NCBI RefSeq assembly: GCF_003012935.1
Contig: NZ_PUDR01000023.1
Span: 1-44,585 of the forward strand
Source: Pannonibacter carbonis
GTDB taxonomy: Bacteria > Pseudomonadota > Alphaproteobacteria > Rhizobiales > Stappiaceae
Direction: 5' to 3'
Length of the DNA: 44,585 nucleotides
Every line of letters begins with the position of its first letter. Position 1 is the stretch's first letter. The position numbers and the translations under genes were made by a program. Below are positions 1 through 44,585 of this stretch, in pieces. The notes below the pieces were generated by a model. That model saw nothing but the letters and a program-made list of their open reading frames with translations. It was not told the DNA's origin and searched no databases.

Positions 1-482
1 GCCGCCTCGCCCCATTTGTGAGAAGCTCCATTGGAGCGTCCATGGACAAACTCCCGCACTGACATCAATCACTGCGCAATCGCATGGCTCACAACCGAGC
101 GGAAGGTGAGGATACAACATCGCTTACTCTGCAGTGCCGGACGTCAAACGCCCCGATTACTGGGCTCCTGCCTTCGCAGGAGCGACGAGAGGAGGCGGTG
201 TGGCCGCCGCCCTCCTTGTTTGCCTCGTCTGAGGCTGATGCTTTCCCCGCAAAAGCTCTCAAACTTCGTCGCTCCTGCGCAGGCAGGAGCCCAGTAACCA
301 CATGACTGCGTTGGTTTCTGCAGTGCCGGACGTCAAACGCCCCGATTACGAGGCCCCTGCCTTCGCAGGAGCGACGAGAGGAAGCGGTGTGCCAGTCTTC
401 GTTGTTGGCCTCATCTGCGGCGACTGTTGTCCGGTGGGCACAGGGGCGGGGATGACCAACCGGGTGTATCGCAGCCAGTTTC
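1..482. other. Intergenic region without a convincing gene
   Basis: No reading frame here has a believable ribosome binding site or protein-like composition. The stretch is dominated by the palindromic repeat cluster at about 129-391. The open frames on both strands simply translate that repeat and differ between frames, as expected for non-coding DNA. Confidence 0.7.
129..391. repeat. Interspersed palindromic repeat cluster
   Basis: A segment of about 74 bp at 129-202 recurs almost unchanged at 317-391. Both copies carry the core CTGCAGTGCCGGACGTCAAA followed by a palindrome built on CTCCTGCCTTCGCAGGAG. A third copy of the palindromic half lies inverted at 267-298, so 156-187 and 267-298 could fold into a long hairpin. 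This is typical of short mobile intergenic repeats (REP/MITE-like) scattered through alphaproteobacterial genomes. No transposase or target duplication is visible. Confidence 0.75.
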
Positions 483-514
483 ACAAAACAAAAAAGGCGC
501 CCGGTGGGCGCCTT
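483..514 (-). terminator. Rho-independent terminator after rpmG
   Basis: On the minus strand an uninterrupted GC stem (AAGGCGCCC pairing with GGGCGCCTT, 494-514) is followed directly by a run of Ts (483-495). It sits about 25 nt past the rpmG stop codon. Confidence 0.88.
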
Positions 515-539
515 CGATGTCTGGAACCAGGGATCAAGC

Positions 540-707
540 TTACTTGATCTTGGCTTCCTTGAAGTCGACGTGCTTCTTCGCGATCGGGTCGTACTTACGC
601 TGAGACATCTTCTCAGTCATGGTACGGGAGTTCTTCTTGGTGACATAGAAGAAACCGGTGTCAGCGGTGGAAAGCAGCTTGATCTTGATGGTGGTCGCCT
701 TGGCCAT
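540..707 (-). CDS. rpmG: 50S ribosomal protein L33
   Basis: A 55-residue basic protein starting [20 protein letters not shown], which matches ribosomal protein L33 over its whole length, including the YVTKKNSRT and KYDP segments. L33 is a small component of the large ribosomal subunit near the E site. The start at 707 was chosen over an in-frame start 12 codons upstream because MAKA is the conserved L33 N terminus. There are no CxxC zinc-ribbon cysteines, so this is the zinc-independent (C-minus) form. The gene is probably transcribed alone: a promoter-like element lies at 804-832 and a strong terminator follows the stop. Confidence 0.96.
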
Positions 708-803
708 GGCCTTGGATCCTGTTCTTGTTTGTCCGGCAAACACTCGATGCTGCCAGAATCTGGCGCCCGTTGAGTTCGCTTAGAGAGTACGAAATCAGGG
801 CGC

Positions 804-832
804 AAACTACTCATAAGCCGGCCAAAGTCAAG
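804..832 (-). promoter_or_regulatory. Candidate sigma-70 promoter for rpmG
   Basis: Reading the minus strand, CTTGACT (827-832 and neighbours) gives a good -35 element. It is followed after 16 nt by TAGTTT (804-809) as a weaker -10. Transcription would start near 797, leaving a leader of about 90 nt before rpmG. The CTTGAC form of the -35 is typical of rhizobial housekeeping promoters. The call rests on sequence resemblance only. Confidence 0.45.
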
Positions 833-870
833 CTCTGGCGGGCATTGGCGGCAAAATTCCCCGTGGGAGG

Positions 871-1614
871 TTAAAGCAGGTCCCGCTGGAAGCCCTGGCC
901 ACGCTGGAAATAGAACGGCACAGGCGTTGCCGGTGACAGCTCCGGATCTTCAGTCAGGCGTGTTGCCAGGTCACCAAGGATCGTCTGGGTGATCACCGGC
1001 AGCTCGAGATCACGCGTCTCGGCCAGGGTCAGCCAGGCCACATCCTCCAGTTCGCCCGAAGGACCTGCGGCATCCGGCAGGCGATCAGCAATCGCATCCG
1101 AGAAAACCGCCAGGAATCGTGTGTCGAAACGGCGAGGCCGCCCTGGTGGCGTTACGGCTCTGGCGATCATGCGGAACGGGGACAGGTCCAACTCGATGCC
1201 ACGTTCGGCAAAGGCTATGAGATCGCCTGGCGCACGCCAACTGCGGCCGGTGCGGCGTCCGACAAAGACCCCGGCTTCCTCGTAGGTCTCGCGCACGGCG
1301 GCCACCGTGAAGGCCTTCAGGCGGCTGAGAGACAGCTTGCCCTTGGGCCTTGCAGCCAGCCTTGCGGCAACATCGGGGTGATAGTCGGCGACGACAGGCA
1401 CGCGCGAATCGGTCGGATCGACGCGGCCGCCGGGAAATACGAACATGCCCGGCATGAACACATGGCCCATGTGACGCCGGCCCATCAGCACGCGCACATC
1501 GGCGCCGCTGCGATCCAGAATCAGCAGCGTTGCGGCATCACGCGGCCGGATGGTCGGGTGATGCCGGTTGGCCCTGGCCTCCTTCAAAAGGTCTGAGACG
1601 CCAGGTGCACTCAT
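871..1614 (-). CDS. NUDIX hydrolase, NUDT19-like
   Basis: A 247-residue predicted nucleoside-diphosphate-linked hydrolase. The second half of the Nudix box is clear (RETYEEAGV, residues 108-116). The GG that normally opens the box sits about 45 residues earlier (PGGRVD, 61-66), so the box is split by an insertion. That split is a known trait of NUDT7/NUDT19-type CoA or ADP-sugar pyrophosphatases. The substrate cannot be read from the sequence; a CoA derivative is possible. The start codon overlaps the stop of the upstream DUF983 gene by 4 nt (ATGA), so the two are translationally coupled at the end of the topA-rnr operon. Confidence 0.85.
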   Translation of the reverse strand: MSAPGVSDLLKEARANRHHPTIRPRDAATLLILDRSGADVRVLMGRRHMGHVFMPGMFVFPGGRVDPTDSRVPVVADYHPDVAARLAARPKGKLSLSRLKAFTVAAVRETYEEAGVFVGRRTGRSWRAPGDLIAFAERGIELDLSPFRMIARAVTPPGRPRRFDTRFLAVFSDAIADRLPDAAGPSGELEDVAWLTLAETRDLELPVITQTILGDLATRLTEDPELSPATPVPFYFQRGQGFQRDLL

Positions 1615-2075
1615 CGCAGGTTCGCCACTGGCTCCGCGATTGGCATGTCTTCCTCCGAGTCCGGATCAAAGCCGTGCATGTAGAGCGCCCATTGCAGTCC
1701 GACGAGGGCGCCCTTCACGGGCCGCAGGAAGCCGAGCGACAGGATCACCGTCAGGGGCAGCCACAGGCTCATGTGCACCCAGACCTCGGGGCGGTACATC
1801 AGTTCAACCGCCAGCATCGCCGGGATGATGATGTGGCCGACGATGGTGATGGTGAAATAGGGCGGGGCGTCATCGGCGCGGTGATGATGCAACTCGGTGC
1901 CACAGGCGCTGCAGGTGGGGCTCACCGTCAGGAAACCGTTGAACAGCTTGCCCTTGCCGCAGGCCGGGCAGCGGCACACCATGCCGCGCAGCATGGCTTC
2001 GGCGACATTGCGCTGCGGCTTGTCGCGCGGCGTGTCGATGGTGGCTCCAGCGGCTTCGATATAGGTGACGCTCAT
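1611..2075 (-). CDS. DUF983 zinc-finger membrane protein
   Basis: A 154-residue protein with an N-terminal zinc-finger-like motif (CRCPACGKG at about 34-42 and CSACG at about 55-59). Two hydrophobic segments follow (about 75-95 and 102-120), the DUF983 arrangement. The function of the family is not established; a cysteine-rich cytoplasmic domain tethered to the inner membrane is the most one can say. It starts 2 nt after the rnr stop and overlaps the NUDIX start by 4 nt, so it belongs to the same transcript. Confidence 0.88.
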   Translation of the reverse strand: MSVTYIEAAGATIDTPRDKPQRNVAEAMLRGMVCRCPACGKGKLFNGFLTVSPTCSACGTELHHHRADDAPPYFTITIVGHIIIPAMLAVELMYRPEVWVHMSLWLPLTVILSLGFLRPVKGALVGLQWALYMHGFDPDSEEDMPIAEPVANLR

Positions 2076-2077
2076 GG

Positions 2078-4384
2078 TCAGGGTGTCCTCTTGCGCAGCG
2101 GCCTGGCCGCCTGGGCGCTCTTGCGGTTGCGGCCGATGGCGGCGCGGGGGGAACGCCCCGGCTTCCTGCCGTCCTTGTTGCCTTCGCTCAAGAGAGCAAA
2201 GCGCAAGGCGCCGGCAAAGGGCGCTGCTTCAACCAATTCAACCTCAACCCTATCACCAAGCTGGTGTCGTTCGCCTGTCCTGTCTCCGATCAGGGCGTGC
2301 GACCCTTCGTCATACCGGTAATAGTCGAGGCCGATGGTTGAGGCCGGAATGAAACCGTCCGCTCCGGTATCGTCCAGACGGATGAACATGCCTGACTTTA
2401 CAACGCCGGAGATGCGGCCATGGAAGCGGGTGCCGACGCGCTCGCACATCCACAGGGCGATCAGCCGGTCGATCGTCTCGCGTTCGGCCAGCATCGCGCG
2501 GCGCTCGGCAGCGGAGACTTCCGCGCCGATGGCCTCGAGCCGGCCTTCGATTTCCTCCGGCAGGCCGTCGCTGCCCAGCCCCAGCGCCCGGATCAGGCCC
2601 CGGTGCACGATCAGGTCGGCATAGCGGCGGATCGGCGACGTGAAATGAGCGTACCGGCGCAGGTTGAGGCCGAAATGGCCGATATTGATCGGCGAGTATT
2701 CGGCCTGCGCCTGCGAGCGCAGGATCACCTCGTTGACCAGATGCGCCTGCGGGGTGTCCTTCACCTTGGCAAGGATGCCGTTGAACGTTGACGGTCTCAG
2801 ACCGCCGGCCGACGGCAGCTTCATGTTGAGCGTGGAGAGGAACTCCTTCAGCGAACGCAGCTTCTCCGGGCTCGATGCATCATGGATGCGATAGAGCAGG
2901 GGGATCTTCTTCTTTTCCAGCGTCTCGGCGGCGGCCACGTTCGCCTGGATCATGCACTCTTCGATGAGCTTGTGCGCATCAAGGCGGTCGGGGACATAGA
3001 CGTGATCGACGGTGCCATCCGGCTTCAGCTTGATCTTGCGTTCCGGCAGGTCGAGATCCAGCGGCTCTCGTGCGTCCCTGCCGAGGCAGAGGCAGGCATA
3101 GGCCGCCCACAACGGCTTCAGGATCGGCTCCAGCAGCGGTCCGGTCTTGTCGTCCGGCTGTCCGTTGATCGCCGCCTGCGCCTGTTGGTAGGACAGTTTC
3201 GCGGCAGAGCGCATCAGCACCCGGTGGAACGAATGCGCGATCTTGCGGCCGGTCTTGTCGAACACCATGCGCAGGCCGAGCGCCGGGCGGTCGACGTTCT
3301 CCTTCAGCGAGCACAGTTCGTTGGAGATGCCTTCCGGCAGCATCGGGATCACCCGGTCCGGGAAATAGACCGAGTTGCCGCGCAAATGCGCTTCCCGGTC
3401 GAGCGCCGAGCCCGGGCGGACGTAGTGCGCAACATCGGCAATGCCGACAAACACCACATGCCCGCCCTCGTTGGCCGGATCCTGATCCGGTTCGGCATAG
3501 ACCGCGTCGTCGTGATCCTTGGCGTCGGCCGGATCGATGGTGATCAGCGGGATCTTGCGCCAGTCCTCGCGCTTGCCAAGGGTGACCGGCTCGGCCCGTT
3601 CGGCTTCCACCTCGACCACCGCCGGGAAGACATGCGGGATGTTGTGGCTGTGCAGGGCGATTTCCGACACGGCCATTTCGGAGTTCATCGAGCCGAAGCG
3701 GCGCAGGATCTTGGCGCGCGGCGAGCCGTAACGGCCCGTGCGGGTGATCTCGACGCTGACGAGATCACCCTCGGCGGCGTCCTTCAGATCCGACGGATCG
3801 ATGTCGAGTTCGCGTTGCTTGCGGTCGATGGGCTCCAGATACGGCGGCTGATGGGCTGCGCGCTGGCGCAGGATGCCGAGGATCGCGCCTTGCTGCTTCT
3901 CCAGCACCTTCAGCACCCGGGCGGCATAGCGCGCCTCCGGACCCGGATCGGGATCGGCGAGGCGCACCAAGGCCCGGTCGCCGATTCCCGGCTGGGTACC
4001 GCGCGGGGCGTCCTTGCGGGTGACGACCAGCACCTGCGGCGGCGGACCTGCCTCCTCGTCCCAGTTGACCGGTTCGCCCAGCAGTTCGCCGTCGCGGTCG
4101 CGGGCGTTCAGATAGACGACCAGGATCGGCGGCAGGTCACCCGGGCGGATCAGCTTCTTCTCGCGCCGCTCGACCAGGCCTTCCTCGGCCAGGCCCTTGA
4201 GGAGGCGTTTCAGCTCGATGCGGCCGGCGCCGATAATGCCAAAGTGGCGGGCAACCTCGCGCTTGCCGGCCTTGCCGGGGTTCTCAGCGACAAAGGCGAG
4301 GATATCCTCGCGCGAGGGAAAGGCGCCGGGGGTCTTCTGCGTCTTGGCCGCGACCTTGCGCGGCTTGGGGCGTTTTGTGCTCAA
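2078..4384 (-). CDS. rnr: Ribonuclease R
   Basis: A 768-residue 3'-to-5' exoribonuclease of the RNase II/R family, acting on structured RNA in mRNA and rRNA turnover. An N-terminal winged-helix region (KREVARHFGI, about 41-75) precedes the cold-shock/OB region. The RNB catalytic domain shows the acidic cluster DPADAKDHDDAV, with metal-binding aspartates. A C-terminal S1 domain (GRISGVVKSGMFIRL) and a basic tail follow. The start is TTG; it overlaps the topA stop by 4 nt (TTGA), which supports translational coupling and this start. DUF983 begins 2 nt downstream. Confidence 0.95.
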   Translation of the reverse strand: MSTKRPKPRKVAAKTQKTPGAFPSREDILAFVAENPGKAGKREVARHFGIIGAGRIELKRLLKGLAEEGLVERREKKLIRPGDLPPILVVYLNARDRDGELLGEPVNWDEEAGPPPQVLVVTRKDAPRGTQPGIGDRALVRLADPDPGPEARYAARVLKVLEKQQGAILGILRQRAAHQPPYLEPIDRKQRELDIDPSDLKDAAEGDLVSVEITRTGRYGSPRAKILRRFGSMNSEMAVSEIALHSHNIPHVFPAVVEVEAERAEPVTLGKREDWRKIPLITIDPADAKDHDDAVYAEPDQDPANEGGHVVFVGIADVAHYVRPGSALDREAHLRGNSVYFPDRVIPMLPEGISNELCSLKENVDRPALGLRMVFDKTGRKIAHSFHRVLMRSAAKLSYQQAQAAINGQPDDKTGPLLEPILKPLWAAYACLCLGRDAREPLDLDLPERKIKLKPDGTVDHVYVPDRLDAHKLIEECMIQANVAAAETLEKKKIPLLYRIHDASSPEKLRSLKEFLSTLNMKLPSAGGLRPSTFNGILAKVKDTPQAHLVNEVILRSQAQAEYSPINIGHFGLNLRRYAHFTSPIRRYADLIVHRGLIRALGLGSDGLPEEIEGRLEAIGAEVSAAERRAMLAERETIDRLIALWMCERVGTRFHGRISGVVKSGMFIRLDDTGADGFIPASTIGLDYYRYDEGSHALIGDRTGERHQLGDRVEVELVEAAPFAGALRFALLSEGNKDGRKPGRSPRAAIGRNRKSAQAARPLRKRTP

Positions 4385-7143
4385 GTGTCCTTCTTGGTGC
4401 CAGCGGCACCTGCTTTGGCTTTCGGCGTGGTCGCCGTCTTCTTTGCGGTCGTCGTCTTCTTGGCGGCCGCCTTCTTCGGCGCGGCTTCCGCCGCTTCGCC
4501 ATCTGCGGCGTCGGCCTTCGCCTTCACCGCCTTCTTGGTGGCTGCCGCCTTCGGAGCAGCGGTCTTCTTGGCTGCGGCCTTCTTTGCCGGCGCCTTCTTT
4601 GCCGTCGCGCCGCCCTTGGCCTTGATCAGCTCCAGCGCCTGTTCCACGGTCACGGCCATCGGGTCGCTGCCCTTCGGCAGGGTGGCATTCACCTTGCCCC
4701 AGTTGACATAGGCCCCGTAACGGCCATCACGGATGGTGATCGGCCCGCCATCGGGATGATCGCCGAGTTCCTTCAGTGCGGCCGGAGCGGAGCGCCCGCG
4801 TGCGCCCTTGGAGCGTTTTTCCGCCAGAAGATCGACCGCTCGGTTGATCCCGACCGAGAACACCTCATCAGCCGAGGCAAGGTTGGCATAGGTTCCTTCA
4901 TGGACAATGAAGGGACCGAAGCGGCCAATGCCGGCCGAAATCATCTTGCCGTCTTCCGGATGCAGGCCGATCTCGCGCGGCAGCTTCAACAGCTGCAAGG
5001 CCTTGTCCAGCGTCAGGTCCGCGGCTGACCAGCCCTTGGGCAGGGAGGAGCGTTTCGGCTTGGCCTCGCCCTTCACTTCCTCGCCCAGCTGCACATAGGG
5101 GCCAAACCGGCCGGAGCGCAGGGACACTTCCAGCCCGCTGTCCGGATCGGTGCCCAGCACCTTCGGGCCATCGGATGCCGCTTCCCCGTCCTCGCCGTCC
5201 TGGCCCCGGGCGAGCTGGCGGGTGTAGCTGCATTCGGGATAGTTCGAGCAGCCGATGAAGGCCCCGAAACGGCTGACCTTCAGCGACAGCTGGCCGGTCG
5301 AGCAGGTCGGGCACGCGCGTGGATCCTTGCCGTCCTCGCGCACCGGGAAGATATGCGAGGCCAGCAGCTCGTTCAGGGCGTCGATGACCTGCGACACGCG
5401 CAGATCCTTGGTCTCACCCACGGCGGCGGAGAAGTCGCGCCAGAACGCGGCCAGAACATCGCGCCAGGACAGTTCACCGGCCGAGATGCGGTCAAGCTGC
5501 TCTTCCAGGCTCGCGGTGAAGTCGAACTCCACATAGCGCGAGAAGAAGCTTTCGAGGAACGCCGTGACGATGCGGCCCTTGTCCTGCGGCACCAGCTGCT
5601 TCTTGTCGAGTTCCACATACTCGCGGTCGCGCAGGGTCTGCAGCGTCGAGGCGTAGGTCGACGGGCGGCCGATGCCCAGCTCTTCCATCTTCTTGACGAG
5701 GCTGGCTTCGGTGTAGCGCGGCGGCGGCATGGTGAAATGCTGCTCCGCCTCGATCGGGCTCGGCTTGCCTTCAACGGTGCCAAGGCCCAGCGGTGCGCCG
5801 TCGTCAACGGCGGGCAGGCGGTTTGCCGCCTCGTCGTCGTCGTCGTCGCGGCCTTCCTGATAGAGGGCGAGGAAGCCGTCGAACCGGACAACCGAGCCGG
5901 TGGCGCGCAGCGCGGCGGACTTGCCCGCACCGGACGCCGCGATGTCGATGGTCGTGCGCTCCAGCACGGCCGATTCCATCTGGCTCGCCATGGTGCGCTT
6001 CCAGATCAGCTCATAGAGCCGGGCCTGGTCGGGATCGAGGAAGCGGGCCACATCGCGCGGGCGGCGGAACAGGTCGGTCGGGCGCACGGCTTCGTGCGCT
6101 TCCTGGGCGTTCTTGGCCTTGGAGGAATAGAAGCGCGGCTTTTCGGGCACATAGTTGTCGCCGAAGTCGCTGGCGATCACCTTGCGGGCGGCGGAAATCG
6201 CCTCACCGGCGATCTGCACGCCGTCGGTTCGCATATAGGTGATGAGACCGGTGGTCTCGCCGCCAAGGGTGATGCCTTCATAGAGCTTCTGCGCCACCTG
6301 CATGGTGCGGGCGGCGGCAAAGCCGAGCTTGCGCGAGGCTTCCTGCTGCAGCGTCGAGGTGGTGAAGGGCGGCTGCGGGTTGCGCTTGGCCGGCTTGGAG
6401 ACGACGCTCTCCACCCGGTAGCTGGCGCTTTCCAGCATGCGCTTGATCGTCAGCGCCTGGTCTTCGGTCTTGATGTCGAGACGCGTCAGCTTCTTGCCCT
6501 CGAAGCCGACTACTGAGGCCTGCAGCGCTTCGCCCTTCGGGGTCTTCAGGTTGGCGAGGATCGACCAGTACTCTTCCTTGACGAAGGTCTCGATCTCCAT
6601 CTCGCGGTCGCAGATGAGGCGCAGCGCCACGGACTGCACGCGGCCGGCCGAGCGGGCGCCGGGCAGCTTGCGCCACAGCACCGGCGACAGGGTGAAGCCG
6701 ACGAGATAGTCGAGCGCACGGCGGGCGAGATAGGCATCGACCAGCGGCGTGTCGATCGGACGCGGGTTCTTCATCGCCTCCAGGATCGACTGCTTGGTGA
6801 TCGCGTTGAACACAACGCGCTCGACCGGCATGTCCTTGAGGACCTTCTTCTTCTGCAGCACTTCCAGAACGTGCCACGAAATCGCTTCCCCTTCGCGATC
6901 CGGGTCAGTTGCGAGAATCAGTCTGTCGGCGCCTTTGACGGCGGCGGCGATCTCGTTCAGGCGCTTCTGCGACTTTGCGTCGACCTCCCAGGTCATCGCG
7001 AAGTCCTCGTCGGGCAGCACCGAGCCATCCTTGGCCGGCAGGTCGCGCACGTGGCCGTAGGAGGCGAGGACGTGATAGTCGGAGCCCAGATACTTGTTGA
7101 TCGTCTTGGCCTTGGCCGGCGATTCCACGATGACGATATTCAT
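4381..7143 (-). CDS. topA: DNA topoisomerase I
   Basis: A 920-residue type IA topoisomerase that relaxes negatively supercoiled DNA. It begins MNIVIVESPAKAKTINKYLG, the Toprim nucleotide-binding start, which is why 7143 was preferred to a longer frame. The active-site tyrosine lies in GLITYMRTDG. A four-cysteine zinc-ribbon (CPTC...GCSNYPEC) follows the core. After it come repeated C-terminal modules containing RFGPYV or RFGPFI. The protein ends in a long lysine/alanine/threonine-rich tail (last ~90 residues, KKAPAKKAAAKK type), likely a DNA-binding extension common in this class. It is transcribed with rnr downstream. Confidence 0.96.
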   Translation of the reverse strand: MNIVIVESPAKAKTINKYLGSDYHVLASYGHVRDLPAKDGSVLPDEDFAMTWEVDAKSQKRLNEIAAAVKGADRLILATDPDREGEAISWHVLEVLQKKKVLKDMPVERVVFNAITKQSILEAMKNPRPIDTPLVDAYLARRALDYLVGFTLSPVLWRKLPGARSAGRVQSVALRLICDREMEIETFVKEEYWSILANLKTPKGEALQASVVGFEGKKLTRLDIKTEDQALTIKRMLESASYRVESVVSKPAKRNPQPPFTTSTLQQEASRKLGFAAARTMQVAQKLYEGITLGGETTGLITYMRTDGVQIAGEAISAARKVIASDFGDNYVPEKPRFYSSKAKNAQEAHEAVRPTDLFRRPRDVARFLDPDQARLYELIWKRTMASQMESAVLERTTIDIAASGAGKSAALRATGSVVRFDGFLALYQEGRDDDDDEAANRLPAVDDGAPLGLGTVEGKPSPIEAEQHFTMPPPRYTEASLVKKMEELGIGRPSTYASTLQTLRDREYVELDKKQLVPQDKGRIVTAFLESFFSRYVEFDFTASLEEQLDRISAGELSWRDVLAAFWRDFSAAVGETKDLRVSQVIDALNELLASHIFPVREDGKDPRACPTCSTGQLSLKVSRFGAFIGCSNYPECSYTRQLARGQDGEDGEAASDGPKVLGTDPDSGLEVSLRSGRFGPYVQLGEEVKGEAKPKRSSLPKGWSAADLTLDKALQLLKLPREIGLHPEDGKMISAGIGRFGPFIVHEGTYANLASADEVFSVGINRAVDLLAEKRSKGARGRSAPAALKELGDHPDGGPITIRDGRYGAYVNWGKVNATLPKGSDPMAVTVEQALELIKAKGGATAKKAPAKKAAAKKTAAPKAAATKKAVKAKADAADGEAAEAAPKKAAAKKTTTAKKTATTPKAKAGAAGTKKDT

Positions 7144-7227
7144 TGCGACCCAAACGTTCGAGCACGGTCGCGCCAAGGCTGCGGGCCTGGAGGCTGAGCG
7201 CAGCGGCACGAACAAAATTTTGCGGCG

Positions 7228-7256
7228 ACGATCCGGGATCGCAGGCCGTGTGTCAA
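7228..7256 (-). promoter_or_regulatory. Possible topA promoter
   Basis: A perfect TTGACA (minus strand, 7251-7256) lies about 110 nt upstream of the topA start. After a 17-nt spacer comes only a weak -10 match (GATCGT, 7228-7233). The 234-nt dprA-topA gap is the only sizeable gap in the run, so an internal promoter here is reasonable. The hexamer evidence is thin. Confidence 0.3.
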
Positions 7257-7377
7257 ATGGACTGTTGCGTCCGGGCGGTCAAGTCGCATGACCTCACCCC
7301 CTTTTTCAATCCTTTCGGGAGAACACGGCCGGCGCAAGCCCTGCGGGATCGGCAATTCCTGCGGATTGGACGCTTGT

Positions 7378-8514
7378 TCACACCAGAAGTGACACCCGCT
7401 GCCCGGGCGAGCGCTCCAGCCGGCCGGCGAGTTCCAGCTCGAGCAGCAGCACCAGAACGGTCCGCGCCGGCAACCCCGTGTCGCGGATCAGCTCGTCGAT
7501 CCCGACCGGCGTCGGCCCCAGCGCTTCCATCAGCCGGGCCCGGTCGGTCGGCCGCGCGCCCTCCGCAATCGGCCCGTCGCCATGTCCCGGCTCGTCCAGA
7601 TCGAGATCGGGAACAAAGTCCGGCGCAATGCGTCCCGACAGGCTCTCCAGCACATCAGCGGTCGAGGTGATCAGCGTCGCGCCCTGACGGATCAGATGAT
7701 TGCAGCCCTCGCAGCGCGGATCGAGCGGCGATCCGGGCACGGCGAGGATGTCGCGGTTCTGCTCCAGCGCGAAGCGGGCGGTGTGCAACGAGCCCGAGCC
7801 CTTGGCGGCCTCCACCACGATCACGGCAATCGACAGCCCGGAAATGACCCGGTTGCGCCGGGGAAAGTCGCGCCCGCGCGGGCTCCAGCCGAAGGGCATC
7901 TCGCTGATTGCCGACCCGCCAGCGGCGAGCAGGCGCTGCAGCAGGTCAGCGTTCTCCGGCGGATAGAGCACGTTCACCCCGCCGGCGAACACGGCCACCG
8001 TCCCGCCCGGCAGCGAGGCCTCATGGGCGGCGGCATCGATGCCCCGGGCAAGGCCGGAGACGATGACATAGCCTTCGTTCGAGAGTTCCCGGGCAAGCTG
8101 TGCGGCAAACTTGCGCCCCGCCAGCGAGGCATTGCGCGCCCCGACGATGGCCAGCGCCTTGGGCTGGGCGAGGGTGGCACCGGAGCCGCGCAGGGACAGG
8201 AGGGGAGGCGGGCCGTCGATATGGCGCAAATGCGGCGGATAGTCTGCCTCGCCAAGCGCCACCAGCCTTGCCCCGGCACGGGCATGGGCCTCAAGTTCCG
8301 CTTCGGCCTCCTCGCGGCTGCAGATGCGGATCGCGGCCTTGCCGCCCCGGCGCGAGAGGTCCGGCAGCCCTTCAAGGGCCTGTTCGGCCGAGCCGAAATG
8401 ATTGATCAGGCTGCGGAACGTGGCCGGGCCGACGTTTTCACTGCGGATGAGACGGAGCCAGGCGAGACGCTGAATATCACTGAGGTGACGGGCGCGGCCG
8501 GGCTCTGGCGTCAT
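7378..8514 (-). CDS. dprA: DNA-processing protein DprA
   Basis: A 378-residue protein that, in the family, protects incoming single-stranded DNA during transformation and loads RecA. An N-terminal helical (SAM-like) region covers about 10-60. The Rossmann-type DprA core runs roughly 100-290 and has its signature segments: [32 protein letters not shown] and [13 protein letters not shown]-terminal winged-helix domain (about 320-378, [15 protein letters not shown]) completes the long form. The start overlaps the plsY stop by 4 nt. Transformation genes are not otherwise visible here; dprA is widely kept in non-competent species. Confidence 0.95.
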
Positions 8515-9161
8515 GACGCGGGATCAGCTCCCTCTGCCGCCGGCTTGCTCTTGGAACCGATCTTCGATTCCTGACCCTTGAGCAGGCGGCCGATGTTCTC
8601 ATGGTGCTTGGCCCACAACATCAGCGTCAGCACGCCGAAAAGTTCGGCCAGTTGCCACTGGTCCAGAAGCACCAGCAGCACGGGGCTGGCAAGGCTTGCC
8701 GTCAAAGCGGAGAGCGAGGAATAACGGCTGAGATAGGCAACCGCGATCCAGATCAGGGCGAAGGCGACGCCAACCGGCCAGGCTAGGCCGAGCAGGATGC
8801 CGAGATAGGTGGCTACTCCCTTGCCGCCCTTGAACTTCAGCCAGACCGGGAACAGATGGCCCAGAAACGCACCGAACCCGGCGACCATGGCCATTTCCTG
8901 CCCGTAGAAATGCGAGACAAGCAGCACCGCGACCGTGCCCTTCAGCGCATCGCCCAGCAGCGTTGCCGCCGCCAGCGACTTCTTGCCGGTGCGCAGCACA
9001 TTGGTCGTTCCGATGTTGCCCGAGCCGATCTTGCGGATATCGCCGAGACCCGCCATGCGCGTGATGATCAGACCAAAGGGGATCGACCCCAGCAGGTAAC
9101 CAAGGCCAAGTGCAGCGGCGTAATAGGGCCAGGCATAGGCCCAGCTGATCGGATCCGGCAC
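8511..9161 (-). CDS. plsY: Glycerol-3-phosphate acyltransferase PlsY
   Basis: A 216-residue integral membrane enzyme that uses acyl-phosphate to acylate glycerol 3-phosphate, the first step of phospholipid synthesis. It shows the family motifs [15 protein letters not shown] (about 46-60) and [18 protein letters not shown] (about 100-117), with five or so hydrophobic segments starting with [15 protein letters not shown]. The C terminus is a short hydrophilic, lysine/serine-rich tail. It lies 23 nt after pyrX and overlaps dprA by 4 nt. Confidence 0.95.
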
Positions 9162-9184
9162 GGGTGAGGCTCTCCGTTAGTGGC

Positions 9185-10486
9185 TCAAGCGTAGTCGTAG
9201 ACCTTGCGGCCTGCAACGATTGTGGTGAGGACGCGGCCGGAGAAACGGGCGTCCTCGAAGGGCGAGTTCTTCGAACGCGAGCGGATCGCCTTCTTTTCCA
9301 GCACCCACGGACGGTCGACGTCGAACACGATCACATCCGCCGGGGCTCCGGCCGTCAGCCGCCCGGCCTCAAGCCCGAGCCGGTTGGCCGGGTTCAGCGT
9401 CATGGCCCGAAGCAGCGGCAGCAGCTCGATGTCGCCGGCATGATACAGGCGCAAGGCCGCGGCCAGCAGCGTCTCCAGCCCGATGGCCCCGTCCTCGGCG
9501 TCCGCCCAGGGGTGGCGCTTCGTCTCCACGTCCTGCGGATCGTGGTTGGAGCAGATGACGTCGATGCTGCCATCGGCGACGGCGGCGACCATTGCCATCC
9601 GGTCCTCTTCGCTGCGCAGCGGCGGCGACATCTTGAAGAAGGTCCGGTAGGGCCCGATGTCGTTCTCGTTCTGCGTCAGATGGTTGATCGACACACCGGC
9701 GGTCACGTCCAGCCCCCGGTCCTTGCCGACGCGCACCACGTCGGCCCCGTCCGATGTGGAGACGAGATTGGCGTGGTAGCGGCCCTTCGACATGGCCACG
9801 AGGCGCAGGTCGCGCTCCAGCATGATGATCTCGGCCTCGCGCGGCACACCCGACAGCCCCTTCCAAGAGGCGTTGAGCCCGGCGTTCATCGAGCCACCGG
9901 CCAGATCCGGGTCTTCCGTGTGATGCACGACGAGGGCCCCGAAATCCTTCGCATAGGTCAGGATGCGGCGCATGATCTGGGCGTTGCGCACCGACTTGTG
10001 GCCGTTGGTAAAGGCCACGGCGCCGGCTTCCTTGAGCAGGCCGATCTCGGTCATGTCCTGGCCGGCGAGACCCTTGGTCAGGGCCGCCATCGGCCGGACA
10101 TTGACGATGGCCGTGTCGCGGGCGCGGCGCAGGATGAAGTCCACCAGCGCCGGATCGTCGATCACCGGATCGGTCTCGGGCAGGGTGACGATGGTGGTGA
10201 CGCCGCCGGCCGCCGCCGCCTGACTGGCGCTGGCAAAGGTCTCGCGGTGTTCATGGCCGGGTTCGCCAACGGACACGCACATGTCGATGAGGCCGGGCGC
10301 GACGACCGCGCCGTCGCAGTCACGCACTTCGGCGCCATAGGGCGTGCCCTGGTTCAGCGCTTCGGGACCGGCAGCGAGGATCGTGCCATCGGCAATGATG
10401 ACCGCGCCCGGCGCATCGATGCCACGGGCCGGGTCGATCACCCGTGCGTTGGTCAGGACCAGGGGTTTTGGCGTGTCAGCAGCCAC
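9185..10486 (-). CDS. pyrX: Dihydroorotase-like protein PyrX (metal ligands lost)
   Basis: A 433-residue member of the class I dihydroorotase family, next to pyrB. The fold is clear, but the catalytic signature is broken. The usual D-M-H-x-H-x-R-E-P-G reads D-M-C-V-S-V-G-E-P-G (68-77), so both zinc-binding histidines and the substrate arginine are gone. The catalytic aspartate of the T-D-H-A-P-H motif is Asn314 (SNHDP). Families with this pattern (PyrC'/PyrX) are non-catalytic partners needed for aspartate transcarbamoylase assembly. A true dihydroorotase should be encoded elsewhere. The start is GTG, 11 nt after the pyrB stop. Confidence 0.9.
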   Translation of the reverse strand: MAADTPKPLVLTNARVIDPARGIDAPGAVIIADGTILAAGPEALNQGTPYGAEVRDCDGAVVAPGLIDMCVSVGEPGHEHRETFASASQAAAAGGVTTIVTLPETDPVIDDPALVDFILRRARDTAIVNVRPMAALTKGLAGQDMTEIGLLKEAGAVAFTNGHKSVRNAQIMRRILTYAKDFGALVVHHTEDPDLAGGSMNAGLNASWKGLSGVPREAEIIMLERDLRLVAMSKGRYHANLVSTSDGADVVRVGKDRGLDVTAGVSINHLTQNENDIGPYRTFFKMSPPLRSEEDRMAMVAAVADGSIDVICSNHDPQDVETKRHPWADAEDGAIGLETLLAAALRLYHAGDIELLPLLRAMTLNPANRLGLEAGRLTAGAPADVIVFDVDRPWVLEKKAIRSRSKNSPFEDARFSGRVLTTIVAGRKVYDYA

Positions 10487-10497
10487 GGCTCTTCATC

Positions 10498-11454
10498 CTA
10501 ATGGTTCGGCAGATGCGCGGCGAGGGCCTCGAGCACGGCCATGCGCACGGCCACGCCCATTTCCACCTGCTCGCGGATCAGGCTCTGCGGACCGTCGGCC
10601 ACCGCCGGATCGATCTCGACGCCCCGGTTCATGGGACCTGGATGCATCACCAGCGCGTCGTCCTTGGCATAGGCCAGCTTCTCGGCATCAAGGCCGTAGA
10701 AGCGGTAATACTCGCGGACCGAAGGAATGAAGGCACCGTTCATGCGCTCGCGTTGCAGCCGAAGCATCATGACGATGTCCGCGCCCTTAAGGCCTTCATT
10801 CATGTCGCGGAACACTTCCACGCCCATCCGGTCGATGCCGCTCGGCAGCAGGGTGGAGGGGGCGACGACGCGCACCCTTGCACCCAGCGCGTTGAGCAGG
10901 ATGATGTTCGAGCGCGCCACGCGGGAATGCAGAATGTCGCCGCAGATGGCGACCGTCAGCCTTGCGATCTTGCCCTTGTGGCGGCGGATCGTCAGGGCGT
11001 CCAGAAGGGCCTGCGTCGGGTGCTCGTGCTGGCCGTCGCCCGCGTTGATCACCGAACAGTCGACCTTGCGGGCGAGCAGATGCACCGCGCCGGCCGCATG
11101 GTGGCGCACGACAAGGATGTCGGGATGCATGGCGTTCAGCGTCGCCGCCGTGTCGATCAGGGTCTCGCCCTTCTTCACGGAAGAGGCGGCGACCTGCATG
11201 TTCATCACGTCAGCGCCAAGGCGCTTTCCGGCGATCTCGAAGGACGACTGGGTCCGGGTCGAGGCCTCGAAGAACAGGTTGATCTGTGTTCTGCCCCGCA
11301 GCACGGGACGGATCTTCTCGACTTGGCGGGAGACCTCGACGGCCTGGTCCGCACGGTCCAGGAGCCCCAGGATTTCGTGGGGTTGAAGGCCTTCGATGCC
11401 CAACAGATGTCGATGGGGAAAGAGGCCGGCTCGATGGGGATCATTTGCGCTCAT
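10498..11454 (-). CDS. pyrB: Aspartate carbamoyltransferase catalytic subunit
   Basis: A 318-residue enzyme joining carbamoyl phosphate and aspartate, the committed step of pyrimidine synthesis. The carbamoyl-phosphate loop [13 protein letters not shown], the [12 protein letters not shown] segment, [12 protein letters not shown] and [10 protein letters not shown] are all present. The ATG at 11454 was preferred to an in-frame TTG 13 codons upstream, though neither has a strong Shine-Dalgarno sequence. It is followed closely by the inactive dihydroorotase homologue, consistent with a PyrB-PyrX holoenzyme. Confidence 0.95.
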
Positions 11455-11525
11455 CGAGGCAATGGCTATAGGCGGAGTCGAGAACTGCCGCAAGCTTGCA
11501 GCCCCGCTTTTCTGGGGGCGATCCC

Positions 11526-12452
11526 TCAGACAAGCACGGCGAGGCAGAAGGGGATCGTCAGGATCGCCGCGACGGTCTGCACGGTGAGGATTTCCGCCAT
11601 CAGCCGGTGGTCACCGCCCATCTGCGCGGCCAGCAGATAGGACGCGCTGGCAGAGGGCACAGCCGTCGCAATGATCCCGGCCAGCAGGGCATCGCCGGTA
11701 ACGCCGAGCAGATGGCACAGCCCGGCGACCAGCGCCGGCATGACGAGAAGCCGGGCAAAGGTGCCGATCAGCAGCGCCGCCCCCGGCCGGCGCAGGGCCG
11801 ACAGGTCGAGGCTCGCACCGACGCAGAGGATGCCGATGGGCAGTGAGGCGAGGCCAATCTGGTGCACGCTGTCCATCACTGGCGCGGGCAGGGGGTTGCC
11901 CAGAATGTTCAGCACAAGTCCCGCCGTCGTCGAGACGATGAACGGATTGCGGACGAGATCGAGCCCGATCCGCTTCAGCGTCGGGGCAGAGCCTCCGGCG
12001 TAGCGCGACAGGATCAGCACCGACAGCACGTTGAGCATCGGGATCATGGCGATCATCGCAACCGCCAGCAGCGCCAGTCCGGTCGCGCCGATCATTTCGC
12101 CAATCAGCGCCAGCGCGATGAACGAATTCCAGCGCGCGACGCCCTGGTAGATCGAGGTAAAGGCCGGGCCTGACACCTTGAACCGGGCAGCCAGCAACGG
12201 CCGCACAGCCAGAAGCGCAACTGTAACGATCAGGATCGCGCCGATCAGCGCGGCGCCCAGCCCCAGCGCCGGGATCTCGCTGAAATCGGCCCGGGCAACG
12301 GTCTCGACAATGATCGCCGGGAACAGGATGAAGTAGGCCAGGCGCTCGATCCCGCGCCATTGCTCACCCGTGACAAGGTTGATGCGGGCAAGGCCCAGCC
12401 CCAGCGCCGTGATCAGGATCACCGGCAGAAGCGCGTCGAGGATCATCTGCAT
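11526..12452 (-). CDS. AEC-family transporter
   Basis: A 308-residue membrane protein with about ten hydrophobic segments, from residue 5 ([15 protein letters not shown]) to the C terminus ([12 protein letters not shown]). It resembles the auxin efflux carrier (AEC) family, including the half-way region with a basic interior loop ([22 protein letters not shown]). Bacterial members export or exchange small organic acids, but the substrate here is unknown. It begins 12 nt after ruvX and ends 71 nt before pyrB, so it may be cotranscribed without a functional link to pyrimidine synthesis. Confidence 0.85.
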
Positions 12453-12464
12453 GGTGGTCTGCGC

Positions 12465-12998
12465 TCAGTCTTCTGTGCCGTCGTCGTAGATGGGAAAGCG
12501 GGGGCCGGAGCTGGTGCTGCCGAGCTGGAGATAGCCGAGCCGGTCAAGGAAGCCCTGCAGGATGTAGGCCGCAGCCATCTTGTCGACGAGCTCGGCCCGC
12601 CGCGCCCGGCTGCGGTCGGCCTCGATCAGCGTTCGCGTCACGGCCGCCGTCGACAGGCGCTCGTCCCACAGGGTCATCGGCAGGTCGGTCTTCTCGGCCA
12701 GGTTCCGGGTAAAGGACCGGGTCGACTGCACGCGCGGACCCTCGGTGCCATCCATGTTCAGCGGCAGGCCGATGACCATGCCGCCGATCTTGTGGGTCTG
12801 GCAGATATCCAGGAGCTTTGCCGCGTCGAGGGTGAACTTCTCCCGCCGGATCGTCTCCAGCGGCGTTGCAATGCCACGGCCAAGGTCGGACAGCGCCAGG
12901 CCGATGGTCTTGGTGCCAAGGTCGAGCCCGATGAGCCGGCTGCCGGGGGCGACAGCGGCGACAAAGTCCTCAAGCGATAGGGTCGGATCAGATGCCAT
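12465..12998 (-). CDS. ruvX: RuvX/YqgF-family pre-16S rRNA nuclease
   Basis: A 177-residue protein of the YqgF family, an RNase H-like fold linked to 16S rRNA 5'-end processing and, in some species, Holliday junction resolution. The hallmark [18 protein letters not shown] (about 21-38) carries the first catalytic aspartate. [13 protein letters not shown] and the [10 protein letters not shown] segment give the rest of the active site. It is the first gene of the minus-strand run and diverges from the UPF0173 gene. Confidence 0.94.
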
Positions 12999-13029
12999 GC
13001 TCCCCGTGTATCAGGGGCGTGACAGCCAC

Positions 13030-13074
13030 GCCAGACAGCTTGTGGCCAGACAGCTTGTGGCCTGATGGCTTGTT
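13030..13074. repeat. 15-bp tandem repeat, three copies
   Basis: GCCAGACAGCTTGTG occurs twice in perfect tandem (13030-13044, 13045-13059), followed by a degenerate third copy (GCCTGATGGCTTGTT, 13060-13074). It lies in the divergent gap between ruvX and the UPF0173 gene, so copy number could change promoter spacing. It is probably a slippage product. Confidence 0.85.
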
Positions 13075-13145
13075 GCCTGCGGCCGGCCTTCTATACTCCC
13101 CCCGGAAAACCGGGCCAGCCGGCCCGCGACAGGGAGCTTGATGCG

Positions 13146-13853
13146 ATGAAACTGACCTGGTTTGGCCATTCCGCCTTCCGTGTCGACCTGAACGACGCCG
13201 TCGTCCTGATCGATCCGTTCTTCACCGGCAATCCGGCCTTTCCGGCGGGCGCGAGCGTCGAGGCGGCAAGCGAGGGCGTCACGCACATTCTCCTCACCCA
13301 TGGCCACGACGACCACATCGGCGACACGATCGCGATTGCGACCGCCAGCGGAGCGCAGGTGACGGCAAACTATGAAATCTGCATGTGGCTCATGAGCAAG
13401 GGTGTCGCCAACATCAACCCGATGAACGCGGGCGGCATGATTGACACCGGTCCCTTCAAGGTGGCCCTGACCCCGGCGGTGCATTCCTCCGCCACCAGCC
13501 ACGCCGGGGAGGGGCTCACCTACATGGGCAATCCGCATGGCATCGTGCTGGCTGCGCCGGGGGAAAAGGTGCTGCTGCACATGGGCGACACAGATATCTT
13601 CGGCGACATGGCCCTGATCAATGAACTTTACCAGCCGAAGATCGGCCTCGTCCCCATCGGGGATCGTTTCACCATGGGCGCCCGCGCCGCCGCCCTGGCC
13701 TGCACCCGCTTCTTCGATTTCGACACCATCATCCCCTGCCACTACGGCTCGTTCCCGATCATCGACGCCACCGCCGACGCGTTTGTCTCGGCCATGGGCG
13801 CAAAGGCCGGAACGGTTCAGGTGCTGGTGCCGGGCACGGCTGTGGTGGTGTGA
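13146..13853 (+). CDS. UPF0173 metal-dependent hydrolase
   Basis: A 235-residue metallo-beta-lactamase-fold protein. The zinc motif HxHxDH is [10 protein letters not shown] (52-57 carry the ligands). Further ligands are likely in [16 protein letters not shown] and CHYGSFP near the end. The family is conserved but its substrate is not defined. The ATG at 13146 starts [11 protein letters not shown], the normal family N terminus, with AGGGAG about 8 nt upstream. An overlapping ATG 5 nt earlier is out of frame. It stands alone on the plus strand. Confidence 0.93.
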
Positions 13854-13898
13854 CGTAGGGGAAGCACTCTCTATAGCTGAAGCAAACCCTCCTGCGGA

Positions 13899-14064
13899 TG
13901 TCACCCCGGCCGAGCAACGCGAGAGCCGGGGCCTACTCGCTTCCAGAGCCGTCCGTCTGGCAATCCAGCGCGCAGCAGCGCTTTGAGGCTCTGCGCCAAT
14001 GCTCCATCACTGCTCGGCGGACGAGTAGGCCCCGGGTCTGCGCTTCGCTGCGCCCGGGGTGACC
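13899..14064. repeat. Intergenic imperfect palindrome, about 165 bp
   Basis: The arms at 13901-13940 and 14022-14062 are inverted copies sharing TCACCCCGG and GGGGCCTACTCG. Between them lies a shorter GAGGCTCTG/AGAGCC pairing, so the whole element could fold into one long hairpin. It fills most of the convergent gap between the UPF0173 gene and the ROK kinase. It belongs to the same general class of scattered palindromes as 35119-35246 but differs in sequence. Confidence 0.75.
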
Positions 14065-14117
14065 TCCGTGGGAGGCATGCTGGCTCTGCATCCCGCGCTC
14101 TATCGCCTTGATCTCCC

Positions 14118-15023
14118 TCACACCCCGTTCCACAGCCAGGCCGCCCCGCGCACGCCGGACGAATCGCCGTGTGCGGCCTTGGCGATTGGAACCGAATAGG
14201 TGTCGGAGAAGATGAAGGGCCGCATGGCGTCCGGCAGGTCGCGGTACAGCTCGTCCACATTGGACATGCCGCCGCCCAGCACGAACACGTCCGGGTCAAG
14301 AATGTTGGCGACCATGGCCATGGCCCGGGCAAGGCGGGCAACGTAGCGCCGGTAGGCGGCCTCGGCCTCGCTGTCGCCAGCGCGCATGGCGGCGATGATG
14401 CCGCGTCCGTCCAGCTCACGGCCACAGGCGCGGGCAAAGTCCCATTCCAGCCCCTTGCCGGAAATCCAGCGGTCGAGCGTGCCGTTGTGGCCGGTCCAGC
14501 AGTCGGGGCCGGGGAATTCCTCCGCCGTCATCCACGGCACGGGGATGTTGCCCCATTCGCCGCCGATGCCATTGGCGCCGCGATGCGCCTTGCCGTCGAT
14601 GGCGATGCCCGAGCCGCTTCCCGTGCCGATGATGACGGCATGGACAACATGCGCACCGGCGCCGGCGCCATCGGTTGCCTCCGACACGGCCAGGCAATTG
14701 GCATCGTTCTCCACCCGCACCGGGCGGGCGAGGCGGGCCTCCAGATCCTTGTCCAGAGGCTTGCCGTTCAGCCAGGTGGAATTGGCGTTCTTGACGAGGC
14801 CGGTCCCCGGCGAGATTGAACCCGGGATGCCGAAGCCGACCGTTCCCGTCTGTCCCGTTGCCGCCTCCGCCCGCGCAACCAGTCCGGCCACGGCTCCGAT
14901 GCAGCCGTGATAGTCGCCGCGCGGTGTTGCCACCCGCTCGCGGTAGAGTTCACGACCGGCCTCGTCCAGCGCGATGATCTCCAGCTTGGTTCCGCCCCAG
15001 TCGATGCCCAGGCGCATGGTCAT
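14118..15023 (-). CDS. mak: Fructokinase-like ROK sugar kinase
   Basis: A 301-residue ROK-family kinase close to E. coli Mak in its key segments: GIDWGGTKLE (phosphate loop, 6-15), GIPGSISPGTG, KNANSTWLNGKPLDKDL, ENDANCLAVSE (catalytic Asp107) and HGDSSGVRGAAWLW near the C terminus. By homology it phosphorylates fructose or another hexose. The ROK zinc site is missing: the GEWGH histidine is Asn159, and the CxCGxxGC cluster reads CWTGHNGT (175-182), leaving one cysteine. The start at 15023 has GGAGGAGG 8 nt upstream; a second ATG lies two codons in. It diverges from the ABC importer operon. Confidence 0.85.
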   Translation of the reverse strand: MTMRLGIDWGGTKLEIIALDEAGRELYRERVATPRGDYHGCIGAVAGLVARAEAATGQTGTVGFGIPGSISPGTGLVKNANSTWLNGKPLDKDLEARLARPVRVENDANCLAVSEATDGAGAGAHVVHAVIIGTGSGSGIAIDGKAHRGANGIGGEWGNIPVPWMTAEEFPGPDCWTGHNGTLDRWISGKGLEWDFARACGRELDGRGIIAAMRAGDSEAEAAYRRYVARLARAMAMVANILDPDVFVLGGGMSNVDELYRDLPDAMRPFIFSDTYSVPIAKAAHGDSSGVRGAAWLWNGV

Positions 15024-15539
15024 GTCACAGTCCTCCTCCAGCGCCCCGGCTTGGATTGGCGCCATAGCGTATGTGCCGCAGGACCGGAACGGCTCGCAAG
15101 ACCGGAGTTGCATGTCGCTTTTCCGGGTGTCGGATGTCGTGCGGGACCGAACGCCGTCGGCCGGGAAATGGCACAGTTTCCGGAACAAGTGGGTGTCGAA
15201 TTGTGCCTGTCTGGTCCGTTGGCGCCCTGTCCGCGTGGGCGCCAGTGCGGCCCCCTTCCGTGCGAGTGTGCCGATGGCCTGACAAGTTGCCGTCGCGGTG
15301 GGCTTTGGAATTAATTTCCCGGATCCAGCGCATTCCGCAAAATATTTATGCGGTCACGACTAAAAAACATCCAGACCATTCGCATTTTCTGCTTTTTCAT
15401 TTCCGAAAATTTTGCTTTCCTTAGCGGGAGGATTTGATCCGCTGGCGAAAGTCAGGAGCGGGCAATCAGATTTGTGCGATCCGGTCACAGGCCCTTGAGG
15501 TCAAAACAAAAGCCGGAAAAGCAGGATGACGGGGAACAG
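15024..15539. other. Divergent regulatory gap, ROK kinase to ABC importer
   Basis: About 515 nt with no convincing gene. The left part is GC-rich. From about 15305 to 15420 it becomes AT-rich, the composition expected of a promoter for the importer operon. The region contains the 19-bp palindrome at 15335-15353. No specific -35/-10 pair stands out enough to call. Confidence 0.5.
15335..15353. promoter_or_regulatory. Palindromic operator candidate before ABC importer
   Basis: CCGCAAAATATTTATGCGG has perfect CCGCA/TGCGG ends around an AT-rich centre. It lies about 190 nt before the importer ATPase start. Its length and symmetry suit a dimeric repressor such as a GntR- or LacI-type protein. No regulator gene is adjacent. 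Confidence 0.4.
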
Positions 15540-16634
15540 ATGGCAAATAACCGGGGCGCGTCGGTCCGCTACGAGAATGTCCAGAAAAGCTATGACGGAG
15601 AAACGCTGGTCGTAAAGAACCTCAATCTCGACATTCCCCCCGGTGAATTCCTCACCATGCTGGGGCCGTCGGGGTCGGGCAAGACCACCTGCCTGATGAT
15701 GCTGGCCGGGTTCGAGCCGGCCACCCATGGCGAGATCTTTCTCAACAACCGGCCGATCAACAAGGTGCCGCCGCACAAGCGCGGCATCGGCATGGTGTTC
15801 CAGAACTACGCCCTGTTTCCGCACATGACGGTCGCCGAAAACCTCGCCTTTCCGCTGCAGGTGCGCGGCATGAGCAAGGCCGACCAGGCGGAAAAGGTGA
15901 AGCGGGCGCTGGAAATGGTCGAGCTGGGCAAGCTCGGCAACCGCCGTCCGGCCCAGCTCTCCGGCGGGCAGCAGCAGCGTGTCGCCGTTGCCCGTGCGCT
16001 GGTGTTCGATCCGGAGCTGGTGCTGATGGACGAGCCGCTCGGCGCACTGGACAAGCAGCTGCGCGAGCAGATGCAGTACGAGATCAAGCACATTCACGAA
16101 AATCTCGGCGTCACGGTGGTCTATGTCACCCATGACCAGACCGAGGCCCTGACCATGTCGGACCGGGTCGCCGTGTTCAATGATGGCGTGATCCAGCAGC
16201 TGTCGACACCGGATCTCCTCTACGAGGAGCCGCAGAATTCCTTTGTTGCCCAGTTCATAGGCGAAAACAACAAGCTGAGCGGTCAGGTGGTCTCGGTCGA
16301 CAACGACGCCTGCGAGGTGCTCGTGGCCGGCGGGGTCCGTCTGAAGGCGGACAAGGTCAATGTGTCGGGCGCCGGCGATGCGACCACCCTGTCGCTCCGG
16401 CCCGAGCGGGTTGAACTCGCGCCTGAACGGCAGATGGACAACATGCTCGAGGGCCGCATCGAGGAACTGATCTATCTCGGCGACCATATCCGCGTGCGCA
16501 TGACGGTCTGCGGCAACAGCGAGTTCATCGTCAAGGTCCGCAACCGTTCGGACCGCCGCCGCCTGGACGCCGGCGAGATTGTTCCCATCGGTTGGGAAAT
16601 GAAGGATTGCAAGGCACTGGATGCCGTTGCGTAA
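15540..16634 (+). CDS. PotA-like ABC transporter ATPase
   Basis: A 364-residue importer ATPase. It shows Walker A GPSGSGKT (42-49), the Q-loop in MVFQNYALFP, signature LSGGQQQRVA, Walker B LVLMDEP with the D-loop GALD, and the switch histidine in YVTHDQTEA. A C-terminal TOBE-type regulatory domain covers about 260-364. It is most like the spermidine/putrescine (PotA) group. The start MANNRG was chosen because GGGGAA precedes it at proper spacing and the upstream 22 residues look non-coding. It leads an operon with a binding protein and two permeases, then creatinase, so a guanidino or other cationic amine substrate is plausible. Confidence 0.93.
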   Translation: MANNRGASVRYENVQKSYDGETLVVKNLNLDIPPGEFLTMLGPSGSGKTTCLMMLAGFEPATHGEIFLNNRPINKVPPHKRGIGMVFQNYALFPHMTVAENLAFPLQVRGMSKADQAEKVKRALEMVELGKLGNRRPAQLSGGQQQRVAVARALVFDPELVLMDEPLGALDKQLREQMQYEIKHIHENLGVTVVYVTHDQTEALTMSDRVAVFNDGVIQQLSTPDLLYEEPQNSFVAQFIGENNKLSGQVVSVDNDACEVLVAGGVRLKADKVNVSGAGDATTLSLRPERVELAPERQMDNMLEGRIEELIYLGDHIRVRMTVCGNSEFIVKVRNRSDRRRLDAGEIVPIGWEMKDCKALDAVA

Positions 16635-16716
16635 TGGAATGCGTGACCGGGGGCGGCAAGATCCCCGGCGCGACGACATGACCGGTCCCGGTCCAACGCT
16701 CGAAAGGGGAGCAGAT

Positions 16717-17817
16717 ATGAAACTGGCAACCACACTCCTGGCCACGGCAGCGCTGTCGCTGACGTCGATCTCGGTGCAGGCCGCAGACCTGACCATCGTG
16801 TCCTGGGGCGGCGCCTACTCGGCCTCGCAGAACAACGCCTACCACAAGCCGTTCATGGCGATGAAGTCAGGCGTCAACATCATCAATGACGAATCCTCCA
16901 ACGAGGCCGTCGCCAAGCTGCGCGCGATGAACGAGGCCGGCAACGTCACCTGGGACATCGTCGACGTTGAAGGCCCGGACAGCCAGCGCCTGTGCGATGA
17001 GGGCCTGGCGATGGAAATCGATCCGGCCGAATGGCTGGCCAAGGCGCCCGATGGCACCGAAGCCTATGTCGATTTCGGCCCGTCGATGATCAACAAGTGT
17101 TTCATCCCTCAGATCGTCTTCTCCACCACGTTCGGCTACCGCACCGATGTCAAGGAGTGGAACGGCGCCGTGCCCACCAGCCTCTGCGATATCTTCGATA
17201 CGGCCAAGTTCCCGGGCAAGCGCAGCCTGGAAAAGCGCCCGAAGAAGAACATCGAATGGGCGCTCCTGTGCGATGGCGTTGCCAAGGACGATCTCTACAA
17301 GGTGATGTCGAAGCCGGAAGGCATCCAGCAGGCGCTGGCCAAGCTCGACACCATCAAGAAGGACGTGATCTGGTGGTCGGCCGGCGCTGAAACCCCGCAG
17401 CGTCTGGCCGACGGCGAAGCCGTCATCGGCTCGACCTACAACGGCCGCCTGTTCTCCGTCATCGAGGAGCAGAAGCAGCCGGTCGCCATGCTTTGGGACT
17501 GGCAGGTGTTTGACTTCGACGGCTGGATCATCCCGGCTGGCGTGAAGGAAGACAAGCTGCCCCTGATCAAGGAATACATCCAGTTCGCCACCGACACGCA
17601 GCGTCTTGCTGACCAGGCCAAGTATATTTCCTACGGCCCGGCCCGTGCATCCTCGCAGCCGCTCGTCGGCAAGCATGCGGACCTCGGCATCGACATGGCG
17701 CCGCACATGCCGACCAACCCGGCCAACCAGAAGAACTATCTGGTGAACAACATCGAGTGGTGGGCGGACAACCAGGACGAGGTCGAAGCGGCCTTCCAGG
17801 TCTGGCTCGCCAAGTAA
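16717..17817 (+). CDS. PotD-like periplasmic binding protein
   Basis: A 366-residue solute-binding protein of the spermidine/putrescine (PotD/PotF) class. A signal peptide covers residues 1-21 (MKLATTLLATAALSLTSISV), with cleavage expected at AQA-ADLT or nearby. The mature protein begins with the usual strand-and-loop SWGGAYS. The start at 16717 is preceded by AAGGGGAG. Aromatic residues suited to binding an amine are present (for example WWSAG and WWADN), but the ligand is not fixed by sequence. Its position in one operon with creatinase suggests creatine or a related compound. A GC-rich hairpin follows the stop. Confidence 0.9.
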   Translation: MKLATTLLATAALSLTSISVQAADLTIVSWGGAYSASQNNAYHKPFMAMKSGVNIINDESSNEAVAKLRAMNEAGNVTWDIVDVEGPDSQRLCDEGLAMEIDPAEWLAKAPDGTEAYVDFGPSMINKCFIPQIVFSTTFGYRTDVKEWNGAVPTSLCDIFDTAKFPGKRSLEKRPKKNIEWALLCDGVAKDDLYKVMSKPEGIQQALAKLDTIKKDVIWWSAGAETPQRLADGEAVIGSTYNGRLFSVIEEQKQPVAMLWDWQVFDFDGWIIPAGVKEDKLPLIKEYIQFATDTQRLADQAKYISYGPARASSQPLVGKHADLGIDMAPHMPTNPANQKNYLVNNIEWWADNQDEVEAAFQVWLAK

Positions 17818-17827
17818 GCCAGAATAT

Positions 17828-17852
17828 GGGCCGGGCGACACACGCCCGGCCC
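17828..17852 (+). terminator. Intercistronic GC hairpin after binding-protein gene
   Basis: A perfect 10-bp stem (GGGCCGGGCG with CGCCCGGCCC) closes a 5-nt ACACA loop just past the binding-protein stop. It is not followed by a T run, only CCGTTTCC. It is therefore more likely a 3'-end stabiliser or partial terminator that keeps binding-protein mRNA in excess over permease mRNA, as in many ABC importer operons. Confidence 0.6.
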
Positions 17853-17877
17853 CCGTTTCCTCGATGCCGGACAGTTC

Positions 17878-19146
17878 ATGACCCAGCTTGATATGCCTGC
17901 GCAGGCCCCTGTGCTGACACAGGACGGCCGGCCGCTCAAGGCGAGCCTTTCCCGTGCCTTGCGCCGGGAGAAACTGCGCGCCTTTGTCCTGATCCTGCCG
18001 CTGCTCGCCTTCGTGCTGCTGACCTTCGCGGCACCGATCGTCGACATGCTGTTGCGCTCGGTCGACAATTCGATTGTGCCTCAGACCTTGCCGCGGACGG
18101 TGGTCGCGCTCGAACTGTGGGATCCCCAGACCGATGAACTGCCGGAGGAGCCGGCCTACGCGGCCCTGGTCGAAGACCTGCGCGAGGCGGTGGCGCAGAA
18201 GATGCACACCCGGCTTGGATCGCGCCTCAACTACGAACAGTCCGGTTTCTCAAGCCTGATGCGCAAGTCCGGCCGTGCGGTGGAAACCATCTCGGGGAGT
18301 GACGTCAAGGGCCAGCTTATTGCCGCTGATAGTGCCTGGGCCGACCCGCAGATCTGGCGCACCCTGAAGCTTTACTCCGGAACGACCACCAAAGGGTACT
18401 TCCTTTCCGCCCTGGATGCCCGCCAGACCCTGGATGGGGTGGAAATGCTCCCCGAGGGTGAACGCATCTATCTGATGCTGTTCGGCCGCACGCTGATGAT
18501 GAGCCTGACGATCACGCTGCTTTGCGCGTTGATCGGCTATCCGGTCGCCTTCCTTCTGGCGCAGCTGCCGATGCGCACGTCGAACATGCTGATGATCCTG
18601 GTGCTGTTGCCGTTCTGGACCAGCCTCCTGGTGCGCACGTCGGCCTGGAAGGTCCTGTTGCAACAGCAAGGTGTCATCAACGACATGCTGGTCTGGATCG
18701 GCCTGATCAGTGACGGCAACCGCCTTGTGATGATGAACAATGCCACCGGCACGATCATCGCCATGACGCATATCCTGCTGCCCTTCATGATCCTGCCGCT
18801 TTATTCCGTGATGAAGACCATCTCGCCGTCCTACATGCGCGCGGCGCGCTCGCTCGGCGCCAATGACTGGACGGCCTTCTGGCGGATCTACTTCCCCCAG
18901 TCGGTGCCCGGCATAGGGGCAGGGGCGGTGCTCGTCTTCATCCTGGCCATCGGCTACTACATCACGCCGGAGCTGGTCGGCGGCACGTCTGGCATCTTCA
19001 TCTCCAACCGCATCGCCTATCACATCTCCAGTTCGCTCAACTGGGGTCTGGCGGCGGCGCTGGGCGCCCTGCTGCTGATCGCGGTGCTCGTCCTCTTCTA
19101 TGTCTACGACAAGGTCGTCGGCATCGATAACGTCAAGCTTGGATAG
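17878..19146 (+). CDS. PotB-like ABC permease with enlarged periplasmic loop
   Basis: A 422-residue inner-membrane permease. The first membrane segment is about 35-60 (AFVLILPLLAFVLLTFAAPI). It is followed by an unusually long hydrophilic stretch (about 65-195) and then five more segments from about 200 on. The EAA-type loop that contacts the ATPase is MRAARSLGANDWTAFWRIYF. PotB proteins are usually under 320 residues, and the excess lies in the first periplasmic loop. Long-loop versions are known among alphaproteobacterial importers, so this may be a subfamily trait. The second permease begins 10 nt downstream. Confidence 0.9.
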   Translation: MTQLDMPAQAPVLTQDGRPLKASLSRALRREKLRAFVLILPLLAFVLLTFAAPIVDMLLRSVDNSIVPQTLPRTVVALELWDPQTDELPEEPAYAALVEDLREAVAQKMHTRLGSRLNYEQSGFSSLMRKSGRAVETISGSDVKGQLIAADSAWADPQIWRTLKLYSGTTTKGYFLSALDARQTLDGVEMLPEGERIYLMLFGRTLMMSLTITLLCALIGYPVAFLLAQLPMRTSNMLMILVLLPFWTSLLVRTSAWKVLLQQQGVINDMLVWIGLISDGNRLVMMNNATGTIIAMTHILLPFMILPLYSVMKTISPSYMRAARSLGANDWTAFWRIYFPQSVPGIGAGAVLVFILAIGYYITPELVGGTSGIFISNRIAYHISSSLNWGLAAALGALLLIAVLVLFYVYDKVVGIDNVKLG

Positions 19147-19156
19147 GAGCGCGCCG

Positions 19157-20011
19157 ATGTCTTCCTTGCCCTCCTATGCCTCGCCGCTGCAACGCACCTG
19201 GCACTACACGTTCCGGATCATCTGCGGGCTGATCTTCTTCTTCCTGGTGTTCCCGATCCTGGTGATCATCCCGCTGTCGTTCAACGCCCAGGACTTCTTC
19301 ACCTTCACGCCTGAAATGCTGGCGCTGGATCCGGCCGGCTATTCGACCAAGCATTATGTGGACTTCTTCACCAATCCGGACTGGCAGAAGGCCCTCAAAA
19401 ACTCCTTCATGATCGCGCCGACGGCGACCCTGCTGGCCACGGTTCTTGGCACGCTTGCGGCCATCGGCCTGTCACAGCCGCATGTGCCGTTCCGCTCGGT
19501 GATCATGGCCATCCTGATCTCGCCGATGATCGTGCCGCTGATCATCGCGGCGGCGGGCATGTATTTCTTCTATTCCCGCATCGGCCTGCAGGGCACCTAC
19601 TGGGGCGTCGTCATGGCCCATGCGGTGCTCGGCACGCCTTTCGTCATCATCACCGTCACGGCAACGCTGGTCGGCTTCGACAACAGTCTGGTGCGGGCGG
19701 CGGCCAGCATGGGCGCCGGGCCGATCACCACCTTCTTCAAGGTGCAGATGCCGCTGATCCTGCCGGGTGTCGTCTCCGGCGCGCTGTTTGCCTTCATCAC
19801 CTCCTTCGATGAGGTGGTCGTGGTCCTGTTCCTGGGCTCTGCCAGTCAGAAGACGCTGCCCTGGCAGATGTTCATCGGCCTGCGCGAGCAGATATCCCCG
19901 ACGATCCTGGCGGTCGCCTCGATCATGGTGGTGCTCTCAGTCGTGCTCTTGACCGTGCTGGAGCTGCTGCGCCGGCGTTCGGAGCGTCTGCGCGGCGTGA
20001 CGCCGGCCTGA
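19157..20011 (+). CDS. PotC-like ABC permease
   Basis: A 284-residue inner-membrane permease of the PotC group with six hydrophobic segments, beginning around 20-42 (ICGLIFFFLVFPILVIIPLSF). The EAA loop is VRAAASMGAGPITTFFKVQMPLILPG. It pairs with the preceding long-loop permease to form the channel. The start at 19157 follows TAGGAG, which contains the stop of the upstream gene. A longer in-frame start overlapping the previous gene was rejected. About 210 nt separate its stop from a strong terminator that precedes creatinase. Confidence 0.92.
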   Translation: MSSLPSYASPLQRTWHYTFRIICGLIFFFLVFPILVIIPLSFNAQDFFTFTPEMLALDPAGYSTKHYVDFFTNPDWQKALKNSFMIAPTATLLATVLGTLAAIGLSQPHVPFRSVIMAILISPMIVPLIIAAAGMYFFYSRIGLQGTYWGVVMAHAVLGTPFVIITVTATLVGFDNSLVRAAASMGAGPITTFFKVQMPLILPGVVSGALFAFITSFDEVVVVLFLGSASQKTLPWQMFIGLREQISPTILAVASIMVVLSVVLLTVLELLRRRSERLRGVTPA

Positions 20012-20134
20012 GACGGATCCTGCAACTTCCCGTTCCCTCCGCTCCGGCGGAGAAAACCGGTGATGCGTTTTGCCTGGGGGTGACCCGGGCTAGAGTTCGA
20101 ATGACATAGCGATACGGACTTGTTCCCAGAAGGA

Positions 20135-20256
20135 CCCGGGGCGGTACGCCAGTTCCGGGCCGGATACCAGGCGCTCCGCCTGACGCCGGACAAGACCAAT
20201 CGCACCGATATCGGGCCTGGCGGGCCGGCTTCCTTGACTGGAAGCCGGCCCGTTTT
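20135..20256 (+). ncRNA. Candidate structured leader or small RNA before creatinase
   Basis: Three stem-loops follow each other between the importer operon and creatinase. The first is 20135-20159, outer CCCGG/CCGGG and inner GGCG-GTA-CGCC. The second is 20168-20182, CAGGCG-CTC-CGCCTG, extended by flanking CCGG pairs. The third is the terminator stem 20221-20252. The last hairpin lies 50 nt before the creatinase start, so this may be a 5' leader with a conditional terminator, or a small RNA ending at it. I could not match it to a known class (guanidine-I consensus is absent). No function is demonstrated. Confidence 0.4.
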
Positions 20257-20260
20257 TCGT
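20221..20260 (+). terminator. Strong rho-independent terminator
   Basis: A perfect 13-bp stem (CGGGCCGGCTTCC, 20221-20233, with its complement at 20240-20252) and a 6-nt loop are followed by TTTTTCGTTTT. It ends either the importer transcript or a separate leader/small RNA. It stands just 50 nt before the creatinase ATG. Confidence 0.9.
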
Positions 20261-20308
20261 TTTGGCCGGCTGGGAATAGGCCCACCAGCGCACTCAAGGG
20301 GAAGTATT

Positions 20309-21535
20309 ATGCATCACGATGACATGCCGCGACTGCAAGTGCTTGAAAATGGTGAGAAAAGCTGGTCGCCCTTTTCTGCAGGCGAGCTTCAGGGCCGGCA
20401 GGACCGTCTGCGGCGGCGGATGGAGGAGTTGAAGCTCGATGCCTGCGTTTTTACCAGCTACCACAACATCTGCTACTTCTCCGGCTTCCTCTACTGCTCC
20501 TTCGGCAGCCGCTACGGCTTTGTCGTCGATGAGCACCGCGCGACGGTGATCGCTGCCGGTATCGACGGGGGGCAGCCCTGGCGGCGCGTGCTGGGGGATG
20601 CGCTCACCTACACCGACTGGAACAAGGACAATTACTTCCACGCCCTGCAGGCGGCGCTGTTTTCCTCGGGCCGCAAGCCGGCGCGCATCGGCATCGAGTT
20701 CGACCACGTGTCCCTCGACCTGATGGCCAAGCTTCAGGCCGCCCTGCCGGGGGTGGAACTGGTCGATGTCAGCGATGCCGTCATGCGCATGCGCACCATC
20801 AAGAGCCTTGAGGAACAGGCGCTGATCCGCGAGGGCACGCGCATCTGCGATATCGGCGGCGCGGCGGTGGCCGGGGCTGTGCGGGCAGGGGTTCCCGAGC
20901 ATGAGGTGGCGCTTGCCGGCACGCAGGCCATGGTCCGGGCGATCGCCGCATCCTTCCCGTTCGTCGAACTGATGGACACCTGGGTCTGGTTCCAGTCCGG
21001 CATCAACACGGATGGCGCCCACAATCCGGTGACCAACCGCGTGGTTCAGGCCGGCGACATTCTCAGCCTCAACTGCTTCCCGATGATCTTCGGCTACTAC
21101 ACGGCACTGGAGCGGACGCTGTTCTGCAATCACGTCTCCGACGCGCATCTGCGGCTGTGGGAGATCAATTGCGAGGTTCATCGCGCCGGACTGGAACTGA
21201 TCCGGCCGGGGGCGCGCTGCTGCGACATTGCCGCCACGCTCAACGACATCTACCGCCGCCATGACCTGCTGCAATACCGCAGCTTCGGCTACGGCCACTC
21301 CTTCGGCGTACTCAGCCACTATTACGGCCGCGAGGCGGCGGTGGAATTGCGCGAGGATGTGGAAACGGTACTGGAGCCCGGCATGGTCGTATCCATGGAA
21401 CCGATGATCATGATCCCGGAAGGCCTGTCCGGGGCAGGCGGTTACCGCGAACACGACATTCTGATCCTCACCGACACCGGAGCGGAAAACATCACCGGCT
21501 TTCCCTTCGGCCCCGAGCACAACATCGTCGGCTAG
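20309..21535 (+). CDS. Creatinase (creatine amidinohydrolase)
   Basis: A 408-residue M24-fold enzyme predicted to hydrolyse creatine to sarcosine and urea. It matches remembered Pseudomonas creatinase segment by segment: FTSYHNICYFSGFLYCSFG, IDGGQPWRR, VYTDW-like YTDWNKDNYF, ELMDTWVWFQSGINTDGAHNP, LSLNCFPMI, YRSFGYGHSFGVLSHYYGRE, VSMEPMIMIPEGLSGAGGYREHD. The family has the pita-bread fold without bound metal, using a histidine in the GYGHSFG region. Length agrees with about 403 residues. AAGGGGAAG precedes the chosen ATG. No sarcosine oxidase, creatininase or urease is in this window, so later steps must lie elsewhere. Confidence 0.92.
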   Translation: MHHDDMPRLQVLENGEKSWSPFSAGELQGRQDRLRRRMEELKLDACVFTSYHNICYFSGFLYCSFGSRYGFVVDEHRATVIAAGIDGGQPWRRVLGDALTYTDWNKDNYFHALQAALFSSGRKPARIGIEFDHVSLDLMAKLQAALPGVELVDVSDAVMRMRTIKSLEEQALIREGTRICDIGGAAVAGAVRAGVPEHEVALAGTQAMVRAIAASFPFVELMDTWVWFQSGINTDGAHNPVTNRVVQAGDILSLNCFPMIFGYYTALERTLFCNHVSDAHLRLWEINCEVHRAGLELIRPGARCCDIAATLNDIYRRHDLLQYRSFGYGHSFGVLSHYYGREAAVELREDVETVLEPGMVVSMEPMIMIPEGLSGAGGYREHDILILTDTGAENITGFPFGPEHNIVG

Positions 21536-21733
21536 GTCGGACTGGTCAGCCCGGACAGCGTCTGCGCGGGCGGGGACCAGTCGTCCCCGCAGGTTGCGGT
21601 GTGCCATCCATACTTCGGGCTGATGAGTGCGCATTTCCCGGTATGGTCGCAGATGACGCAAGGAAATACACTATAAAGATGCGAATCGGGCACATGCTGG
21701 CCGGGGGATCTGACGCCGCACCTCACCTCCGAC

Positions 21734-21761
21734 TTGTTAATTGTATATTTTCGAATACAAT
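21734..21761 (+). promoter_or_regulatory. Promoter with overlapping palindromic operator for sqr cluster
   Basis: TTGTTA (21734-21739) and TACAAT (21756-21761) form a -35/-10 pair with a 16-nt spacer. The inverted repeat ATTGTAT-N8-ATACAAT (21740-21761) fills the spacer and covers the -10. That layout suits repression. The half-site spacing of 8 resembles the reported SqrR operator plan (ATTC-N8-GAAT) of sulfide-sensing ArsR-type repressors, but the half-site sequence differs. No arsR-type gene is in the window. Confidence 0.55.
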
Positions 21762-21859
21762 CAACTATGGACATATGGTGGCTCCCTATTCGCTGCACGC
21801 GGAGGAACGCTCCTTTGGGAGGGACGGCAGGAGCCAGGGTCAGACTGAGGAGGATCGAC

Positions 21860-21928
21860 ATGACAGACACAGCAGGCCGACGGGACGGGACCGTAGCCAT
21901 TCACCAGCAGGGGAGGGCATTCGCATGA
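21860..21928 (+). CDS. Putative 22-residue leader peptide upstream of sqr
   Basis: A short frame, MTDTAGRRDGTVAIHQQGRA plus FA, begins 7 nt after an excellent GAGGAGG. It ends in an ATGA overlap with the sqr start codon. The ribosome binding site is stronger than that of sqr itself, so the frame is probably translated and couples ribosomes into sqr. It resembles no protein I know. It could be only a coupling device, or a misassigned start in a divergent sqr N terminus. Confidence 0.45.
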   Translation: MTDTAGRRDGTVAIHQQGRAFA

Positions 21929-23256
21929 CCCGTCAAACGGACAAGCTTGCCCTTGATCGGCGCAACTTCCTGAAGGTGTTCATGGCCGCCGGCGGTGCCG
22001 GCGCGCTGGGATCACTGGCAAGCCAGGCCCGGGCCTCGGCCGTTCAGACCAAGGCCCGGATCGTCATCCTTGGCGCTGGCGCGGCAGGGACAGCTCTCGC
22101 CAATCGTCTTGTTGACCGGCTGAGCGGCGCCAGCATCACCATCGTCGATGGCCGCAAGCAGCATCTCTACCAGCCGGGCTTCACGCTCATTGCCGCCGGC
22201 CTGAAGCCGGCGTCCTATTCCGTCACCTCGACGACCGACTGGCTGCCCTCCGGCGTCACGCTGGTCGAGGAGGCGGCCGCCAACATCGATCCGGTGTCCC
22301 GCAAGGTGACGACCGCCTCCGGCAAGGAACTGGAGTATGACTTCCTCATCCTCGCCACCGGTCTGACGCTTGACTATGGCCAGATCGAAGGCATGTCGAT
22401 GGATCTCATCGGCAAGAACGGCATCGGCTCGGTCTATGCCGGACCTGACTATGCCGCCATGACCTATGCCGAGATGAGCCGTTTCACCGAGAAGGGCGGC
22501 GTCGGCCTGTTCTCGCGTCCGGCAACGGAAATGAAATGCGCCGGCGCGCCGCTCAAATATGCGTTCCTGACTGACGACATTGCCCGGCGCAAGGGCAACC
22601 GTGGCAAGCTCGAGATGGTCTATGCCGCGCACAATAAGGCGCTGTTCTCTGTCCCCATCGTCAACGAGAAGCTTCGCATGCTGTTCGAGGACCGGGGCAT
22701 CGAGGTGCGCCGCGAGCATGTCATGAGTGCCATCGACCCGGGCAAGAAGATCGCCACCTTCCAGACGCCGGACGGCCCCAAGGAGATCGGCTACGACTTT
22801 ACCAACATCATCCCGCCGATGCGTGCGCCGGATGTGGTGCTGAATAGCCCGCTGCCGTGGCAGGACGGGCCCTGGGTGAAGCAAGGTTGGGCGGAAGTGG
22901 ACAAGCACACGCTTCGGCATGTCCGGTTCCCCGAGGTCTTCGCCGTCGGTGACATCGCCGGCGTGCCGAAGGGCAAGACGGCGGCCAGCGTCAAGTGGCA
23001 GGTGCCGGTGGTCGAGGATCATCTCGTCGCCGCACTGTCGGGCAAGGAGGGGACAGCCAGCTTCGATGGCTACACGTCCTGCCCGATGATCACCCGGATC
23101 GGCCGGGCGATGCTGATCGAGTTCGACTACAAGGACAATCTCGTGCCGTCCTTCCCCGGTGTGATCGCGCCGCTGGAGGAACTCTGGGTGTCCTGGTTGA
23201 TGAAGGAAGTGGCGCTGAAGGCCACCTATAACGCCATGCTGCGCGGCCGCGCCTGA
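21925..23256 (+). CDS. sqr: Sulfide:quinone oxidoreductase, type II, with Tat signal
   Basis: A 443-residue flavoprotein. FAD binding is marked by ILGAGAAGTALA (about 48-59) and VGDIAGVPKGKTAA (341-354). Only two cysteines exist: Cys205 in KCAGAP and Cys386 in DGYTSCPM. Both motifs match the type II (human SQOR-like) group, which oxidises sulfide and passes electrons to quinone. The C-terminal region (about 400-443) suits peripheral membrane contact. Unusually, the N terminus has a twin-arginine signal (DRRNFLKVFMAAGGAGALG, residues 11-29), predicting export of the folded flavoprotein. The ATG has GGGGAGGG upstream and overlaps a short upstream frame. Confidence 0.88.
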   Translation: MTRQTDKLALDRRNFLKVFMAAGGAGALGSLASQARASAVQTKARIVILGAGAAGTALANRLVDRLSGASITIVDGRKQHLYQPGFTLIAAGLKPASYSVTSTTDWLPSGVTLVEEAAANIDPVSRKVTTASGKELEYDFLILATGLTLDYGQIEGMSMDLIGKNGIGSVYAGPDYAAMTYAEMSRFTEKGGVGLFSRPATEMKCAGAPLKYAFLTDDIARRKGNRGKLEMVYAAHNKALFSVPIVNEKLRMLFEDRGIEVRREHVMSAIDPGKKIATFQTPDGPKEIGYDFTNIIPPMRAPDVVLNSPLPWQDGPWVKQGWAEVDKHTLRHVRFPEVFAVGDIAGVPKGKTAASVKWQVPVVEDHLVAALSGKEGTASFDGYTSCPMITRIGRAMLIEFDYKDNLVPSFPGVIAPLEELWVSWLMKEVALKATYNAMLRGRA

Positions 23257-23268
23257 GGGGGAGACATC

Positions 23269-23628
23269 ATGAAAGAACTGACGCCCGGCATGATGATTGC
23301 CGTCTTTGAGGAAATGTTTGGGATGGGCCTGTTCTGGGCTCTGGTGGCTGGCGCTGTCCTGGTCACGCTGGCGTTCCTGTTTGTCGTCCTCCGGGATCGC
23401 AAGCTGGTTGCCTCGCGCCTGGTGCGGGCCGAACTCCTTGCCCCCATTGGTGCCATTGCCGCGATCCTGTTCGTGCAGTTCGTCACCAGTTCGGGCTTCT
23501 CCGACATCGGCGGCCCTGTCGACGTGATCGCGCTGATCCTGATCGGCGTCGCCGGAGCCGGCGGCCTGACCGTGCTCGCCTATGTCCTGCAGGGCCTTCT
23601 CGGCAATCGCGCTGGCAAGGCTTCCTGA
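23269..23628 (+). CDS. Small membrane protein, DUF5368-like
   Basis: A 119-residue protein with three strongly hydrophobic segments (about 19-40, 56-73 and 83-110). It begins MKELTPGMMIAVFEEMFGMG, 12 nt after sqr. From memory it resembles the DUF5368 family found beside sulfide:quinone oxidoreductases, but that name is not certain. Cotranscription suggests a membrane partner of SQR, perhaps in docking or quinone access. No cysteine or histidine pair suggests a cofactor. Confidence 0.7.
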   Translation: MKELTPGMMIAVFEEMFGMGLFWALVAGAVLVTLAFLFVVLRDRKLVASRLVRAELLAPIGAIAAILFVQFVTSSGFSDIGGPVDVIALILIGVAGAGGLTVLAYVLQGLLGNRAGKAS

Positions 23629-23653
23629 GGCTTGCGAATCCTCACGCGATAAC

Positions 23654-23685
23654 CAGCCCGTCTTGATCCCGGTCAAGGCGGGCTG
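23654..23685 (+). promoter_or_regulatory. FNR/FixK-type box inside a hairpin, before cytochrome gene
   Basis: TTGATCCCGGTCAA (23663-23676) fits TTGA-N6-TCAA and is one base from the FNR consensus. It lies about 77 nt before the cytochrome start, so a class II promoter would start near 23711. The same bases form the core of a longer inverted repeat (CAGCCCG...CGGGCTG, 23654-23685) with no T run after it. The site is an activator box, an intercistronic hairpin, or both. Confidence 0.5.
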
Positions 23686-23746
23686 TGATATGTCCGCTAG
23701 CCTGCGTCGCTGTGCGCCATTGTGAATGCAACACAAGGAGATGCGG

Positions 23747-24121
23747 GTGATTTCTGAGATCCGGCTCAAGCTGCGGAAGACCGCCTGTCTCGCCAACCTG
23801 ACGGGCCTTGCCCTGGTCGCAGGGCTTGTCGTCTGGCCCGGCGACCAGCCGGCCGCTGCCGATGAGGCCGCGGCCCTGCGCGGCGAGGCCGTGATTGAAA
23901 CCTGGTGCCGCGATTGTCATCCGCGGATGGACCAGGATGCGGGAGCCTTCGACGCGCCGCCCTATGAGGTCATTGTCCAGTTGCCGGACCATGACGAAGC
24001 CTACTTCCGCCGGTTCCTTGATGAGGATCACTTCCCGATGCCGACGTTCCGCCTGTTCGATCAGGAGAAGGCCGATGTCGTTGCCTATCTCGTCGCACTG
24101 AAGCGGCAAGGGCAGAAATAG
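23747..24121 (+). CDS. Periplasmic c-type cytochrome
   Basis: A 124-residue protein with an N-terminal signal or anchor segment (about 18-33, LTGLALVAGLVVW; possible cleavage after AAA near 38). A single haem motif follows, CRDCH (54-58), with Met98 (FPMPTFRLF) as the likely sixth ligand. The ATG at 23741 abuts AAGGAG with no spacing, whereas a GTG six bases later has proper spacing, so GTG was chosen. It probably carries electrons in the periplasm, and its place after sqr suggests a role in sulfide oxidation. An FNR/FixK-type box upstream suggests oxygen control. Confidence 0.85.
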   Translation: MISEIRLKLRKTACLANLTGLALVAGLVVWPGDQPAAADEAAALRGEAVIETWCRDCHPRMDQDAGAFDAPPYEVIVQLPDHDEAYFRRFLDEDHFPMPTFRLFDQEKADVVAYLVALKRQGQK

Positions 24122-24125
24122 AAAC

Positions 24126-24150
24126 GGGCGCCACGATTTCCGCAGCGCCC
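24126..24150 (+). terminator. Possible terminator after cytochrome gene
   Basis: A short GGGCGC/GCGCCC stem with a 13-nt loop is followed by TGTCTGTTC. It lies in the 63-nt convergent gap with the 496-residue unknown gene. The stem is weak and the T run poor. Confidence 0.3.
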
Positions 24151-24184
24151 TGTCTGTTCAGCAGCTGTTGTTCGTCTGACCCTA

Positions 24185-25675
24185 TCAGGCGATGAAAACG
24201 CCTGCCGCATCGAAAGCCGCACGGGTGCCAATGAAGGAGATCGTGATGTCGTCACCGAACTGGGTGTTGACGAAGGCAATCTGGTCGCCTTCATGGACCA
24301 CCACATCCGTGTCGACCACGAACAGGAAGTTCGGGCCGTAGCTGTAGACATTCACCTGCTCGAAGGCGGTGACGATACTGCGGACGAGCGAGTTTGCATC
24401 TGCGCCGGGGAGGGAGTTCAGCAACTGGCTGCTGTTGTCCTTCAAGGACAGGATTGTCGACGGTGCTGAACTGTCGAAGCTTGTCACCGCATTGACAGTG
24501 TCCGAGGTGGCGACGATCGGCAGGACTTCTGCCGCGTCGGCCCCGATCGTGACGGCTACCATGGCCTTGCTGTCGAATGACAGTCCGGCTGGCACAGAGC
24601 TTTGGAAGGCCTGAGCTGCTGCAACAAGGACGATGGCGGACGAACTGACGCTGTCAGCTATATCCTTGTCTGAAGAAGAACCGCTGGCCGAACCGCTTGA
24701 CTTGACTGTCTGCTCGGCTGCGGAAGCCGGGCGTCCAGTCGCGTTGCCGCCTGACGAAGCTGCCACATTGCTTGCGGTGTTTTCATCATGGGCGCTTTGC
24801 GTGACTGCGACGGTTTCTCCGGTGGATGCATCCTGGATCTTCGCGGCCTGAATGTTTGTATCATGCCGGGCGACCTGAAGGTCTGCCAGATGCCTAGGCG
24901 ATCCATCACCGGAAACGCTCGCTTGCTGAGGCTCTTCACCTGCAACGATCCGGCTGTCGACGTCACGGATGATCTGTTCCGATGCATCGGCCAGGGTGAT
25001 CTTGTCGGAAACACGGCTGTGATCGAGCGCAAGCGCATCGCTATGCGCTTCGTCCGCCGAGATATCCTTGTTCAGGTCATCGCGAACGAGCCCGGCCGTG
25101 ACGACGATCGCGCCCACCATGGCCGCCATCATCACCGGATTGTCGACGCTTTCCTGCAGACGGGTGAGAACGGCGCGAATCTTGGCAAGCTGGCTGTGGC
25201 TGATCTCGTTGAAGCCATTGTTGTCGTCATCACCTTCGTGCGCCTGCGCGGCCTTGCTCTTGACAACAAGGAACACGGCAACCAGCGAGAACAGCAGCTG
25301 CGCTGCCGGATGGCTGACGACATTGCCCGGACGCTCGCGATTCTGCTGCAGCTTGCCGCTGATCGCCGCCTCGAACTGGTCGACCGCCTGACGGAAATTC
25401 CGCGCCTTGACCTTCACGTTCAGCGGCTCGCTGACCATGATGTATTCGCCGGAGAGCCGGGCGAGGTGCAGGAAGACGTCGTCGCCCGTCGGGTCGAAGA
25501 ACACCGCCCACGGCTCGTTGCGATCCGTTACGCCCCGGTCCAGGTCCACGCCGAGCCCGTTCTGCTGCAGCAGGTGCAACACGCGGTAGATTTCGGCAAG
25601 CTCCTGCTGGCGCCAGTCACCCGTGTTGGACGGGGCAGGCTGCGCGGAGCGGGGCGAGAAGAACAGAAGCGACAT
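24185..25675 (-). CDS. Unknown 496-residue membrane-anchored protein
   Basis: I do not recognise this protein. Residues 20-110 form a compact domain (WRQQELAEIYRVLHLLQQNG, EPWAVFFDPTGDDVFLHLAR). A membrane segment follows (127-139, LLFSLVAVFLVV), then an acidic patch (HEGDDDNNG). A second hydrophobic segment lies at 181-197. The middle (about 200-370) is serine/alanine/aspartate-rich and low in complexity. A hydrophobic C-terminal domain ends FGDDITISFIGTRAAFDAAG. Base composition is less GC-rich than its neighbours, hinting at transfer. It lies 91 nt downstream of an XRE regulator on the same strand. A surface or envelope role is possible but unproven. Confidence 0.75.
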   Translation of the reverse strand: MSLLFFSPRSAQPAPSNTGDWRQQELAEIYRVLHLLQQNGLGVDLDRGVTDRNEPWAVFFDPTGDDVFLHLARLSGEYIMVSEPLNVKVKARNFRQAVDQFEAAISGKLQQNRERPGNVVSHPAAQLLFSLVAVFLVVKSKAAQAHEGDDDNNGFNEISHSQLAKIRAVLTRLQESVDNPVMMAAMVGAIVVTAGLVRDDLNKDISADEAHSDALALDHSRVSDKITLADASEQIIRDVDSRIVAGEEPQQASVSGDGSPRHLADLQVARHDTNIQAAKIQDASTGETVAVTQSAHDENTASNVAASSGGNATGRPASAAEQTVKSSGSASGSSSDKDIADSVSSSAIVLVAAAQAFQSSVPAGLSFDSKAMVAVTIGADAAEVLPIVATSDTVNAVTSFDSSAPSTILSLKDNSSQLLNSLPGADANSLVRSIVTAFEQVNVYSYGPNFLFVVDTDVVVHEGDQIAFVNTQFGDDITISFIGTRAAFDAAGVFIA

Positions 25676-25766
25676 GCGTCGGCGGTCCGTTTGCAGGTTC
25701 GATCAAGCCAGACTATGGCCGATCCGAAAGGGATTGCGAAGCGCGGAGTGCAGGTGCCCGGAAAAA

Positions 25767-26093
25767 TCAGGCGGACTGTTGCTCGATGTCTTCAAACAGC
25801 AGCTCGAACACCACCGGCTCATAGTAGCGCAGGATATGGTAAACGAATTCCTTGCGCTTCATGCCGAGGGCATCGGCCCACTTGGCAAAACGGCCGGCCG
25901 GGATGCGGCCACGGCCGTTCTCGATCTGCGACACGAAGGAATAGTAGTCCACGCCAACCAGTTCGGCGAGTTCGGTCTGCGACAGGCCACGCGCTTCGCG
26001 CATCGACTTCAGCCATTCGCCAGCCGCCTTGCGCAGCTGAACGGCATTATGCTCCTGATCGATAAGAGCCTGGGAACCAACGGTCTTGACCAT
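25767..26093 (-). CDS. XRE-family transcriptional regulator
   Basis: A 108-residue DNA-binding protein. A Cro/C1-type helix-turn-helix covers about 20-82 (WLKSMREARGLSQTELAELV, then DYYSFVSQIENGRGRIPAGR). The end (83-108, EFVYHILRYYEPVVFELLFE) is hydrophobic and acidic, likely for dimerisation. It lies upstream of the unknown 496-residue gene, which it may control along with itself. A 10-bp perfect palindrome about 130 nt before its start is the only candidate operator I see. Confidence 0.88.
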   Translation of the reverse strand: MVKTVGSQALIDQEHNAVQLRKAAGEWLKSMREARGLSQTELAELVGVDYYSFVSQIENGRGRIPAGRFAKWADALGMKRKEFVYHILRYYEPVVFELLFEDIEQQSA

Positions 26094-26225
26094 AACTGGA
26101 TCCGTTCCTGTTTGCTCTGGACCCCGCCGTTCGCGACCGGCTGCCCTGGAGGAGGGCAGTCACGGGGAACTGGCGGCGCCCGAAGCGGGTTGAGACGCGA
26201 GGGAAATGTTCCCTCGCAGCTAAAT

Positions 26226-26235
26226 AGTAATTACT
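26226..26235. promoter_or_regulatory. Short palindrome upstream of XRE regulator
   Basis: AGTAATTACT is a perfect 10-bp palindrome in an AT-rich patch (26220-26243) of the otherwise GC-rich 265-nt gap between the FkbM methyltransferase and the XRE gene. It could be an autoregulatory operator. No clear -35/-10 pair surrounds it. Confidence 0.3.
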
Positions 26236-26358
26236 CAACATACGGGCGAATCGACGTCAGCGCAATGGCAAGGACGGCCGTTGTCGTCAAATTGCCGCAA
26301 TCAGGGACATGCGGATCTGATCACCTTGCCGTGAGGGCAGGGCGCTCGCCGGGTTTCG

Positions 26359-27240
26359 TCAGCCGGCCTGCCGGGTGTTGACGGCAAAGATCTCGCCATC
26401 GGCGACTGTCATGCCCTCGATGGTCGGGATCGACCGGTTGAACACGAACTGGCACGGGTTGGCGAAGCGGATGTCCCAGCCCCACTTGTGCAGCAGCTCC
26501 AGCAACTGGCCGTCGATCAGGCGCGAATGGGTGCCGATGAACAGGTACTTCACCTTCTCGTTCATCAGGTCGCCCGCGCGGGACAGGATCTCGTATTCGG
26601 CGCCCTGCACATCGACATGCATGTAGTCGATGGTCCGCTCGCCCTTCAGCAGGCTTTCCAGCGCATAGGCGCGGATTTCCGTCGTCTCGTAGGCCATGCC
26701 ACGATAGTCGGTGCTGTGGCTCGTCTCGCTGACGCGTCCACCGAAATCGACGGCGACGATGTTCTTGGGGAAATTCAGCGTCGTGTCGGTGTGCCAGACC
26801 GCGCCCTCATAGGTCGCGATGCTCACCCCGTCCTGACCGGCGAGGCCGTTATAGGCCAGATGCGCCTGCATCAGCTTGTATTTCTCGCTGTCGGCCTCGA
26901 CGGCGATCAGGCGGATGTCCTTGATGCCGAGACGCTTGCCGACGACGCCGGCCGCCGACACCCACGGGCCCCAGCCCGCGCCGAACTCGGCGACGGTCAG
27001 GCTCGGCTGTGCCTTGCAGGCATCGATGGCGGTCAGCAGCGCCTGGTATTCGGCGGCGCCGGCAAACACGCTGTCGCCATGCAGCGGGATATCGTCATAG
27101 ACCTTGCCAGACAGGGCCGGGCCCTGCGGCAGGATGCTGGCCGCGGTCGAGACGCCAAGGAAGTTGACGAAACGGCCATCCACAGCACGAAGGGCCTCTG
27201 CGGGAGCGCGATAGGTGCGGAAAAGCTCTTCAAGCGACAT
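26359..27240 (-). CDS. FkbM-family methyltransferase
   Basis: A 293-residue predicted SAM-dependent methyltransferase. The SAM-binding loop is VAEFGAGWGPWVSAAG (about 104-119), followed by the acidic residue in AVEADSEKYKLM. The FkbM-type signature appears as DYMHVDVQGAEYEIL, with the later TPIEG-like PTIEGM region near the C terminus. FkbM proteins methylate sugar or polyketide hydroxyls. Neighbours give no biosynthetic cluster, so the substrate is unknown. The start MSLEELFRTY at 27240 was chosen over 33 extra upstream residues of poor composition. Confidence 0.82.
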   Translation of the reverse strand: MSLEELFRTYRAPAEALRAVDGRFVNFLGVSTAASILPQGPALSGKVYDDIPLHGDSVFAGAAEYQALLTAIDACKAQPSLTVAEFGAGWGPWVSAAGVVGKRLGIKDIRLIAVEADSEKYKLMQAHLAYNGLAGQDGVSIATYEGAVWHTDTTLNFPKNIVAVDFGGRVSETSHSTDYRGMAYETTEIRAYALESLLKGERTIDYMHVDVQGAEYEILSRAGDLMNEKVKYLFIGTHSRLIDGQLLELLHKWGWDIRFANPCQFVFNRSIPTIEGMTVADGEIFAVNTRQAG

Positions 27241-27373
27241 GCGGTGCGTCCGATCCGTCGTGGTGGTCTGATCGTCCCTGCGGGACAGCGGCAACCTCTT
27301 AGACCGGAATGCCGGATGGTTCAACTCAGCCCCACCCATGCGGGCGCAGCCTTACCGGTGGGCGTCGGGCCTG

Positions 27374-28018
27374 TCACAGCCCGGGCAATCCGTCTTGCGC
27401 CGCCTGGCCTTGGGCCGGGCCAACCGGTGCACGCGGCGCGATCAGGCCAAGGATCAGCTCGGCGACGCGGCGCAACTGGTCCATGTCCGGCGCACGCTCG
27501 GGCGTCGCGGCAGCCAGTCGCAGGAAGCCAAGCGCCAGCGCGATGCGGGCGTCCATCTCGGCTTCAAAGGGCGTTGCAATCAGGATCTGGCGCAGGGTCA
27601 GCCGCAGCCGTGCCTCGTGCTCAAGGGCAACAGTCCGCAAGGCTGCATGATCACCGCTGGCGGCCAGGGCGATGCTGTAGGCCCGGCCCAGCGGTGAGCC
27701 CGCCAGAGGGGCAAGGCTGGTGGCCAGGCACCGGGTCAGGTCCTCGGCCGTGGCGCCATGGCCGCTGCCCCGCAGCACCGAGGCGCCGGGAAGGGCGGCC
27801 AGGGCTGCGTCCAGCGCGCCGGCCAGCACAGCGGACTTTACGCCCCAACGCCGGGCGAGCGCCTGCTGGCTGGTGCCGGCGGCCCGGGCAATCCGCGCCA
27901 GCGAGGCCCTGTCCGGGCCAAGGCTCGCCAGCTCCTCGAGTGTTGCGGTCACGATGCGGGCGGTCAATGCGCTCTGGCGGGGCCGTCCCCGGGCGGGTTC
28001 TGTCTCGATTACGGTCAT
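27374..28018 (-). CDS. TetR-family transcriptional regulator
   Basis: A 214-residue regulator. The N-terminal helix-turn-helix lies at about 18-62 (ARIVTATLEELASLGPDRAS, ARIARAAGTSQQALARRWGV). A variable helical ligand domain follows, rich in alanine and leucine. It diverges from gatC across a 147-nt gap. The ligand and targets are unknown. The C terminus is proline/alanine/glutamine-rich. The ATG at 28018 is in the expected place just before the basic RGRPRQS segment typical of TetR N termini. Confidence 0.85.
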   Translation of the reverse strand: MTVIETEPARGRPRQSALTARIVTATLEELASLGPDRASLARIARAAGTSQQALARRWGVKSAVLAGALDAALAALPGASVLRGSGHGATAEDLTRCLATSLAPLAGSPLGRAYSIALAASGDHAALRTVALEHEARLRLTLRQILIATPFEAEMDARIALALGFLRLAAATPERAPDMDQLRRVAELILGLIAPRAPVGPAQGQAAQDGLPGL

Positions 28019-28165
28019 GCCTGATACCGTAAATAGGGTTCTGCCGCCGCGCAACCCTGTGCGGCCGCTTGTGTTTTGCCCGGAAGGCCGCCAATAACAG
28101 CGCCAAGGCATTGTCGCGATGCCATGGATCCCGGCTGGAAACGGCTCAAATTTCAGGAACTTGTC

Positions 28166-28453
28166 ATGTCCGTAGACATTCAGACAGTGAAGCGGGTGGC
28201 GCGTCTGGCGCGCATCAAGGTCGACGAGGCGAGTGCTGCCCGCATGACCGGCGAACTCAACGCCATCCTCGGCTTCGTCGAGCAGCTGGATGAGGTCAAC
28301 ATCGACGGCGTCGAGCCGCTGACCTCTGTCGTCGCCCAGACCATGAAGAAGCGCGCGGATGGCGTCACCGATGGCGGCTATCCGGACAAGGTCGTCGCCA
28401 ACGCGCCGGTCACCGAGGACAACTTCTTCGTTGTCCCGAAAGTTGTCGAATAA
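28166..28453 (+). CDS. gatC: Glutamyl-tRNA(Gln)/Asp-tRNA(Asn) amidotransferase subunit C
   Basis: A 95-residue small subunit of the GatCAB amidotransferase, which corrects mischarged Glu-tRNA(Gln) or Asp-tRNA(Asn). It starts [20 protein letters not shown] and has the family [21 protein letters not shown] and [12 protein letters not shown] end. GatC wraps around GatA and links it to GatB. It lies 18 nt before gatA. gatB is 12 kb away, so subunits are made from two loci. Confidence 0.95.
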
Positions 28454-28471
28454 GCGGGCGAGGACCGAACC

Positions 28472-29944
28472 ATGACCGATCTGACCAACCTGACCCTCGC
28501 CGAGGCCCGCGACGGCCTCAAGGCTAAGTCCTTTTCCTCGGCCGAGCTGACCGAGGCTTTCCTCGGCGCCATCGAGGCCGCCAATCCGAAGATCAACGCC
28601 TATGTGGCAGTGACCGGCGACCAGGCCCGCGACATGGCCATGGCCTCCGACGCGCGCCTTGCCAAGGGCGAGGGCGGCGCACTCGAAGGTCTGCCGCTGG
28701 GCATCAAGGATCTGTTCGCCACCAAGGGCGTGCACACCCAGGCCTGCAGCCACATCCTCGACGGCTTCAAGCCCGAGTACGAATCGACCGTCACCTCCAA
28801 CCTGTGGGCCGATGGCGCCGTCATGCTCGGCAAGCTGAACATGGACGAATTCGCCATGGGCTCGTCGAACGAGACGTCCTACTATGGCAACGTGGTCAAC
28901 CCGTGGCGCAAGACCGGGTCTGACCAGGCGCTGGTTCCCGGCGGCTCCTCGGGTGGCTCGGCTGCCGCTGTTGCCGCCAGCCTCTGCCTTGGGGCCACCG
29001 CCACCGACACCGGTGGTTCGATCCGCCAGCCGGCCGCGCTGACCGGCACCGTCGGCATCAAGCCGACCTACGGCCGCTGCTCGCGCTGGGGCGTTGTCGC
29101 CTTCGCCTCGTCGCTCGACCAGGCCGGCCCGATCGCCAAGACGGTGCGCGACTGCGCCATCCTCCTGAAGTCCATGGCCTCCGTCGATGCCAAGGACACT
29201 ACCTCGGTTGACCTGCCGGTGCCGGACTACGAAGCCGCGCTCGGCAAGTCCGTGAAGGGCCTGCGCATCGGCATTCCGGCCGAATACCGTGTTGATGGCA
29301 TGCCGGCCGAGATCGAGGCGTTGTGGCAGCAGGGCATTGCCTGGCTGAAGGACGCCGGCGCCGAGATCGTCAACATCTCGCTGCCGCACACCAAATACGC
29401 GCTGCCTGCCTATTACATCGTTGCCCCGGCCGAGGCGTCCTCGAACCTCGCCCGTTACGACGGCGTTCGCTACGGCCTGCGCGTGCCGGGCAATGACATC
29501 GTCGACATGTACGAGAACACCCGCGCTGCCGGCTTTGGGCAGGAAGTGCAGCGCCGCATTCTCATCGGCACCTACGTGTTGTCGGCAGGGTATTACGACG
29601 CCTACTACCTCAAGGCCCAGAAGGTCCGCACCCTGATCAAGCGCGACTTCGACCTTGCCTTCGAAGCGGGCGTCGATGCGATCCTGACGCCGGCAACCCC
29701 GGACGCGGCCTTTGCGCCGGGCGAGATCACCGATCCGGTCGCCATGTACCTCAACGACATCTTCACGGTGACGGTGAACATGGCCGGCCTGCCGGGCCTG
29801 TCGGTTCCCGCTGGCCTGTCGGCCTCCGGTCTTCCGCTCGGCCTGCAGCTGATCGGGCGTCCCTTTGACGAGGAGACGCTGTTCCAGGTCGCCGAGGTGA
29901 TCGAGAAGGCTGCCGGCCGCTTCACCGCCAGCCGCTGGTGGTAA
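28472..29944 (+). CDS. gatA: Glutamyl-tRNA(Gln)/Asp-tRNA(Asn) amidotransferase subunit A
   Basis: A 490-residue amidase-signature enzyme that releases ammonia from glutamine for tRNA amidation. The Ser-cisSer-Lys triad is visible as Lys79 ([10 protein letters not shown]), Ser159 (PGGSSGGSA) and Ser183 ([11 protein letters not shown]). Length and ends fit the family. It forms an operon with gatC; the flavoprotein gene starts 30 nt downstream and may be cotranscribed. Confidence 0.97.
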
Positions 29945-29974
29945 CAGGACGGCTGGAAGGCGAGATCCCGGTCC

Positions 29975-31072
29975 ATGATCGATATTGAGACTGTCGTCAT
30001 TGGTGCCGGGGTTGTCGGACTTGCGGTTGCCCGGGCTCTGGCGCTTTCGGGAGATGAGGTGATGGTGCTGGAGCGCCATGGCCTCATCGGCTCGGAAACC
30101 AGCGCCCGCAATTCCGAGGTCATCCACGCGGGGATCTACTACCCGAAGGACAGCCTGAAAGCGCGGCTCTGCGTTTCAGGCCGCGACCTGCTCTACGCCT
30201 ATGCCGCCGAGCGCGGTGTTGGCCATCGCCGCATTGGCAAGCTGATCGTCGCGGCGGATGCGGCCCAGGCGGAGCGACTTCAGGCGATTGCCCAGGCCGC
30301 TGCGGCGAATGGCGTCACCGATCTGCAACGGCTTGACCGCCAGGCGGCGTTGGCGCTTGAGCCGGAACTCGATTGCGTCGCGGCGCTGCATTCCCCCTCG
30401 ACCGGCATCATCGACAGCCATGGCCTGATGCTGGCGCTGCAGGGGGATCTGGAGGCCGCCGGTGGCCAGGTCGTGCTCAACACTGCTGTCACCGCTGTTG
30501 AGCCGATATCCGGCGGCTATGCAGTCGAGATCGCCGGGGAGGGCGGCTACCGTCTGAACTGCCGTCGTCTTGTCTTGTCAGCAGGCCTCGGCACAGCGCC
30601 GCTTGTGGCGGGCCTGGCCGGCTACCCTCAGCCCCGTTTCGGCCTTGCGAAAGGCAGCTACTTCCGCCTGTCAGGCCGGGCGCCATTCTCCCGTCTGATC
30701 TATCCGGTTCCCGAACCCGGTGGCCTCGGCATCCATCTGACGCTGGATCTGGGCGGCCAGGCCAAGTTCGGTCCGGATGTGGAGTGGATCGAGACGGAGG
30801 ACTACCGGGTCGATCCGGAGCGGGCCGCCCGCTTTGCCGCCTCGATCCGGCGCTATTGGCCAGCCCTGCCGGATGACGCGCTCCTGCCGGACTACGCCGG
30901 TATCCGGCCAAAGCTTGGAGGGCCGCATGACCCGCCTGCGGATTTCCGCATCGATGGTCCGAGCGTGCACGGGCATTGCGGGCTTGTTGTCATGATGGGC
31001 ATTGAGTCGCCCGGGCTGACCTCGGCGCTGGCGCTGGCGAATGAAGGTGTTGCCCGGATTAACGAAGTTTAA
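29975..31072 (+). CDS. L-2-hydroxyglutarate dehydrogenase-like flavoprotein
   Basis: A 365-residue FAD-dependent oxidoreductase of the DAO superfamily. The FAD loop is [17 protein letters not shown] (about 6-22). Segments [17 protein letters not shown] and [10 protein letters not shown] match L-2-hydroxyglutarate dehydrogenase/LhgO proteins, as does [10 protein letters not shown] near the C terminus. The likely reaction is oxidation of L-2-hydroxyglutarate to 2-oxoglutarate with electrons to quinone. A related hydroxyacid or amino acid substrate cannot be excluded. It follows gatA by 30 nt with no terminator between. Confidence 0.85.
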
Positions 31073-31338
31073 CCAACGCGCATCTTTTGTCCCCGAATTC
31101 CTGCCTCAATTGCCGCCTAAGCAAACAGGATCAAGTTGCGATGAGGCGGCTTGTTAACGGGTTGATGGCATGATTGTCATCATGCGACAAAAATAATGAG
31201 GCTCGACGTGCCGCGTTGCAGCATTTCGATGGACGAGAGGCCTAAGTCCCTCATATTATTGCCGCATAGCCGTGCAGTCGAAAGAACGCGCAAGGCCTCC
31301 CAACATCGCTGGTGTACCACCTCCTTCGGGCAGACAAC
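31073..31338. other. Leader/promoter gap before opgG
   Basis: A 266-nt gap. It holds the perfect inverted repeat ATGAT-TGTC-ATCAT (31170-31183). It also has a longer-range pairing of GCCGCCT (31112-31118) with AGGCGGC (31144-31150), and of AATAATGAGG (about 31192-31201) with CCTCATATTATT (about 31249-31260). A structured 5' leader or operator is possible. No clean promoter hexamers were found. Confidence 0.4.
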
Positions 31339-32922
31339 GTGATCGACCGACGCAAGTTTCTTGTGAGCAGCTCCCTGTGTCTGGGCGCCCTGTCGGGTGC
31401 CATGCCGCTTCTTGCCGGTTCGGCGAAGGCGCAACAGCCACCGGCAGCGCCTTCTGCAGCCCCGGCCTTTTCCTTCGACGACATGGTCGAGCGGATGCGG
31501 CAATCCGCGCGGCAGGGGCATCAGGAGATTGTGATCGGCCTTCCCGACCAGTTCGCTCAGCTTGACTATGACCAGCACCGCGCCATCCGCTTCCGGTCAG
31601 ATCGGGCGATCTGGCGCAATGACGATCTCGGCTATGAGGTGCAGGCCTTCCATCCGGGCGGGCTCTACACCAAGCCGGTGCAGATCTTCGAGATCGACGG
31701 CCCGGTGCTGCGCGAGATGCATTTCACCGGCGCGGACTTCGAATACCGTGAGCCGCTGGTCGCTGCCGACTATGAGGGCGTCGATCTGCCGGGCGTTGCC
31801 GGGTTCCGCATGCACTATCCGGTCAATCGTCCCGATTACCGCGACGAGCTGATTGCCTTCCTCGGCTCAAGCTACTTCCGTGCTTTGGGCAAGGGCTCCG
31901 TCTACGGCCTGTCCGCGCGGGGCCTTGCCATCGATACGGCGGCCGGTCGCCCCGAGGAGTTCCCGCGCTTCTCCCGCTTCTTCATCGAGCGTCCCCAACC
32001 CGGCCAGAATGTCATCCGCATCTATGCCGAGATGGAGAGCGAGCGCGTCACCGGCGTCTATTCCTTCCGCGTGACGCCGGGCATCAACACCGAGGTCGAG
32101 GTCGACGCACGCATTTTCCTGCGCGACAGCGTCGAGCGCCTTGGCATCGCGCCGCTGACCTCGATGTATCTCTACGGCGAGAACGACAAACTCGGCTTCG
32201 ATGACTATCGCCCCGAGGTGCACGACAGCGACGGTCTCCTGATCCTGCAGCAGTCCGGCGAGCGCCAGTGGCGCCCTCTGGTCAATCCGCGCAACCTGGC
32301 CCTGTCCTTCTTCACGGCAGAAAACCCCAAGGGTTTTGGCATGTTGCAACGGGATCGTGATTTCGCCAGCTACCAGGACATGGAGGCGCATTACGAGCGC
32401 CGTCCCTCGCTCTGGATCGAGCCGCTGGATGATTGGGGACGCGGCCACATCATGTTGGCGGAAATCCCTTCGCAGAAGGAAATCCACGACAACATCGTCG
32501 CCTTCTGGATCCCGGACACCCGCGCCGAAGCCGGCTCGGAGTACCGGTTCCGCTATCGCATGTACTGGGGCCGCGAGCCTGAGCCGGGAACGGACCTGGC
32601 GCAGGTGCTGCATACGCGCGCCGGACACGGCGGCACGGCCGCCTCCGACTATGACAAGGCCTTGCGCAAGTTCGTGGTCGAGTTCAAGGGCGGGCCGCTG
32701 ACCGGCGTTGGCTCGGATGCGGCGCTGGAGCCGCGCCTTTGGGTGCAGAATGCCAGCGTGCAGAACCCCGTCCTGCAGCAAATTGAAAATGGAGCCTGGC
32801 GCTATATCTTCGACCTGTTGCGCGAAGATGCCGGCCGTCCCTCCGAAATGACCTTGTCTCTGGCCCTCAACGGCAAGCCGGTGACCGAGACCTGGATGTA
32901 TCAATGGAACCAAACGGTATGA
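31339..32922 (+). CDS. opgG: Periplasmic glucan biosynthesis protein OpgG/MdoG
   Basis: A protein of about 527 residues, the periplasmic partner in osmoregulated periplasmic glucan synthesis. The N terminus has a Tat-type signal (DRRKFLVSSSLCLGALSGAM), with cleavage likely at AKAQQ. Family segments include FSFDDMVERMR, YEVQAFHPGGLYTKPV, SSYFRALGKGSVYGLSARGLAIDT and the later YLYGENDKLGFDDYRPEVHDSDGL. No ATG is available: a GTG at 31339 gives a good Tat n-region, and another GTG nine codons upstream is possible. opgH follows after one small gene. Confidence 0.92.
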   Translation: MIDRRKFLVSSSLCLGALSGAMPLLAGSAKAQQPPAAPSAAPAFSFDDMVERMRQSARQGHQEIVIGLPDQFAQLDYDQHRAIRFRSDRAIWRNDDLGYEVQAFHPGGLYTKPVQIFEIDGPVLREMHFTGADFEYREPLVAADYEGVDLPGVAGFRMHYPVNRPDYRDELIAFLGSSYFRALGKGSVYGLSARGLAIDTAAGRPEEFPRFSRFFIERPQPGQNVIRIYAEMESERVTGVYSFRVTPGINTEVEVDARIFLRDSVERLGIAPLTSMYLYGENDKLGFDDYRPEVHDSDGLLILQQSGERQWRPLVNPRNLALSFFTAENPKGFGMLQRDRDFASYQDMEAHYERRPSLWIEPLDDWGRGHIMLAEIPSQKEIHDNIVAFWIPDTRAEAGSEYRFRYRMYWGREPEPGTDLAQVLHTRAGHGGTAASDYDKALRKFVVEFKGGPLTGVGSDAALEPRLWVQNASVQNPVLQQIENGAWRYIFDLLREDAGRPSEMTLSLALNGKPVTETWMYQWNQTV

Positions 32923-32954
32923 GTGCAGTTGTTCTGAGAGACCAGGAGGCTCTG

Positions 32955-33299
32955 ATGGACGATATGGCCTGTGTTGCATCGCCCGCCGATCCGCTGACTG
33001 CGAGCATTGCGCTGGTGCGGGAGCGGTTCGGCCGGCCTGACCTCGACGATGCGACGCTGATGGGCGCCCTGGCCTCGGCCATGGTCCACATCGGGGTGGC
33101 CGGGTCTGTCGAGGACCTCCTGTCGGGCGGCGATGCGGCCCTGATCGCCGAGGTTGCTGCCTGTGCACCGCTGCCGCAGCCGCGCGTCGGCCTTGCCATG
33201 CCGGAGCATGACCTGCAGGGGCGGATGGATCTGTCCGTGTCGAGCTTCCGGGCTTTCCTGCGCGGGCTGATCGGTCCGCGCTCGTCTGTCGGAGGCTGA
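32955..33299 (+). CDS. Small unknown protein between opgG and opgH
   Basis: A 114-residue protein with no family I recognise. It starts at an ATG five bases after a strong AGGAGG. A longer start at 32919 overlaps the opgG stop (ATGA) and would add 12 residues. The sequence is mildly acidic, with no signal peptide or membrane segment. It has a helical middle (SIALVRERFGRPDLDDATLM) and a C-terminal FRAFLRGLIG. It ends 1 nt before the opgH start, so all three genes are cotranscribed and a role in glucan synthesis is likely. Confidence 0.75.
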   Translation: MDDMACVASPADPLTASIALVRERFGRPDLDDATLMGALASAMVHIGVAGSVEDLLSGGDAALIAEVAACAPLPQPRVGLAMPEHDLQGRMDLSVSSFRAFLRGLIGPRSSVGG

Positions 33300-33300
33300 C

Positions 33301-35079
33301 ATGATCGGAACCGGGGAGGGCCGCTTCGCGGTCGCCGTCCGGCGGATCGGTGCCATCGTGCTGGCGGCGACCATGACGGTTGCCGCCGCTTCCATGTTTG
33401 GCACCGTGGTCCAGTCCGATGGCTTTGACTGGGTCGATATCCTGCGCGTCAGCCTCATCGTGCTGACAGCCTTCTGGCTTGCCTGGGGCGCCTGTACCGC
33501 CATTCTTGGCGTGCTGTTCAATCCGCCGCCGGTCGCAACGCTCAACGGCCGCCCGACCCAGCGCACCGCCATCCTCGTTCCGGTCTACAACGAAGACACC
33601 GGTCCCGTCTTTGCCCGGATCGCGGCCATGTACCGCTCGATCGAGCAGGCCGGCTACGGCGACCTCTTCGACTTCCATGTCCTGTCCGACAGCACGCGCG
33701 CTGCCAGCGTCGCGGCGGAGGAGGAGGCCTATCGCGCCGCGCTGATCCAGCTCAAGGCCGGCGGCCGGCTCTATTACCGCAACCGCACCCAGAACATTGG
33801 CCGCAAGGCCGGCAATATCGCCGATTTCATCCGCACCTCTGGCGGGGCCTACGAGTTCATGCTCGTGCTTGACGCCGACAGCCTGATGCGCGGCGACACG
33901 ATCATTGAAATGGTGCGCCGGATGGAGGCCGATCCGAAGCTCGGTCTGCTGCAGTCGCTGCCGCAGGTGATCGGCCTCAACACCCTGTTCGGCCGTGTGC
34001 TGCAGTTCTCCGCTGCGTTCTACTCGCCCGTCTTCACACGCGGCGTTGCTGCCCTCCAGGGCACGGAAGGCCCGTTCTGGGGCCACAACGCGCTCATCCG
34101 CGTCCGCGCCTTCGCCGAGTCCTGTGGCATGGCCTCCCTGTCGGGCAAGCCGCCCTTTGGCGGGCATATTCTCAGCCATGACACGGTCGAGGCAGCGCTG
34201 CTGGCGCGCGACAACTGGACCGTTCGTGTCGATCCTGATCTCGGCCATTCCTTTGAGGAAGCCCCGGCCAATGTGGTCGCCTATGCCAAGCGCGACCGGC
34301 GCTGGTGCCAGGGCAATTTGCAGCATGCCCGGCTGATCACGGCGCCGCGCTTTAGGATGTGGAGCCGGATCTCCATCGTCCAGGGCATCTTCGCCTATCT
34401 GTCCTCGCCGATCTGGCTCGCCTTCATCGTCGCCTCGCTCGCCGCGCCCCATTTCGCGCCGCCACCGGTCTATTTCGATGCGCGGTCGCCGTTCCCGGTG
34501 TTCCCGCATCCGGAAACCACCACGGCGCTGGCGCTGCTCTTCGGTGTCGTCGCTCTCCTGATCCTGCCCAAGGCGATCCTGCTCGTCCGGGCGCTGATCC
34601 GGGGGGAGGCGAAATATTTCGGCGGTCCGGTCATGGTGACGCTGAGCGCCGTCCTTGAGCTGGTCATCACCTCGCTGCTGGCGCCGATCCACATGATGTT
34701 CCAGAGCCGGTCGGTGATGCAGATCATGTTCGGCGGGGATTCCGGCTGGCCGGCGGCTGACCGGGCCGATGGCTCGCTGTCCTTCGGCTCCAGCTTCAAG
34801 GCCACCTGGTGGATGAGCGCAGGCGGCATGGCGGCCCTGGGCTTTGCCATCGAGTACACGCCGGACCTGCAATACTGGCTGATGCCGATTGCCGTGCCGC
34901 TGATCATCGCGCCGCTCTTGGTATTCTTCACCTCGTCCGTCGCCGTTGGCCGTGCCTTCCGCGCCATGGGCCTGTTCCTGACCCCTTACGAGCTGCAGCC
35001 GGACGAGGTCATCCTCGAAATGCGCCGCCAGCTCGGCGAGGTCGAGCGCGCACCTGAGGAAACCGCCAAGGCCGCTTGA
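33301..35079 (+). CDS. opgH: Glucan glucosyltransferase OpgH/MdoH
   Basis: A 592-residue inner-membrane family 2 glycosyltransferase that polymerises glucose from UDP-glucose into periplasmic glucans. Two membrane segments (about 15-35 and 48-72) precede the catalytic domain. Catalytic features are the aspartate in VLSDSTR, the DAD of VLDADSLM (191-193), SHDTVEA (Asp294) and RDRRWCQGN (331-339). Further membrane segments follow from about 355, 415 and 445 to 560. It is shorter than the 840-residue E. coli OpgH, lacking a long N-terminal cytoplasmic region. A palindromic repeat lies after the stop. Confidence 0.94.
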   Translation: MIGTGEGRFAVAVRRIGAIVLAATMTVAAASMFGTVVQSDGFDWVDILRVSLIVLTAFWLAWGACTAILGVLFNPPPVATLNGRPTQRTAILVPVYNEDTGPVFARIAAMYRSIEQAGYGDLFDFHVLSDSTRAASVAAEEEAYRAALIQLKAGGRLYYRNRTQNIGRKAGNIADFIRTSGGAYEFMLVLDADSLMRGDTIIEMVRRMEADPKLGLLQSLPQVIGLNTLFGRVLQFSAAFYSPVFTRGVAALQGTEGPFWGHNALIRVRAFAESCGMASLSGKPPFGGHILSHDTVEAALLARDNWTVRVDPDLGHSFEEAPANVVAYAKRDRRWCQGNLQHARLITAPRFRMWSRISIVQGIFAYLSSPIWLAFIVASLAAPHFAPPPVYFDARSPFPVFPHPETTTALALLFGVVALLILPKAILLVRALIRGEAKYFGGPVMVTLSAVLELVITSLLAPIHMMFQSRSVMQIMFGGDSGWPAADRADGSLSFGSSFKATWWMSAGGMAALGFAIEYTPDLQYWLMPIAVPLIIAPLLVFFTSSVAVGRAFRAMGLFLTPYELQPDEVILEMRRQLGEVERAPEETAKAA

Positions 35080-35118
35080 GAACCGCTGCGGCCTCTGACG
35101 GCTAAAACGCCTGCCTTC

Positions 35119-35246
35119 GTCATCCCGGACGCAGCGAAGCGGAGATCCGGGACCGGAGAGCCTAGGTCTCTCCGATATTCACTTATTGAAACATCGATGC
35201 CTCGACTCTCCGGTCCCGGCTCGGCGCTACGCTTGGCCGGGATGAC
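35119..35246. repeat. Interspersed palindromic element (GTCATCCCGG type)
   Basis: The ends GTCATCCCGG (35119-35128) and CCGGGATGAC (35237-35246) are inverted. Inner arms GGACCGGAGAG (35150-35160) and CTCTCCGGTCC (35206-35216) pair as well, around an AT-rich centre. GTCATCCCGGACGCAGCGAA-type elements are common repeats in alphaproteobacterial intergenic DNA. It sits just after opgH, where it may also protect or end the transcript. Confidence 0.85.
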
Positions 35247-35275
35247 TGCGGAGAAGTCGAGGTTTGTCATCAAGC

Positions 35276-35569
35276 TCAAGGCCGGAGCATTGCTCCGGCC
35301 TTGCCTGTTTGCCTAGCGGTTGTCAGCTGGCTGCGGACGCGCACCAGTCCGAGGCCGGTGATCCGGTAGGGGCCGCCATTGCGCGAGGCGATCAGGCGGC
35401 GGCGTTTCAGTTTCTGGAACAGCGGCACCGGGCAGCCGTTCCAGTGCCACCCTTCGCGGGTGACAACACAGGTGTTCGACAGGCGCCCTGTCTCATCGCG
35501 GTCGATGAGGATATGGCCGCCCTGCGCCAGCAGGTGCAGCACCCGCTGTTCCGGTTTTGAAATGTCCAT
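35276..35569 (-). CDS. UPF0386/YjhX-like protein
   Basis: A 97-residue protein matching YjhX (UPF0386) from end to end: SKPEQRVLHLLAQGGHI, TREGWHWNGCPVPLFQKLKR, RLIASRNGGPYRITGLGLVRVRSQL. E. coli YjhX is reported as a toxin of the YjhX/YjhQ pair. No acetyltransferase-type antitoxin neighbour is present here, so a free-standing regulator is equally possible. The stop codon lies in a perfect palindrome (AAGGCCGGAGCA with its complement, 35278-35302) that may act in termination. Confidence 0.8.
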   Translation of the reverse strand: MDISKPEQRVLHLLAQGGHILIDRDETGRLSNTCVVTREGWHWNGCPVPLFQKLKRRRLIASRNGGPYRITGLGLVRVRSQLTTARQTGKAGAMLRP

Positions 35570-35763
35570 TGAATGTCGGGATCTCTATGCGTCGGTCAGA
35601 TGGACGCAAGGCCGCTATCGCAGACTTGCGTCGGCGTTATGGGGGCCCGATCCTGGTGACCGGGCCTCAGCGGGCCTCGGACGTTCCGCGCATAAAAACT
35701 CCATAAGCGAACGCTGTTCCTATGCCACAGGCCGTCTGGCCCTGCAACAGGGGGAGGGGCGCT
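35570..35763. other. Intergenic gap without recognised feature
   Basis: This holds the upstream region of the YjhX-like gene. Short reading frames cross it without ribosome binding sites. I see no repeat or promoter worth naming. Confidence 0.4.
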
Positions 35764-36111
35764 TCAGCTCCGCTCTGCCGGCCATTTCCCGTTCGCCGGA
35801 TCGCGCGCGACTTCCGTCAGCGTGATCTCGTTGCTGCCGCAGGTGGCGCAGCGCAGTCCGGCGGACAACGCCGACAGGGTCAGGGTTTCATCGAGCCTCG
35901 TTTCGCGCAGATAGCGGAAGCGATGGCAGGCGGCACAGGTGACGCCAAGGCGATGACCCGCATCGAGGAGATCGGCGAGGGTTCTGGTCACGGCCGGATA
36001 TTGCTCCAGCCTGTCGCGCCATGCCGCTGGTCCGCCTTGTCCATTCGTCGGTCTCCGCCAAGTTGCAGCTGTCGCGAGCGGCCAGACGCTTGGCCGCCAA
36101 GACCTTGACAC
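35764..36111 (-). CDS. Small zinc-ribbon-like unknown protein (start uncertain)
   Basis: The C-terminal 75 residues look genuine: AVTRTLADLLDAGHRLGVTC, then AACHRF, later LRCATCGSNEITL. Two CxxC-type pairs suggest a zinc ribbon. Upstream of about WRDRLEQYP the composition turns poor in this frame, while other frames look similarly plausible. The N terminus could therefore be shorter than shown, begin elsewhere, or be frameshifted. A GTG at 36111 and an ATG at 36237 are possible starts, neither with a good ribosome binding site. No family was recognised. Confidence 0.5.
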   Translation of the reverse strand: MSRSWRPSVWPLATAATWRRPTNGQGGPAAWRDRLEQYPAVTRTLADLLDAGHRLGVTCAACHRFRYLRETRLDETLTLSALSAGLRCATCGSNEITLTEVARDPANGKWPAERS

Positions 36112-36418
36112 ATCAGGGGCTTTGGGACAACTGAGGGCCAATGCGTGACTTTGTGTCCCGCGTTCTGGATCATCGTTCACAGCCCAAGGCTGCGTTTTCA
36201 GCTGATATCCTCGGTTTGCCTGTGGAGGCGGTATCATGCCGCATTGAATGCCGGGGTGCAGCGCTTGCACGCGTGGAAACAGTTCGCCATGATTGCGCAA
36301 GACCCATGCTACTGCATGCCAACCCTGTCGCCGCACGCGGCTTTCGCCTGCAATCACTGCCGTTGCTGCCGGATCGAGCAGCGTCCGGGCGGTGATGATT
36401 GATCGAACAAGGAACAAC
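36112..36418. other. Gap with no clear gene
   Basis: About 300 nt between the zinc-ribbon gene and the small membrane protein. Open frames exist on both strands but none has protein-like composition with a ribosome binding site. It may hold the true N terminus of the zinc-ribbon gene. Confidence 0.4.
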
Positions 36419-36721
36419 ATGTCCGGATCGCCTGACACCTGGGCAAGCCTCATCGGGCTGGCTGGCCTGCTCAATCCTGTCGCCTTGCTGATCGGCGGCG
36501 CGCTCGGCTGGTATGCCGATGCAAGGGTCAAGATCGGCGTCGCGGCCTTTGGCGCGGCCTTTATCTCGCTGGTGTTTGACACCGCCCTGCGCCTGTCCGG
36601 CGCGCCGCAACTGGCCCCGGAGGTGGGGGCGCTGGCGGCGTTTCCGTTCCGCTTCATCGGGGCAGGGGTTGCCGCAGCCATCGTCTTCAGCCTGCGCCGG
36701 GCCATCAAGCCGCGCAGGTGA
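36419..36721 (+). CDS. Small unknown inner-membrane protein
   Basis: A 100-residue protein with hydrophobic segments at about 9-31 (SLIGLAGLLNPVALLIGGALGW), 38-54 and 74-93, ending in a basic RRAIKPRR tail. That layout suits three membrane passes with the C terminus in the cytoplasm. The start follows AAGGAA at proper spacing. It is not a family I can name, and neighbours give no functional clue. Confidence 0.75.
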   Translation: MSGSPDTWASLIGLAGLLNPVALLIGGALGWYADARVKIGVAAFGAAFISLVFDTALRLSGAPQLAPEVGALAAFPFRFIGAGVAAAIVFSLRRAIKPRR

Positions 36722-36738
36722 GAACCGAGGCATGGTCC

Positions 36739-36990
36739 TCAGCCGCGGGTCTTCCAGGTCCTGAACAGATCCTGGTTCGGGCACAAGTCGGGTGCCGTGT
36801 CCGCACCGTCCTGATGCGCGTCCAGCCAGTGCCTGCAGTCCTGTGACCGGTCACATCCGATGCACCTGGATGCTGCAAGGCGCATCTCTGACGCGCCCAT
36901 GATGCCATGGGCGCCTTGGCCCGCTCCGATTGTCCGCATCATGCGGCCCATCAGTTCAGCACGTTCGTTCAGCCGGTCCATCCAGCTCAT
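36739..36990 (-). CDS. DUF6455 cysteine-containing protein
   Basis: An 83-residue protein beginning MSWMDRLNERAELMGRMMRT, with cysteines in CIGCDRSQDCRHWLD and LCPNQ. It matches the DUF6455 family pattern as I remember it. The four cysteines could bind a metal or haem-like cofactor; function is unknown. AAGGAG stands 8 nt before the ATG. It converges with the small membrane-protein gene and diverges from the FliK-like gene. Confidence 0.8.
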   Translation of the reverse strand: MSWMDRLNERAELMGRMMRTIGAGQGAHGIMGASEMRLAASRCIGCDRSQDCRHWLDAHQDGADTAPDLCPNQDLFRTWKTRG

Positions 36991-37144
36991 GCGCGCTTCT
37001 CCTTGAAAAGTGACGAGAGTGCGGAATTACAAGATGGGTCACTCTGCAGGGGCTGCCGCAACGCTTCCTTGACGCTGATCAAGCCCAAGACAACAATCAG
37101 CAAGCGTGGTCGTCTAACTCGATTACTTTTTACAGGGGCAAATC

Positions 37145-39739
37145 GTGGCAGCGGACGTGACATCGCCGGCATCTGGTACGACAGCCTCCCAAGCGGTTGC
37201 CACCGCGTCAGCTGCTGCGTCAGCGCTGGCGGCCCTGCCCAAGGGAAGCGTGGTCAGTGGCCGGGTGCTGCAGGCCTTGCCGCCGGACGGTTCGCAAGCC
37301 GGGCCCGGGGGGGCGCTGCGCCTGGCGATACCGGGCGGGACGGTTGACGTTGCCAGTGACACGCGGCTTGCGCCCGGCACCCCGGTGCGGATCGAGATCG
37401 AGCAGGCCGCGCCCGAATTGAAGCTGAAGATCAGTGTCGACGCGTCCGCCCTTCCGCGCGGCGGCGCTGCTGCTCTTGCCAGTGCAGCCACTCTGCCCCC
37501 CACACCAGGTCTGGCAAATGCCACAGGTCTTGCTGCCGGCGGACAGCCGTCCGGCCTGCCGGGCGACGCTCTGGCCGGCAGCGTGGGCGGGCGGACTGCC
37601 GGTTCGGGCCCAGCATTAGCGCCAGCGTCGGCGGCTTCCCTTCAAGCTTCTGCCGCGCCGGCTGGGGCAGCGCCGCAGGCGACCGTGGTGGCCCGCCAGA
37701 GCCTGTCGAGCGCCCTTGCCGCCCTTGCCTCCGACCCTGTGTCCACCAGCATCGTAAAGCCCGGAGCCTCGGCGTCCTTGTCGGGTCCCGCATCGGTTGC
37801 TGCGCTCTCGCCATCGGCCCCAACATTCGGCGCGCAAGCGCCGCTGCCTGGCCCGGCATCTCCGGCAACGGCCCAGAGCCAATCGCCCGGCCTGACACCG
37901 GGCCCAGTCTCTGGCCCAGTCTCTGGCCAAGCGTCCGGCCAACCTGCCGGCCAAGCGCCCGGCCTACTTTCTGGCCAGGTCGCGGCTCAGCCGGCGAACC
38001 TGTCATCCGGCCCGGCCATGGCTTCGCCTGCAAATGCTGCGCCGCTTGCAGCAACAGGGACAACTGCCGTTCCAGGGGCTGCAACAGGTGGAGCAGCCAC
38101 CACCGCGCCGCCTTCGTCCGGCCCCACTGCCGCAGCAGCTGCAGCCGTGGTGACGCCGGCCAACGGAAATCCCGCCGGGCAGGTGCCGGGCAACATGGCA
38201 GTCCGGACAGGAGGGGCGACACCCGCTCAGGCCCCTGTTCAGACGACGGTTCCATCCTCAGCGACAGCGAGCGCTGCTCCAACGTCGGGCGGCGCAACAC
38301 TTGTCGCGCCGCCCTCCCAGCCTGCCCAGGCACCGGCCTTTCCGACCATCCCGGCTGCAGCCGCTGCATCCGGACTGGCCCCCAATGCGGCGTCTGGTTC
38401 TCCAACCAGTGCTGCCTCTGGAACTGTCTCCGGTGCCCCCCCGGCTGCGTCGCCGGTTCCTGCGGGCCGGCCTGATCCCACAGTTCCTTCGGCATCGCAG
38501 GCCCCGGCAACCGGCGCAGGCATCAGATCCGGTGGCCAGTCTGGGAATCTTGCCGGCAACGTGGCCCAAAACGTCGCCGGGAACACAGCCGGCAGCGCCA
38601 GTGCGCAGGCCGCACCGTCCGCCGCTTCCACTGCCACCCCGGCCCCGATAGCACCCGCTGGCGCAAGCCCGGTCGGAGCGCCCTCGCAGCCGCCTTCTCC
38701 GCCATCTCCGGCAGGACTGACGGCCACCAAGCCGGACACGGCCAGCACGGCCGCGTCCCGTCCGTCCGCTGCTCCACCGGTTGTCGCGCGGCCCGCACCG
38801 GCAGTCGCTCCGCTTGCGGCCATGCCGCCAGTTCCCGCCAATGCGCGGCTGGAACTGGCCATGACCACCGTGCTGGGCCTTCTGGATGGACCGGACGCGC
38901 CCAGCCTGCCGGCGGAAGCCCGTCCCCTGACCGAGGCCCTGCGGTCCTTGCGCCTGCCGGTCGAGATGGCGCGTGACCCGGCTGCCTTGCGCGTTGCCGT
39001 GGAAACTGTGGCCGGCTTTGCCGCGCCGCGCGGTGCCGCGCCGGCCAGCCTGCCCCGCGGCGGCGGCGATGGCCTGCGCAGTCTTTTCCTGTCGCTGGCC
39101 GGTCTTGCTGCCGACCTCCAGGAGGCGGTGACGTCTCCCGCAGGCCGGGGCTCCCGCCCGGCCGCCCGGACTGATCCGCAGCAGGCCGGCGCGCGTCTGA
39201 CCCCCGGCGAGGCAACCCAGCTGGCACGCAGCACCGGCGAACAGGCCCAGGCCCAGGGCACGCTGGCCCGCCTCGGCAAGGCGCTGGAGGACACGCTGCT
39301 GCAGGATCTCGTCCGCCAGCAGGGCAGTGGCCGGGCGAGCGGGGCAGGGGAAGCGTCGACCGCTTCCGCTGCCAGCGGGAAGAGCGCCGATCTTGCCCTG
39401 GATCTGCCACTGCTCGTCGGCGGTGAAACCCGGCTTCTCAGCCTGCGCATCGGCCGCGAGGGCGGCGGACAGGGCAGCGCCGGGCCCGGACCTTCAGAAT
39501 GGCGCGTGCGTTTTGCGCTGGCTTTGCCCTCAACCGGTCCGGTCGAGGCTGCGGTCAGCCTGCGCGGTGCGTCCATTGCCGTGGTGCTGCGCGCCGAACA
39601 GGCCGAAACATTCGCGGCCTTCCAGTCGATGCAGGACACGCTGGCCGCGCTGTTTGCTGAACAGGGGCTGGAGCTTGCCGGATTGCAGATCCAGCGGACG
39701 GCAGCCCTCCGGGGCCAGCGCAGGGATACCCTGTCATGA
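37145..39739 (+). CDS. FliK-like protein with long Ala/Pro/Gly-rich linker
   Basis: An 864-residue protein. Residues 1-95 form a compact domain (KGSVVSGRVLQALPPDG, LRLAIPGGTVDV, PGTPVRIEIEQ). From about 105 to 565 the chain is an alanine/proline/glycine/serine linker with local tandem repeats (SGPVSGQASGQPAGQAPG). The helical region 575-700 precedes a C-terminal domain (about 755-850). Its ending (VSLRGASIAVVLRAEQAETF, LFAEQGLELAGLQI) matches the FliK hook-length-control C-terminal fold. The start is GTG after AGGGG. It overlaps the FlhB-domain gene by 4 nt, the pairing expected of FliK and its FlhB target. No other flagellar gene is near. Confidence 0.75.
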   Translation: MAADVTSPASGTTASQAVATASAAASALAALPKGSVVSGRVLQALPPDGSQAGPGGALRLAIPGGTVDVASDTRLAPGTPVRIEIEQAAPELKLKISVDASALPRGGAAALASAATLPPTPGLANATGLAAGGQPSGLPGDALAGSVGGRTAGSGPALAPASAASLQASAAPAGAAPQATVVARQSLSSALAALASDPVSTSIVKPGASASLSGPASVAALSPSAPTFGAQAPLPGPASPATAQSQSPGLTPGPVSGPVSGQASGQPAGQAPGLLSGQVAAQPANLSSGPAMASPANAAPLAATGTTAVPGAATGGAATTAPPSSGPTAAAAAAVVTPANGNPAGQVPGNMAVRTGGATPAQAPVQTTVPSSATASAAPTSGGATLVAPPSQPAQAPAFPTIPAAAAASGLAPNAASGSPTSAASGTVSGAPPAASPVPAGRPDPTVPSASQAPATGAGIRSGGQSGNLAGNVAQNVAGNTAGSASAQAAPSAASTATPAPIAPAGASPVGAPSQPPSPPSPAGLTATKPDTASTAASRPSAAPPVVARPAPAVAPLAAMPPVPANARLELAMTTVLGLLDGPDAPSLPAEARPLTEALRSLRLPVEMARDPAALRVAVETVAGFAAPRGAAPASLPRGGGDGLRSLFLSLAGLAADLQEAVTSPAGRGSRPAARTDPQQAGARLTPGEATQLARSTGEQAQAQGTLARLGKALEDTLLQDLVRQQGSGRASGAGEASTASAASGKSADLALDLPLLVGGETRLLSLRIGREGGGQGSAGPGPSEWRVRFALALPSTGPVEAAVSLRGASIAVVLRAEQAETFAAFQSMQDTLAALFAEQGLELAGLQIQRTAALRGQRRDTLS

Positions 39740-40038
39740 GTGTGAAATTGCCGCCTGCCTCCGGAGCCGTTCCGCCACCCCGTCTGGCGATCGCCCTCAA
39801 ATATGACAAGCAGGGTGCCCCGACCGTCACGGCGAAAGGGCGCGGAGCCGTGGCCGAACGCATTGTCGCTGCCGCGCGGGAGGCCGGGGTGCCGATCGAG
39901 GCCGACAGCTATCTTGCCGAAGCCCTGTCCGGACTGGAGCTGGACGAGGAAATCCCGGCCGAACTCTACCAGGCCGTGGCGGTCCTGATTGGTTTCATCC
40001 TGCGCAGTGGCCGCTCGCCCAACCCGCCGCCGGGCTGA
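39736..40038 (+). CDS. Free-standing FlhB C-terminal domain protein
   Basis: A 100-residue protein equivalent to the cytoplasmic domain of the export switch FlhB/YscU without the membrane part. Matching segments are [40 protein letters not shown] and [20 protein letters not shown]. The autocleavage motif N-P-T-H that normally precedes ALKYD is absent ([12 protein letters not shown]), so no self-cleavage is expected. It starts within the stop codon of the FliK-like gene. Similar stand-alone pairs (YlqH type) are known in other bacteria and may modulate export specificity. Confidence 0.85.
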
Positions 40039-40231
40039 CATTCATCGGCCTGCTTGCGCTAATCCGTCGCCGCGCCGCTTCCCCCCTTGCAGGGGAGGCA
40101 ATTCCCGTCTAGGCAAAACAGGATCGCGCCCGGCAGGCCTCCCCCTGCCAGGCCTTCGCCGTGGCCCAAATCCGGCAGGCGAGGTCCGAGTGGCAAGTTC
40201 CAATTGGCATGTGAACAGGATTCGAGACGAG
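40039..40231. other. Intergenic region before gatB with short palindromes
   Basis: This contains CCCCCCTTGCAGGGG (from about 40081) and a GGCAGG/CCTGCC hairpin (from about 40132). Both belong to the CTCCCC-type scattered repeats also seen at 44486. No clear gatB promoter was found. Confidence 0.45.
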
Positions 40232-41713
40232 ATGACGATTGTCGAGGCACGTACGCCCGATCCGAAAAAATTCATCAAGGGAGCGACCGGCGACTGGGAA
40301 GTCGTGATCGGCATGGAAGTCCATGCCCAGGTCACCTCCGCCGCCAAGCTGTTCTCCGGTGCCTCGACCGAATTCGGCAAGGATCCCAATTCCAACGTCA
40401 GTCTTGTGGATGCCGCCATGCCGGGCATGCTGCCGGTCATCAACGAGGAATGCGTCGCCCAGGCCATCCGCACCGGACTGGGTCTGAAGGCCCAGATCAA
40501 CCTCAAGTCCGTGTTCGACCGGAAGAACTATTTCTATCCGGACCTGCCGCAGGGCTACCAGATCTCCCAGTTCAAGCAGCCGATTGTCGGCGAGGGCAAG
40601 ATCGTCCTCGACATGCCGGACGAGCAGGTGGTTGTCGGCGTCGAGCGTCTGCATCTCGAGCAGGACGCCGGCAAGTCGCTGCATGACCAGCATCCGACCA
40701 TGTCCTTCGTCGACCTCAACCGCTCCGGCGTCGCGCTGATGGAGATCGTCTCCAAGCCGGACCTGCGCTCCTCGGACGAAGCCAAGGCCTATCTCACCAA
40801 GCTGCGCATCATCCTGCGCTATCTGGGCACCTGTGACGGCAACATGGACCAGGGCTCCATGCGTGCCGACGTGAACGTCTCCGTCCGCCGTCCGGGCGAA
40901 GGCTTCGGAACGCGCTGCGAGATCAAGAACGTCAACTCCATCCGCTTTGTCGGTCAGGCCATCGAGTATGAAGCCCGCCGCCAGATCGCGATCCTCGAGG
41001 ATGGCGGTTCCATCGACCAGGAAACCCGTCTCTATGACGCGGTAAAGGGCGAAACCCGGTCCATGCGCTCCAAGGAAGAAGCGCATGATTACCGTTACTT
41101 CCCCGATCCGGACCTGTTGCCGCTCGAGTTCACGCAAGACTATGTCGACGAACTGGCTGCGCATCTGCCGGAGCTTCCGGACGACAAGAAGGCACGCTTC
41201 GTCGCCGACTATGGCCTGACGCCCTATGACGCCGATGTTCTCGTGGCTGAAAAGGTTTCCGCCGATTTCTTCGAGCATGTTGCCAAGGGCCGCGATGCCA
41301 AGCTTGCGGCCAACTGGGTCATCAACGAGCTGTTCGGCCGCCTCAACAAGGAAGGCCTGACGCTGGAGACCAGCCCGGTTTCTGCTGCCCAGCTCGGCGG
41401 CATCATCGACCTGATCAAGTCCGACACCATCTCCGGCAAGATCGCCAAGGATCTGTTCGAGATCGTCTGGACCGAAGGCGGCGATCCGGCTGCCGTGGTT
41501 GAAGCGCGCGGGATGAAGCAGGTCACCGACCTCGGCGCCATCGAGGCCGTGGTTGACGAGATCATCGCCGCCAACCCGGACAAGGTCGCCCAGGCCCGCG
41601 AAAAGCCGACCCTGCTCGGCTGGTTCGTCGGTCAGGTGATGAAAGCAAGCCAGGGCAAGGCCAATCCGCAGGCCGTGAACGACCTGCTCAAGGCCAAGAT
41701 CGGCATCGAGTGA
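40232..41713 (+). CDS. gatB: Glutamyl-tRNA(Gln)/Asp-tRNA(Asn) amidotransferase subunit B
   Basis: A 493-residue GatB subunit, which activates the mischarged tRNA and receives ammonia from GatA. Segments [72 protein letters not shown] and CEIKNVNS are characteristic. A C-terminal YqeY-like tail (about 345-493) ends in [18 protein letters not shown]. The start MTIVEART was chosen because the upstream frame is non-coding. A hairpin terminator follows. Confidence 0.97.
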
Positions 41714-41741
41714 GCCCGGAACTGCGGTGACCTGCGGTGTG

Positions 41742-41764
41742 AACGGGGGCTTATTGCCCCCGTT
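41742..41764 (+). terminator. Terminator after gatB
   Basis: AACGGGGGC (41742-41750) pairs perfectly with GCCCCCGTT (41756-41764) around a TTATT loop, 28 nt past the gatB stop. The T run is short. It also lies 32 nt beyond the stop of the converging aminopeptidase gene and may serve both. Confidence 0.75.
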
Positions 41765-41796
41765 TCCAGGTTTGCTGAGATCTGGTCGCTTGCAGC

Positions 41797-42564
41797 CTAC
41801 CGAAGGCGGAGTTCGTCTTGGCGCAGCGTCAGCACCTCCACACCATCTGCGGTGACCGCGACCGTGTGTTCGAACTGGGCCGAGAGCTTGCCGTCCTGGG
41901 TCACAACCGTCCAGCCGTCGTCTTCAGTTTCGACCCTGCGCGTTCCCTGGTTCACCATCGGCTCGACCGTGAAGACCATGCCTTCCTGCAACAGGGGCCC
42001 GGTGCCGGGGCGTCCATAGTTGAGCACCTGCGGCTCTTCATGCATCTCCCGGCCGATCCCGTGGCCACAATAGTCCCGCACGACCGAGCAACCATTGCTC
42101 TTGGCATGCTTTTCAATGGCATGTCCGATGTCACCGACATGGGCGCCGGGACGTACCTGGCGAATGCCCCTCCACATCGTTTCCTGCGCAATACGCACCA
42201 GTCGGCGCGCGGCGGGGGAGGCATTGCCGACGATGTAGGTCTTGCTCGAGTCCGCGATGAAACCGTTCGTTTCCAGCGTGATGTCAAAATTGATGATGTC
42301 GCCGTCGCGGATGATCACGTCCGGATCCGGAATGCCGTGGCAGACAACGTGGTTCAGCGAGCAGTTCAAAGCATATTGAAAGCCATATTGCCCCTTGCTG
42401 GCAGGGCGCGCGCCAAGATCGACCGTGATGAAGGCGTCGACCAGATCATTGACGTCCAGGGTGGACATTCCTGCCAGTTGCCGGGTGTCAAGCATTTCGA
42501 AAACGGATGCTAGCAGCCGGCCGGACACGCGCATGAGAGCAAGTTCCTCCGGTGTCTTCACCAT
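41797..42564 (-). CDS. map: Type I methionine aminopeptidase
   Basis: A 255-residue enzyme removing the initiator methionine from new proteins. All five metal ligands are present: Asp94 and Asp105 (NFDITLETNGFIADSS), His168 (GHGIGREMHE), Glu201 (FTVEPMV) and Glu232 (FEHTVAVT), plus the conserved His76. The ATG at 42564 was preferred; a GTG nine codons upstream would overlap the preceding ParD-like gene. Only 1 nt separates it from that gene's stop, so the two are translated together. Many alphaproteobacteria have more than one map gene, and this may not be the only copy. Confidence 0.95.
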   Translation of the reverse strand: MVKTPEELALMRVSGRLLASVFEMLDTRQLAGMSTLDVNDLVDAFITVDLGARPASKGQYGFQYALNCSLNHVVCHGIPDPDVIIRDGDIINFDITLETNGFIADSSKTYIVGNASPAARRLVRIAQETMWRGIRQVRPGAHVGDIGHAIEKHAKSNGCSVVRDYCGHGIGREMHEEPQVLNYGRPGTGPLLQEGMVFTVEPMVNQGTRRVETEDDGWTVVTQDGKLSAQFEHTVAVTADGVEVLTLRQDELRLR

Positions 42565-42565
42565 G

Positions 42566-42772
42566 TCATGCGGCTTCTGTGTCAACAGCACTCAGGTCGG
42601 CAGCGGCAAGTTGCATCTTGATTATCTCGTTGAACGACATCGCCGGGTTCGCCTCGGCAAGCATCCCGATCCTCATCCAGAACTCTGCCTGCGCGTTGAT
42701 CGACCGGCACATGACGGCGCTGGTCTTGCGGATATCCTCGTGCAGGTCCTCACCGATCTTGACGATTCCCAT
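42566..42772 (-). CDS. ParD-like antitoxin-family protein
   Basis: A 68-residue protein (MGIVKIGEDLHEDIRKTSAV at the start) resembling the ParD-like antitoxin family, small ribbon-helix-helix-type proteins. The core CRSINAQAEFWMRIGMLAEANPAMSFNEII is typical. AGGAG lies 7 nt before the chosen ATG. No toxin of ParE, VapC or RelE type adjoins it; the next gene, 1 nt downstream, is methionine aminopeptidase. It may regulate the pair's transcription through the repeated motifs upstream, or act on the aminopeptidase. Function is inferred only. Confidence 0.8.
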   Translation of the reverse strand: MGIVKIGEDLHEDIRKTSAVMCRSINAQAEFWMRIGMLAEANPAMSFNEIIKMQLAAADLSAVDTEAA

Positions 42773-42794
42773 TGAATGCTCCTGAAGCGAGATT

Positions 42795-42828
42795 AGTATA
42801 CGAAACATATACGATTCATATATTCATG
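42795..42828 (-). promoter_or_regulatory. Candidate promoter/operator of ParD-map pair
   Basis: An AT-rich patch carries TATACG twice at an 11-bp period (42797-42802, 42808-42813), followed by ATTCATATATTCAT. On the minus strand TATACT (42795-42800) could be a -10, placing a start just upstream of the gene. Helically phased repeats suit cooperative binding by a ribbon-helix-helix dimer. No good -35 is visible. Confidence 0.4.
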
Positions 42829-42989
42829 GCAATGCTCGCTCAACGGGGGGCAACCTGTTGTAGCCGGAGAGGGCGGTTGTGGCGCGCGTTTGCATCGGGT
42901 CACGACATTCACCATTCCGCCACTGGAAAACTCGTCGGTGCTGTGCCAGTGAACTGCACAGCCTCCCTTCCTGTTTGTCCGGTGCCGTC

Positions 42990-43457
42990 ATGTTCAACGA
43001 AAGCTACCCCATTGTTCCGGCCACGCCGGATCACCTGCCGGAGATCCTGGCACTGATGAATGCGGGGGCCGTCGGGGCCCGGGTCGGCAAGGAAAGCGAC
43101 GATCCGGCCGACTACGCCGATGCCTTTGCGGCCATCCTCGCGGCGCCCGAGACCGCGATCTATGTGGTGCTCGATGCGACCGACGGCAGCGTGGTCGCAA
43201 CCTATCAACTGACTTTCAGCCTCGGCCTCGGGTTTCGCGGCCGTCCGCGTGCCGTGGTCGAGAGTGTCCACACCCGCGCCGACATGCGCAGCCAGGGCAT
43301 TGGTGCGCGTATGATGCATCATGCCGAAACACTGGCGCGGGCGCATGGCTGCTGCATGGTCCAGCTCACGTCCAACAGTTTGCGCAAGGATGCGCATCGG
43401 TTCTATGAAAGACTGGGTTATGACCAGAGCCATCTCGGTTTCAAGAGGATGCTCTGA
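42990..43457 (+). CDS. GNAT-family N-acetyltransferase
   Basis: A 155-residue acetyltransferase. The acetyl-CoA loop is RADMRSQGIGARMMHHAE (about 101-118; Q/R-x-x-G-x-G/A). The end HRFYERLGYDQSHLGFKR is typical of GNAT proteins. The substrate is unknown. The ATG at 42990 has no clear ribosome binding site, so the start is less sure; a longer frame exists but its extra residues look non-coding. It diverges from the ParD-map pair. Confidence 0.85.
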   Translation: MFNESYPIVPATPDHLPEILALMNAGAVGARVGKESDDPADYADAFAAILAAPETAIYVVLDATDGSVVATYQLTFSLGLGFRGRPRAVVESVHTRADMRSQGIGARMMHHAETLARAHGCCMVQLTSNSLRKDAHRFYERLGYDQSHLGFKRML

Positions 43458-43574
43458 TGCAGGCTGACCAGACGCTGCCCGCCTTGAAAGGCCAGACGGC
43501 GTGACCTAATTTATCGGTCTCTTACGATGAATGCGGGTGCCTTTTCGGGCCTGCCAACGGAAGGAAGCCTTTGC

Positions 43575-44288
43575 ATGACCGTCACCCAGACCCAGCCGAT
43601 CGAACTGCACTACTGGCCGACGCCGAACGGCTGGAAGATTTCCATCCTGCTGGAAGAACTCGGCGTGCCCTACGATCTCAAGCTCGTCAACATCGGCAAG
43701 GGTGACCAGTTCAAGCCGGAATTCCTCGCCATTGCCCCGAACAACCGCATGCCGGCCATCGTCGATCCGGAGGGCCCGGACGGAGCGCCGATCTCGGTGT
43801 TCGAATCCGGGGCGATCCTGCAGTATCTCGGGCGCAAGTTCGGCCAGTTCTATCCCGAAGACGAGCGTGGCCGGGTCGAGGTCGAGGAATGGCTGATGTG
43901 GCAGATGGGCGGCTTCGGCCCGATGCTTGGCCAGAACCATCATTTCCGGATCTATGCGCCGGAAAAGATCGAATATGCCATGACGCGCTATCTCAACGAG
44001 ACGCATCGTCTCTATGGCGTGCTCAACAAGCGCCTGGAAGGCCGCGATTATGTCGCCGCTGGTCAGTACACCATTGCTGACATGGCCATCATCGGCTGGG
44101 CCCAGGGCTGGCAGAATCAGGGCATGGATCTTGAGGAATTCCCGAATGTGAAGGCGTGGAAGGCGCGCCTCGAAGCCCGCCCGGCCGTCCAGCGCGGACT
44201 GGCCGCCGGTCGCGAGGAACGCGAGAAGCTGCAACTGGCTGACAACAAGGACGCGCAGGGTGTCCTGTTCAACCAGCGCGCCCGCTGA
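43575..44288 (+). CDS. Glutathione S-transferase, YfcG-like
   Basis: A 237-residue two-domain glutathione transferase. The thioredoxin-like N-terminal half has PNGWKISILLEELGVPYDLK, the cis-proline motif NRMPAIVDP and the glutathione-binding FESGAILQYL. The helical C-terminal half contains the N-capping motif QYTIADMAIIGW. The NG-WK start and long linkers resemble YfcG/GstB (nu-class) disulfide-bond reductases, in which the catalytic role falls to a threonine or asparagine near the N terminus. AAGGAAG precedes the ATG by 8 nt. A terminator follows. Confidence 0.93.
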   Translation: MTVTQTQPIELHYWPTPNGWKISILLEELGVPYDLKLVNIGKGDQFKPEFLAIAPNNRMPAIVDPEGPDGAPISVFESGAILQYLGRKFGQFYPEDERGRVEVEEWLMWQMGGFGPMLGQNHHFRIYAPEKIEYAMTRYLNETHRLYGVLNKRLEGRDYVAAGQYTIADMAIIGWAQGWQNQGMDLEEFPNVKAWKARLEARPAVQRGLAAGREEREKLQLADNKDAQGVLFNQRAR

Positions 44289-44313
44289 GGCAACTGTCCG
44301 TTTGGCGAAATCG

Positions 44314-44353
44314 GACCGCGATGACCGTGGCCCATCGCGGTCTGCTCTTTCCC
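44314..44353 (+). terminator. Terminator after glutathione transferase gene
   Basis: GACCGCGATG (44314-44323) pairs perfectly with CATCGCGGTC (44333-44342), followed by TGCTCTTTCCCTTT. It is 26 nt past the stop codon. Confidence 0.75.
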
Positions 44354-44485
44354 TTTCGGCGCTTGCGCCGGGAGGTGATGCCACACGCGGGAAATATTAG
44401 CACGGCCTCCTCGCGTCCCCAGTCACGTAGGGGAGAGGGCGCAGGGCTGTCGCAAATGTCGCCAGACGGTTCTCGAGGCCTCTCA

Positions 44486-44525
44486 GCTCCCCTCCCCCGC
44501 GGGGGGAGGGGCCGGGGGGGGGGGG
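44486..44525. repeat. C/G-rich palindrome with 12-G run
   Basis: CCCCTCCCCC and its complement (44489-44511) form a palindrome, followed closely by twelve Gs (44514-44525). The remaining sequence to the window end has no gene. Such CTCCCC palindromes are common scattered repeats, while the G run may vary in length or be a sequencing error. Confidence 0.7.
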
Positions 44526-44585
44526 CACGGCGACCGTTTGATCGCAAACCCCGGTAAAAAAGTACAGGCAGGAACGCAGCGTACC

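Follow-up and report, generated by a model that had tools for sequence, protein, structure and literature searches.

What is a strong intrinsic terminator doing in the gap between the last gene of an ABC importer operon and the start of a creatinase gene? The question is raised by a stretch of 44,585 nucleotides from the alphaproteobacterium Pannonibacter carbonis (NCBI RefSeq assembly GCF_003012935.1, contig NZ_PUDR01000023.1), which is called here, in its entirety, the window and to which all positions refer unless another record is named. Reading the letters alone, the original prediction proposed that the gap contains either a conditional terminator (a riboswitch or attenuator) or an independent small RNA. 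The gap holds a larger conserved folded RNA (window 20109-20257), of which the terminator is the final element.

Genes around the leader

The genes concerned all lie on the + strand, in the order potA, substrate-binding protein, permB, permC, and creatinase. The importer ATPase (15540-16634) belongs to the PotA family (NCBIfam potA, TIGR01187, above cut-off), and the substrate-binding protein (16711-17817) is putatively of the polyamine/opine type (phmmer matches 8jv1, 4eq7, and 6hly; Pfam SBP_bac_8); for both, we chose the start codon within the open reading frame. Two permease genes with Pfam BPD_transp_1 domains follow, permB (17878-19146) and permC (19100-20011). The latter, whose best NCBIfam match is PotC at a score below that model's cut-off, is the last gene of this Pot-type ABC importer operon. 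Binders of polyamines and opine-type compounds are the closest solved structures to the binding protein, which may bring in the compound to which the leader answers.

The gene that we presume to be regulated (20309-21535; Pfam Creatinase_N and Peptidase_M24) is predicted to encode creatinase (creatine amidinohydrolase) by its full-length similarity to solved creatinases (phmmer E-values of 2.8e-194 for 7yto, 1.3e-177 for 1chm, and 4.3e-171 for 1kp0); the next-best structure is a proline dipeptidase (1e-21). Its product is 99% identical to the creatinase of Pannonibacter sp. SL95. Further downstream, the gene at 21922-23256 resembles a type III sulfide:quinone oxidoreductase (a match to NF049943 below cut-off) and is not obviously connected with the use of creatine.

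Anatomy of the leader RNA

In the RNA, which is likewise encoded on the + strand, a closing stem and three hairpins form a four-way junction, and a linker and the intrinsic terminator follow. The closing stem P0 is formed by a 5' strand at 20109-20123 (GCGAT, GG, and CTTGT) and a 3' strand at 20190-20203 (ACAAG, CC, and ATCGC), both assigned by folding and pair counts. Within it lie hairpin Pa (20124-20134; TCC...GGA), known from the fold; hairpin Pb (20135-20159), which has a conserved tip GG-HACG-CC (H being A, T, or C) and a bulged A and in the window reads CCCGGGGC-GG-TACG-CC-A-GTTCCGGG; and hairpin Pc (20160-20189), again from the fold, which varies in sequence and length. Pc has a lower stem (20160-20163/20186-20189) and an upper stem (20168-20173/20177-20182; CAGGCG/CGCCTG) and is not present in the two shorter Pannonibacter elements (L074 and L075). 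The terminator (20221-20257) has a perfect 13-bp stem (20221-20233/20240-20252, beginning with the pair C20221-G20252), a loop at 20234-20239, and the T-tract TTTTT at 20253-20257; its stem ends 56 nt before the creatinase ATG at 20309. Two GC hairpins (20135-20159 and 20168-20182) and the perfect 13-bp terminator had been pointed out in the original prediction; all three are present, the hairpins being recovered by folding, and to them are added P0, the small hairpin at 20124-20134, and the lower stem of Pc, which that prediction had missed.

Folded as a single sequence, the leader (20090-20262) reaches -84.9 kcal/mol (z -5.3), and none of 200 shuffled sequences was as low. To a good part, this value is due to the terminator: without it (20100-20218), z is -2.4 and two of 200 shuffles were as low, so that single-sequence folding is only moderately unusual. 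A terminator scan of 11 kb returned five sites, fewer than in shuffled DNA (mean 7.3), and the site in the leader has the most pairs among them (15; the next has 11). Conservation is stronger evidence for the leader RNA than single-sequence folding.

Conservation and covariation

Intergenic stretches were collected from creatinase loci with a detected upstream permC, leaving out one with a 3.8-kb gap (L143), which gave 58 unique stretches. Before alignment, we dropped five stretches without the terminator motif (L139, L141, L147, L149, and L151) and two without the core of Pb (L083 and L086), and three alignments were prepared: A1 (49 distinct elements), A2 (47, with L074 and L075 left out), and A3 (32 typical elements, 31 of them distinct). 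The common fold was read from single-sequence folds in the case of P0, Pa, and Pc, and pairs were then counted on the same sequences; from the raw alignment, RNAalifold returned no helix other than Pb and the terminator.

In A3, which was aligned with MAFFT, 96.2% of the cells pair. Two-sided changes occur in 15 of the 36 pairs against a mean of 6.0 in shuffled alignments, none of 500 shuffles reaching 15, and if the partner column is slid by one to three positions, at most nine pairs have such changes. Alignment of related creatinase leaders, a check put forward in the original prediction, thus reveals covarying stems. A larger set of 53 model-fitted elements (50 distinct), in which the alignment itself leans towards the structure, has two-sided changes in 20 of 36 pairs (13.5 when shuffled; no more than 10 when slid). 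By helix, these changes fall on 5/5 pairs of P0 (counted on the equivalent 5-bp core in relatives), 3/3 of Pa, 3/10 of Pb, 6/6 of Pc, and 3/12 of the terminator. Three of the ten Pb pairs never vary, and each of the 12 modelled terminator pairs is kept in at least 48 of the 50 distinct rows.

Parts of the RNA are nearly constant in sequence. Among the model hits, the Pb core GG.ACGCCAG is found in 51 of 53 elements and GGCCTGGCGGGCC, which precedes and enters the terminator, in all 53; the model behind these counts was itself built on selected rows, and the invariance of both motifs within A1-A3 is partly a product of row selection. Mean identity between loci, taken over 400 random pairs (383 for permC) drawn from the 51 unique loci in which both motifs occur (L083 and L086 being left out), is 89% in Pb and 88% in the pre-terminator and terminator, compared with 82% in permC and 76% in creatinase as neighbouring coding DNA, 59% in the linker, 61% in the post-terminator stretch, and 45% in a shuffled baseline. 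To judge from these identities, conservation of Pb and of the pre-terminator/terminator above that of the genes would fit a binding or switching core.

Distribution and linkage to creatinase

Among 87 genomes of the window's family, the covariance model matches in 52 at E <= 8.1e-6, at one place each, and in all 52 the RNA sits between permC and creatinase. Creatinase itself is found at E <= 1e-100 in 52 of the 87, and RNA and creatinase occur together in 51. Relaxing the model threshold to E <= 0.01 raises the count to 53 through a single genome (G072; 0.0027) that has no creatinase at E <= 1e-100. Weak model places elsewhere in the family number four (G072, G077, G081, and G033; 0.0016 to 0.0056), and the family search also gave matches of the same terminators on the opposite strand. 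A DNA search with the leader likewise reports 53 of the 87 genomes at E <= 0.01, at least two of which (G026 and G075) have short DNA matches with neither a model match nor creatinase. One genome (G023) has a more distant creatinase (63% identical) without the RNA, and in another (G066) the RNA and the start of creatinase lie near a contig end.

The arrangement between permC and the RNA can change. In L092, a reading frame of 147 aa lies between them, and in L095, permC is followed by a terminator-like hairpin of 14 bp whose end lies about 100 nt upstream of the RNA; in both, the RNA remains beside creatinase.

Outside the family, the RNA becomes rare. In 397 genomes of the order, strong matches (E <= 8.1e-6) occur in 10, every one belonging to the window's family. 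Weaker matches (7.8e-5 to 0.0086) came from nine genomes of other families in the order, and neither the Pb core nor GGCCTGGCGGGCC is present in any of the nine loci fetched. The same is true of all four other matches (1.8e-4 to 8.1e-4) in 385 genomes of the class. We take these weak matches in other families as terminator or chance hits. A search of 398 genomes of the phylum with a sequence pattern gave no match except the window, and among 63 creatinase loci beside the window, which included other alphaproteobacteria and Acidimicrobiales, the model matches at E <= 1e-5 were L081, L094, L099, L108, L083, and L086. Across the order, class, phylum, and creatinase-locus searches, the RNA was thus seen only in the window's family and in one Rhizobium sp. 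record, and no other gene context of the RNA was found in the genomes searched. That record (L081; Rhizobium sp. L1K21) carries the RNA at its positions 5841-5971 together with the whole operon, which suggests that importer, RNA, and creatinase were transferred as one unit.

Position of the terminator relative to creatinase

In the 53 unique loci (52 family genomes and L081), 33-100 nt separate the end of the terminator stem from the likely creatinase start, taken as an in-frame start codon with a loose Shine-Dalgarno-like match. The distance is at most 41 nt in 12 loci and at least 43 nt in the other 41; measured to the most downstream in-frame start candidate, it is 38-53 nt in the same 12 loci. 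A promoter and an untranslated leader would hardly fit into such short distances unless they overlapped the terminator, so, judged from this spacing, creatinase is probably read through it. This arrangement, in which a gene is accompanied by a terminator in its leader, is the anatomy of an attenuator. On the upstream side, the Pb core begins 34 nt or more after the permC stop (median 51), near enough that importer transcripts probably often include the RNA. No sigma-70-like hexamer pair (the only promoter type sought; at least 8/12 matches, spacer of 16-18 nt) was found in window 19961-20330.

These distances bear on the simplest explanation, that the element is an ordinary importer-operon terminator with a passive, stable 3' structure and that creatinase is expressed from its own downstream promoter or by leaky read-through. 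A strong terminator after an operon is what this explanation expects, and the spacing in the window (56 nt to the ATG) and in the 41 loci with at least 43 nt agrees with it. It leaves little room for a promoter in the remaining 12 loci, however, and a covarying four-way junction with near-invariant unpaired bases exceeds what it calls for; moreover, L095 already has a terminator-like hairpin after permC, upstream of the RNA. In L092, with its intervening frame, the RNA likewise stays with creatinase. The terminator is probably not merely the end of the importer operon, as the original prediction had argued from its closeness to creatinase, and we rate the ordinary-terminator explanation as very unlikely.

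Somewhat less improbable, but still distinctly unlikely, is a small RNA, derived from a 3'-UTR or transcribed from its own promoter, with its 3' end at the terminator and its function elsewhere; that it lies before creatinase would then be incidental. Compatible with such a molecule are the compact fold, the strong terminator, and the single strong match in each genome. Yet the linkage to creatinase holds also where permC is set apart (L092 and L095), and in the 12 short-distance loci creatinase would still need to be transcribed through the terminator. In most loci, the Pb core follows the permC stop so soon that little promoter room is left, and the absence of a sigma-70-like hexamer pair from window 19961-20330 points the same way.

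A probable conditional terminator of creatinase

We consider it reasonably probable, from comparative sequence analysis, that the leader is a cis-acting conditional terminator (a riboswitch-like attenuator) of creatinase. A conserved and covarying domain is found in the leader of a metabolic gene, and the terminator lies in the transcript path of the gene presumed to be regulated, as judged from the distances to its start. Between the two possibilities raised in the original prediction, covariation, linkage to creatinase, and the 12 of 53 short distances favour the conditional terminator and make the independent small RNA the less likely one.

We infer the pseudoknot, the ligand, and the direction of switching as follows. 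By default, the terminator would form, and transcription arriving from the importer operon, or initiated at a promoter close by, would stop before creatinase. On binding its signal, the junction-and-Pb domain would let CGCCAG at the Pb tip pair with CTGGCG in an H-type pseudoknot; this would remove the two terminator pairs next to the T-tract, and polymerase would read on into creatinase. The importer would thereby be made first, and creatinase would be added once substrate arrives. As the signal, the substrate creatine or a guanidino compound close to it is the most likely, a proposal that derives from the RNA accompanying this one gene. Both creatine and the ON direction are further suggested by the consideration that the best cue for making a degradative enzyme would be the arrival of its imported substrate. 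General signals such as urea or glycine are made less likely by the single strong match in each genome, found only at creatinase.

The same anatomy would serve a terminator switched by a protein, i.e. an RNA-binding antiterminator or a nitrogen regulator acting at the four-way junction or the Pb tip, and the conserved tip of Pb, with its bulged A, could be a protein site. Protein-dependent antiterminators often act on several transcripts per genome; the single strong match per genome is an argument, if a weak one, against such a factor here, and we regard this explanation as unlikely, less so than the small RNA. Returning to the riboswitch-like attenuator, it is conceivable, though on the doubtful side, that the RNA is the first member of a creatine- (or guanidinoacetate-) sensing riboswitch class, in which a four-way-junction aptamer and a pseudoknot between Pb tip and terminator foot would turn creatinase on after creatine import.

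The original prediction had also suggested looking for a strand alternative to the terminator, and one 6-bp candidate was found. Its 5' strand, CGCCAG (20147-20152, + strand), comprises the tip and 3' side of Pb; its 3' strand, CTGGCG (20217-20222, + strand), shares its last two bases with the first two of the terminator stem. By shuffling, complementarity of this kind has a chance of ~3%, and the duplex is worth -9.2 kcal/mol. With the 2-bp tip of Pb opened, the pairing would form an H-type pseudoknot that has CGGHA (5 nt) as its first loop and takes up the two lowest terminator pairs. Opening the tip costs about 6.6 kcal/mol (in the Roseibium-type Pb, from -14.9 to -8.3), pseudoknot penalty excluded. 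The terminator is worth -30.2 kcal/mol and is still stable, at -24.5 kcal/mol, without its two lowest pairs, so that their loss may not suffice. Both strands are invariant where present, for which reason covariation cannot test the pseudoknot.

In two of the 53 elements, L083 (Stappia sediminis) and L086 (Hongsoonwoonella zoysiae), the pre-terminator and terminator are kept and the Pb core is absent; the CGCCAG strand is consequently missing and CTGGCG is retained, which implies either another reason for CTGGCG or decayed copies. The intergenic regions of these two loci constitute a natural test case for the role of the Pb core.

A further stem, formed around the terminator by GGGCCTG before it and a CAGGCCC-like sequence after 20257, does better than simple shuffling in 25 of the 53 loci (p <= 0.05). 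We did not adopt this outer stem into the structure because about half of the loci lack it; it might form after read-through.

Relationship to known regulatory RNAs

At the gathering threshold, the 4227 models of Rfam 15 give no match in the window or in 10 related loci. When E-values up to 10 are admitted, the window leader has a best E of 0.12, far below threshold, and the Roseibium element one of 0.012 (20.6 of the 75 bits required, on the other strand). None of the guanidine riboswitch families of Rfam appears in the scans of the window, the window leader, the 10 related loci, or the Roseibium element. The covariance-model search that the original prediction had recommended therefore returns no family at threshold, and its remark that no consensus of the guanidine-I class is visible is borne out. 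In the full-text literature, preprints and most subscription journals being outside the scope of the search, we found no description of this RNA or of a creatine riboswitch, and, judged from titles and listings, no riboswitch tied to creatinase, creatininase, or Roseibium. The leader RNA looks like a previously undescribed structural variant of a riboswitch-like attenuator.

In transcription-terminating riboswitches and attenuators, a metabolic gene is preceded by a conserved, covarying leader and then an intrinsic terminator. The creatinase RNA has the same layout and a candidate mutually exclusive pairing; it differs in that its structured domain matches no Rfam family and its ligand is putative. 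The loop consensus of the guanidine-II riboswitch (mini-ykkC) is ACGR. Like that riboswitch, the creatinase RNA has a short hairpin with ACG in the loop, and the enzyme encoded downstream of it acts on a guanidino compound; unlike it, the creatinase RNA has one such hairpin, with the loop HACG, set within a four-way junction, and Rfam lists no match to guanidine-II at E up to 10. The H-type arrangement proposed for CGCCAG:CTGGCG, with its conserved first loop, resembles that of guanidine-III and of SAM-V (PMC6061858), from which it differs in that the candidate pseudoknot is embedded in a four-way junction and has no Rfam match. The HMP-PP (thiS motif) riboswitch is a rare class with a terminator-embedded aptamer (PMC6478431); the comparison with the creatinase RNA concerns this feature, the gene being different and the creatinase RNA having no Rfam match.

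Should creatine prove to be what the leader senses, these bacteria would possess a natural RNA sensor of a metabolite with clinical importance, and the leader would reveal how they time their use of it. The RNA is small, the single gene that it precedes has an assignable enzyme activity, and the list of candidate ligands is short. Even without a ligand, it is a well-supported structured leader RNA unmatched by Rfam 15.

A different leader occurs in the five records set aside for want of the terminator motif (three of Hoeflea, one of Oricola, and one alphaproteobacterial record), in which permC is again followed by creatinase. By scan, this leader contains no terminator, and where scanned it has no Rfam match, the E-value scan of the Hoeflea leader giving sub-threshold hits only. 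Its conserved sequence, GGTTTCACTTCCCGGC...GCAATAGGGT..., begins some 91-94 nt upstream of the creatinase start and stands directly before the ATG; the leader possibly represents a second, unrelated leader control of creatinase.
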